The notes under the pieces were generated by a model that was given only the letters and a program-made list of their open reading frames with translations, did no database searches and was not told the DNA's origin. Shown here in pieces: positions 1-64,000 of a DNA stretch of 64,000 nucleotides (the stretch's first letter is position 1; every line of letters begins with the position of its first letter). This stretch comes from Psychrosphaera saromensis (GTDB lineage Bacteria; Pseudomonadota; Gammaproteobacteria; Enterobacterales; Alteromonadaceae): positions 1 to 64,000 of the forward strand of contig NZ_MSCH01000003.1 of the NCBI RefSeq assembly GCF_002954545.1, written 5' to 3'. Both the position numbers and the translations under genes were made by a program.

Positions 1-73
1 GAGAGTCTAGCGATTGTTGAACGGCTTTTATTTTAAACTCTATGGAGTGCTTACGTCTGAATTCGATTTTCAT
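1..73 (-). CDS. IS3-family transposase OrfA, N-terminal fragment cut by window edge
   Basis: The reverse strand opens an ATG at 73 and stays open to the window edge. The first 24 codons begin MKIEFRRKHSIEFK and continue IKAVQQSLDS. This is the start of the helix-turn-helix OrfA of IS3-type elements, in which a basic stretch is followed by an EFK-x-KAV motif. OrfA binds the element ends and is normally joined to the OrfB DDE integrase by frameshifting. A weak AAGG Shine-Dalgarno lies just upstream. The rest of the element is outside the window, so whether it is intact cannot be judged. Confidence 0.7.
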   Translation of the reverse strand, partial: MKIEFRRKHSIEFKIKAVQQSLDS

Positions 74-116
74 GACACCTTATTCCTAAAAATAGGTGTC
101 TACTTTTGTGGAGTCA
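1..116 (-). mobile_element. End of an IS3-type insertion sequence
   Basis: Upstream of the OrfA start, the reverse strand reads TGACTCCACAAAAGTAGACA inward from position 116. This has the TG terminus usual for IS3-family ends. A hairpin (GACACCT at 74-80, AGGTGTC at 94-100) sits between the end and the start codon, where it could limit translation from readthrough transcripts. The exact boundary at 116 is inferred from the TG terminus only; the other end and target duplication lie outside the window. Confidence 0.55.
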
Positions 117-154
117 TATCAAGTATAGTTCGTTTAAGAAGTATAAACTTTTAT

Positions 155-715
155 TTATAGTTCTTTTTTTACTGCATTTTCTGTTGGTACAACTTCATCT
201 ATATGAGTCTTTTTTGGTAAAGGCTCTTCTATTCCACGTAAATAAACCTGCTTATTCGCTTCTTTAGTTAATACCACCATTTCTGTATTAGTAAGTCTGT
301 CTTGTAATGACAATTTAGTTTTAGGCATTAACAACACTAAGATGTTGCCTAGGCCAAATAACGCAAACAAAGCCCTTTTAGCAGCACGAATAAACGAAAC
401 TGGCTCGTCGTTAGTACTTTGAATTTTAACGCGCCATGCTCGCATCCCCAACGTTTGACCACCGTCATGCCAAAACCAAGCATAAAAGCCCCAAATCACA
501 GCAATTGTTTCAACTTTATACCACCACTGCTGATTTAAATACGCAGAATGATCTTGGTAACCCGTTAACGTAAACAAGCCAAAAGATTCTAAGGCAAATA
601 GGCCACCCAAATTGATAAGACTAAGCAACATAGCTAAGGCAATAACCGCTAATAAATCATAAACGATCACTGCTAAACGTTTAACAAAGCCAGCACGAGG
701 ATAAATTTCAGACAT
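155..715 (-). CDS. RDD family membrane protein
   Basis: A 186-residue inner-membrane protein of the RDD family, small multi-span proteins of poorly defined transport or stress role. An N-terminal PRAGFVKRL stretch precedes a first membrane segment (about residues 14-36), which carries the family's Arg and Asp. A GGQTLGMRAWRVKI motif lies near residue 88, and a further hydrophobic segment near 115-130. The C-terminus is charged and soluble. An upstream TTG at 724 is possible, but the ATG at 715 is the better start. The gene stands alone between the IS end and the tRNA-Leu region. Confidence 0.8.
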   Translation of the reverse strand: MSEIYPRAGFVKRLAVIVYDLLAVIALAMLLSLINLGGLFALESFGLFTLTGYQDHSAYLNQQWWYKVETIAVIWGFYAWFWHDGGQTLGMRAWRVKIQSTNDEPVSFIRAAKRALFALFGLGNILVLLMPKTKLSLQDRLTNTEMVVLTKEANKQVYLRGIEEPLPKKTHIDEVVPTENAVKKEL

Positions 716-848
716 AAATTTCAATTAAGCTAATAATAATTGGGGCTAGTCTATCAACAAAAGCAATAAATCCAAACAACATAGAGCGCGTTGATTTAGC
801 AATTTGCACAATATATAAACACTCAAGAGCTATATATTGATAAATCAC

Positions 849-876
849 TTGCAAGCAACCAAAGCGTGGTTATAAT
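849..876 (+). promoter_or_regulatory. Probable sigma-70 promoter of the tRNA-Leu gene
   Basis: TTGCAA (849-854) and a perfect TATAAT (871-876) are 16 bp apart, followed by a GC-containing discriminator. The tRNA begins about 80 nt downstream. The rest of 716-958 shows nothing else I can support. Confidence 0.5.
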
Positions 877-958
877 TCGTCTCGCTAAATGTAGCGCAGT
901 TGTGACAAACTTATTGTTGCAGCAAATTACATTAAAGCATCAGTTATAGTATAGAAAT

Positions 959-1043
959 GCCAGCGTGATGAAATTGGTATACATGGGGGATTCAAAATCC
1001 CCTGCCGAAAGGCGTGTCGGTTCGAGTCCGACCGCTGGTACCA
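959..1043 (+). tRNA. tRNA-Leu (anticodon CAA)
   Basis: An 85-nt class II tRNA. The acceptor stem GCCAGCG pairs with CGCTGGT. The D arm contains AAATTGGTATAC. The anticodon stem GGGGA/TCCCC encloses the loop TTCAAAA with CAA at 993-995. The long variable arm GCCGAAAGGCG and T arm GTCGGTTCGAGTCCGAC follow, and the CCA end is encoded (1041-1043). It would read the UUG leucine codon. Two decayed relatives lie immediately downstream. Confidence 0.97.
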
Positions 1044-1064
1044 TTTCTAACTAATAACTAAAAC

Positions 1065-1103
1065 AACCGACCTTCTTGTAATAAAGAGCAGTCGGTTTTT
1101 TTA
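1065..1103 (+). terminator. Terminator after tRNA-Leu
   Basis: AACCGAC (1065-1071) pairs with GTCGGTT (1091-1097) and a run of T follows. The loop contains AATAAAGAGC, a motif that recurs in the decayed copies downstream. Confidence 0.85.
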
Positions 1104-1140
1104 TGCCTGAAATTTAGTGTAATCTTCTACAAATAATAAT

Positions 1141-1242
1141 ACTTATGGAATGGGTAAACAAAGGGGATTCGCTTTCAATAAGAGCGCCCTGCCGAAAGGC
1201 GTGTCGGTTCCTGAGTTTTGAAAGTAGCGACCGCTGGTACCA
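1141..1242 (+). pseudogene. Decayed tandem copy of tRNA-Leu (copy 2)
   Basis: This stretch repeats parts of the intact tRNA exactly: GGGGATTC of the anticodon arm, GCCGAAAGGCGTGTCGGTTC of the variable and T arms (1191-1210), and GACCGCTGGTACCATTTC at the 3' end (1229-1246). The acceptor 5' strand is lost. The anticodon loop is replaced by GCTTTCAATAAGAGCG, and six T-arm bases are replaced by an 18-nt segment (1211-1228). It cannot fold as a tRNA. It is followed by its own terminator in the same relative place as that of the intact gene. Confidence 0.85.
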
Positions 1243-1277
1243 TTTCGCCTTGTTCTTATTAAGAGCATAACTAAAAC

Positions 1278-1314
1278 AACCAGTATCTTTTGTATAAAGA
1301 ATACTGGTTTTTTT
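1278..1314 (+). terminator. Terminator after tRNA-Leu copy 2
   Basis: AACCAGTAT pairs with ATACTGGTT and seven T follow. It sits in the same flanking sequence (CTAAAACAACC before, TTATGCCTG after) as the first terminator, but the stem sequence differs on both strands while pairing is kept. Confidence 0.85.
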
Positions 1315-1337
1315 ATGCCTGCTCTTTATGAAACCTA

Positions 1338-1412
1338 AGAAGTAAAATTGGTATACGAGGGCATCTTCCATAAGAGCAACTTGCCAAAGTAAATCAAGTG
1401 TTCTGACTCCAC
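1338..1412 (+). pseudogene. More decayed copy of tRNA-Leu (copy 3)
   Basis: The exact D-arm string AAATTGGTATAC is followed by GAGGG, an anticodon region with CCATAAGAGC, TTGCCAAAG, GTGTTCTG and ACTCC, in the same order as the intact tRNA. Copies 2 and 3 share the AATAAGAGC/CATAAGAGC insertion at the anticodon, so they share a decayed ancestor or exchanged sequence. The 3' end is not recognisable. Positions 1413-1500 hold only the AT-rich upstream region of the acyltransferase, with a TATAAT at about 1432. Confidence 0.7.
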
Positions 1413-1500
1413 TGATTGCTAATTAGTACTATATAATATTGTCTTACAATCTTATTCGTATAATATGAGCCCCTGATTTTTATTTATTGAGTATACTACC

Positions 1501-3453
1501 TTGCAATTTAGAAAAGATATCAATGGGTTAAGAGCCATAGCAGTGATCGCTGTCGTGCTATTTCATTTCAATGCTAGTTGGATGCCCGGTGGTTTTGCAG
1601 GAGTAGATGTCTTTTTTGTCATCTCCGGTTTTTTAATGACGGGAATAATATTTAAGGGAATCGAACAAGAAAACTTTTCTATTCTGAAGTTTTATGTTGC
1701 TCGAGCAAACAGGATCATCCCTGCCTTGGCCGTGCTTTGTTTAGTCTTGTTGGTATTTGGCTGGTTCTACCTTACTCCATTGGATTACAAAGCGCTAGGC
1801 AAGCACGTAGCCAGTAGTATGGCGTTTCTATCTAATGTAATTTATTGGAGAGAGTCTGGCTATTTCGATGCAACATCGCACGAAAAATGGTTATTACATA
1901 CTTGGTCATTATCTGCAGAATGGCAGTTCTATATAATCTATCCATTAGTGCTTGTTGCTATGCGAAAGTTTATGTCAGTAAATGCAATGAAAGCGACTGT
2001 GTTACTTGGAACAGTTTTAGGCTTTATCTTTTGCGCCATCGCTACCTATAAATGGCCTACCCCTGCATACTACCTATTACCAACAAGAGCGTGGGAAATG
2101 ATGATAGGCGGTGTTGCTTTTCTTTATCCTATGGCAATAAAAGAAGAACGAAAAAAACTATTAGAATGGCTTGGTTTAGCATTAATTATTGGCTCTTATT
2201 TCTTAATCTCAAAAGATAACCCTTGGCCTGGTTATTTAGCAATATTTCCCGTTTTAGGCTCGTTCTTAATAATTCAAGCACAACGCAATGATAGCCTTAT
2301 TACCAGTAATCTAATATTTCAAAAATTAGGTGCTTGGTCTTACTCTATTTATCTATGGCATTGGCCTTTTGTTGTCGCTATTTACTACTTTTCATTGAAT
2401 GAAATATTCGTTTATTTTGGTATTTCCATGTCTGTATTACTTGGTTTTTTGAGTAATAAATATATTGAAAAAATCAGATTCAGAAGTGATTTTGGTTTTT
2501 TTTGGGGATACCTAAAATGTAAGCCTGTTTATATAATGTTAATTGTTGGATTATTAGCTTCGTATATTTATAGCATCAAGGGGGAAAATGCTTGGCTACT
2601 TAGACAAAATATAATAACACAGAAAACATATACTATTATTAGTGAAAGGTCGCCAGAATTAGATAGTTGGGGAAGAGATGTAGATGGTAACCAAGACTTT
2701 TCTGATTGCCGTTTTAATGTCCAAAACTTAAATCCTAACCTTGAGTCAAGGCTGTCAAAATGTCTGTCTAATTATGGTTCTGGAATATTGATTTTAGGAG
2801 ATAGCCACGCTAAAGATTTATTTGGAATGGTTTCTTCCAGATTTGATGATGATTTTATTGTTGGAATAACAAGTACGCAAGGATGTCGGCCACATACACC
2901 GAAGAGTCAGTGCCAATATGAGGAAGTGAAGACATTTTTATCAGCTAATCCTCGGATATTTAAGCATATTATTTATGAGCAGGGAGGGTTTTATTTGTTA
3001 CTTGATGAAAATGGTAATAAAGGCACTAGAAATATGTTTAGTAAATTAGATATATCTATGAGCGTTGAGGGTTTAAGCATTGATATAGAACATATAGAAC
3101 TTGTACTTAACTACCTTTCAGAGATAAGTGAGTATGCACCTATCACTTGGTTCGGTAGTAGAGTTGAGCCACATTTTACACCGAAACAAATACTTCAGAA
3201 AGGTTGTGATTTTAACTTTAAGTTAAGAAATAACCATAAAATGTTTTTTGATTTGCTTGATGAGTATATAGAAAGTAATACCCCCCCTTTAAACAGGGTT
3301 AAGTTTATATCGCAAAATAAAACTCTAAAGTATCAATTTCCACAGGATTTTATGAACTGTGAAAAAATACTATGGTCTGATGGAGATCACCTTTCAATTA
3401 TTGGCGAAGAAGTATTAGGAAAACGCCTTCCTGATAACTTCCTACACTATTAA
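1501..3453 (+). CDS. OafA-type acyltransferase with C-terminal SGNH domain
   Basis: A 650-residue inner-membrane O-acyltransferase. The N-terminal acyltransferase-3 domain (about residues 1-340) opens with FRKDINGLRAIAVIAVVLFH, in which R11 and H22 fit the family's catalytic region, and has about ten membrane spans. The C-terminal part is a periplasmic SGNH domain with GDSH near residues 433-436 and a final DGDHLS near 627-632 giving the catalytic Asp/His. Proteins of this layout add acetyl groups to O-antigen or other surface glycans. The start is TTG with no clear Shine-Dalgarno. It lies just downstream of the decayed tRNA array and next to an IS remnant, so it is probably acquired cargo. 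Its glycan substrate is unknown. Confidence 0.9.
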   Translation: MQFRKDINGLRAIAVIAVVLFHFNASWMPGGFAGVDVFFVISGFLMTGIIFKGIEQENFSILKFYVARANRIIPALAVLCLVLLVFGWFYLTPLDYKALGKHVASSMAFLSNVIYWRESGYFDATSHEKWLLHTWSLSAEWQFYIIYPLVLVAMRKFMSVNAMKATVLLGTVLGFIFCAIATYKWPTPAYYLLPTRAWEMMIGGVAFLYPMAIKEERKKLLEWLGLALIIGSYFLISKDNPWPGYLAIFPVLGSFLIIQAQRNDSLITSNLIFQKLGAWSYSIYLWHWPFVVAIYYFSLNEIFVYFGISMSVLLGFLSNKYIEKIRFRSDFGFFWGYLKCKPVYIMLIVGLLASYIYSIKGENAWLLRQNIITQKTYTIISERSPELDSWGRDVDGNQDFSDCRFNVQNLNPNLESRLSKCLSNYGSGILILGDSHAKDLFGMVSSRFDDDFIVGITSTQGCRPHTPKSQCQYEEVKTFLSANPRIFKHIIYEQGGFYLLLDENGNKGTRNMFSKLDISMSVEGLSIDIEHIELVLNYLSEISEYAPITWFGSRVEPHFTPKQILQKGCDFNFKLRNNHKMFFDLLDEYIESNTPPLNRVKFISQNKTLKYQFPQDFMNCEKILWSDGDHLSIIGEEVLGKRLPDNFLHY

Positions 3454-3474
3454 ATAAATGCCACGTCTCGAGTA

Positions 3475-3561
3475 TCAGAAGCGGTATTTACTATCCCTTT
3501 TGACTTTTTGGGGCTTATACTTTTCAACGAGTCGAGCTCTGAACTTATTTTTTGAGCTCAC
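3475..3561 (-). CDS. Possible 28-residue basic peptide
   Basis: A GTG at 3561 opens a 28-codon frame, beginning MSSKNKFRARLVEK and ending SKYRF, with 10 Lys/Arg. A strong AAGGAGG Shine-Dalgarno lies 4 nt upstream (3566-3572). It sits between the acyltransferase and the IS10-like remnant. I do not recognise a family. It may be a real small gene or the broken edge of an element displaced by the IS. Confidence rests almost entirely on the Shine-Dalgarno. Confidence 0.25.
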   Translation of the reverse strand: MSSKNKFRARLVEKYKPQKVKRDSKYRF

Positions 3562-3602
3562 ATTTCCTCCTTTCTTCGTTATGAAATCAATGGGGCCAGA
3601 GA

Positions 3603-4418
3603 CTGTACGATCCCCACAAATTAAAGTGTCTCAAATAAGTATGCTCCTCCTGTTAAGTGGAGTTGCTTTACTGCTGTTAAAAACTGCCTAACAGTGAGTT
3701 TTGAATACCTATCGGCAATGACTCGAAATCCGATAAAATGCAGTGATAGCACGTTATCGATTTTTAAACTATTTGCTTGATATTGACGATGGCGCTTTGC
3801 ATTCTTTGTAGCCAACCCAATAGCCATCAGCACCCAATGCGTTATTGTTGTTAATAGAATTAACACGGCAAGTCTTTTTGTCTCGGTGGTTTTATTGTAT
3901 TCAAATCCTTGCCCATAACGGTGACTTTTCATGTCTCTGAAGCCTTCTTCAATCTGCATTCGTAAACGGTATATTTTCACTACTCTTTTCGCTAGCTGAC
4001 CCCCTTGTGGTAAAGAGGTCGTTAACAACCACGGGTCATGCGCTGATTTAGAGTGAACCTTTGAGTGTTTAGATTGCTTGATTTGGCCACTTCGATTGAC
4101 CGCATGTCTGCCTTTGACCTTTCCTTTAAAAAGAACCAGCTGACAATTCAACGGATTTCTCCTTGCTATCGTTCCGGTGTAGGACGTTGGGCATGTTGTT
4201 GCTGTTTTATATAGGTTGGTAATGGATTGCCAACTTTCACCATCCAAGCTGTAAAAATTAGGTAAACGCGTACGTCCTACAAAATCCCAACCTTGCGCTA
4301 ATACAGAACGAAAACATGGCGTTTTAAATCCTGCATCGCTTACTATGATTGGTTTGCAGTCATCAGGCAATATTTGAGCAAGGCGCTGTAAGAATAGCGT
4401 ATGTATAGAGGGTTTTTC
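3603..4418 (-). mobile_element. IS10-like (IS4 family) remnant, one end lost
   Basis: The transposase-3' end reads CTGTACGATCCCCACAAATT from 3603. It closely resembles the IS10 end, which begins CTGAGAGATCCCC. The transposase stop lies about 20 bp inside this end, as in IS10. The opposite end and the start of the transposase are missing: the element stops at about 4410-4420, where nhaA coding sequence begins. No target duplication can be identified because only one end survives. Confidence 0.75.
3621..4418 (-). pseudogene. IS4-family transposase, 5'-truncated
   Basis: Reading leftward from the junction, the frame encodes TKEKPSIHTLFLQRLAQIL followed by a PIIVSDAGF segment, the part of the DDE catalytic core carrying the second Asp. 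Near the end is YRLRMQIEEGFRDMKSHRYG, which contains the YREK signature (Tyr, Arg, Glu, Lys) diagnostic of the IS4 family. About 265 codons remain of a family usually near 370-400. The first catalytic Asp and the N-terminal domain are absent, so it should be inactive. An open frame from a TTG at 4370 exists, but there is no sign it is a genuine start. Confidence 0.88.
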
Positions 4419-5462
4419 TTTGGTGCTATTAGTAATTTAAAAGACGCAGGATTAGTGATTGTTATGGCTATTGGAGGCATGGTACTTCCAGCTCTAATAT
4501 ACATAGGTATTATTTGGCTTAGTGATACTAATGCATATCAAGGCTGGGGGATCCCAATGGCGACAGACACCGCGTTTGCCATAGTTATTTTGACTCTTAT
4601 GGGCACTAAAGCTCCAAAAGCCGCGGCAGTTTTACTCACAGGCTTGGCAATTGTTGATGATATGGGAGCGGTGGCTGTTATTGGTTTATTTTATACCGAG
4701 CAAATTGTTGTTCAATCACTTGTTTGGGCTGGTATCACTTTATTATTTCTGTTTCTGTTGAACATACTTGGTATAAGAAAGCCTATATTTTACTTTACTG
4801 GCGCACTTCTACTTTGGTGGTTTATCCTGCAATCTGGTGTGCATGCGACAACAGCCGGACTTTTAGCTGCGATGATGGTTCCAACTCGACCTTACGCCAA
4901 AAAAAAATGGTTTCGTAATAAAATGTCCGACGTTATCGAAGACTTCCAAGATATGGACAAACCTAACCCCCCTATTCTAGCTAATGAACAACAACATGCA
5001 CTTGCTATGCAAGCCGAAGATATAGCTAAAAGCAACACCATTCCTATTTTGCGTTGGGGAAGTGCATTAGACAAACCCGTCACTCTTATTATTTTACCTT
5101 TATTTGCCTTTTTAAATGCAGGTGTATTATTACCCACCGAGATACCAAATTTTAATGACACTATAGTCACACTCGCTATTATGTTTGGTTTAGTCTTAGG
5201 TAAAGGAATTGGTATTAGTCTCTTTGCTTGGGTTAGTTTAAAAATAGGGTTAGTCAGGTTGCCACCAGATATACATTTTTATCATATTGTTGGTATAGGA
5301 TTTTTGGCAGGTATAGGATTTACTATGTCATTATTTATATCAGCGTTGGCATTTGCAGGGCAGCCTGCATTAATTGAACAAGCCAAATTAGGTATTCTGT
5401 TTGGGTCAATCATTGCTGGGATTTTAGGATTCATTATATTTTCATTACCATCTAAAACATAA
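4401..5462 (+). pseudogene. nhaA: NhaA Na+/H+ antiporter, 5'-truncated at an IS junction
   Basis: From GAISNLKDAG (about 4422) the frame follows NhaA to its end. It contains IGGMVLPALIY, the LAIVDDMGA segment carrying the paired Asp used for ion exchange, SGVHATTAGLL, and the closing GIGFTMSLFI segment. A 50-60 residue loop insertion (about residues 160-220) is as in longer marine NhaA proteins. Compared with E. coli NhaA, about 85-90 N-terminal residues (the first two membrane helices and part of the next) are missing. The first seven codons of the open frame are antisense transposase sequence. It probably makes no functional antiporter. Confidence 0.85.
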
Positions 5463-5533
5463 ACTTTCAGTATTAACTCTTGTTAATGTCGTTTAACATT
5501 TGAGTTATAAACTATTTATTAAAGATGAAAATA

Positions 5534-5896
5534 ATGACCATTGAAAGACTAGAAACCAAACAACGTATGAGCCGTATTGTGAAACACAACGGGGTTATTT
5601 ATTTATGCGGCCAGGTTTGCGCAGATGCGACCAAAGGTATAACTGAACAGACTCAAACTATGTTAGATAAAGTGGATACATTGCTTGAACAAGCTGGTAG
5701 CGACCGTAAGCATATTTTATCTGCCACTATTTATATAAAAGACATGCAAGACTTTGCTCAAATGAATGCAGTTTGGGACAGTTGGGTGCCAGACGGTTTT
5801 GCTCCTGCTAGAGCTTGTGTGACTGCGGATATGGCACGCGAAGCTCTGTTAGTTGAAGTGTCTATTGTTGCCGCTGAAATATCTGCGAAGCTTTAG
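5534..5896 (+). CDS. RidA/YjgF family enamine/imine deaminase-like protein
   Basis: A 120-residue soluble protein of the RidA (YER057c/UK114) family, trimeric proteins that hydrolyse reactive enamine/imine intermediates from PLP enzymes. The C-terminal [11 protein letters not shown] segment contains the Arg (of PAR) that binds the substrate carboxylate in active RidA, and it ends with [10 protein letters not shown]. The sequence is closer to the RutC-like or YoaB-like subgroup than to E. coli RidA itself. An ATG at 5525 is in frame, but the ATG at 5534 has a better spaced AAAG upstream. It is followed by a clear terminator and stands alone. Confidence 0.88.
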
Positions 5897-5906
5897 GTTT
5901 AAAACA

Positions 5907-5941
5907 AAACGACTGTCTTAATGTAAGAACAGTCGGTTTTG
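5907..5941 (+). terminator. Terminator after the RidA-family gene
   Basis: CGACTGTCTT pairs with AAGAACAGTCG (one bulge), followed by GTTTT. Confidence 0.8.
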
Positions 5942-6217
5942 ATTATCTGAATTTAAGGCTATTCGCTTTTACTTACCGGTTATGGCTTACCGCTTTTTTG
6001 CCTCCATCTTTACAAGCCTATAGCCTTACAACCTTAAAACTCATAAATCGCCCTTTCACTACGTTTTCAATTATTAATAAGCCTTTTATCTAAATAGTAC
6101 TACAGTGATAGATATGGTTAACATGCTGATTTTTTCTACTACTTTAGTCTTAGTTTCTATCTTTTAGGTTGACCTTCTAGCGTCATAGTTAAACACTATA
6201 AAAAAAGAGGAATTACT
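5942..6217. other. Gap between RidA-family gene and chemotaxis receptor
   Basis: With the terminator, the gene-free stretch is 321 bp. I see no conserved frame or RNA gene. It ends with a good ribosome binding site (AGAGGA, 6-7 nt before the ATG at 6218) for the chemotaxis receptor. Confidence 0.5.
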
Positions 6218-7789
6218 ATGGTTTACTTCCAATTAATCAGCAATTTAGGACTTATTGTTTTATTTATTATTGGTTATCTACAAAATGAGATTTCCCAGCC
6301 CTTTACCATTGTTGGTATTTTACTTGGCTGTTTGCTTCTTCTACCACAATTACGATCTGGAATATCAAATACAGACAATAAAGGTTCACAGGGTAAAGAT
6401 ACCGATGTAGAGCCCGATAATTTTTATTCTCAAATAAGTCAAAAAGTCACAAGTGCAACGTCAAAAATGGCCATGGGTGCAGCGGAAGTTTCTTATTTTG
6501 TCGATACCTTAAGTAAAGACATACATAGTACTCGCGACGACAGCGAACAAATTACCCAGGCGGTAGAAACCTTATCTAGCACAGGCATGACTCTCTCTAG
6601 TAACCTTGGTCAATTAACTCACACTATGCGTGATACCGCAGAGTCTAGCCGTATCGCTCAACAGGCTTTAAAACAAAGTGCCGAACAAGTTAGCGAGCTG
6701 ACACAGAAAGTACAAAAAGCCAGTGAACAATTAACCCTGTTAACACAAAGTGCGGATGATATTGATAGTATTACTGCGGTTATTAAAGGTGTGTCTGAAC
6801 AAACCAACTTATTATCGTTAAATGCAGCCATTGAAGCAGCCCGAGCCGGTGAGTTAGGGCGAGGCTTTGCCGTTGTTGCAGATGAAGTAAGAGCGTTAGC
6901 TGGGAAAAGCGCTGACGCTTCCGAGCAAATTTCAGGATTGTTGGCCGATGTACGTACTAACAGCGAATTAACCAACAATGAAATGACTTCACTGAAGACG
7001 TTAACCGAATCTTTATCCACTACATTATTAGGCGAAACCCAACGTTTTATTACCTTAACCGAAGAAGTTCAAAATGCTTCTGTCGTGTTATCTGAAGTTG
7101 AAAGTGCCGGTGAAAAACTCGGTGAAACCAGTGCACAAATTAGTGGTTCTATTACACGTATCAGCACGTCGTTAAACGATATATCCCAACGTAGTGATCA
7201 TTTATCTAAAGAGGCGTCTGGTTTAAGTAATGGCGCTGAGGTGGTATTTAGAGAATTGGATAAAGTAGACCAATCCCTGTTTTTCTCTGACCTGGTTAAA
7301 ACCGCTAAAACTTCGGCTCAAGCCCTTGGTGATTTACTTGAAACTGCCATTGATAGTGGCGGGTTAACAGAACAAGCTGTGTTCTCCAAAGATTATCAAC
7401 CCATTAAAAACTCTAACCCGCAAAAGTTCAGTACCAGTTACGACCACTTTACCGATCAAAACTTCCCTGCAATTCAAGAGGCGGTATTACAACAATATGA
7501 TGAAGTTATGTTTGCTGGAGCGGTAGATACCAATGGGTATTTCCCAACCCATAACAACAAATTTAGTCAGCCGTTAACGGGGGATTACGATAAGGATTTA
7601 ATCAACAATCGTACCAAACGTATCTTTGATGATCCTACAGGTCGTCGTTGTGGAGCGCATACTGACAGCTTTTTATTGCAAACCTATAAGCGTGATACTG
7701 GGGAGATTTTACATGACTTATCTGTGCCGATTTTTGTAAAAGGCAAACATTGGGGTGGGTTTAGAATGGGCTTTAAATCCAGTCACTAA
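6218..7789 (+). CDS. Methyl-accepting chemotaxis protein with C-terminal sensor-like domain
   Basis: A 523-residue receptor. Two closely spaced hydrophobic segments (about residues 5-21 and 28-46) form a short membrane hairpin with almost no periplasmic loop. The coiled-coil signalling domain follows, with the highly conserved hairpin tip from [23 protein letters not shown] near residues 200-223, which contacts CheA and CheW. After the coiled coil (about residue 390) a globular region of 130 residues contains [28 protein letters not shown] and [12 protein letters not shown]. This is a cytoplasmic ligand-sensing-like domain at the C-terminus instead of the usual periplasmic sensor. The signal detected is unknown. 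It is preceded by a strong Shine-Dalgarno and is monocistronic. Confidence 0.93.
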
Positions 7790-7824
7790 TTAAATGAGCT
7801 AGCTTAAACTCACTAGCACAAATG

Positions 7825-7865
7825 GCCTAGTTCAAATGCCTGAGTTCAAATGCCTGAGTTCAAAT
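7825..7865 (+). repeat. Short tandem repeat, 14-bp unit
   Basis: GCCTGAGTTCAAAT occurs twice in tandem (7838-7851, 7852-7865), preceded by a 13-bp variant GCCTAGTTCAAAT (7825-7837). It lies between the convergent chemotaxis receptor and U32 genes. A related CTCTTGAGTTCAAGAG hairpin followed by TTTT is at about 7926-7945 and may act as the terminator. Confidence 0.8.
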
Positions 7866-8003
7866 AAACTGAATCAAAAGAGTAACCAAAAGAGTCATCA
7901 AAAATAGAATGCTCTTTATTACAGCCTCTTGAGTTCAAGAGTTTTCACTGTACTAAAGAGCTCTATTTACCACCAAGCACTCAAACTGATTTAAAAAAAC
8001 AGC

Positions 8004-10349
8004 TTACAAACCGTTATGATATTGCACTACGGTTGAGTCTGGCACTAAGGTGTTAATAGCTTCAATTGGTGCGATATCGCCACTAAGCAGTTGTTCAAAC
8101 TGCTGAATTAACGTCACTTTATCCGGTGAGGTTTTATCCCCAGCGCCAATGTTGGTTAAATCAATCATAAAGCTGTCAAACAAGTCTGATAAGTCTTTGA
8201 TGATCTCAGTATTTAAGAACTGATCTTGATTATAAATACTTGGGTAACCGGCTTTTTGTTTGTCGATGGCAAACGAGTCACCTTTGAGGTTGGTGATACT
8301 GGTGGATTTATCACAAGACAACATACAACCATTGTCTATACGTGGTTTTTCACAACCAACACTTTGTTGGAAGAAACACTGTCGGCTTGTCATCAATAAT
8401 ATTGGATGATAAATGCTATACATCATCTTAAAGTTATCAGGACGCGCCATGTGTCTAATTTGCTTGAAGTTTATCTCGTTAGAAATAAACGCACCGGCAC
8501 AATCAAATTCTTGCTGTAAACCTAATAACGCATACGAGTTAGTGGTGTTTAAAAACGGACCTGCTATCCACTTAATACCTAACGCGTTGGCTTCATAAGC
8601 GATACCTGTGTTGTTAGTCACAATCAGTTTAGGTTTAACCTGCTTTAAAATATTTACCGCAACGTCGTAATCTTTACCAATTAATACTGGTGGAAACCAA
8701 GGTATTAAACGAGGGTTTTGATTTAAGAAATCGATGTAGTGGGTGCAGTCACGCTTGTAAGCATCTGGCAATTTGAAGTAAATATCCGCGTCGGTAGAAT
8801 CCGCTAATATCACATCCGCTTCGTCACAAATTAGAATACTCAAGTCTGCTTTTTTAAGGCCGTCTGTTTGCGGTTTTTGATGTTTAGTTAACGGCGGCAA
8901 TACCACTTCTGGGTGAATTGGCGTGTTTTTATTAAGAATGAGTGATATTTCATTTCTAATCGCAGTCAGTTCTTTATAAGGAATACTTAAGCCATCATCT
9001 AACCCATCTGAGTTTAACGCTAATAAGTTATACTCTTCATTGTTTAAGCTTCTGAATCGTTTACTTAGCGTGCTGTCATCTAAGCTTAACTTCTCACTTT
9101 TAACTAATGAACTGGTTGAATTAATTTCAAACGATTTAGTCTCTGTCTTTAACAAGCTAGAAATATATTCTTGGGTTGTTACCGTAACGGTAAATACGTC
9201 GCCAAGTTTGCCTGAGAAGTTTAACGTTAATGGTATTTTATCTATGCTTAGATGTTTGATTTTATCTAGCATGATGTCTTGCAGTTCGCTTTTCTCTTTA
9301 TTGAGATCTTTCTCAACTTGTTGGATTTGAACGACCGATATTAAATCACGACTCTCGATACCTGGTTTTCTTAATACCAAGCTTTCTGCAACTTGTTTTT
9401 CTACACCGTTTTTCTCTAATGCATAAACTTTAGAGTTATCTCTCGGGTTGTCGATAAACATCGACTGATTTAAGTCACCACGCAAAAAGGCATTGGAGAA
9501 GTCGCGGTTAAATACTTTGTATAAACGTTCGCCATCTTCTAACAATTCACCGGTTTTTAAGAATCCGTCAATTTGCTTGCGGAAGCTATCCACGACAGTG
9601 TGTACATAACTTGCACCTTTAATACGCCCTTCTATTTTAAAAGAATGAACGCCGGCTTCAATTAACGCAGGCAAGTCAAAAAAGGCGGAATTGTCTTTGA
9701 TATTTAGTGGGAAATTATTACCAGACTCTGTGGTTTCATATTCTTCACGACAAGCTTGGCTACAACGGCCACGGTTACCTGAATTACCAACACTCGCTGA
9801 TGTTGAGTAACACAAACCAGAAAACGCAACACAAAGCGACCCATGGACAAATACTTCCATTAGTACATCGTGTTCAACACCTACTTTAGTTAGTTCGGTG
9901 ATTTCGCGTAAATTCATTTCTCTGGATAAGTTAACACGAGATGCGCCAAACTTTTTCAAAAATGGAATTTGCCCAGCGTTATGCGTAGTCATTTGCGTAG
10001 AGGCATGGATATCAAGAGTTGGATAATATTTTTTCAATACATAAAGCAAACCAAAATCTTGGATGATCACGCCGTCTAACGTGGTGTTTACCAACTTATT
10101 TAATAACTTAGTTAACGCCTTAAATTCATGCTCTAAAATAACAATATTAAGGGTTAAGAATATCTGACATTCATACTGGTGCGCCAAACGAATTAGGCCA
10201 ACAAGTTGTTCAAATGTGATATTACCCGCACGATTTCGTGCATTAAATGTATTTAACCCGCAATAAACGGCGTCAGCTCCGGCTATGATTGCGGCTTTAA
10301 TGGCTTCGGCGTCTCCACCTGGGGCGAGTAATTCAATTTTAGGGCTCAT
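8004..10349 (-). CDS. rlhA: U32 family protein, RlhA-type 23S rRNA C2501 hydroxylase
   Basis: A 781-residue protein of the U32 peptidase-like family. The N-terminal half begins PKIELLAPGGDAEAIKAAI and has AGADAVYCGL and a cysteine-bearing core: GSLCVAFSGLCYST, NRGRCSQACR, and later a C-SC pair near DNGCMLSCD. The four-cysteine pattern matches U32 members that hold an iron-sulfur cluster. RlhA makes 5-hydroxycytidine at 23S rRNA C2501 in E. coli. The length and two-part structure fit RlhA/YdcP better than the short UbiU/UbiV or TrhP, though it is longer than the E. coli protein. ATG 10349 is preferred; an in-frame ATG at 10361 is possible. Confidence 0.75.
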   Translation of the reverse strand: MSPKIELLAPGGDAEAIKAAIIAGADAVYCGLNTFNARNRAGNITFEQLVGLIRLAHQYECQIFLTLNIVILEHEFKALTKLLNKLVNTTLDGVIIQDFGLLYVLKKYYPTLDIHASTQMTTHNAGQIPFLKKFGASRVNLSREMNLREITELTKVGVEHDVLMEVFVHGSLCVAFSGLCYSTSASVGNSGNRGRCSQACREEYETTESGNNFPLNIKDNSAFFDLPALIEAGVHSFKIEGRIKGASYVHTVVDSFRKQIDGFLKTGELLEDGERLYKVFNRDFSNAFLRGDLNQSMFIDNPRDNSKVYALEKNGVEKQVAESLVLRKPGIESRDLISVVQIQQVEKDLNKEKSELQDIMLDKIKHLSIDKIPLTLNFSGKLGDVFTVTVTTQEYISSLLKTETKSFEINSTSSLVKSEKLSLDDSTLSKRFRSLNNEEYNLLALNSDGLDDGLSIPYKELTAIRNEISLILNKNTPIHPEVVLPPLTKHQKPQTDGLKKADLSILICDEADVILADSTDADIYFKLPDAYKRDCTHYIDFLNQNPRLIPWFPPVLIGKDYDVAVNILKQVKPKLIVTNNTGIAYEANALGIKWIAGPFLNTTNSYALLGLQQEFDCAGAFISNEINFKQIRHMARPDNFKMMYSIYHPILLMTSRQCFFQQSVGCEKPRIDNGCMLSCDKSTSITNLKGDSFAIDKQKAGYPSIYNQDQFLNTEIIKDLSDLFDSFMIDLTNIGAGDKTSPDKVTLIQQFEQLLSGDIAPIEAINTLVPDSTVVQYHNGL

Positions 10350-10495
10350 TTGTAGGCTCATAAGTACAACTTGTTATCTGCAAAACTTTGGGCGGGGATT
10401 TTACCTGTATAATTAAAGAATGAATATGGTTAAAATGCTTATTCCTACTAAAATGCTCAACTATTATTAATACGCCAGGCAAAGAATACAACGTG

Positions 10496-11206
10496 ATGAA
10501 AGAGAATCTTAATAAAGCCAATGAGTTACCAATACTCTACTCATTGAGAAATTGCCCTTTTGCTATGCGCGCTAGGTTAGCGATATTTCGTTCACAGACT
10601 CAAGTTATTCTGCGTTCTATTGTATTAAATGACAAACCTGCTGATATGTTAACGGCTTCACCAAAAGGCACAGTACCCGTTTTGGTTTTACCGCCAACAA
10701 TTAACCTTGAGGATAAAGGTGAAAATGAAAAGCCTGAACAAGTCATTGATGAAAGCTTTGACGTTATGGTGTGGGCATTAACACAAAACGATCCAGACAA
10801 TTTATTACACAGCCAAGATTCAGCAGCTTCAACAGATATGTTTGCACTAGTCGCTAAGTTTGATAATGAATTTAAATCAGCCTTAGAAGATTACAAAGCA
10901 GCCAAACGTTATCATGAAGATAACTTAGTTGAGTGCCGACAAGTTTGTGAAACATATATTGCTGACTTGGAACAACGATTAACGGCGCACTCGTTTTTGG
11001 TCTCCAACCAAGAAAGCTTTGCAGATTTAGCATTGCTGCCATTTATTCGCCAGTTTGCCAAAATTGAACGCCAATGGTATTTACAATCCCCTTACCCCAA
11101 TTTACAAAAATGGCTTAACAGCTATTTACAGAGTTTGATGTTCAGCAAAGTCATGGTGAAGCATCCTTTGTATTTATCATCGGATGAAGTGATTTATTTG
11201 AACTAA
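10496..11206 (+). CDS. Glutathione S-transferase family protein
   Basis: A 236-residue cytoplasmic protein with an N-terminal thioredoxin-fold domain (LYSLRNCPFAMRARLAI, then KGTVPVLVL before the cis-Pro) and a helical C-terminal domain from about residue 95. A single Cys in the NCPFAMRAR motif suggests an omega/beta-like or glutaredoxin-2-like chemistry. The substrate is unknown. The ATG at 10496 directly follows an in-frame GTG. It is divergent from the U32 gene with a 146-bp shared promoter region and convergent with mscS. Confidence 0.85.
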   Translation: MKENLNKANELPILYSLRNCPFAMRARLAIFRSQTQVILRSIVLNDKPADMLTASPKGTVPVLVLPPTINLEDKGENEKPEQVIDESFDVMVWALTQNDPDNLLHSQDSAASTDMFALVAKFDNEFKSALEDYKAAKRYHEDNLVECRQVCETYIADLEQRLTAHSFLVSNQESFADLALLPFIRQFAKIERQWYLQSPYPNLQKWLNSYLQSLMFSKVMVKHPLYLSSDEVIYLN

Positions 11207-11234
11207 TTGTTTTGTTTGATTTTTTACCATACAT

Positions 11235-11272
11235 AAAAAAACCGACCTTATTGAGTCAACAAGGTCGGTTTT
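11235..11272. terminator. Bidirectional terminator between GST gene and mscS
   Basis: ACCGACCTT (11241-11249) pairs with AAGGTCGGT (11261-11269), flanked by A-rich and T-rich runs, so it can serve both convergent genes. Confidence 0.85.
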
Positions 11273-11301
11273 ATATTTAGTAATTTAATTACTGTTAACA
11301 C

Positions 11302-12111
11302 TTACTTATGTAAATGCACATCCATTTGTGGGAATGGGATATTAAGCCCTTCTTTACCAAATGTTTTGTATACGTTTTCATTCATGTCGAAGTATACGCC
11401 CCAGTAATCTGGTGCTTTAACCCAAGCTCTTACCGCAAAGTTCACTGAACTGTCTGCAAGTTGAGATACCGCAATAAAGACTTCAGGGTCTTTTAAGATT
11501 CTTTCGTCTGCATCACATAATTGTTTAATTACCTGACGAGCTTTGTCTAGGTCATCGCCGTATGCAACACCAATTGTCCAATCAACACGTCTTTTTTCTT
11601 CCGTTGAATAGTTGATCATTGATGACGTTGATAAACCACCATTTGGGATAATAATGGTTTTATTATCTGGTGTTTTTAAAATGGTATTAAATATTTGTAT
11701 TTGAGCAACTGAGCCAACATAACCTTGTGCTTCAATTACATCACCCACTTTAAACGGTTTGAATAGCAGTATCATTACACCGCCAGCAAAGTTCTGTAAC
11801 GTACCAGACAATGCCATACCAACCGCTAAACCTGCAGCACCTAAGATAGCAATGAAAGACGTCATTTCAATGCCTAACATTCCAAGCACACTGATGAACA
11901 ACATCACCTTAAGTAACATGCCTAACATGCTAAGTAAGAAAGGTTTAAGTGACGGGTCAACGCTGCCCTTATCTAACGCAATTCTTACGCTACCAACAAC
12001 CGCTTTTATTACCCAGCTACCTATAAATAGAACAGCGATTGCAGCTAATAAGTTAGGTCCGTTAGTTAGCACTAACTCAGTTAACTTATTTAATAATACT
12101 TCTGGATCCAT
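11302..12111 (-). CDS. mscS: Small-conductance mechanosensitive channel MscS
   Basis: A 269-residue inner-membrane channel (E. coli MscS is 286). It has three N-terminal membrane segments. The pore-lining TM3 is Gly/Ala rich (ILGAAGLAVGMALSGTLQNFAGGVMILL, in parts, near residues 92-120), followed by the beta domain (FKVGDVIEAQGYVG) and the IIPNGGLSTSSMINYS segment. It opens under membrane tension during osmotic downshock and releases small solutes. A good AGGA Shine-Dalgarno precedes the ATG. Monocistronic. Confidence 0.93.
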   Translation of the reverse strand: MDPEVLLNKLTELVLTNGPNLLAAIAVLFIGSWVIKAVVGSVRIALDKGSVDPSLKPFLLSMLGMLLKVMLFISVLGMLGIEMTSFIAILGAAGLAVGMALSGTLQNFAGGVMILLFKPFKVGDVIEAQGYVGSVAQIQIFNTILKTPDNKTIIIPNGGLSTSSMINYSTEEKRRVDWTIGVAYGDDLDKARQVIKQLCDADERILKDPEVFIAVSQLADSSVNFAVRAWVKAPDYWGVYFDMNENVYKTFGKEGLNIPFPQMDVHLHK

Positions 12112-12298
12112 GAATTTTCCTACATTTTTTTAGTGAGTTATATAATCGAATCAAGCATAGCTTGATATTGATTAATCACCACTTTGATTACACATTTTTA
12201 CAATTAATCCTTGCTGTTTACTTGTAGGGTTAGCTTTATGCTTATATTATTGGGTTAAAGCAGTTTGGCTTGACCCAATAATTGGAAAGATTAGATTC

Positions 12299-13408
12299 AT
12301 GGATTGTCGTTTAATTACTCAGTTTTTTGCTAATGCGGTGTTTATTAAACGCAGCACTAAAAAAACATTAACTGTAATTAGTTTTATGGCTTTGATTGTT
12401 ATTCCGCAATTTCCAGCGTTTGCTAGTTCACCTTGTTGGTTAACAAATTTAAATACCGATAACAAAAACATTTATGGTGTCTCTAGTAAAATAAGTGCGT
12501 CTAATATGCCGGCTCTGCATTTTGCTAAAGCCAATGCGTTAAATAATTGGTTGTTATCTGAAGGCTTAAGCCCTGTCCAAATTAAAGAAAATCTAGCACC
12601 ACTGAAACAGTATTCAGTGCAGCAGCATACGGTTTATTTTTTAGATGAGTACGAAGAAAACAATCGTATTTATAGTTTAGTCTCCAATAAACCAAGCCCT
12701 GATTATACTAGCCAAAGCTGTGAGGTTAACTCTTGCGACATTAAGCAATGTTCGCCGCTTTGGTTATGTGAAAATACCAGTGACAATATCGCTATTATTG
12801 CGGTTTCTGAGCGTACAGCAATGCCTAACACTCAGATTAAAAGCGTAATACAAAACGCCCAAGATATAGCTCAAACAATTAATAATGCACATGTAAAAGG
12901 CTACATTGATACATTGCACTCAAATACTGATCAAATAAAAGTATCGAATACCCAACAACGTTACTCGATAACTAATTTAACTGAACATCAGCCTAAAGTA
13001 ACAATTGGAGAGATGTGTAGTCACACGGGAACCTTGTACGCTCAAGTCAGCCTAAATAAAAAAAGTATTGGCTCTGAACATAACTGGATGGATCAACCCT
13101 TGCTAGGTGATATATTAGGTGTTGTCGGGTATGCTAAAGGGCAAACATCAACGGGACGTTTAAGTGACTTAATAGACGTTGCTGTTAGACGTGCTTTATT
13201 TGAAATGGCAACAGCCAAAAATATAAATGTGAAAAATAATCTTAAATTAGTTATAAATGAACAAGGTTATTATTCACTGGTGAGAAAGTCTCATCAATAT
13301 ACCGAATCTATAGTGTCTGCATACATTGCGGATATGAAGATGAAAATTAACGATAAACTCCAACCTGAGATATTTATTTGGTTATTGGAAAATAAGGATA
13401 GATCATGA
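12299..13408 (+). CDS. Exported protein with LPP20-like features, unknown function
   Basis: A 369-residue protein with an N-terminal export signal (hydrophobic stretch about residues 22-41 ending AFASS), so periplasmic or surface associated. The mature part starts CWLTNLNTDNKNIYGVSS followed by an Ala-rich helix. This resembles the opening of LPP20/FlgO-type domains, and a second related region (GDILGVVGYAKG, then a helix with VRRALFEMA) lies at about 270-310. It overlaps the next gene, an LPP20-type lipoprotein, by 4 bp (ATGA), so the two are translated together and likely act together. No catalytic motif is seen. The LPP20 likeness is my reading of the pattern, not a search. Confidence 0.6.
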   Translation: MDCRLITQFFANAVFIKRSTKKTLTVISFMALIVIPQFPAFASSPCWLTNLNTDNKNIYGVSSKISASNMPALHFAKANALNNWLLSEGLSPVQIKENLAPLKQYSVQQHTVYFLDEYEENNRIYSLVSNKPSPDYTSQSCEVNSCDIKQCSPLWLCENTSDNIAIIAVSERTAMPNTQIKSVIQNAQDIAQTINNAHVKGYIDTLHSNTDQIKVSNTQQRYSITNLTEHQPKVTIGEMCSHTGTLYAQVSLNKKSIGSEHNWMDQPLLGDILGVVGYAKGQTSTGRLSDLIDVAVRRALFEMATAKNINVKNNLKLVINEQGYYSLVRKSHQYTESIVSAYIADMKMKINDKLQPEIFIWLLENKDRS

Positions 13409-13980
13409 ATAAGCTTACAAAATTATCAACTGTTATCGCTATTACTGCAGCTCTAGCTGCATGTGGCACTACTCCAGAAACGCCGGATGAGCTTAACGCT
13501 AATATTCCAGACTGGGTATTAAGCCCTAGTGTTGAAGACGGTATTGCAGCAGCTGCTTGTGTATCTGCATCTGGCAGCATGACGACTGATAAAGCTCAAG
13601 CAACGGCTTTATCTCGTGTTGATTTAGCTCAACAAATTGGTACTCGTGTTCAGTCTTTAGACAAAACATACCAAGAACGTATTGATGTTGATGGTCAAGC
13701 ACAAGTAGGTTCAACGTTTACTTCTGTTTCTAAACAACTTACAGAACAATCTTTAACTGGTTCGCGCGTTATTAAAACGTCTTATGCAAACTTTGATGGT
13801 AAAAATCAATTATGCGTATTAACTGCACTAGGTTCTTCTTCAACTAAAGAACTTTTTGCTAGCATCTTAAAAGACAGCCAACGTCCAGTTACTCCTGATC
13901 AAGAAAGAGTGTTATACCAAGAGTTTAAAGCGTATAAAGCTCAAGATGAGTTAGACGCTGAACTTATGAAAAATAAGTAG
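13405..13980 (+). CDS. LPP20 family lipoprotein
   Basis: A 191-residue lipoprotein. The signal peptide has the lipobox LAAC (Cys at residue 20). The mature domain begins PDWVLSPSVEDGIAAAACVSASG and follows the LPP20 pattern: an Ala-rich helix (KAQATALSRVDLAQQIGTRV) and strands ending with KTSYANFDGKNQLCVLTAL. LPP20 proteins are outer-membrane lipoproteins; FlgP and FlgO relatives support the flagellar outer-membrane ring, but no flagellar gene is present here. It starts within the stop of the preceding gene and is followed by a strong terminator. Confidence 0.8.
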   Translation: MNKLTKLSTVIAITAALAACGTTPETPDELNANIPDWVLSPSVEDGIAAAACVSASGSMTTDKAQATALSRVDLAQQIGTRVQSLDKTYQERIDVDGQAQVGSTFTSVSKQLTEQSLTGSRVIKTSYANFDGKNQLCVLTALGSSSTKELFASILKDSQRPVTPDQERVLYQEFKAYKAQDELDAELMKNK

Positions 13981-14000
13981 CTGTTAAACAGCACTTATAA

Positions 14001-14030
14001 AAAAACCCAAACACATGTTTGGGTTTTTTA
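14001..14030 (+). terminator. Terminator after the LPP20 operon
   Basis: AAACCCAAAC pairs with GTTTGGGTTT around ACAT, followed by T. It can also work on the reverse strand. Confidence 0.88.
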
Positions 14031-14093
14031 TTGCCTGTCATTTAAGTTCTTAACGAGCATAAAAGTCAGATTCTTAAAGAAAGCATTAAATAA

Positions 14094-14579
14094 CTAGTCT
14101 CTAAAATTATTAAACTGTAAAGCTTGCTCAAGGTCTGCTTGTCTTAACACTTGCATCACTTGCTGTAAGTCATCACGTTTTTTACCCGTGATACGAACTT
14201 TATCACCTTGAATAGACGCTTGAACTTTATACTTACCTTCTTTAAGCAGCTTAACAATTTTCTTAGCTAGGTCCTGTTCAAGCCCTTGCTTAAAGTCGAC
14301 CCAAAACGTATGGGTTTTTCCAGTAATATCAATTTTGGCAGAGGTATTCATTGCTTTGGCATCTAAACCGCGTTTAGTGCATTGCGAACGCAAAATGTCA
14401 GTTAATTGGCTAATTTGATACTCGCCTTCCGCAACTAATTTCACTTTCTCATCTTTAAATTCAACACTTGCGTCGACACCACGAAAATCGAATCGTGTGG
14501 CGAGTTCACGCTTTGTGTTATCCGCAGCATGGCGTACTTCATTCATATCTATTTCTGAAACAATATCAAACGATGGCAT
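14094..14579 (-). CDS. yajQ: YajQ family nucleotide-binding protein
   Basis: A 161-residue cytoplasmic protein of the YajQ (UPF0234/DUF520) family, which has two RNP-like subdomains. It opens [18 protein letters not shown] and contains ATRFDFRG (residues 27-34), and it ends with the usual LQFNNFRD. Relatives bind nucleotides, and in Xanthomonas and Pseudomonas cyclic di-GMP. The length equals the family norm. TAGGAG Shine-Dalgarno. It lies just downstream of secF but behind a terminator. Confidence 0.92.
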
Positions 14580-14596
14580 GGAGTTTCTCCTAACAA

Positions 14597-14638
14597 AAAG
14601 CCTTTCAAATCCTAATTTTGGATAATAAGAAAGGCTTT
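14597..14638 (-). terminator. Terminator after secF
   Basis: AAAGCCTTTC and GAAAGGCTTT form a 10-bp stem. The reverse strand continues into TTTTTG, ending the yajC-secD-secF unit before yajQ. Confidence 0.85.
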
Positions 14639-14673
14639 ATTTATAACAAATTACTTTTATTTACGTATGGCTG

Positions 14674-15633
14674 TTAAGGCATCATTGGATCTTGATCCGC
14701 GCCTTCTTTTTCAACAACCGTTGGCATTAAGTCTTCTTTACTTATACCTAAACCCAGTGCAATTGAACTTGCTACATAGATTGAAGAATAAGTACCGATA
14801 ACCACACCAAATAATAATGCAGTAGCGAAACCTTTGATTAATTCACCACCCACTAATAACAATGCAACAAGTACTAACGCTGTTGTTATTGACGTAACCA
14901 TAGTTCGGTTAAGCGTTTGAGTTAGTGAAGTATCAATAATTTCTTCTGAGTCGCCTTGACGCATTTTCAAGAAGTTTTCACGGATACGGTCAGATACAAC
15001 AATCGTATCATTAAGTGAATAACCAATAACCGCTAATACCGCCGCTAACACAGTTAAGTCAAACTCAATACCTAATACACTGAATAAGCCAACCGTTATG
15101 ATAACGTCGTGCGCTAACGCTGACACAGAGCCAACCGCAAAACGCCATTCAAAACGCATAGCAACGTAAATTAGTATACAGATAAGCGCAGTTAACATAG
15201 CTAAACCGCCCTGCTCTCTTAGTTCGCTACCAACACTTGGTCCAACAAATTCGATTCTGCGCATAGTGGCAGTATCATCCATCGCTGTTAACGATTTCAT
15301 AATACGGTCACCCACCATTTTAGAATCGGCAGTGGTTTTACCTGCATTTTCTAATGGCGCCATACGAATTAATACATCTTTACTTGAACCAAAGTTTTGT
15401 ACTGTTGCGTCTCTAAAACCTTCTTCATCCATCACTGAACGAATTTTTTGTAGGTCTGCACTTTCAGCAAAAGAAACTTCAATCAGGCTACCGCCAGTAA
15501 AGTCTAATCCCCAGTTAATTCCTTTGGTCGCAAATGACGCTAAAGAACCAATAATAAGGAGCAGTGAAAACGCCAAAGTAAAACGGCGTATCGACATAAA
15601 TTTAATTGTGTCTTGAAGATTTAATAATTGCAT
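14674..15633 (-). CDS. secF: Protein translocase subunit SecF
   Basis: A 319-residue inner-membrane protein that pairs with SecD to pull exported proteins across the membrane using proton flow. It has six spans, with the first near residues 18-35. The periplasmic P1-type opening is INWGLDFTGGSLIEV. The C-terminal permease core has GYSLNDTIVVSDRIREN, the conserved motif between spans 4 and 5. The length matches E. coli SecF (323). It follows secD by 18 bp with a GGA Shine-Dalgarno. Confidence 0.97.
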   Translation of the reverse strand: MQLLNLQDTIKFMSIRRFTLAFSLLLIIGSLASFATKGINWGLDFTGGSLIEVSFAESADLQKIRSVMDEEGFRDATVQNFGSSKDVLIRMAPLENAGKTTADSKMVGDRIMKSLTAMDDTATMRRIEFVGPSVGSELREQGGLAMLTALICILIYVAMRFEWRFAVGSVSALAHDVIITVGLFSVLGIEFDLTVLAAVLAVIGYSLNDTIVVSDRIRENFLKMRQGDSEEIIDTSLTQTLNRTMVTSITTALVLVALLLVGGELIKGFATALLFGVVIGTYSSIYVASSIALGLGISKEDLMPTVVEKEGADQDPMMP

Positions 15634-15651
15634 TGTAATTATTCCGTCGTT

Positions 15652-17511
15652 TTAAATTGAAAGATTGTCAATACGTTTACCACCCCAGGTGGCATTAACA
15701 ATTGCACGTGTACCCACAATCGCTGTAAACATTGACGTAGCAATACCAATCGCAAGCGTGATAGCAAATCCTTTAATTGGACCTGTACCTACTGCAAATA
15801 AGATAACCGCTGCAATAAAGGTAGTAATGTTAGCATCGGCAATGGTTGAGAATGCACTTTCGTAACCGTGATGTATTGCTTGTTGCGGACTACGATTATC
15901 TTTCAGCTCTTCTCTAATACGTTCAAATATCAGTACATTGGCGTCAACAGCCATACCTACCGTTAATACGATACCGGCAATACCAGGTAAGGTTAATGTA
16001 GCACCTGGGATCATCGACATAACACCAATAATCATCACTAAGTTTGCAGCAAGTGCAACGTTAGCAACTAGGCCAAATTTCTTGTAGTAAACGAGCATGA
16101 AGATAAGTACTAGGCCAAAACCTAGTAATACTGCGTTCATACCTGCATCTATGTTTTCTTGGCCTAAGCTTGGACCAACAGTACGCTCTTCAACAATTTG
16201 AATTGGCGCAATTAACGCACCAGCACGTAATAACAATGCAAGGTTATGCGCTTCAGCTTGTGAACCAGAACCTGTGATACGGAAGTCACGACCTAAACGG
16301 CCTTGAATCGTAGCAACACTAATAACTTCTTCAATCTTCTTAAGTTTGAATTTGCCGTTAGCGTCTTGTTTATCTGTTTTTTTGTATTCAATAAAAACAA
16401 CCGCCATTTGATTGCCAACATTATCTTTAGTAAACGCTGACATCTTACTGCCGCCTTTAGAATCTAAAGAAATATTAACTTGTGGCATACCGTATTCATC
16501 AAAAGAACTCGTTGCATCAATAATATGATCGCCCGTTAACGCCACTTTCTTTTCTAATAAAACTGGACCGACTTTTGAGTCTTTGTACAATTTAGAACGT
16601 GGAGGAACACGACCATTTAACGCGGCACTTAAGTCACCATTTTTATCAACAAGTCTAAAGTCTAACGTTGCTGTTGCGCCTAAAATTTCTTTAGCGCGAG
16701 CTGTATCTTGTACACCAGGAAGTTGCACTACAATACGGTCTTGACCTTGACGTTGAACTAATGGTTCAGCAACACCTAATTCATTTACACGGTTACGAAT
16801 AATTGTGATGTTTTGCTCAACCGCATAGTTACGAATTTCTTTTATTTTATCTGCTGTCATTTTAACTAACAGATCAAATTCGTTTGTATTGTTGTCTTCA
16901 AAAACGGTATAACCTTGATAACGCTTTTCTAAGAAGTCTTGAGCTATCTCAATGTCTTCTTCGCTACGTAATTCAATACGAACCGCTTCTTTAGCTAGGT
17001 CACGTTTAATTGTACGGTAACGAATTTTTTCTCCGCGTAGGTCAGCTTTGAAGTCTTGTTCCATTTGAGTAAACGACTTATTAAGCGCTTCTCCCATGTC
17101 CACTTCCATCAAGAAATGCACACCACCGCGTAAATCTAGACCTAGTTTTAACGGAGTAGCACCAATTGCGTCTAACCAAGCTGGTGTCGCTGGCGCTAAG
17201 TTTAATGCCACAACATAGCTGTCACCTAAACTATCACCGATCGCTTCTTTTGCTTTAAGCTGATCATCTGAATTGTTTAAACGAATTAGAATACGGTCAG
17301 TCGTTAATTCAGATTTTTTAAAACCGATTTGGGCTTTATCTAACTTAGCTACTACGCTATCTAGTACTAACGAGTTAATTTCCGCACCACGAAGTCCTGA
17401 AACTTGAATAGCGGGATCTTCACCATATAAATTTGGAGCTGAGTATAAGGCGCCTATAGCCAATACCATCACTACCATTATGTATTTCCAAAGTGGATAC
17501 TTGTTTAACAC
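15652..17511 (-). CDS. secD: Protein translocase subunit SecD
   Basis: A 619-residue partner of SecF. An N-terminal membrane span is followed by [18 protein letters not shown] (near residues 119-136) and a large periplasmic P1 domain. The C-terminal six-span permease region contains [18 protein letters not shown], the proton-conducting motif. The start is GTG at 17511 with AAGGG 7 nt upstream. The 14-bp palindrome TTAACACGTGTTAA (17505-17518) covers the start codon and could affect initiation. Confidence 0.97.
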
Positions 17512-17540
17512 GTGTTAACCCTTTTGAATTTATGTAATTA

Positions 17541-17572
17541 AAAAACAAAAAGGCCAGCCCATTGGCTGGCCT
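17541..17572 (-). terminator. Terminator between yajC and secD
   Basis: AGGCCAGCC (17551-17559) pairs with GGCTGGCCT (17564-17572) around CATT. On the reverse strand the stem is followed by TTTTTGTTTTT. It would reduce transcription from yajC into secDF. Confidence 0.85.
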
Positions 17573-17582
17573 TCTTAGACAC

Positions 17583-17918
17583 TTATATTGACTTGATGGT
17601 GCCTTTTGGAAGTACAGAGCTTACTGAGGCTTTTTGAATCGAAATCTCTACACCGTCAGCTAACTCAAGTTTAACAAAATCTTTGTCGTCAGGTACTTTT
17701 GTTAATTTACCTAGAATGCCACCAGCGGTAAGCACTTCATCGCCTTTAGCTAGTGCTGAAATTAAGTTCTTTTGTTCTTTAACACGCTTAGCTTGTGGAC
17801 GGTAAATCATGAAGTAAAAGATAAGACCGAAAATTGCTAACATGATCAACATGTCTGGACCTGCACTAGCTGGGCCTGCGCCGCCTTCTGCGTATGCGTT
17901 TGAAATAAATAAGCTCAT
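17583..17918 (-). CDS. yajC: Preprotein translocase subunit YajC
   Basis: A 111-residue single-span inner-membrane protein found with SecDF. Hydrophobic segment LIMLAIFGLIFYFMIYRPQ near residues 24-42, whose RPQ-K-R border is the family signature. The cytoplasmic domain contains KGDEVLTAGGILGKL. It lies between tgt and secD as in most gammaproteobacteria. AAGGA Shine-Dalgarno. Confidence 0.96.
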   Translation of the reverse strand: MSLFISNAYAEGGAGPASAGPDMLIMLAIFGLIFYFMIYRPQAKRVKEQKNLISALAKGDEVLTAGGILGKLTKVPDDKDFVKLELADGVEISIQKASVSSVLPKGTIKSI

Positions 17919-18020
17919 TATGTTTCCTTAGTATTTTATTTTAATTTTTATATGGAATTCTATATAAGGGCAAACAGGTATAGAAACAACTGATTTCCCT
18001 CATAATAATTATTTTTTATA

Positions 18021-19196
<1,176 letters not shown>

Positions 19197-19321
19197 TCAG
19201 CGATAGGTAATAAAATGGCGGCTATTATATACCAGAGGGCTTAAAGAGTAACCCTTTAGATCAAATTAGCTAGGATCTAACTAAGCGTATAATTACAGGC
19301 ATAAACGCCCCAACTAAAGCG

Positions 19322-20380
19322 CTAATCAACCGCTTGATTGGTTAAAAACATTGCATCGCCATAACTGAAAAAACGATATTCGTTAGCAATTGCTTGGTTA
19401 TAACCTTTAAGGATATTTTCTTTACCAGCAAAAGCCGACACCAACATAATTAAGGTTGACTCTGGTAAATGGAAATTCGTTACCATGGCATCAACCACTT
19501 TAAATTCATAACCTGGGTAAATGAAAATATCGGTTTCACCAGTGAACGTAGTTAATTTATCAAATTGCTTACTTGGCATGTCACACTTCCATGCGGCCGA
19601 CTCAATTGAACGTACTGATGTTGTACCTACTGCTATAACTCGTTTGCCGTTGGCTTTGGTTCTTTGAATCGCTTCAACCACATGCAATGGTACTTCTGCG
19701 TATTCAGAGTGCATGACATGCTCTTTTACATCTTCAACACGAATAGACTGGAATGTCCCCGCCCCTACGTGCAAAGTAACAAATTCAGTGTTAACGCCTT
19801 TTTGCTTTAACTTTTCAATAAGCTCTTCAGTAAAATGCAAACCTGCAGTTGGTGCTGCAACCGCACCTGGCTTTTCGTTATAAACCGTTTGATATCGTTC
19901 TCTATCATCTTCTGTATCGGGACGGTCGATATATGGAGGTAATGGCATGTGACCATATTTTTCTAATGCCGTTAATGCAGTTTCATCCGATAAAAATTTC
20001 AATTCAAATAAATCGTCATGACGTTTTATCATCTCGGCTTTTACCGCACCTTCTAAAATCAGAATATTACCCGGTTTAGGGGCCTTGTTAGCACGCACAT
20101 GTGCAAGAACCGTATGTTCATCCACTAAACGCTCTACTAATATTTCAACTTTACCGCCACTTTCCTTTTGGCCGAACAAGCGAGCTGGAATTACGCGAGT
20201 ATTATTAAATATTAATAAGTCCCCTTCGTTGACCAATTCGATTATTTGTTCAAATTGGCAATCTTGTATATCACCAGTTTGGCCATTTAACGCCATTAGT
20301 TTACTGCTACTACGCTGTTTTTTGGGCGCTTTGGCTATTAATTTTTCTGGTAAATCAAAATGAAAATCAGCTACCTGCAC
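19322..20380 (-). CDS. queA: S-adenosylmethionine:tRNA ribosyltransferase-isomerase (QueA)
   Basis: A 352-residue enzyme converting preQ1 in tRNA to epoxyqueuosine using the ribosyl part of SAM, the step after Tgt. Motifs: [14 protein letters not shown] at the start, [28 protein letters not shown] and [17 protein letters not shown]. The start is GTG with AGAGG 6 nt upstream. It precedes tgt with a 167-bp gap. Confidence 0.96.
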
Positions 20381-20553
20381 TACAAACCTCTACAAGGATA
20401 AGTTGCCATAATCGAACTGGCATAGAAAATTGATGAATATAAATCGATATTGTATCAGCGTTTAAGATTTAGAGTCTTGTTTATTCCTCATATTCTTTAT
20501 AAAGTAGAACACGTTTTAACCAACTCTTACTTTAATAAGCGGTCTCACTCAAT

Positions 20554-23040
20554 ATGAATAGTCAACTACCCTTGTTGTTAATTTCTGCTGATGCAGGAAC
20601 TAGGACAAAGTTGAAGAATTACATTAATAAACTTCAACTGTTTGATGTTGACGTAGCATTTGATAGTAAGGACGCAATCGATAAGTTAAGACAAAACCCT
20701 TATCAGTTCATCATTTCCGACATTAATATTGGCGACGTAGATGCTTGGTGCTTATCAAGTTTAATCCGTTCAGATATATATAAATGTGACAAAAAAACCC
20801 CTATCGTATTATTAGCTGACACCCATAGTGAACGTATTGCAGAAGCTACCGCTAAGTCTTTTGGTATCAATTCGGTATTAGCTAAGTCTGATTCAGCACG
20901 GGTAAATGAAATTTTAGCGGATGCTTTTTCTACCTCTTTACCACTAAGAGACCGACTTAATGGCTTAACTATCATTTCACAATCTGCTAACACAGCTGAT
21001 TTTGAAACCTTATTACAAGACAAGTTTTACATTGAATCGGTTTATTCCGCTAAAGACGGGCTAGCGTTAATTAGACAAAAAGAATTTGATTTTGTCATTA
21101 TTGATAGTGAGTTAGAGCACGAATCTGCGATGCCATTAATGCAAACGATACGTTTTGAAATGCCAAGTTTACCTGTTGTGATCCTCGCACCTAAAAATAA
21201 CTATGCTTGTGCCGAACACTTTGTATTAAATGGCGCGAGTGACTTTATCTACATTCCGTTTAATGCCTCAAGAGTCATCAACATTTGCGAACGCGCGGCT
21301 CGTCGTAATGACTTTATGATCAGTAATAAACAATTTACTCGCAAAGTTAATCAATTAGAAAAAAGTGAGAAAAAGTTTAAGGCACTATCCAATGAGCATA
21401 CTCAATTACTGGGGAATTTAAGTTCCGTGGTTATGGAATTGGATGAGACTGGTCATATACGCTTTTTAAACAATGCCTGGAAAACTTTAACTGGCTTTAG
21501 TATCTCTCAATCTATTGGCCGTAATATTATGGATTTCATCGACACCGATGAATTAGGCGTTACTAAATTTTCAAATCAATTAAACAATTTATTAATGCAA
21601 GTCACCCCCTCTTCTACTGAAGAAGTGAGAGTGTTAAATGCCCAAGGGCACAGTGTTTGGGTAGAAATTAAATTCCATCAACTAATTAAAAATAAACAAG
21701 CCCATGGCCTTGCTGCCACTATTGACAATATTGATGATAGAAAAATAGCTGAAGAAAAATTACAACACTTAGCCTTACACGACACGTTAACTGGGCTTAA
21801 CAATCGCTACTTTTTTGATAATGAATTAAACCGTTTAACTATGCTGGCATCACGTGGCAAAACAACTCATTGCCTTTTATATATCGACCTAGATCACTTT
21901 AAGATCATTAATGATACCGAAGGCCATCAAATGGGCGACTTAGTTCTAAAAGAAGTCGCACTATTGTTAGAGAAACGTATACGCCAATCCGATATTTTAT
22001 GTCGAGTTGGTGGTGATGAGTTTGTGATTTTATTAGCGGAAACTGAATTACAACAAGCAATGACGATAGGTAAAAGTATTTGTCATCAAATTGCAGAAGC
22101 TCATTTCCAATTTGGCAATAACAGCTATAAAGTCAGTGCCAGTATTGGCGCTGCTGAAATCGATGGTAATGCCTCAGCTGCAGAGTATCTACGAAGAGCT
22201 GACATTGCATTATACGTGGCTAAAAACAAAGGTCGTAATCGTACCCATTGCTATTCAGAAACCGATACTGACAGCAAACAACAACATGACAATATGCAGT
22301 GGGCGCATCGCTTACAAGAAGCCGTACTCAACGACAATATTGTTTTACACTTCCAGCCTATTTGGGATTTAAGAACTGACGAGGTTGCTTATTATGAAGC
22401 GCTAGTTCGGCTAAACTTTAATGGCGAGTTAATATACCCAAATGACTTTATACCCGCTTTAGAACACACTGAAGATATTAATTTATTAGATCACCAAGTG
22501 GTTCACCAAGCAATAAAACTAGTCAGCCAGCATCCTGAGTTACATAAGATTGCGATAAATTTATCGGCCCAGGCATTTTCTGATGAAGGTTTATTGCCTT
22601 TGATCCAAAAAGAATTAAAAGCTCACAATGTGGATGGCGCGAAGATTATTTTTGAATTAACAGAATCTGCTAGTTTAACCAATGTGAGTGCGACCAGACG
22701 AATGATCCAACAGCTACAACAGCTTGGTTGCCAATTTTCAATTGACGACTTTGGCACTGGATTTAGTACCTTTGCCTATTTAAGAGAACTACCTGCCGAG
22801 TCCGTAAAAATTGACGGTAGTTTTGTCAAAGACATGGCAACGAGCTCTGTAGATAGATCTTTAGTATCAGCCATCATCAATGTCGCAAATACGCTTGGTA
22901 AAGTTTGTATTGCTGAATTTGTTGAAGATAAAATTACATTTGATGAATTACGCAAGTCAGGGGCTGAGTTTGCTCAGGGTTATTATATTAGTAGACCATT
23001 AAGAGTTGACCAAATTAAAGACTTCAAATTCACACCTTAA
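20554..23040 (+). CDS. Cyclic di-GMP protein: REC-REC-PAS-GGDEF-EAL
   Basis: An 828-residue cytoplasmic signalling protein with no membrane segment. Receiver domain 1 covers about residues 5-125 (IISDINIG holds the candidate phospho-Asp). Receiver-like domain 2 (about 135-250) has VIIDSELE at the Asp position. A PAS domain (about 285-400) precedes GGDEF (about 410-570, intact GGDEF at 486-490 and LHDTLTGLNNR) and EAL (about 590-820). The EAL motif is intact (YEALVRL), with NLSAQ, ELTES, IDDFGTG and SVKIDGSFV. The motifs needed for both synthesis and breakdown of c-di-GMP are present. No kinase partner is adjacent; the gene is monocistronic. Confidence 0.93.
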   Translation: MNSQLPLLLISADAGTRTKLKNYINKLQLFDVDVAFDSKDAIDKLRQNPYQFIISDINIGDVDAWCLSSLIRSDIYKCDKKTPIVLLADTHSERIAEATAKSFGINSVLAKSDSARVNEILADAFSTSLPLRDRLNGLTIISQSANTADFETLLQDKFYIESVYSAKDGLALIRQKEFDFVIIDSELEHESAMPLMQTIRFEMPSLPVVILAPKNNYACAEHFVLNGASDFIYIPFNASRVINICERAARRNDFMISNKQFTRKVNQLEKSEKKFKALSNEHTQLLGNLSSVVMELDETGHIRFLNNAWKTLTGFSISQSIGRNIMDFIDTDELGVTKFSNQLNNLLMQVTPSSTEEVRVLNAQGHSVWVEIKFHQLIKNKQAHGLAATIDNIDDRKIAEEKLQHLALHDTLTGLNNRYFFDNELNRLTMLASRGKTTHCLLYIDLDHFKIINDTEGHQMGDLVLKEVALLLEKRIRQSDILCRVGGDEFVILLAETELQQAMTIGKSICHQIAEAHFQFGNNSYKVSASIGAAEIDGNASAAEYLRRADIALYVAKNKGRNRTHCYSETDTDSKQQHDNMQWAHRLQEAVLNDNIVLHFQPIWDLRTDEVAYYEALVRLNFNGELIYPNDFIPALEHTEDINLLDHQVVHQAIKLVSQHPELHKIAINLSAQAFSDEGLLPLIQKELKAHNVDGAKIIFELTESASLTNVSATRRMIQQLQQLGCQFSIDDFGTGFSTFAYLRELPAESVKIDGSFVKDMATSSVDRSLVSAIINVANTLGKVCIAEFVEDKITFDELRKSGAEFAQGYYISRPLRVDQIKDFKFTP

Positions 23041-23110
23041 GATCTATTCCCTCTAGATAAATATGCCGAACAGTCTCAATTATGAAATATATGTATTAAA
23101 TCTCAGCCAT

Positions 23111-23140
23111 AAAAAAACCGCTTACATGCGGTTTTTTTTA
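23111..23140. terminator. Bidirectional terminator between GGDEF-EAL gene and DUF3718 gene
   Basis: AAACCGC and GCGGTTT flank a short loop, with A-run before and T-run after, suiting both convergent genes. Confidence 0.88.
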
Positions 23141-23165
23141 TATTTGTCGTTAATTTGAATAACGC

Positions 23166-23537
23166 CTAACGCTCTGCAATTGCTGTCACGATTGGTGAAT
23201 CTGCAAACCCGTTACCTGTAGCCCATTCTGCATCACCAGAACCAGCAAAATGTGATGCAGGCATTCGTTTTACGATATATGCACCCGTTTTTGCTGAGCC
23301 TGTTTTAATCGCATGACGAACCAAATTTTGACCACCACAAGAAATACCATCGTAAATATCGCGAAGTTTAACTCCGGCTTCTTTTAATTTTTTACGGAAT
23401 CGACCTTTATTATCAGCTGCAACATTATCACAAATGCCCGCTAATAAAGCGCCAACATCCGCAGATTTAACTGCTGGTGAATAACTAAGCGTCATTACCA
23501 CCAAAAAACTGGCTAAAATACTTGCAAAAAACTTCAT
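23166..23537 (-). CDS. DUF3718-type exported small protein
   Basis: A 123-residue protein with a signal peptide (hydrophobic residues 5-20, likely cleavage after KSA near 25). The mature protein has Cys in GICDNVAADNKGRFRKKL and GISCGGQNLVRHA, a two-Cys pattern that fits the DUF3718 family of periplasmic proteins common in Shewanella and Colwellia relatives. Function unknown. An AAGGGG Shine-Dalgarno precedes the ATG. It lies downstream of folA, separated by 81 bp. Confidence 0.7.
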   Translation of the reverse strand: MKFFASILASFLVVMTLSYSPAVKSADVGALLAGICDNVAADNKGRFRKKLKEAGVKLRDIYDGISCGGQNLVRHAIKTGSAKTGAYIVKRMPASHFAGSGDAEWATGNGFADSPIVTAIAER

Positions 23538-23618
23538 AAAATACCCCTTATTAGTTGCTTCAAATTGAAACTAACATAAAAATATAGGTTATTAAACTTT
23601 AATGCAAAAGTTCCCTAA

Positions 23619-24110
23619 TTATTTTTTATTTAGCGTAACAAACTCATATGCAAGAGAATTTTTTTCATCAGCTTGATAGGATTCATGTGAAACTTGTTGC
23701 CAATCAGCCACTTCAAGCCAATCAGGGAAACGAGTATCTCCATCCACCTGTAAATCAATAAAGGTCAAATATAAGGTATCTGCTTGAGGTAGAAACTGCT
23801 GATAAATATTACCACCACCAATGATCATAACCTCTTCAACATCTGATACTAGCTCTAGAGCTAACTCAGGTGATGAAACGACTTCAACACCATCGTGAGA
23901 CCATTGTTGATTGCGCGAAATAACAATATTTTTACGCCCAGGTAAAGGTCGACCGATAGATTCGAAAGTACGGCGCCCCATTATTACAGGTTTACCTAAC
24001 GTAACCTTTTTAAAATGTTGCAAGTCAGCAGGAAGGTGCCAAGGCATGTCATTGTCTTTGCCAATAACCCGATCTTTCGCCATTGCTGCTATTAAAGAGA
24101 TTTTCGTCAT
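23619..24110 (-). CDS. folA: Dihydrofolate reductase
   Basis: A 163-residue enzyme reducing dihydrofolate to tetrahydrofolate with NADPH. It opens MTKISLIAAMAKDRVIGKDN, followed by MPWHLPADLQHFKKVT with the catalytic Asp after the Pro/Ala. The cofactor motif is VIMGRRTFESIGRPLPGRKN, in parts, and EVMIIGGGNIYQQFL follows. The length is close to E. coli FolA (159). It starts 19 bp downstream of the obgE stop and may be cotranscribed with it. Confidence 0.97.
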   Translation of the reverse strand: MTKISLIAAMAKDRVIGKDNDMPWHLPADLQHFKKVTLGKPVIMGRRTFESIGRPLPGRKNIVISRNQQWSHDGVEVVSSPELALELVSDVEEVMIIGGGNIYQQFLPQADTLYLTFIDLQVDGDTRFPDWLEVADWQQVSHESYQADEKNSLAYEFVTLNKK

Positions 24111-24129
24111 ATACTTATTCTTTTAAACG

Positions 24130-25317
<1,188 letters not shown>

Positions 25318-25450
25318 TCAAGTTATTACTCAACAACGCTAACGAGAATACCAAGTTGAATAACTACAACTATATGACTGAACCAAACATCTGCCAAATA
25401 TTTTGGACATTTGCATTCAATTATTAATACTTATGTTACAAGCGCAAAAA

Positions 25451-25479
25451 CAAAAAACCCCGCAAGCAGCGGGGTTTCA
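25451..25479 (-). terminator. Terminator after rpmA
   Basis: AACCCCGC and GCGGGGTT form a GC-rich stem. On the reverse strand it is followed by TTTTTG, before obgE, which therefore probably has its own promoter in 25279-25450. Confidence 0.85.
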
Positions 25480-25502
25480 AATTTTGCAAAGGTTAACTGA
25501 AA

Positions 25503-25760
25503 TTATTCAGCAACAATACTTACGTATTTACGGTTAAGAGGACCTTTAACGTCGAACTTAACTTTACCTTCTACAGTAGCAAACAATGTATGATCGCGGC
25601 CCATGCCAACGTTTGAACCAGCATGGAACTTAGTTCCACGTTGACGAACGATGATGCTGCCAGATAAAACTGATTCGCCACCAAAACGTTTAACACCTAA
25701 ACGTTTGCTTTCTGAATCACGACCGTTACGAGTACTACCACCAGCCTTTTTATGTGCCAT
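25503..25760 (-). CDS. rpmA: 50S ribosomal protein L27
   Basis: An 85-residue protein with the typical start [20 protein letters not shown], the flexible N-terminus that reaches the peptidyl transferase centre, followed by [10 protein letters not shown] and the [10 protein letters not shown] motif. It follows rplU by 19 bp. Confidence 0.98.
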
Positions 25761-25779
25761 TTTATAGTTCCTCTATTAA

Positions 25780-26091
25780 TTAAGCGTTAATGCCGGTAAC
25801 TTTCACTTCTGTAAACCACTGACGATGGCCAGCTTGTTTACGTGAATGCTTACGACGCTTAAATTTAACAATTTTCACTTTCTCACCACGACCGTGAGAA
25901 ACAACTTCAGCTGAAACTTTTCCGCCAGCTACTAATGGAGCGCCAACCTTAACGTCGTCGCCATTAGCTACTAATAACACCTGATCAAACTCAATGATAG
26001 AACCAGTTTCTACATCAAGTTTCTCAAGACGAATAGTTTGGCCTTCAGCAACACGGTGTTGTTTACCACCACTTTGGAATACCGCGTACAT
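25780..26091 (-). CDS. rplU: 50S ribosomal protein L21
   Basis: 103 residues, identical in length to E. coli L21. Start [14 protein letters not shown]; basic RNA-binding part [16 protein letters not shown] near residues 76-91. An in-frame start at 26121 would add ten residues not found in the family; the ATG at 26091 has GGAG 4 nt upstream. Confidence 0.97.
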
Positions 26092-26389
26092 ATTACTCCG
26101 TCTCCTGTGCGTTTCTCGCACAAATTAATTCTTTAAAACAGGGCGCGAATTCTAATGGAGATGAAATATAGACGCAAGCATAAATTGACTTAATTTTAAA
26201 TAAATCGGTAATAATTGGCATATTCATCGATATTTAGCCCAAAATTGCGAAATATTTAAGGGAAATCTATTTTTCCATTAGACCGAGCGCATTATAGTAA
26301 CAAGAAACTGGGTTAAGTTATTTAGAAATTAAATATATTAAGGTAAGATACGTTCAATTTCAGACTCCAGCAAAAGTTAGTCGATAATA
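26092..26389. promoter_or_regulatory. Divergent promoter region of rplU-rpmA and ispB
   Basis: 298 bp without a gene. On the reverse strand a perfect TATAAT (plus-strand 26291-26296) is followed by GCGC, a GC-rich discriminator usual for ribosomal protein promoters; the -35 box is unclear. The leader to rplU would be about 190 nt. I do not recognise a riboswitch or r-protein leader in it. Confidence 0.4.
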
Positions 26390-27361
26390 ATGAACATCAT
26401 ACAAATTTCAGAGTTAGCAGAACAAGACATGCAGTTAGTTAATCAATGTATTGGCAAGCAGTTAAACTCTGATGTTGCGTTAATCAATCAACTTGGTATG
26501 TATATAGTTAATAGTGGCGGTAAAAGAATTCGTCCTATGTTAACGGTATTAGCGGCCAAAGCTCTAAACTACCAAGGTGAAAATCAACATACCCTAGCGG
26601 CTATTATTGAATTTATTCATACCGCTACATTATTACATGATGATGTGGTTGACGAATCAACACTGCGCCGCGGTAAACAAACAGCCAACGCTGTATTTGG
26701 AAATCAAGCCAGCGTATTAGTTGGTGACTTCTTATATACACGTTCATTTCAAATGATGGTGACATTAGACTCTATGCGCATCATGAATATTCTGGCTGAT
26801 GCAACCAATGTTATATCTGAGGGCGAAGTACTGCAGTTAATGAACTGTAACGACCCTGACACCACTGAAAAAAGCTATTTTGATGTTATCTACGGAAAAA
26901 CAGCGCGCCTGTTTGAAGCCACTACACAGCTTGCGGCTATCATTGCCGAAAGTACTCCTGAAGTAGAAGATGCGATGCGTTTATATGGCATGCATTTAGG
27001 AACGGCCTTCCAGTTAATTGATGATGTTATGGATTACGCTTCAGAAGCTGAAGATATGGGTAAAAACGTGGGTGACGATTTAGCTGAAGGTAAACCAACA
27101 CTGCCACTTCTGTATGCTATGTGGAATAGTGAAGGAAAACAAAAACAACAAATCAGCGATGCTATTGAGCACGGTAATGGCATGGAACATCTAACTGATA
27201 TTTTAGCCACGATGAAACAAACCGGGGCGCTGGAATACACAAAACAAAAAGCAGAAGATGAAGCTGACAAAGCAATTAAAATGTTAGATATCATTCCAGA
27301 GTCTAGTTACAAACAAGCGTTAATTGGCTTAGCTAATATTTCGGTAAATAGAACGGCTTAG
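26390..27361 (+). CDS. ispB: Octaprenyl diphosphate synthase
   Basis: A 323-residue trans-prenyl transferase, the length of E. coli IspB, making the side chain of ubiquinone. First Asp-rich motif LLHDDVVDESTLRRGK (residues 83-98) and second LIDDVMDYASEAEDMGKNVGDD near 208-229, in parts, bind the Mg-diphosphate. GGKRIRPML lies near residue 43. Divergent from rplU as in most gammaproteobacteria. A heptamer array starts 4 nt after its TAG stop. Confidence 0.95.
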   Translation: MNIIQISELAEQDMQLVNQCIGKQLNSDVALINQLGMYIVNSGGKRIRPMLTVLAAKALNYQGENQHTLAAIIEFIHTATLLHDDVVDESTLRRGKQTANAVFGNQASVLVGDFLYTRSFQMMVTLDSMRIMNILADATNVISEGEVLQLMNCNDPDTTEKSYFDVIYGKTARLFEATTQLAAIIAESTPEVEDAMRLYGMHLGTAFQLIDDVMDYASEAEDMGKNVGDDLAEGKPTLPLLYAMWNSEGKQKQQISDAIEHGNGMEHLTDILATMKQTGALEYTKQKAEDEADKAIKMLDIIPESSYKQALIGLANISVNRTA

Positions 27362-27365
27362 GCGC

Positions 27366-27414
27366 GAGTGTCGAGTGTCGAGTGTCGAGTGTCGAGTGTC
27401 GAGTGTCGAGTGTC
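27366..27414 (+). repeat. Perfect heptanucleotide array GAGTGTC x7
   Basis: Seven identical head-to-tail copies of GAGTGTC, followed by GAGAAA. The array begins 4 nt after the ispB stop codon. A related GAGTNNC array lies at 47396 and a decayed one near the mdh 3' end. Confidence 0.97.
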
Positions 27415-27522
27415 GAGAAAGTAAGCCTTTAAGAAAATTTATGCGCAACTAGTTTATTAGTCAGTAATTATTATTTTATGGTATTCCACACTAAGATTTT
27501 CGAAAACACTTTTAATCATTTC

Positions 27523-27674
27523 CAATAAAAAAGGTGCATTCAATATGCACCTTTTTTGTATCTAAGCTTTTGCTTTACTCGAAGCCCTGCGAGCTAGTAA
27601 CTCGTCACTCGCAGCTTTCTATCCCTTAAGCAGGGCTATTAACAAAATCTTCACCTAGTTTGATGTCAGCTTTT
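27523..27674. repeat. Direct repeat copy 1: duplicated mdh 3' end and terminator
   Basis: About 152 bp nearly identical to 27682-27834 (one T-run length difference). It contains, on the reverse strand, the last codons of mdh (from [15 protein letters not shown] to the TAA at 27626-27628) and the mdh terminator. The mdh frame is absent further upstream, so it is a non-coding duplicate. Spacing between copies is 160 bp. Confidence 0.95.
27527..27557 (-). terminator. Duplicated terminator (copy 1)
   Basis: GGTGCAT and ATGCACC around TCAAT, with A-run before and T-run after. Part of the 160-bp tandem duplication, so transcription from mdh meets two identical terminators. Confidence 0.8.
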
Positions 27675-27681
27675 TTCCAAG

Positions 27682-27834
27682 CAATAAAAAAGGTGCATTC
27701 AATATGCACCTTTTTTTGTATCTAAGCTTTTGCTTTACTCGAAGCCCTGCGAGCTAGTAACTCGTCACTCGCAGCTTTCTATCCCTTAAGCAGGGCTATT
27801 AACAAAATCTTCACCTAGTTTGATGTCAGCTTTT
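27682..27834. repeat. Direct repeat copy 2: genuine mdh 3' end
   Basis: The parental copy, continuous with the mdh reading frame. Just downstream of the mdh stop (reverse strand) it holds GAGTGAC-GAGTTAC (27757-27770), a remnant of the GAGTNNC heptamer type seen elsewhere in the window; the same remnant is in copy 1 at 27597-27610. Confidence 0.92.
27686..27717 (-). terminator. mdh terminator (copy 2)
   Basis: Same GGTGCAT/ATGCACC hairpin, bounded by runs of A and T, about 70 bp beyond the mdh stop codon. Confidence 0.85.
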
Positions 27835-28730
27835 AAGCCATCAAGCATTTCAGTTTTACATTTTGTTTCATATTCACTGATATCGCCGTAATGTAAAATT
27901 TCTTTTACGCCGTCTTTACCAATTAATACAGGTTGAGCAAAGAAACGTGCATCTTCGCCGTCGCCTTCAACATATGTATATTCATAAACGTCGTCTTCGC
28001 CATTTAATGCGTCAACTAAGCTTAAGCAGAAACGTGCAGCTGCAAGTCCCATTGATAATGTAGCAGAACCGCCACCAGCTTTTGCTTCAACAACTTCAGT
28101 ACCAGCATTTTGGATACGATTAGTTAATTTTTCAATTTCTTCTTGAGTGAAGTCAGCGCCTTCAACTTGAGAAAGTAATGGAAGAATTGTAGTACCACTG
28201 TGTCCACCAATAACTGGAACAACGATTTCTTCTACGTCTAAGCCTTTTAATTCAGCAACAAACGTTTCAGCACGGATAACATCAAGTGTTGTAACACCAA
28301 ACAATTTAGCTGGGTTATATACACCTTTCGCTTTTAATGCTTCTGCAGCAATTGCTACAGTTGTATTAACAGGGTTAGTAATGATAGCAATACAAGCTTC
28401 TGGAGCATGATCAGCAATAGCATCTACTAAGTTTTTAACGATACCCGCATTGATGTTGAATAAATCTGAACGATCCATTCCTGGTTTACGTGGAACACCA
28501 GCTGGAATTAATACTACGTCAGCACCTTTTAGTGCTTTAGGTAAATCATCAGCACCAAAACCTTCAACTTTTACCGCTGTTGGTATGTGGCTTAAATCAA
28601 CAGCAACACCTGGAACAACTGGTGCAACGTCATATAACGCTAAATCTGTACCTGCTGGTAATTGCGTTTTTAATAATAAAGATAGAGCTTGACCGATACC
28701 GCCTGCGGCGCCTAATACTGCAACTTTCAT
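27786..28730 (-). CDS. mdh: Malate dehydrogenase
   Basis: A 314-residue NAD-dependent TCA-cycle enzyme (E. coli 312). N-terminal [20 protein letters not shown] holds the dinucleotide loop. [13 protein letters not shown] has the two substrate-binding Arg, and [15 protein letters not shown] carries the catalytic His. The ATG at 28730 has GGAGAAG just upstream; the longer frame from 28805 has no such site and is not conserved. Divergent from argR, the usual gammaproteobacterial arrangement. Confidence 0.97.
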
Positions 28731-28876
28731 ATTCTTCTCCGAAGTCATTTTGTGTAGAGTACATTTATACGCACAGACCATACTTAAATCTGAGTAAAAA
28801 CTCAATTAGCATTTAGTCTAAATTAGTATATTTTAGTGAAATACTTTAAACTGCGCTCCTGTTTGAAGGGGGATAC

Positions 28877-29341
28877 ATGAGCCAAGTGAAACAAGAAGAA
28901 TTAATAAAGTCATTTAAAGCACTATTAAAAGAAGAACGATTCGGCTCTCAAGGGGATATTGTAGACGCATTAAAAGGCTTAGGCTTTGATAATGTAAGTC
29001 AATCTAAAGTCTCTCGATTACTGTCAAAATTTGGTGCGGTTAGAACCAGAAATGCCAAATTAGAAATGGTGTACTGCTTACCTGCGGAGTTGGGTATGCC
29101 TACGGCTAAAAGCCCATTAAGACAGTTAGTACTCGATATAGAACACAATGAATCTATGGTTATAATTCGCACTAGCCCAGGAGCTGCGCAACTTATCGCG
29201 CGATTATTAGACTCAGTTGGTAAAGCTGAAGGGGTTTTGGGTACAATTGCTGGCGATGACACTATTTTTATAGCGCCATTAAAAGTAAGCGATATTGAAC
29301 ATACGATTCAAAATATTAGACAATTATTTGAAACTGTCTAA
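28877..29341 (+). CDS. argR: Arginine repressor
   Basis: A 154-residue regulator (E. coli 156). The N-terminal winged helix contains the recognition part [21 protein letters not shown]. The C-terminal hexamerisation and arginine-binding domain has [14 protein letters not shown] and [11 protein letters not shown]. It binds ARG boxes in arginine genes. Strong GGGGG Shine-Dalgarno. I did not see a convincing ARG box in the mdh-argR gap. Confidence 0.97.
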
Positions 29342-29355
29342 ATAGTCTTAAATCT

Positions 29356-29389
29356 TTAATACCAATTGTACCAATACAATTGGTATTAA
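29356..29389. repeat. Perfect 15-bp inverted repeat, TACCAATTG type
   Basis: TTAATACCAATTGTA (29356-29370) and its exact reverse complement (29375-29389) enclose CCAA. No T-run follows on either strand, so it is not a standard intrinsic terminator. It lies between convergent argR and the DyP peroxidase gene. Intergenic hairpins built on TACCAATT are, to my knowledge, frequent in Alteromonadales genomes. Confidence 0.85.
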
Positions 29390-29433
29390 CGTGCCACTTA
29401 CATCAACAACCACAATCCATATACAAATTGCAG

Positions 29434-30354
29434 TTAGTCTATATTTCCTTGGTTTTTAAGGAAATCGATAGACGGAGCAAAAAACGCGGAGCCAGTCTCT
29501 GCCGTTGTATAATCCAACATATGATCGTAATTACCTTCATCAGTACCAAATACCATACTATTTAATATACGTTCAAAATAAGTAGGTTGTGCACAATACG
29601 ATATAAACAATAAGCCTTGAATTGATGCGTTACCGTAAGGCATGCTTTGACGCATTAATTCCAAACCATTACCGTCTTCATCTTTTACATTGGCTCGTTT
29701 TACATGGGCAGTTTCTGGCATTTCTTCTTTCGACATTTCAATGTCATCTATTTTGGTACGGCCAATGATCAACTCTTGATCTTCCGTCGGAACTTGATCC
29801 CAACGAGCCAAATTATGGCGATAACGCTGAACATGTAAATAGCTACCTGCGGCAAATGCCCCTTCTTTAACCAGTGCAACTTCTCTACGACTGCGCCCTT
29901 TTGGGTTTTCAGTACCGTCGACAAATCCGGTTAAATCTCGGCCATCTAAATAACGAAAACAAGGCACTTGCTCAATTAACTCTATCATTTCACCGAACAA
30001 ACTCACCAAACGCTGACATGCTATATAATTCACATCTTGTCTATCCGATCTTAACTGCACAAATAAATCTATCGATTCTGCAGGCATATATCTATCATCA
30101 TGGTTAATGGCTGTAAAAGGCTTTAACCCCTCAGGTTTTTTATCTGGATAAAGTTCATCCCAAAACGTTGCCCCTATCGCAATAACGCCACTGAACATAG
30201 CTTCAGAAAATTGCTCATTAAGCTCTTCAAATATTTTAGGTAACTGAGTTAATGCTTCTCGTATTACTGGTTCATAACCGTCATGCGCATTAAAAAACAA
30301 ATGAAGCCCATGTAAATTTGCCTCAGAGCAAATACCCCATTGTTCTCTTGCCAT
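29434..30354 (-). CDS. DyP-type haem peroxidase, YfeX-like
   Basis: A 306-residue peroxidase. RDLTGFVDGTENP (near residues 140-152) is the family GXXDG motif whose Asp assists peroxide cleavage. AHVKRAN (near 217) has the proximal haem His, and LPYGNASIQG-type sequence (here MPYGNASIQG) and FFAPSIDFL close the fold. No signal peptide, so cytoplasmic, like E. coli YfeX (299). Divergent from a small envelope operon with an operator-like palindrome in between. Confidence 0.92.
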   Translation of the reverse strand: MAREQWGICSEANLHGLHLFFNAHDGYEPVIREALTQLPKIFEELNEQFSEAMFSGVIAIGATFWDELYPDKKPEGLKPFTAINHDDRYMPAESIDLFVQLRSDRQDVNYIACQRLVSLFGEMIELIEQVPCFRYLDGRDLTGFVDGTENPKGRSRREVALVKEGAFAAGSYLHVQRYRHNLARWDQVPTEDQELIIGRTKIDDIEMSKEEMPETAHVKRANVKDEDGNGLELMRQSMPYGNASIQGLLFISYCAQPTYFERILNSMVFGTDEGNYDHMLDYTTAETGSAFFAPSIDFLKNQGNID

Positions 30355-30421
30355 GCTAGCCCCTTATTACATTTATGAAGTTATTATAATTAATAAACTG
30401 TGATCAAAACTATACGATACC

Positions 30422-30433
30422 GACCGAGCGGTC
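30422..30433. promoter_or_regulatory. Operator-like palindrome overlapping a promoter
   Basis: GACCGAGCGGTC is a 5-bp-arm palindrome of the kind bound by TetR/NemR-type repressors. It directly abuts TATACT (30434-30439), a likely -10 box for the gene at 30473, so a bound repressor would block that promoter. No such regulator gene is in the window. Confidence 0.35.
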
Positions 30434-30472
30434 TATACTGTCCACACCCATTACGAATACTTTACATTATCA

Positions 30473-31036
30473 ATGCGAATACTTCTTTTATTTATAGTAC
30501 TTTTATTTTCAGCCTCAGCAAAAACAGCGACTGAAGAGTTTGAATTTCAATCTGCTGGATTAGTCGGTTTAGGCCATGCTTTTTATAGTGTGACCTTTTA
30601 CGATAAACACACCTACTCTATTGGTCTTGGTTATGTACCTGAGTTGTCGGATCATGATGATATGACATTAATCAGTTTAAAGTATAGATATACTCTAAGT
30701 AAAACGTATCAACTAGATATAATGGACCATAAAATACAGTGGCGACCTTATAGTTTTTCGGTCACTCTCTTACGTGGTGAAGATAATGATATCTATAAAA
30801 AATTACCGGATGAAATCCCTGCCAACTATTACCAACCAACAGCTAGGCGTTTAATATTTAGTATGCAGACCAACTTTCTTATTAAAGACAATGTTGAAGT
30901 TTACTGGGATTGGAGTGTATTAGAAGTAGGTTTGGTTAATTACGCAAGAAATTTTGAGTTTTACCGTGATAATTATAGGTTCCTTGGTCTTGAAGGGATA
31001 GTGAGTTACGGCGTTGGTTTTAGGGTGAAATTATAA
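30473..31036 (+). CDS. Exported barrel-like protein, unknown function
   Basis: A 187-residue protein with a signal peptide (hydrophobic residues 3-14, likely cleavage near ASA-KT). The mature protein alternates polar and hydrophobic residues, is rich in Tyr/Phe, and ends GIVSYGVGFRVKL. This fits a small outer-membrane beta barrel with a terminal strand. I do not recognise a family. Its stop overlaps the start of the metallophosphoesterase lipoprotein (TAATG), so the two are an operon. Confidence 0.65.
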   Translation: MRILLLFIVLLFSASAKTATEEFEFQSAGLVGLGHAFYSVTFYDKHTYSIGLGYVPELSDHDDMTLISLKYRYTLSKTYQLDIMDHKIQWRPYSFSVTLLRGEDNDIYKKLPDEIPANYYQPTARRLIFSMQTNFLIKDNVEVYWDWSVLEVGLVNYARNFEFYRDNYRFLGLEGIVSYGVGFRVKL

Positions 31037-31866
31037 TGAAGTTATTTATGCAATCGGTCAATAGAGTTATATTTGTTGCCATTATTACAATGCTAGTTGC
31101 ATCGTGTAAGTTTGATATTTCCCCATGGGAAACCGATGTAGGTTGCGCTACCTTAAATTTAGAAAAAAACTTGGCCTGGTTAAGTGAAATAGAACAAGCA
31201 AGCCCAGATCAAGACTCATTCAGCGTTGCTGTTATTGGCGATCCTCAGCAGTACCCTGGTGATTTAGAACTTACGGTTAAAAAGATCAATAACATTGATA
31301 AGATTGATTTCATCGTGTTACTCGGCGATTTAGCGGAAACTGGCGTAGAAAAAGAGTATGAGTGGACTTGTAAAGCAGCTAGCCATTCTACCAAGCCAAT
31401 CTTGGCTGTAATTGGCAATCACGATGGACTTGCGTATGGACCAGTCATTTGGCTAGAAACTATAGGTCCCTATGATTACTCGTTTACCTATAAAAATACC
31501 AAATTCGTTGCGTATAACGATAATAAATATGAATTTGAAGATGTACCTGACAAAGAATGGCTAGAAGATGAAGCCAGTATCGCTATTGGTGAGGTTCGTA
31601 ATCATACAATAGGCATGTCTCATATAGAGCCTTGGGACAGTGAGCCTACGCTTACTGATGATTTAAAATCATTTGGATTTGATCATATGTTTCATGCTCA
31701 CAATCATAAATTTGATTACTGGCAAAAAACTGAAGTTCAATTACCCCACTTTATAACTGCAAACACGTTAGACGTTAAATATGGTATTGCGAATATTACA
31801 CCTGACGCTATATCCATAGAACAATGTGAACCTGAATGCACCACCGTATTACCAACTAATAGATAA
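31036..31866 (+). CDS. Calcineurin-like metallophosphoesterase lipoprotein
   Basis: A 276-residue lipoprotein: lipobox LVASC with Cys24. The metallophosphoesterase motifs appear in order: VIGDPQQY (the first metal site has DPQ instead of the usual DxH), VLLGDLAE, AVIGNHDG, GMSHIE and HAHNHK. It probably hydrolyses a phosphate ester in the periplasm or at the outer membrane; the substrate is unknown. It lies beside the phosphate island but I see no Pho box in front of the operon. Confidence 0.82.
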   Translation: MKLFMQSVNRVIFVAIITMLVASCKFDISPWETDVGCATLNLEKNLAWLSEIEQASPDQDSFSVAVIGDPQQYPGDLELTVKKINNIDKIDFIVLLGDLAETGVEKEYEWTCKAASHSTKPILAVIGNHDGLAYGPVIWLETIGPYDYSFTYKNTKFVAYNDNKYEFEDVPDKEWLEDEASIAIGEVRNHTIGMSHIEPWDSEPTLTDDLKSFGFDHMFHAHNHKFDYWQKTEVQLPHFITANTLDVKYGIANITPDAISIEQCEPECTTVLPTNR

Positions 31867-31928
31867 TCGATAGGTAAACATTTCAATAATTACAGTTTTT
31901 GGTATTTTTTATTACAAGAATATGACAC

Positions 31929-31962
31929 TTGTCATATTCCTGTAACATTTGTGTTTTTTAAT
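31929..31962 (+). promoter_or_regulatory. Pho box and -10 of the porin gene
   Basis: Half-sites TTGTCAT (31929-31935) and CTGTAAC (31940-31946) start 11 bp apart, as in PhoB sites (consensus CTGTCAT). TTTAAT at 31957-31962 lies 10 bp further, so PhoB would replace the -35 contact. The upstream half is also part of TATGACA-CT-TGTCATA, a perfect palindrome (31921-31936). Confidence 0.7.
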
Positions 31963-32037
31963 AGTATCAACTTAAATAAGACTAACGTTTTATTACGTAC
32001 ATCTATTATTAACTAGTTCCTTATAAAGGCTCCTCAA

Positions 32038-32943
32038 ATGAAAATGCTTAAAACAATACTAGCAACAGCTGTTATCTCTGCTTCAATTACTCCAGCTTTA
32101 GCTAACACCGACGTATACGGCAAACTAAATGTATCTCTGCAAAGCTCAGACAGCGGTGACGGCGCAGTTTCAGAGCTTAAAAGCAACTCTTCACGCTTTG
32201 GCCTAAAAGGAATAACTCAGTTAGAAGACGGCTTATCATTAATTTACAAATATGAATTTCAAGTTGATGTCACTGATGAGTCTAAAGAAGAAAACCTTAA
32301 ATCACGTAACCAATATATTGGTTTAAAAGGTAACTTTGGTGAAGTGTTATTAGGTCGTAATGATACTGTCTTAAAACAGTCACAAGGTAAGTTTGACCTT
32401 TTCTCTGATTATGAAGCCGATATAAAAAACCTTGGCTGGAAAGGTGAAAATCGCGCTAATGACTCTGTCACCTATAAAACACCGAAGTTTAATGATTTCC
32501 AATTTGGTTTAACTTACATCCTTGACGAAGAAAACGAAGATGCATCAACATCATTCTCTGCAACCTACGGTGATGGCGCACTGAAAAAAAGCAAGTACTA
32601 TGCTGCCGTAGCGGTAGACAGTGAAGTGGGTGGCTATGACTCTACTCGTATCACTTTAGGGACTAAACTGTCTGATGTTAAATTAGGCTTAATGTTTCAA
32701 ACTCAAGAATCGGTTGAAACGGGTGTTGATAAATCAGGTGTAATGTTAAGTGCTGACTACAAAATCGGTTTATATAACTTAAAAGGCCAATACCAAACAT
32801 TAGAAGATGACGCTGGCATTTCAGTTGGAGCGGACCGTAAACTGGGTAAAAGTACCAAAGTATTTGCCTTCTATACCACCTTTACTCCTGATGTTGGTGA
32901 CGACGCGTCTTATCTTGCTTTAGGCTTAGAACATAAGTTTTAA
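32038..32943 (+). CDS. Gram-negative porin, likely phosphate-starvation porin
   Basis: A 301-residue outer-membrane trimeric porin. Signal peptide ends TPALA-NT near residue 22. The mature start is DVYGKLNVSLQSS, followed by a constriction-loop region GNFGEVLLGRNDT and the C-terminal strand ALGLEHKF ending in Phe, the BAM recognition signal. The Pho box upstream and the phoB gene downstream suggest a PhoE-like role in anion uptake. A terminator follows. Confidence 0.9.
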   Translation: MKMLKTILATAVISASITPALANTDVYGKLNVSLQSSDSGDGAVSELKSNSSRFGLKGITQLEDGLSLIYKYEFQVDVTDESKEENLKSRNQYIGLKGNFGEVLLGRNDTVLKQSQGKFDLFSDYEADIKNLGWKGENRANDSVTYKTPKFNDFQFGLTYILDEENEDASTSFSATYGDGALKKSKYYAAVAVDSEVGGYDSTRITLGTKLSDVKLGLMFQTQESVETGVDKSGVMLSADYKIGLYNLKGQYQTLEDDAGISVGADRKLGKSTKVFAFYTTFTPDVGDDASYLALGLEHKF

Positions 32944-32986
32944 CCAAATATAAATCCCTTACTACCTGTTATGTAAGTTAAAAATA

Positions 32987-33010
32987 AAACCGCCTTGTGC
33001 GGTTTTTTTA
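32987..33010 (+). terminator. Porin terminator
   Basis: AAACCGC and GCGGTTT around CTTGT, followed by seven T in all. Confidence 0.87.
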
Positions 33011-33068
33011 TGTCCTGGATTCAAGAAACATTCAAGTTTTATTAAATATAAGTTATAAACTAACTCTA

Positions 33069-33102
33069 GTGTCATAAAAGTGTCATAATTATTAGACATA
33101 CT
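33069..33102 (+). promoter_or_regulatory. Pho box and -10 of phoBR
   Basis: Two identical half-sites GTGTCAT (33069-33075 and 33080-33086) 11 bp apart, the cleanest in the window. CATACT (33097-33102) lies 10 bp downstream. This predicts autoregulation of phoB, as in E. coli. Confidence 0.8.
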
Positions 33103-33169
33103 GAGCTCACTGAATAATTTCAACATCATTCCAATTGAATTTTGTATAACCTATTGAAAAAGATTAACA

Positions 33170-33853
33170 ATGATGAATAAAATTTTGATTATCGAAGACG
33201 AAGCACCTATTAGGGAAATGCTCGTTTTTATACTAGAACAAAATGGTTACCAAGCTCTTGAAGCGGGTAGCTTTGAAGAAGCTCAGCGTCACTTAGTAGA
33301 GCCTGTACCTGTATTAATATTACTTGACTGGATGTTGCCGGATATTAGCGGCATTCAAATTGCCAAGTCGTTAAAACAAGGTGACTTAACCAAACATATC
33401 CCAATTATTATGTTAACCGCCAAAGGCGAAGAAGAAGACAAAATAAAAGGTTTAGAAGTTGGTGCAGACGACTACATGACGAAACCATTTTCACCAAAAG
33501 AATTGATGGCGAGAATTAAAGCTGTATTACGTAGAGTAGCGCCTACAGCCATTGAAGAAGCAGTTGAAGCCGACGGTATAATCCTTGATCCCGTATCTCA
33601 CCGTGTTACTGTGCACAACAAATTGGTAGACCTTGGTCCTACTGAATTCAGATTACTTCATTTTTTCATGACTCACCCAGACCGTGTTTATAGCCGAGAA
33701 CAGCTACTAGACCATGTATGGGGAACCAACGTTTACGTTGAAGACCGTACGGTTGATGTCCAGATAAGACGATTAAGAAAAGCCATTGGCGAAGTTAATA
33801 CCATGATCCAGACGGTACGAGGCTCAGGGTATCGTTTCTCTAAAATGACATAA
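33170..33853 (+). CDS. phoB: Phosphate response regulator PhoB
   Basis: A 227-residue OmpR-type regulator. The receiver has [12 protein letters not shown], the phospho-Asp D53 in LLDWMLPD, and [10 protein letters not shown]. The C-terminal winged helix includes [22 protein letters not shown] (in parts), [22 protein letters not shown] and RGSGYRF. It activates Pho promoters when phosphorylated by PhoR. ATGATG at the start leaves the first codon ambiguous by one. PhoR follows after 11 bp. Confidence 0.98.
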
Positions 33854-33864
33854 AGAATTAACAA

Positions 33865-35166
33865 ATGCGTCAATTACCAAGCAGTAAAAATTTGTTTATA
33901 AAGGTGGTGATATTCTTACTGCCTTTTTTCTTAATAGGGATGTTTTTTAACGCCCCTATTGAGAGCCTTTGTATTGGACTTGTTTGTCTAATCGTTTGGC
34001 ATTATCACCAACTGTCTCTACTTATTGACTGGTTATGGAAAAAACGAGGCGCATACCCACCTGCATCTAAAGGTATTTGGGCCGATGTTTTTGACGGCAT
34101 CTATCAGCAGCAACGTAAACATAGAAAAAAACGCAATGAGCTAACGGTATTAGTTAGGCGTTTTCGTTTAGGTGCTGAATCTCTGCCAGACGCAGCTTTA
34201 GTATTCAACAATGACAGAACCTTAGTTTGGTGTAATTCTTTAGCGCAAAAAATGCTAGGATTTAAATGGCCAGAAGATATGGGAAACCGTATCGATAACT
34301 TCTTACGCCAGCCAGAGTTTATTGAGTACTTAGAATTAGAAAATTACGAAAAACCATTTGAATTCCCCTCCCCGGTAAATGAACTCACTATATTAGAGTG
34401 TCGAATCGCGCCATTTGAAAAAGACAAATGGACCTTGATAGCCCGAGACATCACTCAAATAAAACAAATTGAACAAATGCGTAAAGACTTTATTGCTAAC
34501 GTATCTCACGAATTAAGAACACCACTAACCGTTATGCGTGGTTACTTAGAGCTATTAACTGAATCTGACGTGCCAGAAGCCGCTATTTGGAAAAAAGCGC
34601 ATGCCATGATGAATGAGCAAACTATTAGAATGGATGGGTTAGTGAATCAATTATTAACCCTAACAAAATTAGAAAACAAACAATTTGTGTTGGCTCAAAG
34701 TAAAGTCAATGTAGCGCGTTTACTGCAAATGATTGCAGAGGAAGCAAAAACACTTTCTGACAACAAGCACATAATAAATTTGGATATAGAGCCGAATTTA
34801 TTTATCAGCAGCAGCGAAGAGCAAATACGCAGCGCATTTTCTAATTTAATCTTTAACGCAGCAAGGTACACACCTGCGGGCAAGAGCATCAATATTAGTT
34901 GGAAAGCGTTAGATAATGGTGGAGCTAGATTTGTCTGTCGTGATACTGGCGATGGTATACCAGCCGAGCATTTATCCCGTTTAACAGAACGATTTTATCG
35001 TGTGAATCAGGCAAGAACGCGTGACTCTGGAGGGTCTGGTCTTGGCTTATCAATTGTTAAGCATATCTTAGCAAATCATAATTCAGACTTAGAGATCTCA
35101 AGTCAGGTGAATGTTGGTAGTACCTTCTCTTTCACTATCCCCGCTCAGTTTATTGTTAAAGAGTAA
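33865..35166 (+). CDS. phoR: Phosphate sensor histidine kinase PhoR
   Basis: A 433-residue kinase. Two N-terminal membrane segments (about 12-28 and 32-52) are joined by almost no periplasmic loop. A PAS-like region (about 100-190) and the H box ANVSHELRTPLTVMRGY, with His215, follow. The ATPase domain has LIFNAARYTPAG (N box), CRDTGDGIP (G1) and RDSGGSGLGLSIVKHIL (G2). The layout equals E. coli PhoR (431), which reads the state of the Pst transporter through PhoU. Confidence 0.97.
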   Translation: MRQLPSSKNLFIKVVIFLLPFFLIGMFFNAPIESLCIGLVCLIVWHYHQLSLLIDWLWKKRGAYPPASKGIWADVFDGIYQQQRKHRKKRNELTVLVRRFRLGAESLPDAALVFNNDRTLVWCNSLAQKMLGFKWPEDMGNRIDNFLRQPEFIEYLELENYEKPFEFPSPVNELTILECRIAPFEKDKWTLIARDITQIKQIEQMRKDFIANVSHELRTPLTVMRGYLELLTESDVPEAAIWKKAHAMMNEQTIRMDGLVNQLLTLTKLENKQFVLAQSKVNVARLLQMIAEEAKTLSDNKHIINLDIEPNLFISSSEEQIRSAFSNLIFNAARYTPAGKSINISWKALDNGGARFVCRDTGDGIPAEHLSRLTERFYRVNQARTRDSGGSGLGLSIVKHILANHNSDLEISSQVNVGSTFSFTIPAQFIVKE

Positions 35167-35424
35167 TTAATAACCAAATGTCCACTATAGCTCCAGGAAA
35201 AACAATACAACCCAGCTAACAATTGAGCTTAAGTGGCTAGATATGATTAAAAAACGACTAAACAGTCGTTAAAACCAGTCCATTAATAGACAAAAATATA
35301 AATTGCCGTTATGTTAAGGAACGTTTACCTTTCATATTGTGCAATATAAATAGCCCCTAATGAAATATTGCTAGGTGACGGTCAGTTACTCACTTTGTCA
35401 CTGATTTTATATCTGGAGAGCGAT

Positions 35425-36372
35425 TTGAATATTAAGCCTAACAAAAACGACCAACTAACATCTTCAACACAAAATAACGTTGCAGTTTTAGACATAGGTT
35501 CAAATAGTTTTCACCTCATCATAGTTAGCCTAAATCCAAATGAATTAAGTATATTACATAAAGCTAAGTACAAGGTTGGACTGGCTGAAGACTTAATTAA
35601 TACTGGATTACTCAGCCATCAAGCCATTTCAAATGGCTTAGAGGCGCTCAAAAAGATCAACACTGTGGTAGATAGTTACCCAATTGACCATGTCAGAATT
35701 ATTGCAACCCAGGCATTACGTAGCGCTAAAAATACAGAAGATTTTATTAGCCAGGCTGGAAAAGTGTTTCCTTACCCTATCGAAGTTATCTCAGGTAAAG
35801 AAGAAGCACGCTTAATTTATAAAGGTGTGGTTAGTCGAGAGCAAGCTAGTGATGTTCAATTGGTTATTGATATTGGTGGTGGTTCTTCAGAGTTCGTTAT
35901 CGGACAAAGCATACAAGCTAAGTTACTCAATAGTATTAATATTGGCTGTGTCAGTTTCACCAACCAATTTTTTAGTCATGGTGAGCTTACTGAACATGCA
36001 TTTAACCAAGCAATTGAGGCTGCCTGTAAAGAAATAGAACCTATTTCATCTGAATATATAACACATGGTTGGGATGTTTGCTTTGGTACATCAGGTTCAA
36101 TTGAGAGTATTTTCTCTGTTATGCAAATGATGAAAATTGGCAACCAAGTCAACCTTCACAATTTAGAAACATTAATGTCACAAATCATCACATTTAAATC
36201 CGCTAACTTGCTTAAGTTGGGTGTCATTAATGAAGATAGAAAATGTGTTTTCCCTGCGGGCTTAGCAATATTAATAGCTATGTTCCGTACCTTAAAGATT
36301 GACCAAATGGCGTTTTCACAAGCTGATCTCGGCCAAGGTGTTGCCTTTGAACTCATGGATCAACAAGATTAA
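35425..36372 (+). CDS. ppx: Ppx/GppA family exopolyphosphatase
   Basis: A 315-residue phosphatase of the sugar-kinase/HSP70-like fold. AVLDIGSNSFHLIIV is the first phosphate loop, IATQALRSA and VISGKEEARLIYKGV follow, and LVIDIGGGSSEFVIG is the second loop. It probably releases phosphate from polyphosphate, or acts on pppGpp. It is the short form, lacking the long C-terminal HD-type domain of E. coli Ppx (513). I choose TTG at 35425 because GGAGAG lies 4 nt before it; the longer frame from 35368 has no support. It sits between phoR and pstS. Confidence 0.85.
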   Translation: MNIKPNKNDQLTSSTQNNVAVLDIGSNSFHLIIVSLNPNELSILHKAKYKVGLAEDLINTGLLSHQAISNGLEALKKINTVVDSYPIDHVRIIATQALRSAKNTEDFISQAGKVFPYPIEVISGKEEARLIYKGVVSREQASDVQLVIDIGGGSSEFVIGQSIQAKLLNSINIGCVSFTNQFFSHGELTEHAFNQAIEAACKEIEPISSEYITHGWDVCFGTSGSIESIFSVMQMMKIGNQVNLHNLETLMSQIITFKSANLLKLGVINEDRKCVFPAGLAILIAMFRTLKIDQMAFSQADLGQGVAFELMDQQD

Positions 36373-36499
36373 TTAATATTAATAACGTTTAAACCCTGCC
36401 TTCTACTTACCGCTTTTTCTAGCCTTTTCAAAGTCATTGTTACAAACAAAGACACTTATGTATTTACTAATATTTAATAATTGTTCAGTTAAATTCACT

Positions 36500-36533
36500 T
36501 TGTAATATTTTTGACATATAACCCGAATATGAT
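36500..36533 (+). promoter_or_regulatory. Probable Pho box and -10 of pstS
   Basis: TTGTAAT (36500-36506) and TTGACAT (36511-36517) are weaker PhoB half-sites 11 bp apart. TATGAT (36528-36533) lies 10 bp further, the same geometry as the four stronger sites. Confidence 0.6.
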
Positions 36534-36617
36534 GAACGCAGCTTTTTAAGAAACAACTATTTTTATAACGAAACCTTTAACCCATTGCCAAATATATAAA
36601 CTTGGCAGGAGTAAAAT

Positions 36618-37586
36618 ATGAAATTAAAAACATTGTTCAGCGTATTAGGTTTTACCTTAACTACGTTAGTATCTACATCAACTATGGCTGTTGATAAAGA
36701 AATTGCCGACTACGAAAAAACAAGCGGTATCTCAGGTAACCTTTCAACGGTTGGTTCTGATACTCTTGCTAACATGATGACATTTTGGGCTGAAGAATTT
36801 AAACGTCTATACCCAAATGTAAATATACAAATTCAAGCAGCTGGTTCTTCTACTGCTCCTCCGGCATTAACGGAAGGGACGTCTAACTTTGGTCCTATGA
36901 GCCGTAAAATGAAGTCAAAAGAAATTGAGTCTTTTGAAAAACGCTTTGGATATAAGCCAACTGCAATTCCAGTTGCTATTGACGCGCTTGCCGTATTTGT
37001 ACATAAAGACAATCCAATTAAAGGATTAAAAATCTCAGAAGTAGACGCTATTTTTTCTGCTACACGTAAGTGTGGTAGCGACCAAGATATCTCTCGTTGG
37101 GGCGACACTGGTTTAACAGGTCAATGGGCTGCGAAAGACATTCAATTGTACGGACGTAATTCAGTTTCTGGTACATACGGTTACTTTAAAAAGAAAGCAT
37201 TATGTAAAGGTGACTTCAAAAACAACGTAAACGAACAACCTGGTTCAGCGTCTGTTGTACAGTCAGTATCTTCATCATTAAATGGTATCGGTTACTCTGG
37301 TATCGGTTACAAAACGTCTGGTGTTAGAGCTATCGCATTAGCGAAAAAAGGCACTAACTACGTTGAAGCTAACATGGAAAATGCAGTGTCTGGTAAATAC
37401 CCGTTATCTCGTTTCCTTTATGTTTATGTAAACAAACACCCAAACAAACCGCTTTCTCCAATGGAAACTGAGTTTGTTAAAATGGTACTTTCACAACAAG
37501 GTCAGCAAATTGTAGAAAAAGATGGATACATTCCATTACCTGCAAAAGTTGTAGCCAAACAGCTTAAAGTACTTGGCTTAAACTAA
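36618..37586 (+). CDS. pstS: Periplasmic phosphate-binding protein PstS
   Basis: A 322-residue binding protein of the Pst phosphate importer. Signal peptide ends STMA near residue 24. Phosphate-ligand motifs: GSDTLANM (about 47-54), [15 protein letters not shown] (about 75-89), MSRKMKSKE, and [12 protein letters not shown] near 179-190. It delivers phosphate to PstC/PstA. A clear SD AGGAG is upstream and a terminator follows, so it is transcribed apart from pstCAB. Confidence 0.96.
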
Positions 37587-37616
37587 TACCCACGTTTGTA
37601 GGTATAAGCCACTCAT

Positions 37617-37646
37617 AAAAAAACCGAGCATAGCTCGGTTTTTTTA
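37617..37646. terminator. Terminator between convergent pstS and gcvR-like gene
   Basis: AACCGAGC and GCTCGGTT around ATA, with A-run on one side and T-run on the other. Confidence 0.88.
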
Positions 37647-37670
37647 TACTTTAAATTTACATTATAAACT

Positions 37671-38177
37671 TCAGCACGCTTCTTCTAAATCAACAATAAT
37701 ATCTGACGCTAAGTCTTCTAAAGCATCGGCAATAACATCAGCATTCATACCTGTAGGCAAATACACTTTTGCTATCGCATGAAATAAACCACCTCCCCAA
37801 TTGGGTGCAGTTTGACGACTACTAACAAACTGAATAATACTGCCACCTTTGTGGGTAATTATACTTGCAAGTTCTTGGACGATACCTTTGCGATCGTTGC
37901 CCGTAATAACAAATTCAATTTCTTGGCCAGCAGGTAACTCTTCTCCAGCTGCATCATGGATTTCAATTTTCAATTCATCAATATTGGAAAGAGCTAATGT
38001 TAATGCTTGGATATTCTCAGCAGCAACTTCGATTTCTACTACGCCAGCAAAGTAACCGCTTAAGTGAGATAAGTTACTCACTAACCAGTTTGCATTATGA
38101 TCAACTAAAGCGTTGGAAAGCATTTCTACCAATCCCAATCTGTCCTTACCAATCACTGTCAAAATAAGTCGTTTCAT
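37671..38177 (-). CDS. gcvR: GcvR-like ACT-domain protein
   Basis: A 168-residue protein with two ACT domains (about residues 3-80 and 90-165). It opens MKRLILTVIGKDRLGLVEML, and a second EFVITGNDRKGIVQELASII starts the next domain. GcvR proteins repress the glycine cleavage operon through GcvA. The internal ATG at 38177 removes a non-conserved hydrophobic leader present in the longer frame from 38300. Its place between pstS and pstC on the opposite strand splits the Pho island. Confidence 0.82.
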   Translation of the reverse strand: MKRLILTVIGKDRLGLVEMLSNALVDHNANWLVSNLSHLSGYFAGVVEIEVAAENIQALTLALSNIDELKIEIHDAAGEELPAGQEIEFVITGNDRKGIVQELASIITHKGGSIIQFVSSRQTAPNWGGGLFHAIAKVYLPTGMNADVIADALEDLASDIIVDLEEAC

Positions 38178-38344
38178 TAAACTTTTAGCCCCTACTGCCT
38201 TTTTTAAACGTCTCCAGAGTATTAACGGTAAAGTATAAATAATCCAGAAAGCGAATGCATAAAAACCCAATACGCTACTTGAGGATTGATTTTTAATCAA
38301 ATTTTTATTTTACATTATCAAATTATTACATTGGTAGATGACTT

Positions 38345-38378
38345 ATGTCACATAACTGTAACATTAGCGCCATATACT
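38345..38378 (+). promoter_or_regulatory. Pho box and -10 of pstCAB-phoU
   Basis: ATGTCAC (38345-38351) and CTGTAAC (38356-38362) are 11 bp apart; TATACT (38373-38378) follows after 10 bp. The start codon of pstC is at 38410. Confidence 0.75.
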
Positions 38379-38409
38379 AGCGTCAATCAAAACTAAGTTG
38401 GATTTTTAG

Positions 38410-40665
38410 ATGTCTAGAACTTCAGACAATGCTTTAAAAACAGAGTCGACTAGGTTACTCAAAGACAAAGTAGCCAAGTATGGTGTAACCGCAGGTGGCA
38501 TAATGGTTTTATGCGCTTTGTTACTAATATTCTTTTACCTTCTTTATATCGTAAAACCGGTTTTTAATGCAGCCGAGATTGAACCGATCACTAATATAGA
38601 AAAGCTGACACAAACTTATGCAAGTGTCGCGGTAGAAGAGCAAAATGAAATCGCGTTTGCTCTGACAGAAAAAGGCTTAATTGATTTTTACGCGTTAACG
38701 GGTGACAAAGCCGGACAATTAATCTTGTCTGAAAATATCCCAGAAACCAGTGAAATAACCGCATTTGATGCAAGTGCACCTCAAAAAGGGCTGTACGGCT
38801 ACATCAATGATCAATCCGAATTATTGATCACAAAGCCAGACTTTAGAGTTACATTCCCAAATGACAAAAGACAGCTTATGCCTTATATGAGCTACCCTTT
38901 TGGCGAAAGCGCTATACCGTTAGACACTGAAAGCTTATTTACCATTAACAGCTTCTCATTTGCCACTGACGAAGAGTCTATTGGTTTAATTCATCAGCAT
39001 TCTGATTCAAAAGTATTCTTCACCAAATTGGAAGGTGAAGAAGACATGTTTACCGAAGAAATTGAGTGGACCTCAAGCTCAACTGAATTAACTCAAGTGA
39101 ATGGCAACATTCTACATACACTTGTATCTCCTGATTTGTCTCGTGCATTTATCATTACCACTAATCAGTTATATGTATTTAATACCCGTGACTCAAGTGA
39201 TGTATCGCTGCTTTATAACGTCAACTTAATTGCTAAGTTAAATTCAAATATTAAAGTGACGGCGGCAAACTTATTAGCTGGCGCAAACTCAGTTATCGTA
39301 GGCTTTAGTAACGGTGTGCTTGAACAGTGGTTTGAAACCAACAGCGACCAAGGCCGTGACTTTGTTAAGGTTCGTCAATTTGAATTATCAGGTGAAGCTA
39401 AGGGGTCTGCGGTTCAAGCTATTTACCCAGAGTTTTATCGTCGTACTTTCCTTGCCACAACGGAATCAGGTCATATCAACCTTTTCCACACCACCTCAGA
39501 AGCAGAATTATGGCAAGGTAAACTAGCTGACGGAAAAATTGATTCGTTGGCGTTTTCACCTCGCTCAAATGCTGTTATTTCAATTGCCAACGATACGTTA
39601 AACATTTCAAAAGTTGAAAATGAACACCCTGAAGTAACGTGGTCTGGATTATGGCAAGAAGTTTGGTATGAAGGTTATCCTGAAGCCGACTACGTTTGGC
39701 AGTCATCTTCAGCCAGTGATGACTTTGAATCAAAATTCAGCTTAGTACCAATTTCGTTTGGCACCTTAAAAGCGGCTATGTACGCTATGTTATTTGCCGT
39801 TCCTATTGGTTTATCGGCTGCTATCTACACAGCTTACTTTATGGCTCCAAATGTTCGTAAATTTGTTAAACCTACCGTAGAAATTATGGAAGCCTTACCT
39901 ACTGTAATTCTAGGCTTCCTTGCGGGATTGTGGTTAGCCCCTGTGATTGAGGAACATCTGCCCGGGGTCGTATTGTTGTTAATACTATTGCCTATTTCAA
40001 TTTTATTAACCGCGTTTGCTTGGCACAATTTACCGCAAAAAATCAAAAATGCGGTTCCACAAGGCTGGGATTCAATCGTATTGTTACCAGTGGTTGTTAT
40101 TGTTTCTTATGTATCATTTGGTCTGAGTCCACTTGTTGAGGAATGGTTATTTGATGGTAATACACGTTTATACATTACTAACGAGCTGGGAATTACTTTT
40201 GACCAACGTAACTCATTAATTGTTGGTATCGCTATGGGCTTTGCTGTTATTCCAACCATCTTCTCTATTGCAGAAGACGCGGTATTCAGCGTACCTAAAA
40301 CACTTTCAAACGGTTCATTAGCCCTTGGTGCAACCCAATGGCAAACCTTAGTTAAAGTGGTATTACTAACCGCCAGTCCAGGTATATTTTCAGCCGTCAT
40401 GATGGGCTTAGGCCGCGCAGTTGGTGAAACTATGATTGTGCTTATGGCAACCGGTAATACACCAATTATGGATTGGAGCATCTTTGAAGGTATGCGTACC
40501 TTATCAGCCAACATAGCGGTAGAAATGCCTGAGTCTGAAGTGGGTAGTTCACATTACCGCATCTTATTCTTAGCCGCCTTTGTACTATTTATATTTACTT
40601 TTGTGGTAAACACCATCGCCGAATTTGTGCGCCAACGTTTACGCGAAAAGTACAGTTCACTTTAA
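38410..40665 (+). CDS. pstC: Phosphate ABC transporter permease PstC, extended form
   Basis: A 751-residue inner-membrane permease, more than twice E. coli PstC (319). After a first span (about 32-56) comes a roughly 400-residue periplasmic domain with beta-propeller-like repeats (for example SFATDEESIGLIHQ, SPDLSRAFIITTN). The ABC permease core begins near residue 455: LKAAMYAMLFAVPIGLSAAI, EIMEALPTVILGFLAGL and the LGATQWQTLVKVVL coupling helix near 640. Extended PstC forms are known in Vibrio and Shewanella relatives. The function of the extra domain is not established. Confidence 0.93.
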   Translation: MSRTSDNALKTESTRLLKDKVAKYGVTAGGIMVLCALLLIFFYLLYIVKPVFNAAEIEPITNIEKLTQTYASVAVEEQNEIAFALTEKGLIDFYALTGDKAGQLILSENIPETSEITAFDASAPQKGLYGYINDQSELLITKPDFRVTFPNDKRQLMPYMSYPFGESAIPLDTESLFTINSFSFATDEESIGLIHQHSDSKVFFTKLEGEEDMFTEEIEWTSSSTELTQVNGNILHTLVSPDLSRAFIITTNQLYVFNTRDSSDVSLLYNVNLIAKLNSNIKVTAANLLAGANSVIVGFSNGVLEQWFETNSDQGRDFVKVRQFELSGEAKGSAVQAIYPEFYRRTFLATTESGHINLFHTTSEAELWQGKLADGKIDSLAFSPRSNAVISIANDTLNISKVENEHPEVTWSGLWQEVWYEGYPEADYVWQSSSASDDFESKFSLVPISFGTLKAAMYAMLFAVPIGLSAAIYTAYFMAPNVRKFVKPTVEIMEALPTVILGFLAGLWLAPVIEEHLPGVVLLLILLPISILLTAFAWHNLPQKIKNAVPQGWDSIVLLPVVVIVSYVSFGLSPLVEEWLFDGNTRLYITNELGITFDQRNSLIVGIAMGFAVIPTIFSIAEDAVFSVPKTLSNGSLALGATQWQTLVKVVLLTASPGIFSAVMMGLGRAVGETMIVLMATGNTPIMDWSIFEGMRTLSANIAVEMPESEVGSSHYRILFLAAFVLFIFTFVVNTIAEFVRQRLREKYSSL

Positions 40666-40696
40666 CCCGTAACTTGAAGATATCAGGAGTATAACA

Positions 40697-42346
40697 ATGA
40701 AATTATGGTTCAAGTCTGGGTCACCGTGGGTATGGATGACAGCTGGTGCAGTTAGTGTCAGTTTAATATCCGTTATTGGCTTATTACTATTAATCGCAAG
40801 CCGTGGCCTATCTTATTTTTGGCCGGCAGATATCCATCAATTTGATATAGTCACTCAATCGGGTGCGAATAAAACAATTATTGGTGAGATATACGAAAAA
40901 GAACAAGTACCTACTCAACAACTTGTTGAATCTGGTGTTTTATTTAAAGAAGCACAAGGTGAGACAGTAGAGAGATTTTTGATTAAAACCGGTAACCGTG
41001 AATATGTTGATTTAGACTTTCAGTGGTTACTAACTACGTATATTAAACAAGAGTCTACACCAACTGGCTTAGCGGTTTTTGAACGCAGTAAAAATGGTAA
41101 CTTTTATGGTTACTTAGACAGTATTGTCCAAGACGGCAAGGTTATTACTGACAATAAAAATGAATTATTAATTGAGCTAATAGATCGTGCCGTTGAGTTA
41201 AATGACAAAGCATTGGATTTACAAAACGGTGAAATTGGTGCGATTAACTACGAGTTTGAAAGGCTTAGACTTAAGCAAAGAAAACATGAACTAGACGGTG
41301 ATTTAACCGATCAAATAAAACTCGATATAACAGCACAACGTGATGCACTTCAAGCTGAATACCTCACGTATGAAAAGCAGTTGTTTGAATATCGTAATTT
41401 AGCAAAACGTGACACTGTTATCGTTAAAGATATGCGTGGCGAATTAGTTACCTTACCGCTAAATTATATACTAGATGTTATTTTTCCAAATGACATGTCC
41501 ACTATAGAAAAGGTTGGACAGTTTGGTAAACAAATTGGCAAATTTATTGTTGATGACCCACGTGAAGCTAATACTGAAGGTGGCGTATTCCCTGCTATAT
41601 TCGGTACGGTTTTCATGGTGATGTTGATGGCTGTTATTGTAACGCCGTTTGGGGTTATCGCTGCGGTTTACTTACATGAATATGCAGGTAACGGCGCAAT
41701 TACTAAAATCATCCGTATTTCGGTTATTAACTTAGCGGGTGTACCGTCTATTGTTTATGGTGTATTTGGTTTAGGCTTCTTTGTTTATATGTTTGGTGGC
41801 TCGATAGACCAACTATTTTATCCAGAAGCGTTACCGGGTCCAACATTTGGTACTCCTGGTATGCTTTGGTCAGCCTTAACATTGGCTATATTAACCTTAC
41901 CTGTGGTTATTGTTTCAACCGAAGAAGGCTTATCTCGAATTCCTGGTTCATTACGTCAAGGTTCACTTGCGTTAGGCGCAACAAAAGCTGAGACGTTATG
42001 GCGTATAGTTATTCCTATGGCGAGCCCTGCAATAATGACAGGTTTAATACTTGCTGTTGCACGAGCTGCCGGTGAAGTAGCCCCGTTAATGTTAGTTGGC
42101 GTAGTAAAAATGGCACCAACATTACCGCTTGATGGTAACTTCCCATTTGTGCATTTAGACCGTAAGTTTATGCATTTAGGTTTCCACATTTATGATGTTG
42201 GTTTCCAAAGTCCAAATGTTGAAGCGGCAAGACCATTAGTTTATGCAACATCCTTTTTACTGGTCTCCGTTATTGTCGCTTTAAACATAACTGCCATTGG
42301 CATACGTAACCATTTACGTGAAAAATATAAAGCGCTAGACCATTAA
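40697..42346 (+). CDS. pstA: Phosphate ABC transporter permease PstA, extended form
   Basis: A 549-residue permease partner of PstC (E. coli PstA 296). One N-terminal span (about 12-35) is followed by a periplasmic insertion of about 250 residues with a charged helical, coiled-coil-like stretch (about 160-235). The permease core starts near 295: GTVFMVMLMAVIVTPFGVIAA, LAGVPSIVYGVFGLG and the LGATKAETLWRIVIPMASP coupling helix. It begins 31 bp after pstC. Both permeases carry matching large insertions, so these probably contact each other or PstS. Confidence 0.94.
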   Translation: MKLWFKSGSPWVWMTAGAVSVSLISVIGLLLLIASRGLSYFWPADIHQFDIVTQSGANKTIIGEIYEKEQVPTQQLVESGVLFKEAQGETVERFLIKTGNREYVDLDFQWLLTTYIKQESTPTGLAVFERSKNGNFYGYLDSIVQDGKVITDNKNELLIELIDRAVELNDKALDLQNGEIGAINYEFERLRLKQRKHELDGDLTDQIKLDITAQRDALQAEYLTYEKQLFEYRNLAKRDTVIVKDMRGELVTLPLNYILDVIFPNDMSTIEKVGQFGKQIGKFIVDDPREANTEGGVFPAIFGTVFMVMLMAVIVTPFGVIAAVYLHEYAGNGAITKIIRISVINLAGVPSIVYGVFGLGFFVYMFGGSIDQLFYPEALPGPTFGTPGMLWSALTLAILTLPVVIVSTEEGLSRIPGSLRQGSLALGATKAETLWRIVIPMASPAIMTGLILAVARAAGEVAPLMLVGVVKMAPTLPLDGNFPFVHLDRKFMHLGFHIYDVGFQSPNVEAARPLVYATSFLLVSVIVALNITAIGIRNHLREKYKALDH

Positions 42347-42435
42347 TACACTAGTAATAGATTAGTAAAGCGGTATTTATAACCATTGAGTGTAAATACC
42401 GTTACAACAAATTAAAACGATTAAGTGAGTAAGAC

Positions 42436-43260
42436 ATGATTTCCATGGCACCTGATATGAGTAATAAAAAGTCATCAATAATAGATTTGAATAACTTACA
42501 AGAGCAACAAATCGCCCTTAGAATTCAAAACCTAAATTTATTTTATGCAGAGAAACAAGCTTTAGAAAATATCACCATGAATATCCCTAAAGGCCAAGTT
42601 ACTGCGTTTATCGGCCCATCTGGTTGTGGTAAGTCAACGTTATTACGTTGTATCAATCGTATGAACGACTTAGTAGATACTTGTAAGATTGATGGTCAAA
42701 TCCTTTTACATAGCCAAAATATTTACGACAAGTCTGTAGACGTTGCCTCTTTACGTCGTAAAGTTGGAATGGTATTTCAACGCCCTAACCCATTCCCTAA
42801 AAGTATTTATGAAAATGTCGTATACGGTCTACGCTTACAAGGTGTGAGTGACCGTCGTGTGTTAGACGAAGTAGTTGAAAACGCCTTACGTAATGCGGCA
42901 CTTTGGAATGAAGTAAAAGACCGTTTACACGACAGTGCCTTAGGTTTATCTGGTGGACAACAGCAAAGACTGGTAATTGCTCGTGCCATTGCTATTGAGC
43001 CAGAAGTATTATTGTTAGATGAACCAACATCAGCACTTGATCCAATCTCAACCTTAACCATTGAAGAATTGATCACAGAGTTAAAAAATAAATACACAGT
43101 GGTTATTGTTACTCATAACATGCAACAAGCGGCTCGAGTTTCTGATCAAACGGCCTTTATGTATATGGGTCAGTTAATTGAACATGCTGATACAAACACA
43201 TTATTTACAACACCAAGTAAGAAGAAAACAGAAGATTATATTACTGGCCGTTACGGCTAG
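42436..43260 (+). CDS. pstB: Phosphate ABC transporter ATPase PstB
   Basis: A 274-residue ATPase energising PstCA. Walker [20 protein letters not shown] (near residues 60-78), Q loop [15 protein letters not shown], signature [14 protein letters not shown], Walker [14 protein letters not shown] and switch His in [10 protein letters not shown]. Close to E. coli PstB (257) with a longer N-terminus; an internal ATG at 42445 or 42457 may be the true start. Confidence 0.97.
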
Positions 43261-43331
43261 TAATATCGAATTACTCCTTAGCGGTTTTTAACTCGATACT
43301 TGGCATAGCAAAATTTAACAAAGGTAAGACG

Positions 43332-44039
43332 ATGGAATTTAATATAAACAAACATATATCTGGTCAGTTTAACGATGAATTAGAGCAGATCAGAAACGAC
43401 GTATTAAAAATGGGTGGACTTGTTGAGCAGCAACTTACCAATGCACTTAACGCCGTTAATAAAAGCGACAGAGATTTAGCTAAACAAGTTTTAGAGTCGG
43501 ATTACCTAGTAAATAAAATGGATGTTCAAATCGACGAAGACTGCACCCGCATTATTGCTAAACGCCAACCCGCCGCTTCTGACTTACGTTTAGTATTAGC
43601 CATTATCAAAACCATTACTGACCTAGAACGTATTGGTGATGAAGCCAAACGCATTGCTAAAGTTGCCCTTGAGTCGTTTAATAAAACACAGCAAGAATTC
43701 TTAGTTTCTATGGATGGAATGGGAAGAAAAGCCATTGCTATGCTGCATGATGTATTGGATGCCTTTGCCAGAATGGATGTTGATGCGGCGTTTGACGTAC
43801 ACAAAGCCGATAAAGAATTAGACCGTGAATACGAAGGTATTGCGCGTCAATTAATGACTCATATGATGGAAGACCCTCGTTCAATTCCAAAAATAATGGA
43901 CGTTTTATGGTCGGTTCGTTCTTTGGAGCGTATTGGTGATAGATGCCAAAACATCTCTGAGTACGTTATTTACTTTGTAAAAGGTAAAGATGTTCGTCAT
44001 ACGTCAGAAGATGATATTAAACAAAACATCCTAAGCTAG
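43332..44039 (+). CDS. phoU: Phosphate signalling protein PhoU
   Basis: A 235-residue helical protein (E. coli 241) made of two three-helix repeats. Metal-binding ExxxD-type motifs appear as [14 protein letters not shown] (about 98-111) and [15 protein letters not shown] (near 197-211). It reports the Pst transport state to PhoR and keeps the Pho system off when phosphate is plentiful. It follows pstB by 71 bp; a terminator follows. Confidence 0.97.
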
Positions 44040-44100
44040 CCCTAAAGTTAACAGGACAAGTAGTAGCTTATTATAGTGCACTTTTCATATAGCCAATAAA

Positions 44101-44125
44101 AACGCCTATTTCAGGCGTTTTTTTG
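44101..44125 (+). terminator. Terminator after pstCAB-phoU
   Basis: AACGCCT and AGGCGTT around ATTTC, then seven T in all. Confidence 0.87.
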
Positions 44126-44170
44126 TGCTTAATGTTTTTTTATTACCATTTTGTTACATAAACTATAATC

Positions 44171-44204
44171 TCGTCACATAAATGTAACATTACGGACATA
44201 TAAT
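44171..44204 (+). promoter_or_regulatory. Pho box and -10 of the DUF47-pit operon
   Basis: TCGTCAC (44171-44177) and ATGTAAC (44182-44188) are 11 bp apart. A perfect TATAAT (44199-44204) lies 10 bp downstream. The leader to the DUF47 ATG is about 110 nt. Confidence 0.72.
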
Positions 44205-44323
44205 CTACTCTTGTTGACATGCATCATTAATTAAATCGCAGAAACAACTAAACAGGTGTGACATGGTCACGTCTACAAGTTACAATTCGCTCGTTTTTAC
44301 CAACCCCAAAAAGGTATAAAAAT

Positions 44324-45001
44324 ATGGCCTCTAATTCAATACTTGGCTTATTTGCAAAATCTCCTCTAAAAGCATTAGAAGAGCACATTAATAAAGTACA
44401 CAGTTCGGCTAAATTACTAGTTCCGTTTTTTGAAGCTGTCTTTGTAGACGATTGGAAAACCGCTGCAAAAATTCGTGAAGAAATATCACAACTAGAAAAG
44501 CAAGCTGACGTACTTAAACGTGAGATCAGAATGAATTTACCACGTGGTTTATTCATGCCTGTTGAGCGTACTGATATTCTCGAGCTTGTTACTCAACAAG
44601 ACAAGATAGCTAACAAAGCTAAAGATATTTCTGGGCGATTCTTAGGGCGCGAACTTTCAGTTCCTAAGTCAATACAAACAGAATTCAAAGCTTTTGTTCA
44701 ACGCAACATTGATGCGACGAAACAAGCTAGAAATGCTATCAACGAAATGGACGAATTACTTGAAACTGGTTTTAAAGGCCGTGAAGTAGACTTAGTTGAA
44801 AACATGATAACTGAATTGGATGCGATAGAAGATGATACCGATCGCATGCAAATTGCCATACGTTTACAACTTAAACAGTTGGAAAGCGAATTAAATCCTA
44901 TTGATGTGATGGTGACTTACCGCATGATTGAATGGATTGGTGAGTTGGCCGATTTGGCCGAACGAGTAGGTTCACGTCTTGAGCTTATGCTTGCACGTTA
45001 A
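44324..45001 (+). CDS. DUF47 (TIGR00153) PhoU-like protein paired with Pit
   Basis: A 225-residue all-helical protein distantly related to PhoU. It begins MASNSILGLFAKSPLKALEEH and contains the charged segment EISQLEKQADVLKREIR (about 55-71) and ELDAIEDDTDRMQIAI (about 165-180). DUF47 proteins occur directly before pit genes and are thought to control the transporter. The ATG at 44324 has AAAGG about 9 nt upstream and matches family length (about 226). It forms an operon with the Pit gene, 41 bp downstream. Confidence 0.9.
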   Translation: MASNSILGLFAKSPLKALEEHINKVHSSAKLLVPFFEAVFVDDWKTAAKIREEISQLEKQADVLKREIRMNLPRGLFMPVERTDILELVTQQDKIANKAKDISGRFLGRELSVPKSIQTEFKAFVQRNIDATKQARNAINEMDELLETGFKGREVDLVENMITELDAIEDDTDRMQIAIRLQLKQLESELNPIDVMVTYRMIEWIGELADLAERVGSRLELMLAR

Positions 45002-45042
45002 TCTCAAACGTTCTTTTATTAATTAAAAATTAGGTTAAATCT

Positions 45043-46326
45043 ATGGATTTTTTCGCAACGTACGGTGTAATGCTGGTAATAACGGCAGCAGTAGTCGGAT
45101 TTTTTATGGCTTGGGGCATAGGTGCCAATGACGTAGCAAATGCTATGGGCACTTCTGTAGGCTCTAAAGCACTTACTATTAAACAAGCAATTGTTATCGC
45201 GATGATATTTGAATTTGCCGGCGCTTATTTAGCTGGCGGTGAAGTTACTTCAACTATTCGCAAAGGTATCATTGACTCAGCAATGTTTGTCAATAACGCA
45301 GACTTACTGGTTATTGGTATGATCTCAGCTCTTTTATCAGCGGCTATTTGGTTAGCGGTAGCATCTTACTTAGGTTGGCCAGTATCTACCACTCACTCAA
45401 TTGTTGGCGCCATAGTTGGTTTTGCTGCATTTGGTGTAGGAATGGATGCAGTTAACTGGGGTAAAGTTGGCGGTATTGTATTAAGTTGGATTGTGACGCC
45501 TGCCCTGTCAGGTATTCTTGCTTACGTTATCTTTATGTCCGCACAACGTTTGATATTCAATACTAAAAACCCGTTAGAAAATGCAAAGAAATATGTACCT
45601 TTTTACATGTTCCTAGCTGGTTTTATTATGTCACTTATTACCATTCAAAAAGGTCTTAAGCATGTAATAAAATCGAGTGACTTTGCAATTAGCACATTTG
45701 AAACTTACTTGTACGCTGTTTTAGTCGGTCTTCTTGTGGCGTTAGTGGGGAAATACTTTATTAGTAAAATAAAGATGGATCCTAAAGCTGACAAGAAAAT
45801 GCACTTCAATAATGTTGAAAAAATCTTTTCAGTATTAATGGTTATAACAGCATGTTGTATGGCGTTTGCTCACGGCTCTAATGACGTTGCGAATGCAATT
45901 GGTCCTTTGGCTGCAGTTGTAAGCATAGTTGCTAACGACGGTGAAATCGCTGCAAAATCAACATTAGCGTGGTGGATATTACCACTTGGTGGATTTGGTA
46001 TTGTTGCTGGTCTAGCATTATTTGGTCATAGAGTTATTAAAACAATTGGTACAGGTATTACTCACCTTACACCAAGCCGAGGTTTTGCTGCTGAATTAGC
46101 GGCTGCGACAACCGTTATTATTGCATCAGGTACTGGTCTTCCTATCTCTACTACTCAAACCTTAGTAGGTGCGGTATTAGGTGTTGGTCTAGCTCGTGGA
46201 ATTGCAGCTCTTAATATGGGTGTTGTAAGAAACATCGTTGTATCTTGGGTCATCACCTTACCTATTGGTGCAGGCCTTGCGATTATCTGTTTTGTAATAT
46301 TAAAAGCAATATTTGGCATCGCATAA
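45043..46326 (+). CDS. pit: PiT family inorganic phosphate transporter
   Basis: A 427-residue membrane transporter, about ten or more spans. It has the two inverted PD001131-type signatures: GIGANDVANAMGTSVGSKAL near residues 26-45 and HGSNDVANAIGPLAAV near 278-293. Each is followed later by a PVSTTHSIVGAIVG or PISTTQTLVGAVLG motif. It moves metal-phosphate with protons, or sodium-phosphate. Control by a Pho box is unlike the housekeeping E. coli pitA. Confidence 0.95.
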   Translation: MDFFATYGVMLVITAAVVGFFMAWGIGANDVANAMGTSVGSKALTIKQAIVIAMIFEFAGAYLAGGEVTSTIRKGIIDSAMFVNNADLLVIGMISALLSAAIWLAVASYLGWPVSTTHSIVGAIVGFAAFGVGMDAVNWGKVGGIVLSWIVTPALSGILAYVIFMSAQRLIFNTKNPLENAKKYVPFYMFLAGFIMSLITIQKGLKHVIKSSDFAISTFETYLYAVLVGLLVALVGKYFISKIKMDPKADKKMHFNNVEKIFSVLMVITACCMAFAHGSNDVANAIGPLAAVVSIVANDGEIAAKSTLAWWILPLGGFGIVAGLALFGHRVIKTIGTGITHLTPSRGFAAELAAATTVIIASGTGLPISTTQTLVGAVLGVGLARGIAALNMGVVRNIVVSWVITLPIGAGLAIICFVILKAIFGIA

Positions 46327-46342
46327 ATACTCAAATGTACAC

Positions 46343-46364
46343 TTAATTGGTGTACACCAATTAA
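46343..46364. repeat. 22-bp perfect palindrome before the pit terminator
   Basis: TTAATTGGTGT (46343-46353) is followed directly by its reverse complement (46354-46364). The core ATTGGTGTACACCAAT resembles the TACCAATT hairpin at 29356. It abuts the terminator. Confidence 0.85.
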
Positions 46365-46391
46365 AAAAACCAGCTTCGGCTGGTTTTTTTA
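46365..46391 (+). terminator. Terminator after pit
   Basis: AACCAGC and GCTGGTT close a TTCG tetraloop, an unusually stable hairpin, followed by a T-run. Confidence 0.9.
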
Positions 46392-46498
46392 TGGCCTAGT
46401 TATGACCTTTTAAAAATTACCCACTCATAATTTACCTATAATAGAAACTTAATCTATACTTGTCCTGCAACTTATAAATAATATAAACAAGGACAGTT

Positions 46499-47383
46499 AT
46501 GACTCACATCACTCTTTTAATATTATGCATTTGCTTAGCTGTAATGCCTTCACAAACATTAGCGCAGTCGGTCAAGCCTAATATCATGTTATCCAAAACT
46601 ACCTCTTTAGAAAGCATACAAGGCGATGAACAATATAATAAATATATTCTCAAAGACTACCTAGTAAGTGAAAAGCTAGATGGAGTAAGAGGGTATTGGA
46701 ATGGTCAACGTTTATTGTCACGTACAGGTAAAGTTATTAATGCACCAGCTTGGTTTATTAAAGACTTTCCGAATATAAAATTGGAAGGTGAATTGTGGAC
46801 AGCTAGAGGTCAATTTGATTTAGTCTCAGGTATTATTCGCAAACAAACACCTGTAGATAGTGACTGGCAAAAAGTGAAGTTTATGTTATTTGATGCGCCA
46901 GACTCAAAACTCATTTTCAGCCAACGACTCGACTACATAAAAAACCAGATCACGCCTTTGAAGCTGCCTTGGCTCAAACTAATAGACCATAAATCCTTTA
47001 CCGAATTCAGCCAGCTTAAAACCTATTATGAAAGCGTGATCAACAATAATGGCGAAGGTGTCATGTTAAACAAAGCCAATGCCTATTATCAAACTGGCCG
47101 TACCGACAATATAAAAAAACTAAAACCTTTCACAGACAAAGAAGCAATAGTAGTAAAACACTTAACGGGGAAAGGGAAATACAAGAATATGATGGGCTCA
47201 TTGTTAGTAAAAGATAAAAACGGCAGAGAGTTCAAAATAGGCAGCGGCTTTAGTGACCAGCAAAGACTACAGCCACCTAAAATTGGCGACATCATCAGTT
47301 ATCGTTACACAGGCACCACAAAAACAGGATTACCAAGGTTTCCGGTGTTTATTAGGGTTAGAACGGATATGGAAGAGTTGTAG
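46499..47383 (+). CDS. Exported ATP-dependent DNA ligase, Lig E type
   Basis: A 294-residue minimal ATP-dependent ligase with a signal peptide (hydrophobic residues 4-20, cleavage near TLAQ). The nucleotidyltransferase motif I is SEKLDGVRGYW with the AMP-binding Lys59. Further motifs follow: SRTGK, LEGELWTARG, FMLFDAP, EGVMLNKANAYYQTGR and VVKHLTGKGKYKNMMGSL. An OB fold ends the protein and there is no extra domain. This is the Lig E class of periplasmic ligases, proposed to mend DNA taken up or present outside the cell. Monocistronic; a heptamer array begins 4 nt after its TAG. Confidence 0.9.
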   Translation: MTHITLLILCICLAVMPSQTLAQSVKPNIMLSKTTSLESIQGDEQYNKYILKDYLVSEKLDGVRGYWNGQRLLSRTGKVINAPAWFIKDFPNIKLEGELWTARGQFDLVSGIIRKQTPVDSDWQKVKFMLFDAPDSKLIFSQRLDYIKNQITPLKLPWLKLIDHKSFTEFSQLKTYYESVINNNGEGVMLNKANAYYQTGRTDNIKKLKPFTDKEAIVVKHLTGKGKYKNMMGSLLVKDKNGREFKIGSGFSDQQRLQPPKIGDIISYRYTGTTKTGLPRFPVFIRVRTDMEEL

Positions 47384-47395
47384 GGGTGAGTTGGC

Positions 47396-47437
47396 GAGTG
47401 ACGAGTTTCGAGCTTCGAGTGGCGAGTTTCGAGTTTC
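47396..47437 (+). repeat. Imperfect heptamer array, GAGTNNC x6
   Basis: Six in-phase units: GAGTGAC, GAGTTTC, GAGCTTC, GAGTGGC, GAGTTTC, GAGTTTC, preceded by an 8-nt unit GAGTTGGC at 47388. Same unit type and same 4-nt distance from a stop codon as the array at 27366. Confidence 0.93.
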
Positions 47438-47446
47438 GAGAAATAG

Positions 47447-47502
47447 GCTGTAAGCTGTAAGCTGTAAGCTGTAAGCTGTAAGCTGTAAGCTGTAAGCTGT
47501 AA
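47447..47502 (+). repeat. Perfect heptanucleotide array GCTGTAA x8
   Basis: Eight identical copies directly after the GAGTNNC array, with only GAGAAATAG between. The rest of the 303-bp gap (47503-47686) is AT-rich with no gene that I can support. Confidence 0.97.
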
Positions 47503-47686
47503 GGCAAATATTATAAATACGTACTGAAAGCATACTACTAATATTAATTTGTATTTAGATTAGCTCTGAGCAGTTTTATTAGGGGCTTCTAGTTCACATT
47601 TTCGCTTGCAAAAGCAAACTCGTTAATAGATGTTAGACACTTAAAGGAAATGTACGTAAATACAGTAAACTTGGAACTAATAAGTT

Positions 47687-48715
47687 TTGGAAATAAGAAA
47701 ATTAAATACTCTCAGGGGTTTGGCTGCACTAATTGTATTTATTACACACTTTAGCGACGAAACAAACTGGCTTGGAGGTATTCTAGGAGGCGCAGCTGGG
47801 CAATATGGCGTCATGCTGTTTTTTCTATTAAGCGGTTTTCTAATGTCTCACCATTATTTTGAACAAGACTTCAACAAACAAAATATACAGAAGTACTTCC
47901 TTGCTAGGTTGGCTAGGGTACTTCCGTTATATTTATTAATTGTATTTTGCTCATATTTTTTGTCTTTGTGGGACATCCAAACGCTATACAATATTACAAC
48001 GACCGAAGAATTAATATCCCATTTAACCTTTATCTATGGTGACAGTGTTCTCTGGACCATCTCCCCTGAAATACAATTCTATTTAATATTTCCCTTATTT
48101 TGGTATTTGGCTGTAAATAGAGTTGGATATATTTATGTGTTGATCATAGCCGTGCTTATTATTTTATTTTTAACCAACTTCCCTCGCTTAAGCGGCGACT
48201 TACACGGTGTTAAATATAACATTTTTAATGTACTCAGAAGCCTTCCATATTTTTTTATTGGGCTAATAATGGGCATGCATTATAAGGCATTCAAAGTACC
48301 TCAATATCTTAATAAAAATTGGTTTGTGCTTACTCTTTTATTAATCCCATTAATGTATCCAGAGTTCACTCCTGTAACCACAGATGCCAACAAGAGAATG
48401 TGGTTAAGTTACGAGGTGTTACTGGTGATGAGTTCGGTGTTTTTTGCTATTGTTTTTTTAGTGCCAAATAACAATATATTACTAGCGAATAGCGTTGGGG
48501 ATTTTTTTGGGAAAATATCATACTCGTTATACTTGCTGCATCTGCCAATTATTGTTCAAGTTAATAATCTTAATATTTCAATAGAATTTAAGCTTCTAAC
48601 CTCTACCATCCTTAGTATTACAATTGCTTACTTATCGTATATGTATCTTGAAAAGCCAACCGCCAAGTATATTCGAAATAAAATCTTTAAAAAAACCGGT
48701 AAATTAGATTATTAA
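47687..48715 (+). CDS. Acyltransferase 3 family membrane protein
   Basis: A 342-residue inner-membrane acyltransferase with about ten spans and no SGNH domain. It opens IRKLNTLRGLAALIVFITHFS, with the family Arg and His (R10, H20), then FFLLSGFLMSHHYF and ARLARVLPLYL. A C-terminal SYSLYLLHLPIIV segment is typical. It transfers acyl groups to a glycan or lipid; target unknown. The start is TTG with a weak GGA upstream. It stands alone after a repeat-rich gap and is AT-rich, so recent acquisition is possible. Confidence 0.85.
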   Translation: MEIRKLNTLRGLAALIVFITHFSDETNWLGGILGGAAGQYGVMLFFLLSGFLMSHHYFEQDFNKQNIQKYFLARLARVLPLYLLIVFCSYFLSLWDIQTLYNITTTEELISHLTFIYGDSVLWTISPEIQFYLIFPLFWYLAVNRVGYIYVLIIAVLIILFLTNFPRLSGDLHGVKYNIFNVLRSLPYFFIGLIMGMHYKAFKVPQYLNKNWFVLTLLLIPLMYPEFTPVTTDANKRMWLSYEVLLVMSSVFFAIVFLVPNNNILLANSVGDFFGKISYSLYLLHLPIIVQVNNLNISIEFKLLTSTILSITIAYLSYMYLEKPTAKYIRNKIFKKTGKLDY

Positions 48716-48815
48716 GTCCGTCTGCAATTCATAGTTTAATTTAACCCTGACTCGTTTTATTTAAACGATGCGAAGAAATATGCCTTATAAAAACAAAATC
48801 TCTTTTAAAAAAATT

Positions 48816-48846
48816 TACAAAAAATGCCAGCATAAGCTGGCATTCT
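48816..48846 (-). terminator. Terminator after the M13 peptidase gene
   Basis: ATGCCAGC and GCTGGCAT around ATAA, with the T-run on the reverse strand; may also act on the forward strand. Confidence 0.85.
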
Positions 48847-48876
48847 CTAATCGTAAATCTTAGTAATTAATATTAA

Positions 48877-50943
48877 TTACCAAATTTTAACGCGATCTTC
48901 TTTTTTCAAGTAAAGACCATTACCTTCTTTAACATCAAAGGCTTCATAAAACTCTGGCATATTCTGTAGGATACCGTTTACACGATATTCACTAGGCGAA
49001 TGTGAGTCTGTTTTAAGACGAGTTTGTAACTCTTTATCACGGTACAGACGACGCCAAATTTGGCCCCAACCTAAGAAGATACGCTGCTCAGCAGTGTAAC
49101 CGTCAAGTACTGGTGCGGCTTTTCCTTCAAGTGATAAGAAGTAAGCTTTATAAGCGACGGTTAGTCCACCTAAGTCGCCAATGTTCTCACCTAAAGTTAA
49201 GTCACCATTTACAAACTCACCAGGGAATACTTCAAACTTACTGTATTGCTCTGAGAACATTTTACCGCGAGCGTTAAATTGCTCTTCGTCAGACTCAGTC
49301 CACCAGTTACGTAAGTTACCTTCACCGTCGTATTTAGCACCTTGGTCATCAAAACCGTGGCCTAATTCGTGTCCGATAACAGCACCAATACCACCATAGT
49401 TAACCGCATCTTCCGCTTCTAAGTTAAAGAATGGAGGTTGTAAGATAGCCGCAGGGAATACAATTTCGTTCATTACTGGGTTGTAATAAGCGTTAACCGT
49501 TTGTGGCGTCATGTGCCATTCATTACGGTCAATTGGTTGGCCTAATTTTTCCAACATGTTTTGCATTTGCCATTGGTTGTAACGCATGTAGTTACCAACC
49601 AAGTCACCTGGTTTGATTTCTAGAGAAGAGTAATCTTTCCACTCATCTGGGTAACCAATTTTCGGCGTGAATTTAGATAGTTTTTCAAGTGCCGATTTTT
49701 TAGTTTCTTCACTCATCCACTCTAATTCTTTAATAGCAACTTCATAACCTTTGATTACGTTTTTAACCAACTGTTCCATACGTGCTTTTGCTTCAGGTTT
49801 AAAGTGTTCAGCTACGTACAAACGGCCTAACAATTCACCCAATACTGAATTAACACCGTTAACGGCTTGTTTCCAGCGAGGTTGTTGCTCTTCTATCCCA
49901 CGTAAATCTGTTCCATAAAAACTAAAGCTACGGTCTACAAATTGTTTAGACAATTTACTGCCGTATTCTGACACTAAATGTAGAGTTAAGTACTCTTTCC
50001 AAGTATTCACATCAACAGTATTAAATACTTCACCAAACGCTTTTAAGTAAGTATTTTGTGAGGCAATTACGCTGTCTACTTTATCTAGACCTGTTGCTTT
50101 TGCGTATACTTCCCAAGGGAAGTCACCCATATATTTTGTGAACTCTTCTGTGCTGTATTTGTTGTAACGTTTATTCGCGTCACGGCTTTCTACACGAGAC
50201 CACTGTTTTTCAGCAATTTGAGTTTCTAACGCCAAAATACGAGACGCCGCGCCTGCCGCATCTTCAGAACCAGCCATCGTTAACATATCAGTGATATAGC
50301 TCACGTATGCTGCACGGTTAGCTTTTGATTTTTCGTCGTCTTTTAAATAGTAATCACGGTCTGGTAAACCTAGACCTGATTGCACAACATACACTGCATA
50401 TTGGTCAGATTTTTTAGCGTCGTTATTTACATACCAACCTAAAGGACCACTTACGCCAGCGCTATATAAGCCACCAATTAACGATGCTACGTCGTTATGA
50501 GTTTCTACTGAATTGATTTTAGCAACCAAACCTTCTAACGGAGCAAAACCTTTTTCTTCAGCTTGAGACTCATCCATAAATGAATTATAGAAGTCACCTA
50601 ATTTCTGTTCGTCAGAACCAGGCTTATTGTTTTTTGCCTGTGATGAACGCTCAATAATAGTTTTAAGATTTTGCTGAGCATCGTCATATAACTTAGAGAA
50701 AGAACCATAGTTAGATTTATCACCAGGAATTTCCGTAGTGTCTAACCATTTACCATTGGTGTGACGATAAAAATTGTCAGCTGCTTTATAACTTTTATCC
50801 ATGTTCTCAAGTGCGATACCTGAGGTTAACGGTTTAACTTCAGCTTGTTCTGCTTGAGCATCTTGTTTTGGTGAGCATGCTGTTAACGACAACGCTCCAA
50901 GGCTCAATGCAACACTTGCTGCAATTGCACTAATTTTTTTCAT
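48877..50943 (-). CDS. M13 family (neprilysin/PepO-like) metallopeptidase lipoprotein
   Basis: A 688-residue lipoprotein: signal peptide with lipobox LTAC (Cys23). Zinc motif VIGHELGHGFDDQGAKYD (HExxH near residue 530) and the third ligand in ENIGDLGG near 590. The substrate-binding NAYYNPVMNEIVFPAAILQP and C-terminal HSPSEYRVNG are family features. It cleaves peptides in the periplasm or at the outer membrane. Monocistronic. Confidence 0.95.
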   Translation of the reverse strand: MKKISAIAASVALSLGALSLTACSPKQDAQAEQAEVKPLTSGIALENMDKSYKAADNFYRHTNGKWLDTTEIPGDKSNYGSFSKLYDDAQQNLKTIIERSSQAKNNKPGSDEQKLGDFYNSFMDESQAEEKGFAPLEGLVAKINSVETHNDVASLIGGLYSAGVSGPLGWYVNNDAKKSDQYAVYVVQSGLGLPDRDYYLKDDEKSKANRAAYVSYITDMLTMAGSEDAAGAASRILALETQIAEKQWSRVESRDANKRYNKYSTEEFTKYMGDFPWEVYAKATGLDKVDSVIASQNTYLKAFGEVFNTVDVNTWKEYLTLHLVSEYGSKLSKQFVDRSFSFYGTDLRGIEEQQPRWKQAVNGVNSVLGELLGRLYVAEHFKPEAKARMEQLVKNVIKGYEVAIKELEWMSEETKKSALEKLSKFTPKIGYPDEWKDYSSLEIKPGDLVGNYMRYNQWQMQNMLEKLGQPIDRNEWHMTPQTVNAYYNPVMNEIVFPAAILQPPFFNLEAEDAVNYGGIGAVIGHELGHGFDDQGAKYDGEGNLRNWWTESDEEQFNARGKMFSEQYSKFEVFPGEFVNGDLTLGENIGDLGGLTVAYKAYFLSLEGKAAPVLDGYTAEQRIFLGWGQIWRRLYRDKELQTRLKTDSHSPSEYRVNGILQNMPEFYEAFDVKEGNGLYLKKEDRVKIW

Positions 50944-51139
50944 AATGATTTCCCAAAAATGACTTACAGGATAATTGACTAAACTTAGTTTTAGACAATT
51001 TCCAATATTATTATTCTAATTTTAACAGCTAACGTCAACGCACAAGACACTGTAAAAAAGACCCAACTAGAGTACGGATTGTGACATTAAAGTCAATATT
51101 GGGAACACTTAGTTACAATTTAATTACAGAGTCTAGATC

Positions 51140-51877
51140 TTAACGTTTGAACTCTTTGTAATTATCTCTAAACACTTGAAATAAATGAGTAAGATTCTCA
51201 GCCATGGTTAATTCACCAACTTGTCTGAAAATTTCAGCGGCTACTTCAACTGTGCTTAAATGGTGATCATGATATGCCTCGCGCAATTGATAATCACCTT
51301 TGGCTTTATGCGACACTTGCAGTACAGGCAACTTGGCTAAATAAGGTGACTTCACAAACATCTTTTTGGCTTGACGCCAAGTACCATCTAAAAATACTAA
51401 TAATGGACGTTTCCCGCCTAATTCTAGTTTTTCAGGTACTTGCTGAATTTGACGTTCAACTTCAACGTTGTCGTGCGGAAATACAATAATTGGATACCAG
51501 AGTTTCGAGGTTAACAATTGCTCAAGCTCAGACTCTAATTCCGTTCTCTGCCAACGATATGCAAAGTTATCTTTAATAACATCACAGATTAATTGGCCAG
51601 TGTTTGACGGTTTATAATACTCTGCATGATACATCAGCATACACACGCCAAGCGTTGAGTCGAGCTGCGGCACTAAACCACAAACACATCGAGTTTCCGC
51701 TAACAAACAAGACTCACAACGCTTTAATAAATATCCACGGGCTTTAAATTCACGAGTTGAAAACTGACGTTGATAATCTCTTAATACTCTCACCGAGTTA
51801 TTTTTAAAGCTTGGTGAGCTTTTTATATCTATAGACGGTTTTATATCTACAGGCGTTTCTATATTATTCGTGCTCAT
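51140..51877 (-). CDS. DTW domain tRNA-uridine aminocarboxypropyltransferase
   Basis: A 245-residue protein of the DTW family (TapT/YfiP, TuaA), which uses SAM to add a 3-amino-3-carboxypropyl group to uridine in tRNA. The N-terminal Cys cluster CESCLLAETRCVCG (about 53-66) likely binds zinc. The DTW-region motif is LLVFLDGTWRQAKKMF, where DGTW stands for DTW, and SHKAKGDYQLREA follows. Its start lies inside the end of the FHA gene (14-bp overlap), so it is translationally coupled to it. Confidence 0.85.
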   Translation of the reverse strand: MSTNNIETPVDIKPSIDIKSSPSFKNNSVRVLRDYQRQFSTREFKARGYLLKRCESCLLAETRCVCGLVPQLDSTLGVCMLMYHAEYYKPSNTGQLICDVIKDNFAYRWQRTELESELEQLLTSKLWYPIIVFPHDNVEVERQIQQVPEKLELGGKRPLLVFLDGTWRQAKKMFVKSPYLAKLPVLQVSHKAKGDYQLREAYHDHHLSTVEVAAEIFRQVGELTMAENLTHLFQVFRDNYKEFKR

Positions 51878-52847
51878 CAGCTTCTTTATTTCGTTGTTTA
51901 GCTTCTGTTAATGCTGAGTCAAAAAGCGCATCAAATTGATCGACCGATTGTTCAGTTGAAATGGCGGAGTTAAGTAACATGCCCGACGGTAAAACAACCG
52001 CATATGACATTGGGTATGGTTGAACCGCCCCATCGTCTTGGCTACTAAAATAGAATAAAGCAGCAATCGAGACCACTAGGGAACATGAGACAATGGAGAT
52101 ACGTTTTAAGCTCATGTTACTGGCTAGATAAAAACAGCCACAAAAGAACAGTACCATCATCACAAATTCAACAAGATCCGCGCCTAGGTTAACTAAGCCA
52201 GAATCGCCCCAGTTAAATAGTAATAACTGACCTAAACCTGCAGTAATTTGCCAAGCGACAAACATAGTAAAGCTGAACACAACCGCAGTAAAAAACTTAA
52301 CGTCTTTTTTAAATACCCGAGCAGAAAGTGCAATTAACAAAGGGAATAACATAAGTCCAATTGTCACTAACAAAGCGGTGGCAAATAACTTAGTCCAAAT
52401 GATGTCGTCTATCGCAGAGAAGTAAGATTTAACTAACATGCTAGAGAAGAACACTAACGCAGCAAACAATGCTAAATACCATTGGTTTGCATGACTGGCG
52501 ATATCTTCAAGTGGATTCAATTTTTTAGTTTTAGCAATAGGATGATGTGGTAATACAATTCTGATTAAATGTTTACCTATGGTAACTACGTCGCCAGATT
52601 TTAAATTGACCTGAGCACCAACATCTTTGTTTTTATTATCACGAATACCGTTAACCGAGCATTTGTCGATTAACACTAAGCTGCCATTTTCAGCTTGAAC
52701 AATCTCAGCATGATGTGGGCTGATATGTTCATCTTGTAATATAAAGTCATTCTCGTACGAGCGACCTATTTTTATAGAGTCACCTGACAACTTCTGAAAG
52801 CTTTTTACTTTATTATTACGGGTGATAAGCTCAATTATTATTTCCAT
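51864..52847 (-). CDS. FHA-domain membrane protein
   Basis: A 327-residue protein. The N-terminal FHA domain (about residues 5-95) has KIGRSYENDFILQDEHISPHHAEIV, in parts, and NGIRDNK, the phosphothreonine-binding loops. It is followed by six or so hydrophobic segments (about 125-280) and a short charged tail. FHA at the N-terminus without a signal peptide places it in the cytoplasm. It overlaps the protease gene by 10 bp and the DTW gene by 14 bp. The partner phosphoprotein is unknown and no Ser/Thr kinase is in the window. Confidence 0.85.
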   Translation of the reverse strand: MEIIIELITRNNKVKSFQKLSGDSIKIGRSYENDFILQDEHISPHHAEIVQAENGSLVLIDKCSVNGIRDNKNKDVGAQVNLKSGDVVTIGKHLIRIVLPHHPIAKTKKLNPLEDIASHANQWYLALFAALVFFSSMLVKSYFSAIDDIIWTKLFATALLVTIGLMLFPLLIALSARVFKKDVKFFTAVVFSFTMFVAWQITAGLGQLLLFNWGDSGLVNLGADLVEFVMMVLFFCGCFYLASNMSLKRISIVSCSLVVSIAALFYFSSQDDGAVQPYPMSYAVVLPSGMLLNSAISTEQSVDQFDALFDSALTEAKQRNKEADEHE

Positions 52848-54139
52848 TGAACATTCTCCATAAACTTAGCGTAAAAGGCATTGGCCGTTTGTTTTGTTAC
52901 ACCTTGTAAAAAGTATTTACCTATTAATGTTTGATCATCTTTTTCTAGCAGTAACGACGTAAATCTAACATCAAATAAACCCGCATATTGTCGATAAGCT
53001 CTTATACACATAAGACCTTTTACGGTATTACCAACTGCGTTTTCTAGAATATTTTCATTGCATTGAAAGTCAGAAACATCATCGCGGCCCGCATTATTAT
53101 GACCATAACGTGCATTCAAATTTAATGTGTATAAATGGCTTAACTGCATAGTATTTAACTTATCGCTTTCAATCCAATTGAAACCAATTTGGGCAAAACC
53201 AGTACGCAGGGAATCACTGATATAAATACTTTCTTCTAAACGGCAGTTTGAAGTTGCCTGATTATATTGTTTCTTTTCTTGGTCTTGGTTTGAGTCACCC
53301 CAACAAGGCATAAAGGTCGACATTTCGTTTGGCACAATTGCACCACCTAAAGACGTTGTCGGCCAATCGCTTGCTAATAGCTGTTGGTATAAGTCGGTTT
53401 GATTAGCGATTAATTGTTCACCAATATCTGCAAGTAAATCCACTTCTGCTGTTTTTACATTTTTATATTTATTAACCAACAACCAAAGGCGCTCAACTGG
53501 AACCAAAAAGCCGATTTGATTACCCGCGGTTGCGACATTAATACCAACCACATTGCCCGCATGGTTAACCGTTGGGCCACCTGACATACCCGGATTTATT
53601 GAACCGGTAAAGTGAATACGTTGATAAAAGCTCTTTAATTGAATCCCGTTATAAGTACCTGGAACCACTATCATGCCTAAGTCATGAGGATTACCTAAGG
53701 CAAAAAGATCGGCCCCTTTTTCAGGTTCTTGTTCAGACAGTTTAAAAAATACATCGCTGTTTGTGCCACTGGATAACAAAGCAAGGTCGTTGATAACATC
53801 AACCGCGATCACTTTTACGCTATAGGTACCTTGTTGGTCGTCAACATATTCAAGTTTGTATTTTTCAGGTGACTGCACAAAGCTAGAAATAACATGATAG
53901 TTAGTGACTAAGTTGCCATCTTTAGAAATAAAGAAACCAGTACCAATTGAAGACTTTTGTCCCGACTCCAAGTTGATTGACTTTATTTGCACTAAGGCTG
54001 GGCTAAAGGTAGTAAATAATTCATTGGCATCTTGTGCCATTACCGCCTTAGGCAACACAGTTAAACTAAGAAGCATAATAAATACGGACTGTATTCTCAC
54101 CTTAGTGTTAATTAAAAAAGGTATTTTTATTTTATTCAA
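52838..54139 (-). CDS. Exported trypsin-like serine protease
   Basis: A protease of about 433 residues with an export signal (hydrophobic MLLSLTVLPKAVMA). The catalytic triad is visible: His in NLVTNYHVI, Asp in VINDLALL, Ser in NPGMSGGPTV. The fold is that of HtrA/DegP proteases, but no PDZ domain follows. The C-terminal 200 residues have several Cys (PCWGDSNQ, SNCRLEE, FQCNEN, LMCIRAY) and no family I know. I prefer TTG 54139, which has GGAG 8 nt upstream; GTG at 54154 is also open. Its gene overlaps the FHA gene. Confidence 0.82.
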   Translation of the reverse strand: MNKIKIPFLINTKVRIQSVFIMLLSLTVLPKAVMAQDANELFTTFSPALVQIKSINLESGQKSSIGTGFFISKDGNLVTNYHVISSFVQSPEKYKLEYVDDQQGTYSVKVIAVDVINDLALLSSGTNSDVFFKLSEQEPEKGADLFALGNPHDLGMIVVPGTYNGIQLKSFYQRIHFTGSINPGMSGGPTVNHAGNVVGINVATAGNQIGFLVPVERLWLLVNKYKNVKTAEVDLLADIGEQLIANQTDLYQQLLASDWPTTSLGGAIVPNEMSTFMPCWGDSNQDQEKKQYNQATSNCRLEESIYISDSLRTGFAQIGFNWIESDKLNTMQLSHLYTLNLNARYGHNNAGRDDVSDFQCNENILENAVGNTVKGLMCIRAYRQYAGLFDVRFTSLLLEKDDQTLIGKYFLQGVTKQTANAFYAKFMENVQWK

Positions 54140-54207
54140 TGAAACAAACTCCACCTAGATAAGAAATCGCTAAATACAAAATAAACGCCTTCCAATCAGA
54201 ACAAGAA

Positions 54208-54243
54208 CAAAAATGCCGCTCCCATATAAGAGCGGCATTTATT
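54208..54243 (-). terminator. alaS terminator
   Basis: AAATGCCGCT (54211-54220) pairs with AGCGGCATTT (54231-54240); T-run on the reverse strand. Confidence 0.85.
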
Positions 54244-54275
54244 AAGATATTAACGTGTTGTAAATTGGTACGTCA

Positions 54276-56900
54276 TTAAGATAGTTTTTCAGTTAAAAAC
54301 GCACTAACCGATGCTAATGCAGTATCAACATTTTCAGGTTGAGTACCACCAGCTTGAGCCATATCTGGACGACCGCCACCTTTACCACCAACTTGTGAAG
54401 CAACGTGATTAACTAAGTCACCGGCTTTTACTTTACCAATTAAGTCTTTAGTTACGCCTGCGATTAAACTAACTTTATCGTCGTTCACCGCTGCTAACAT
54501 AATAACCACTGAGCCTAATTTGTTTTTCAGCTCATCAATCATGCCGCGTAACGATTTAGGGTCAACCGACTCTAAATTAGCAATTAGACATTTAACACCT
54601 GCAATTTCAGTAACGTGTTTAGTTAAGTCACTACCTTGTTGGCTCGCCATTTTTTCTTTTAGCTGACGTAACTCTCTTTCTAATGTTTTATTACGAGATA
54701 AGGTTTGTTCTACTTTTTCAACTAAAGAGCTTGTATCAGCTTTTAATAAACTAGCAACCGTATTCACGGTATTGTCAGTTTGATGTAAAGCTTCAATCGC
54801 TGCCATACCGGTAACGGCTTCAATACGACGTATACCTGCCGCAATCCCCGCCTCTGATATTATTTTACATAAACCTATATCACCAGTGCGCGATACGTGT
54901 GTACCACCACAAAGTTCAATTGAAGATGGTCCCATGCTAACAACGCGTACTTCATCATCGTATTTCTCGCCAAATAACGCCATTGCGCCTTTTTCTTTGG
55001 CAGCATCAATTTGCATTAAATCTGTGGTTAAGTCATGGTTTTGTTGAATTTGTTCATTCACCAAACGTTCAGCTTGTTGTAGCTGAGCCGCCGTCACACC
55101 TTCATAATGTGAGAAGTCAAAACGGAATTTGTCAGCTTCAACTAACGATCCTTTTTGACCAACATGATCGCCTAACACTGTGCGTAATGCGGCGTGTAAT
55201 AAGTGAGTTGCTGAGTGATTTTGTTTAATCGCATCACGACGAGCCGCATCTATTTGTGCATTAACACGAGCATTTACCGTTAATGAACCAATGATTTTAC
55301 CGTAATGACCAATCGCGTTACCGACTTTTTGTGTATCTGTAACCGTAAATTGAGCGACGTCATTATCAAGTACACCGTGGTCGCCTGACTGACCACCAGA
55401 TTCAGCGTAAAAAGGTGTATTATCTAAAATAACAATACCTTCTTCGCCATCACTTAATTCAGTTACCGACTCACCATTTTTGAATAACTCAACCACAGTG
55501 GCTGAGTACTCTAAGTTGTCATAACCTTTAAATACCGACTCATGCTCAGACTTAACTTGATCGTTATAGTCTGCACCAAAACCAGAAGCCGCTTGCGACA
55601 TTTTACGCTGTGCAGCCATCTCGGCGTCAAACGCCTCTTCGTTTATGGTTAATTCTTTTTCACGTGCAATATCAGCCGTTAAATCTGCTGGGAATCCATA
55701 CGTGTCGTATAACTTAAAGACTAGTTCGCCCGGAATTACTGTACCTTTTAATTCAGCCAGTGAGCTCTCTAATAAAGCTAATCCGCGTTCTAATGTTTTA
55801 GCAAATTGCACTTCTTCAATACGCAACATCTTTTCAACAATGGCTTGCTTTTGCGTTAGCTCTGGAAAAGCCGCACCCATTTCTTTTACTAATGTTTTCA
55901 CTAATAAATGGAAGAATAAATCGCTAGCGCCTAACTTGTTACCATGACGAATAGCACGACGAATAATACGTCTTAATACATAACCACGGCCTTCGTTTGA
56001 CGGCATAACACCATCAACGATTAAAAATGAACATGAGCGAATGTGGTCAGCAATAACACGTAATGATTTGTTTTCTAAGTCCGTTACGTTTAATAACTCA
56101 GCGGCTGCTTTAATAAGGTTTTGGAAAATATCGATTTCGTAGTTTGAATGTACCCCCTGCATAATTGCAGAAATACGTTCAATGCCCATACCGGTATCAA
56201 CCGACGGTTTAGGTAATGGATGCATTACGCCATCAGCAGTACGGTTGAACTGCATGAACACTAGATTCCAAATCTCGATAAAACGGTCACCATCTTCTTC
56301 TGGAGATCCTGGAGGACCGCCCCAGATATGTTCACCGTGGTCGTAAAATATTTCAGAACATGGACCACAAGGACCCGTATCGCCCATTGACCAAAAGTTA
56401 TCAGACTCGTATTTTTTGTCCGCTGACTTATCACCAATACGAATGATCTTTTCTGCTGGAACGCCAATAACTTTGTTCCAGTAGTCGAATGCTTCACCGT
56501 CAGATTCATACACAGTAACCAGTAATTTATGCTCTGGTAGTTTTAACTCTTTGGTTAAAAATTCCCACGCAAAGCTCATGGCGTCTTGTTTGAAATAGTC
56601 GCCAAAGCTGAAGTTACCTAGCATTTCGAAAAATGTATGATGACGAGCGGTATAACCTACGTTTTCTAAATCGTTATGTTTACCACCAGCTCGTACACAA
56701 CGCTGAGAAGAAGTTGCGCGAGTATACGGACGAGATTCAGCGCCCAAAAATACATCTTTAAAAGGCACCATACCTGCGTTGGTAAATAACAAGGTTGGAT
56801 CATTGCCTGGTACCAAAGAACTTGAAGCAACTATTTGATGTTGTTTATCTGCAAAAAAATCTAAAAATGCCTGTCGTAAACCGGCCGTCGTGTTATACAT
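54276..56900 (-). CDS. alaS: Alanyl-tRNA synthetase
   Basis: An 874-residue synthetase (E. coli 876). Class II core at the N-terminus ([34 protein letters not shown]). The editing domain holds the zinc-binding [13 protein letters not shown] (HxxxH) and [16 protein letters not shown] (CxxxH). The C-terminal DHHA1 domain is [16 protein letters not shown]. Charges tRNA-Ala and clears mischarged Ser and Gly. recX lies just upstream with a 46-bp gap. Confidence 0.98.
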
Positions 56901-56946
56901 ACAATAATACCTAAGTTCTAATTATCTTATTTACAATACTCTTTGA

Positions 56947-57456
56947 TCACCAATCGTCTGACTGGTTTTCCATTGAATACTTTATTTCATCGGGTTTAAA
57001 TCCCCGATACGACATATAGCGATAACGTTTCGCTTTTTCTTTATAAAATTTATCTTTACCTAATTGGTCTATATCCATTGGCTTATTTGCGAACTTTCGC
57101 TCATAAGTGGATTTGGCTTGTTCAAACCAATCTATCTCTAGTGACTCAATATATAAGTTAGTAACATCACTTTTTAAACCGTGTTGTTTTAACTCTTGCT
57201 GAATTCGTTGACAACCTAATCCCATTGATAACTTTATACGAACAAAGCCCTCTAGGTAACGTTGTTCGTTTAACCAATCTCGGCTGACGAAGTCGGTAAT
57301 TAACGCTTCCGTTAATTCAATATTTTCACAAACCTTTTCTAACTTAACTCTAAAGTCATGTATTGAGTACTCTTGTCTGCCAAGCCAATACAATCCTCTA
57401 GCGCGTAATTTAGCAGGATCAGTTATCAGGGGTATTGTTTTTTGAAACTTGTTCAT
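56947..57456 (-). CDS. recX: Regulatory protein RecX
   Basis: A 169-residue small basic helical protein that limits RecA filament growth. It contains RGLYWLGRQEYSIHDFRVKLEKV, the first of three three-helix repeats, then FVSRDWLNEQRYLEGFVRIKLSMGLGCQRI (in parts) and YRYMSYRGFKPDEIKY. In relatives the order is recA-recX-alaS. Here recA is absent and recX starts inside the upstream membrane-protein gene (38-bp overlap), so it depends on that operon for expression. Confidence 0.88.
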   Translation of the reverse strand: MNKFQKTIPLITDPAKLRARGLYWLGRQEYSIHDFRVKLEKVCENIELTEALITDFVSRDWLNEQRYLEGFVRIKLSMGLGCQRIQQELKQHGLKSDVTNLYIESLEIDWFEQAKSTYERKFANKPMDIDQLGKDKFYKEKAKRYRYMSYRGFKPDEIKYSMENQSDDW

Positions 57457-58234
57457 TATCCGTATCTTGTTCGCTACTTACGTCAGTTTCGTCATCTTTA
57501 ACAATTTCACCAGCGCCATTGGTAATTATCGTTTTATGTTTTATTGGCGTTTCAGGTTGATAAATAGATAAAAACATTTGATAAAAAGATAACACGCTTA
57601 CTGAATACATCACTAACCAGCCTACCAGAATAATAGGCATGCTTATCAAAATAAGAGCCATAATCATAAAACCGTATATAGTTAACGGCAGTACGTTTAT
57701 CCAACACGCTTTAAAGCTTTGTTTTAATAAGGTTAATACGTCAGTCTCTGGTGAAATCCAAGCGGCAGGTAAAGCAAAAGCTAACAACATAAAGTTTAGC
57801 CACATCAAAACAACTAACAAAGATGCGTTATTAAAATCGATTGTCCCCACACCTTCGATCATAGCTTGAACATCAGCTGCAACAGAAACGGCGATTTGTG
57901 TCATTGGAATACTTAGTACTATGCTGACAAACGCCAAGTGGATAAATACTCTATGGGTTTGTATTTGAGAAAAGTAAGCAAAAATATCAACGGCAGTAAT
58001 ACTTTCGCCTTTTTCAGCTCTGGATGCACATTGATAAAATCCGGCAGATAAAAACGGCATCATAAAAATCACAACAACGCCAAAAATGGCATTCAAGTTA
58101 CCTAAAAAACTAATCGCGATAATTATGGCACTCATAGCCATAAATGGACCAGGCTGTAAGGTAAATAAACTCCATCCTTGTTTAATCCAAGTAAAGGCGT
58201 TTAGGGTCTTTGTTTTAGTAACGACAAGCTTCAT
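57419..58234 (-). CDS. BPSS1780-type inner-membrane protein
   Basis: A 271-residue protein with about six membrane segments (near 30-48, 52-72, 98-118, 140-160, 185-207, 210-230) and an acidic soluble C-terminus. The N-terminal AFTWIKQGWSLFTLQPGPFM matches the BPSS1780 family of membrane proteins of unknown function. It overlaps recX by 38 bp and probably shares its transcript with recX and perhaps alaS. Confidence 0.7.
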   Translation of the reverse strand: MKLVVTKTKTLNAFTWIKQGWSLFTLQPGPFMAMSAIIIAISFLGNLNAIFGVVVIFMMPFLSAGFYQCASRAEKGESITAVDIFAYFSQIQTHRVFIHLAFVSIVLSIPMTQIAVSVAADVQAMIEGVGTIDFNNASLLVVLMWLNFMLLAFALPAAWISPETDVLTLLKQSFKACWINVLPLTIYGFMIMALILISMPIILVGWLVMYSVSVLSFYQMFLSIYQPETPIKHKTIITNGAGEIVKDDETDVSSEQDTDNEQVSKNNTPDN

Positions 58235-58410
58235 AAAATCTACTTATTTTCCGTAATTCAACAATCAATTTAAACTATGCTGATCTGTAATAATTATTTG
58301 ATAATGGTATTTAGTACCAAAGTGAGTAATCATACCTTATTAGCTGTGGAATTCCATCGTTGAAAGCCACTAATTAAATAACTAAATTGAACAACTAATT
58401 AAGATAACTC

Positions 58411-59607
58411 GTGACTAATAATAACTGGCAATTAATTCATTCGCTTAATGACATTGAGCCTGAATTACAAAAACAAATATTTGCACATTCAAATAATCCA
58501 TTCACTAGCCTAGCGTTTTTACTCGCCTTGGAACAGACTCAATGCATTGGTGAAAGTTCAGGTTGGATACCGCATTACTTTCTATATAAAGAGAATTTAT
58601 ACACCAAGACTCTAGAAGCTGAGAAATCTGCCCCACGTTTTGGTTTATTTATTAGTTATTTAAAAACACATTCTTATGGTGAATATGTATTTGATTGGGC
58701 TTGGGCAGAGGCTTATCAACGTAACGGATTAAATTATTACCCTAAATTACTCGCAGGCGTTCCATTTTCGCCTATCCCTTGCAGTAAATGGTTAACTAAT
58801 TCATCAATGTCTGAGTTAGAAGCTTTTGAGCACATTAGGCAGTTTTCAGTACAAGAGTTTGATATCAGCAGCAGTCATTATATTTTTCCAGATAAACGTT
58901 TACTTATACCTGTTGATGACAATAAGGATATACATTGGATTGAGCGAGAAGGACATCAGTTCCATTGGTTTAACGAATACCAAGACGGCAGTTTGCTAAC
59001 TGATTTTGACCAATACTTATCATTAATGACGGCGAGAAAACGAAAAAACATTATTAAAGAACGTAAAAAAGTACGCGATGCAGGAGTCACAACACAGTGG
59101 CGTTCAGGCTCTGTGGTTTCTGATTTGGAATTAGAGACTTTTTATCAATGTTATCAATCCACCTATTATAAACGCAGACAAACTGGTTATTTGAATCCAG
59201 AGTTTTTCCAACAAATATGCCGTACTATGTTAGACAAAGTACAAATACTGTTTTGCTTTCATGATGATGAAATTATTGCTGCAGCTTTGTATCTTGTCTC
59301 TAACGATACCTTATATGGCCGTTATTGGGGGGAGATGCAAGAGCACGAAATCCTGCATTTTGAAGCCTGTTATTACCAAGGCATTGAATATTGTATTAGC
59401 AACAAACTAAAGACGTTTAATCCTGGCACTCAAGGCGAGCATAAAATATCCCGTGGTTTTAAACCCATCACCACTTACTCCTATCACCAGATAGAACTAG
59501 CGCCTTTTCATCAAGCCATTGAAAACTTTTGCCTACAAGAAAAACAACAGAACAAACATTATATGCAAGCTTGTGAAACTCGCCTGCCCTTTAAGACAGG
59601 AGATTAG
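58411..59607 (+). CDS. COG3146/FemAB-like predicted N-acyltransferase
   Basis: A 398-residue cytoplasmic protein of the peptidoglycan-biosynthesis-like GNAT group (PF04339). Features include NPFTSLAFLLALEQTQCIG near the start, HFHWFN-type sequence (here HQFHWFNEY), MTARKRKNIIKERKKV, and the closing NPGTQGEHKISRGFKP. Relatives have a duplicated GNAT fold, as FemA does, but substrates are unknown. The start is GTG at 58411. Monocistronic. Confidence 0.85.
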   Translation: MTNNNWQLIHSLNDIEPELQKQIFAHSNNPFTSLAFLLALEQTQCIGESSGWIPHYFLYKENLYTKTLEAEKSAPRFGLFISYLKTHSYGEYVFDWAWAEAYQRNGLNYYPKLLAGVPFSPIPCSKWLTNSSMSELEAFEHIRQFSVQEFDISSSHYIFPDKRLLIPVDDNKDIHWIEREGHQFHWFNEYQDGSLLTDFDQYLSLMTARKRKNIIKERKKVRDAGVTTQWRSGSVVSDLELETFYQCYQSTYYKRRQTGYLNPEFFQQICRTMLDKVQILFCFHDDEIIAAALYLVSNDTLYGRYWGEMQEHEILHFEACYYQGIEYCISNKLKTFNPGTQGEHKISRGFKPITTYSYHQIELAPFHQAIENFCLQEKQQNKHYMQACETRLPFKTGD

Positions 59608-59652
59608 TGCAAGGGCAAATACCAGAGCCTAAGCCTGAACCAATGATAGAGC

Positions 59653-60267
59653 TTAATACTTGAATACGTGTAATTGCCATTTCCATTTAATTGCCGCTAA
59701 GCGGAGAAGCAGCACAGCAGAGAAAGCACTTATAATCGCCACCTCTTCGTAAAATGGAATGATAAGAACATATAAACTAGCACCAACAATACAACAGATG
59801 GCATATAACTCTTTTTGCAAGATCATCGGGACTTCGTTAGCTAATACGTCACGTATCATGCCACCAAAGCATCCTGTCATCATGCCCAAAATAATCGCAG
59901 TTACATCAGAAACACCATAACTTAATGCTTTGCTTGTGCCCATCACCACAAATAATGCCAGTCCAATCGCATCGGCAATCTCTAACGCTTTGGCTGGAAT
60001 TCTTTCAGAATAGTTTAACCAAATAATTGCCAGCACTGCCGCAAATATGACCACGTAAATATAACTGGGCTGAGTTAACCAAAAAACGGGCGCATCTAAT
60101 AATAAGTCCCGAACTGTACCACCGCCGATTGCTGTAACCGCAGCGAGTACTAACACACCAAAGCCATCCATCTTTTGTTTATACGCCATGATGGCACCAG
60201 AAATAGCAAACACGCCACAACCAATTAAGTTCATCATATAAATAATGTCTATTTCTACTGTACTCAT
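59653..60267 (-). CDS. TRIC cation channel family protein (YicG-like)
   Basis: A 204-residue inner-membrane protein with seven hydrophobic segments. Two repeated halves each carry a Gly-rich kinked helix: GVFAISGAIMAYKQKMDGFG, VTAIGGGTVRDLLL, and in the second half GMMTGCFGGMIRDVLANEVP. The repeated GGG/GGM-RD motifs are the TRIC (UPF0126) signature. Prokaryotic TRIC proteins conduct K+ in structural studies. ATG at 60267 preferred over the GTG at 60273. Confidence 0.92.
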   Translation of the reverse strand: MSTVEIDIIYMMNLIGCGVFAISGAIMAYKQKMDGFGVLVLAAVTAIGGGTVRDLLLDAPVFWLTQPSYIYVVIFAAVLAIIWLNYSERIPAKALEIADAIGLALFVVMGTSKALSYGVSDVTAIILGMMTGCFGGMIRDVLANEVPMILQKELYAICCIVGASLYVLIIPFYEEVAIISAFSAVLLLRLAAIKWKWQLHVFKY

Positions 60268-60309
60268 TACCACGTTATTAGTCTCTCAGTCTTACATTTT
60301 CAGGAGTGC

Positions 60310-60468
60310 TTACTTTTTATCAGCTGGTGTTTGTAATTCTTTTGGATCAGACAAGTCTTGGTATTCTTGCCAATGCTTGAGCTTGGCAAAGTAATCATCC
60401 CATACACAAGGGCAACAACTTCCACCACCACAACATTCATTAGGTGCTGGCTTATCCGGCTTTTCCAT
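60310..60468 (-). CDS. Small cysteine-rich oxidoreductase-like protein (PF09791 type)
   Basis: A 52-residue frame: MEKPDKPAPNECCGGGSC, then CPCVWDDYFAKLKHW and a charged tail ending PADKK. Five Cys lie in a 12-residue stretch, and the pattern PxxPxxxxCCGGGSCCPCVWDxY is that of the oxidoreductase-like (PF09791) domain seen as small proteins in gammaproteobacteria. It may bind a metal or cluster; function unproven. Start ATG at 60468, stop at 60310-60312. It lies just upstream of the TRIC gene, with 42 bp between them on the same strand, so they may be cotranscribed. Confidence 0.8.
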   Translation of the reverse strand: MEKPDKPAPNECCGGGSCCPCVWDDYFAKLKHWQEYQDLSDPKELQTPADKK

Positions 60469-60632
60469 TTTTTGACGATCCAATATTACGATTGGTTGAA
60501 TATATAAGAAGGCGCTTAAGGTTTGTAGTTTTTTATTTAAAACACTGAAATAACGCTTATTTTAACTTTTGATTAGACAGTTATTTAAGCAATAGCGTTA
60601 AAGTGAATTTGGGGGGATTTTTATTTAACCAA

Positions 60633-60667
60633 TAAAAAAACGCTTAAGTTTACATTACCTAAGCGCT
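60633..60667 (-). terminator. Terminator after the outer-membrane protein gene
   Basis: CGCTTA and TAAGCG form the core stem with a longer imperfect extension; reverse strand continues into TTTTTTT. Confidence 0.75.
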
Positions 60668-60695
60668 TATATTTATAACACGATTAACTTAACGA

Positions 60696-61256
60696 CTAGA
60701 ATTTGTAAGCAGCCATGATGAACATGTGAGCATCAGAGTAAAGGTTATACTCAAACGTTACGTCAAATTTCTCATTAATTTCGTATTTAGCGAATCCGCC
60801 AATAAAGGTATCACCACCTTCCGATGCTACGTAACCTTCAAGGATCACTTTATTTCCAAAGTCCCAGCCAGCACCAAATTTATATGCTAGATCATTTTCA
60901 GTAACTTCAAAACCAGCCACTTCAGCTGCACTACGCACAAAACCACCTTCTGCTAACCAATATAATTGATCAGTTGAAGGAAAGTGCATACCAACAATTG
61001 CTTTTAATTGAGATGTCTCAACATCAAAAGTGTAAGAGCCATAACCTTCATCGCCACTAACGGTAAAATAAGATGCGTCTGCATAAAGACCTGATGCTAA
61101 ATCAATACGACCACCAAATTTTACGCCAGAGTAGTCACCTACACTTGCAAAACCTACAGTGGCGCTTTTCTTAGCGTTTTCCATATCGAACATTTCGTTT
61201 GCAAAAGAAGATGATGTGGCAACCGTTAATGCTAAAGCCAATAATGTTTTTTTCAT
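60696..61256 (-). CDS. Small outer-membrane beta-barrel protein, YfaZ-like
   Basis: A 186-residue protein with a signal peptide (MKKTLLALALTVATSSSFA-N). The mature chain alternates polar and aromatic residues in strand-length blocks (YADASYFTVSG, YKFGAGWDFGN, EGYVASEGG) and ends FIMAAYKF with terminal Phe, the BAM signal. The pattern fits an eight-stranded barrel like YfaZ. Function unknown. Monocistronic. Confidence 0.75.
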   Translation of the reverse strand: MKKTLLALALTVATSSSFANEMFDMENAKKSATVGFASVGDYSGVKFGGRIDLASGLYADASYFTVSGDEGYGSYTFDVETSQLKAIVGMHFPSTDQLYWLAEGGFVRSAAEVAGFEVTENDLAYKFGAGWDFGNKVILEGYVASEGGDTFIGGFAKYEINEKFDVTFEYNLYSDAHMFIMAAYKF

Positions 61257-61476
61257 TTAATTTAATTCCATTAAGTTATATTTAATTGCCGATCAATCGG
61301 CGCGACTACTATATAAAAATAAATCTATATTTCAATCCGTTAGTTAAAGAAAAATTGATATTAACAAACAGACTAATAACGTTAAATTTATATTTTATGG
61401 GCTTGTGCTGAAATTTTTATCCGTTATCTCTGGTTATATACAGTACAGTAACATTACTTCCATTTTGGAGTTACCA

Positions 61477-62784
61477 ATGAATTTACGATATACATTACAT
61501 GCATTAGTCATTAGTTTAATGGCGTTTAGCTTTGCTAGTTGCAGTACCGAGTCAAAACCAGCCGCTAAACTACTGGCTGACTCTGATTTTAAAACCATGC
61601 ATCTTGATACTGTGGTATTTGGTTTAGGTTGTTTTTGGGGGGCAGAAAAACGCTTTGCTCAACTTTCAGGTGTTGCCGACGTTATCTCAGGTTATGCCGA
61701 CGGTAAAGGGGTTAAAGCTAACTACCAAGCCGTAACACTACGCCAAAATAAATTTAATCCTAACAATCATGCTGAAGTTATTCAGGTATCTTATAATCCT
61801 GATCAAATAACCCTGACTCAATTATTACAAAGCTTTTTTGAGCAGCACGATCCAACTCAAATGAACCAACAAGGTAACGATATTGGCACACAATACCGTT
61901 CAACCATTTTACTCAAAGAGCAAAAGCAAATTGATTTGGCCAATAACGTGTCAGCTCAATACCAAACTTTATTAACAAAAGCTGGCCTAGGTAAAATTAA
62001 AACCCAAATAAAGCTAATCGATACTTTTTATCCAGCAGAAGAATATCACCAAGATTATTTAGTTAAGAACCCAAATGGTTATTGCCCAGATCATTCCACC
62101 GGTGTGCGTTTTTTAAAAAAAGATGGCTCACCATCGGATAAAGTCGAAAAGAAAGACAACACTGCAATTCAATCTGGCCAACACATAGTGATCATCGACT
62201 CTGAATTTTGTCCTTACTGCGACAAGTTTAAAGCTGACGTAGCGAATGACTACCAAGGTAGCATTCCAATGCACTTTCGCCGCGCGTCACAACTTGATGG
62301 ATTAACAATAACTTCACCAACGTGGGCAACTCCAACCATTTTATTTATGCAAGACGGTAAGGAGCAATACGCGATTCAAGGTTATGTGAATGCACCTAAG
62401 TTTTATAAAGCATTAGGCTATTTTAAGCTAGGTGACAGCGAAGCATTTAATGTGGCGTTTACCGAAGGAACCGATTCACGGTTTTGTAAACAATATGAGA
62501 TTTTCAAAAACACACCAGATGGCGTATTTATTGATAAAATATCTGGCGCACCGCTATTTGATACACGCGATAGATTTAACTCAGGCACTGGTTGGTTATC
62601 GTTTACTAAACCGATAGATGATTCAGTTTATTACAAAGAAGATAATCGCTTTGGTATGGAACGTTTAGAAATTAGAGCTAAGAAATCAGATATCCACTTA
62701 GGTCATAAATTTGATGATGGTCCAAACGGACAGCCAAGATACTGCATCAATGCCACAGTATTGGAATTTAAAGCTAGAAGTTAA
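61477..62784 (+). CDS. msrAB: MsrA-thioredoxin-MsrB fusion lipoprotein
   Basis: A 435-residue multidomain methionine sulfoxide reductase. Lipobox FASC (Cys22). The MsrA domain (about 44-215) has GCFWGAEKRF with catalytic Cys52 and GYCPDHSTGV with a resolving-Cys candidate Cys203. A central thioredoxin-like domain (about 235-320) has CPYC at 245-248. The MsrB domain (about 325-433) ends with catalytic Cys423 in RYCINA and conserved His407/His410. In MsrB the usual SGCGWPSF is SGTGWLSF, so the common resolving Cys is missing; Cys337 may replace it. ATG 61477 has GGAG 7 nt upstream. It repairs oxidised Met in envelope proteins. Confidence 0.93.
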   Translation: MNLRYTLHALVISLMAFSFASCSTESKPAAKLLADSDFKTMHLDTVVFGLGCFWGAEKRFAQLSGVADVISGYADGKGVKANYQAVTLRQNKFNPNNHAEVIQVSYNPDQITLTQLLQSFFEQHDPTQMNQQGNDIGTQYRSTILLKEQKQIDLANNVSAQYQTLLTKAGLGKIKTQIKLIDTFYPAEEYHQDYLVKNPNGYCPDHSTGVRFLKKDGSPSDKVEKKDNTAIQSGQHIVIIDSEFCPYCDKFKADVANDYQGSIPMHFRRASQLDGLTITSPTWATPTILFMQDGKEQYAIQGYVNAPKFYKALGYFKLGDSEAFNVAFTEGTDSRFCKQYEIFKNTPDGVFIDKISGAPLFDTRDRFNSGTGWLSFTKPIDDSVYYKEDNRFGMERLEIRAKKSDIHLGHKFDDGPNGQPRYCINATVLEFKARS

Positions 62785-62827
62785 GTCTGGATGCCGTTCA
62801 AAACAACAGTTAACATTAAATAATATA

Positions 62828-62850
62828 AAGGCGGTTTTTAACCGCCTTGT
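62828..62850. terminator. Terminator between msrAB and sdhE
   Basis: AAGGCGGTT and AACCGCCTT around TTT, in a convergent gap. Confidence 0.8.
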
Positions 62851-62867
62851 TTATTTGTTCTGCTTAA

Positions 62868-63176
62868 CTAATCCGCTTTCACGCGGTTTAAAATAATTTT
62901 AACTAAGCTATTTAACTCTTCATCTTTACATTCTTGATGGCCCATAAACCAAGCGAATAAATCAGGATCTTCACTGGTTAATAAACGCTGGAATATTGCT
63001 TTTTGATGCGTAGATAAAGCGTCATAAGCTTCATCAACAAACGGTTCCAACAAAACATCTAATTCCAGCATACCTCGACGACATGCCCATTTAAGTTTAG
63101 GCTTTGAGTCTAGTATGAATTTATTGCCACTAACATCGACATAAACTATTTCTGCTTTCGGATTTTTATCTGTCAT
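62868..63176 (-). CDS. sdhE: FAD assembly factor SdhE
   Basis: A 102-residue protein helping covalent attachment of FAD to succinate dehydrogenase. It carries the family motif RRGMLELDVLLEPF (about residues 33-46) and FQRLLTSEDPDLFAWFMG. It is a little longer than E. coli SdhE (88) at the N-terminus. Divergent from ygfZ, the usual gammaproteobacterial arrangement. Confidence 0.93.
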   Translation of the reverse strand: MTDKNPKAEIVYVDVSGNKFILDSKPKLKWACRRGMLELDVLLEPFVDEAYDALSTHQKAIFQRLLTSEDPDLFAWFMGHQECKDEELNSLVKIILNRVKAD

Positions 63177-63333
63177 CTTATTTGTGCGCCATTATTGGTC
63201 TAATAATTTGTTAACGAGCGAATAATAACAAATTTTTGTAATTATATTCGCGATTATATATGAAACTACTTGAGCTTTAGCTATTTATCCCCATTATTAA
63301 CTGTTCTAATTTATTAAAATTAAGTTTTGTTAA

Positions 63334-64000
63334 ATGTCTGCTCAAAATATTACACGATTACCAGAGTTTTCCGTTATTAAATTAACCGGTCCAGACGCAG
63401 TTACTTTCTTGCAAGGGCAAGTATCTTGTGACGTAACTAAACTCGCCGAGCAAAAAGTCATGCCTGGATGCCATTGCAACGCAAAAGGCAAAACATGGTC
63501 AACATTTATTGCGCTTCAGCATGACGCGGATATTCTTTTAGTATTAACAAAACAAAGTGCTGAAGTATCTTTAGCGGAATTAAATAAATACGGCGTTTTT
63601 GCTAAGGTCGACATTACCGACGAAAGTGAGAATTGGTTTATTTATGGCTCAGATGAAAACCTAGCGTTAACCCAAAGCGCAGAGATCTCAGTTCCATTAG
63701 CCGACAAGCACTTTATCAATTTATCCAAACAAGAGTTAACAGAAACAACAAATTCTGACTCTTGGTGGAAAACGGAAATATTATCAGGCCGTGCACATTT
63801 ATATAGCGCAACCTCTGGCGAATATGTGCCGCAAATGATCAATATGCAAGCACTCGATTATATCTCCTTTAATAAAGGCTGTTATATGGGCCAGGAAATG
63901 GTTGCCCGCATGCGTTATTTAGGGAAAAATAAACGCGCTTTGTATATCGCATCGTCTGATAACATTGAATCGATAAATATAGGTGATGATGTTTATCGTG
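63334..64000 (+). CDS. ygfZ: Folate-binding YgfZ, cut by window edge
   Basis: The frame from ATG 63334 is open to the window end (222 codons). It has TGPDAVTFLQGQVSCDV near residues 18-34, GCHCNAKGKTW, and the diagnostic KGCYMGQEMVARMRY (about 182-196), which holds the redox-active Cys. YgfZ is a tetrahydrofolate-binding protein that supports iron-sulfur enzymes such as MiaB. About one third of the protein lies beyond the window. Confidence 0.95.
   Translation, partial: MSAQNITRLPEFSVIKLTGPDAVTFLQGQVSCDVTKLAEQKVMPGCHCNAKGKTWSTFIALQHDADILLVLTKQSAEVSLAELNKYGVFAKVDITDESENWFIYGSDENLALTQSAEISVPLADKHFINLSKQELTETTNSDSWWKTEILSGRAHLYSATSGEYVPQMINMQALDYISFNKGCYMGQEMVARMRYLGKNKRALYIASSDNIESINIGDDVYR

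Follow-up and report, generated by a model that had tools for sequence, protein, structure and literature searches.

MarP, a periplasmic protease of mycobacteria, broadly shares its fold with the envelope protease described here and is coupled to the inner membrane, its transmembrane helices being part of its own single chain. The S1C-NTF2 part of RsgI9 from C. thermocellum belongs to a single anti-sigma-factor chain. In type VI secretion, TagH/Fha1 and PpkA/PppA make up a threonine-phosphorylation switch that links the FHA protein with both a kinase and a phosphatase, the latter a PP2C. The nearest item that we found in the literature is a Bacteroides protein, NP_811686.1, listed as an FHA-FHA-trypsin fusion in a 2008 survey (PMC2605481); FHA is there joined to a trypsin-like domain, but within a single chain, and neither a five-helix partner nor a mechanism is described. 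A search of the open literature, which was not exhaustive, found no description of a protease-FHA pair. Here we analyse such a pair from Psychrosphaera saromensis (genome size 3.6 Mb), located in a window of 64,000 nucleotides, i.e. the whole stretch of DNA analysed.

The locus follows alaS and is transcribed from the minus strand in the order protease, FHA membrane protein, DTW-domain protein (Table 1), with Pfam matches to Trypsin_2 (E 2.7e-23), FHA (E 4.3e-13) and DTW (E 3.1e-51), respectively. The overlaps of 10 and 14 bp among the three genes, which a preliminary description of this DNA had reported, were confirmed, all on the minus strand. The interval between alaS and the protease gene contains a terminator-like hairpin, so alaS and the pair are probably separate transcription units. 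TTG at 54139, with GGAG 9 nt upstream, is a better start for the protease than GTG at 54154, and 54139 is also where the preliminary description had ended the locus. Two further genes of the window were noted. An M13 (neprilysin-type) metallopeptidase gene (48877-50943, minus strand) lies downstream of the DTW gene; it is a separate gene and is conserved in close relatives; an open reading frame at 46499-47383 resembles, from its translation only, an ATP-dependent DNA ligase (LigE-like), with a signal peptide and the motif EKLDGVRGYW.

Table 1. Features of the protease-FHA locus in the window (residue numbers of the protease from GTG 54154)
Feature	Position	Strand	Remarks
Protease gene	52838..54154	-	438 aa from GTG 54154
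Protease C-terminal domain (residues 219-438)	52841..53500	-	cysteines C284, C304, C365, C383
FHA membrane protein gene	51864..52847	-	327 aa
FHA domain (about residues 19-99), cytoplasmic by prediction	52551..52793	-	G28, R29, H46, N66 nearly invariant
Five transmembrane helices (about residues 123-269)	52041..52481	-	loop charges: N-terminus inside, C-terminus outside
C-terminal tail, predicted periplasmic (residues 270-327)	51867..52040	-	YPxY...LxP-type motif, kept in FHA-less homologues
DTW-domain (TapT-type) tRNA aminocarboxypropyltransferase candidate	51140..51877	-	lineage-specific neighbour of the pair
Protease/FHA gene overlap	52838..52847	.	10 bp, ATGGAAATAA; 10, 13, 4, 1 or 16 nt elsewhere
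FHA/DTW gene overlap	51864..51877		14 bp
Shine-Dalgarno GGAG for the FHA gene	52856..52859	-	inside protease C-terminal codons
Terminator-like hairpin	54211..54240	-	between alaS and the protease gene

The first gene encodes a protein with a signal-peptide-like N-terminus and, as in the HtrA/Do proteases, a trypsin-like domain with a His-Asp-Ser triad, recognised in both the sequence and the Foldseek comparison; its residues H87, D123 and S191 are kept in 106 of 106 proteins. The AlphaFold2 model of the mature protease (mean pLDDT 89.7) found its best structural matches in HtrA, DegS and Deg proteases, although this whole-model search is dominated by the HtrA domain and yielded no fold for the C-terminal domain by itself. 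Unlike HtrA/Do/DegS, where at least one C-terminal PDZ domain is expected for HtrA/Do, the protein yielded no PDZ in a Pfam domain search and has a four-cysteine C-terminal domain instead. The latter is modelled as a helical linker followed by beta4-alpha-beta4-alpha; profile searches found nothing above noise in Pfam and no sequence relative in the PDB, and its origin as a PDZ remnant was not supported. All four cysteines are conserved in 106/106 proteins and likely form two disulfides. An exported protease devoid of PDZ, with a cysteine-bearing C-terminal domain of no known family, is what the preliminary description had proposed, and these searches bear it out.

In profile comparisons the protease reached 76 of 416 bits with TIGR02037, far under the NCBIfam cut-off, and 50.6 of 423 bits with DegS, from which its N-terminus and the lack of PDZ also separate it. 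The likeness to MarP was weak (54.4 of 250 bits), and the protease has no multi-pass membrane region of its own, the helices sitting here in the FHA-bearing partner. Judged from the sequence, with no PDZ, no helices of its own and scores far under the cut-offs, the protease is not a member of the Do, DegS or MarP families. RsgI9 S1C-NTF2 (PDB 7sjy), one of the top structural matches, resembles the protease in that its HtrA-like domain precedes a domain other than PDZ, but lacks FHA. TagH matched the FHA protein weakly (41.8 of 120 bits) and in the FHA region only, the membrane partner and the protease are of other families than those of the TagH/Fha1 system, and no type VI secretion genes were found among the neighbours identified. 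On the profile score and these neighbours, TagH identity and membership of the type VI threonine-phosphorylation system were rejected. In contrast to HtrA/Do/DegS, the protease seems to be regulated by a second protein, located in the membrane, and we read the module as working like a regulated HtrA-type protease with such a regulator.

The two genes were found together far beyond Psychrosphaera. In 98 of 100 further loci (20 of the same order and 80 from named genomes, among them Colwellia, Rheinheimera, Paraglaciecola, Thalassotalea and Bowmanella, with some genomes counted twice), the FHA gene overlaps the protease gene, by 10 nt in 89 of the 98 and otherwise by 13, 4, 16 or 1 nt; of the remaining two loci, one runs into a contig end and the other has a truncated FHA gene. 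Likewise, the protease gene comes first in all 22 relatives whose FHA partner is full-length, with an overlap of 10 or 13 nt. A Shine-Dalgarno core lies 4-16 nt before the FHA start, within the protease gene, at 83 of 104 junctions, which fits translational coupling. Across the class, a profile built from the C-terminal domain of the protease had matches in 24 of 369 sampled genomes, and the next gene at the 22 loci of this survey was a same-strand FHA gene in 20, an FHA-less membrane gene in one and cut off by a contig end in one. When the same 369 genomes were searched with a profile covering the entire FHA protein, the matches listed, down to about 52 bits, included full-length hits in 20 genomes, all of them within the 24 that have the protease; in one further genome of the 24 the FHA gene runs off a contig end. 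No full-length FHA partner was seen without the protease among the matches listed for the 369 genomes, the others covering the FHA domain only. At the phylum level, the C-terminal domain was detected in five genomes outside Gammaproteobacteria, and these loci, with three further ones of the class, have an adjoining, overlapping FHA gene in 8/8 cases, the start codons and hence the overlap length being uncertain in the GC-rich ones. The pair is thus present in further gammaproteobacterial families and in other classes of Proteobacteria; no match was obtained in plasmid records.

Clustering of the flanking proteins placed the pair among 41 upstream and 27 downstream gene clusters, so that the adjacency reflects more than inherited local synteny. 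Bacterial genes often overlap by 4-13 nt, and the arrangement could in principle be genome compaction only, with two proteins that do not work together; the one-to-one presence, the constant order and an adjacency that persists in more than one class and amid the 41 different upstream contexts make this scarcely credible. It should be added that the correlated pairwise distances of the protease and FHA proteins indicate co-inheritance only, not contact. The conserved unit is a widespread two-gene module of a protease and an FHA membrane protein, and the coupling of a periplasmic protease to such a protein, first suggested for this locus, holds through many families.

The third gene is a different matter. 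Its product is a member of PF03942 (174 bits, cut-off 33.7), and described DTW enzymes of the TapT/YfiP type match this gene, not the module (PMC7026641). The preliminary description had counted it in the unit, and the overlapping, co-directional genes in Psychrosphaera could suggest a three-gene operon with a functional tie between tRNA modification and the pair. Such a tie is very improbable, as Psychrosphaera and one unclassified close MAG (L129, same contig as G006) are the only places where DTW was seen next to the pair. A three-gene unit is ruled out, DTW being one of the 27 downstream clusters; the gene after the pair is elsewhere trpS, TANGO2, GGDEF, a response regulator, a kinase or others. 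The trio is confined to close relatives, an outcome which the preliminary description had itself named as speaking against it, while the survey of protease and FHA co-occurrence that it called for shows the pair to hold with or without DTW. A TANGO2-family gene lies directly downstream of the pair in L050, L051, L054, L056, L058 and about 20 more loci, with an overlap of 1 nt in some of them, and appears to be a second lineage-specific rider comparable to DTW.

The second protein of the pair is built of an FHA domain, five long helices and a tail (AlphaFold2, pLDDT 89.6). Loops 2 and 4 are rich in lysine and arginine and loops 1 and 3 are not, a distribution that predicts a cytoplasmic FHA domain and a periplasmic tail. 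The FHA domain has GarA, OdhI and FhaA among its top Foldseek matches and shows the conserved Gly-Arg, His and Asn-Gly of the FHA fold, with G28 in 119/119 members, R29 in 117/119, N66 in 118/119 and H46 in 116/119. In canonical phosphothreonine-binding FHA domains an arginine and a serine contact the phosphate; position 43, that of the serine, is Ser in 29/119 (including the P. saromensis protein) and Cys in 78/119. R29 is lost in L204 and L209, the former (G521) having R29A.

One family (f175) departs from this pattern. The protease is present in 12/12 of its genomes; among the 11 partners that could be read, however, six have no FHA domain, three lack its arginine and two keep GR (decay or loss at L229-L238, L187, L209 and L210). 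The FHA-less partners align with the whole helical region and the tail (hhalign 96.9%, E 1.7e-10), including YPxY...LLP. PF00069 had no match in 7/12 of these genomes and partial matches (40-53 bits) in 5/12, with no strong Ser/Thr kinase match in any of the 12. The loss of FHA and the lack of kinases agree at the level of the family only, not genome by genome, since the correlation is inexact: G687 has GR and no kinase match, and G688 has GH and a kinase-like match. Outside f175, G521 combines R29A with the presence of kinases. As protease, helices and tail are kept where FHA is lost, we read the protease and the membrane protein as the core of the system, with FHA as its input module.

The membrane protein might, on another reading, be an anchor or chaperone of the protease whose FHA domain is a structural or docking module that need not read phosphothreonine. 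The absence of the domain from six of the 11 f175 partners, the prevalence of Cys at position 43 and the missing Arg29 of L204 and L209 are all compatible with this. Against it, each of G28, R29, H46 and N66 occurs in 97-100% of members at a mean identity of the domain of 35%, which is hard to explain without a ligand, and we consider a phosphorylation-independent role rather unlikely. The phosphothreonine reading of the preliminary description is in any case not universal, with serine 43 mostly replaced and the domain degraded or lost in f175.

A search for a co-occurring Ser/Thr kinase had been proposed from the outset. At the genome level the result is uninformative, since kinases occur in 325/369 sampled genomes (88%); they are present in 22/24 genomes with the pair, the two without being f175 members. 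In one family (f7) the pair is directly followed by a Ser/Thr kinase gene of the same strand in 6/6 genomes that have it, but f7 genomes that lack the pair also hold orthologues of that kinase, along with many other kinases, and the adjacency is therefore modest evidence; a dependence of the pair on this kinase was rejected on the same ground. At L192/L219 and L193/L220, two loci from other families, a kinase-PP2C-rph-rdgB run leads co-directionally into the pair, the PP2C being identified by Pfam in L192 and the kinases by a profile built in this analysis. The two separate kinds of link are suggestive of a kinase input. No kinase adjoins the pair in the loci of the host family, Alteromonadaceae, that were examined.

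Several Ser/Thr kinases are encoded in the host genome, together with a single FHA gene besides that of the pair. This FHA gene (331 aa) lies directly downstream of a gene for a 1090-aa Ser/Thr kinase (G000:C6, about 1104284-1108639; L057:9285-13640), which is a candidate writer for FHA ligands. Two kinase fusions were noted at other loci: a single-chain PP2C-Ser/Thr kinase protein beside a gene resembling a transporter (L061:5869-7695), and a 1660-aa NERD-kinase-AAA helicase protein beside a large ATPase-like gene (L063:4667-9649), in what looks like a defence island.

With moderate confidence, we favour as the best explanation a two-gene complex in which kinase signalling gates the periplasmic protease through its FHA membrane partner. 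The first gene makes a periplasmic HtrA-like protease whose PDZ is replaced by a probably disulfide-bonded C-terminal domain, and the second, translationally coupled gene makes a five-helix inner-membrane protein with a cytoplasmic N-terminal FHA domain and a short, conserved tail that is predicted to be periplasmic. The two proteins most likely associate in a complex, with the protease held or regulated by the tail and helices of its partner. FHA would, in most lineages, dock a protein that one of the cell's Ser/Thr kinases has phosphorylated on threonine, and this docking may switch or localise the protease, i.e. control it from the inside out. The pairing, the overlap, the domain make-up, the invariant catalytic residues, the five predicted helices and the modularity of FHA are well established by the survey and the models, whereas the complex, the contact of tail and protease, the dependence on phosphothreonine and the direction of signalling are inferred from them.

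The opposite direction was the one suggested by the preliminary description, which saw an envelope-to-cytoplasm unit: the protease would sense an envelope condition, act on the periplasmic tail and change FHA binding in the cytoplasm, in a logic similar to that of DegS-RseA. A conserved tail that is predicted to be periplasmic, an invariant triad and a kinase linked in two settings could all serve such a route. However, the FHA-less versions of f175 have no cytoplasmic output domain and yet keep protease, helices and tail, and the protease has no PDZ-type sensor. Outside-in signalling is thus unlikely, and the pattern of FHA loss fits cytoplasm-to-envelope control better. More tentatively, we propose that the pair may be a hitherto undescribed two-gene system, widespread in Proteobacteria, in which cytoplasmic threonine phosphorylation, read by the FHA domain of a five-helix membrane protein, would gate a dedicated periplasmic protease with a new cysteine-containing regulatory domain in place of PDZ.

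The known cues that control Gram-negative envelope proteases come from the periplasm or the outer membrane. Control of an envelope protease by cytoplasmic Ser/Thr phosphorylation, if true, would be a new route. The C-terminal domain of the protease, for its part, lies outside every Pfam family. The constant gene pair makes the idea of cytoplasmic control directly testable, and the f175 members, which have lost FHA and kept the rest, represent a natural experiment. If the proposal is correct, it would assign a function to Ser/Thr kinases and FHA proteins that are so far orphans in Proteobacteria, marine ones among them.
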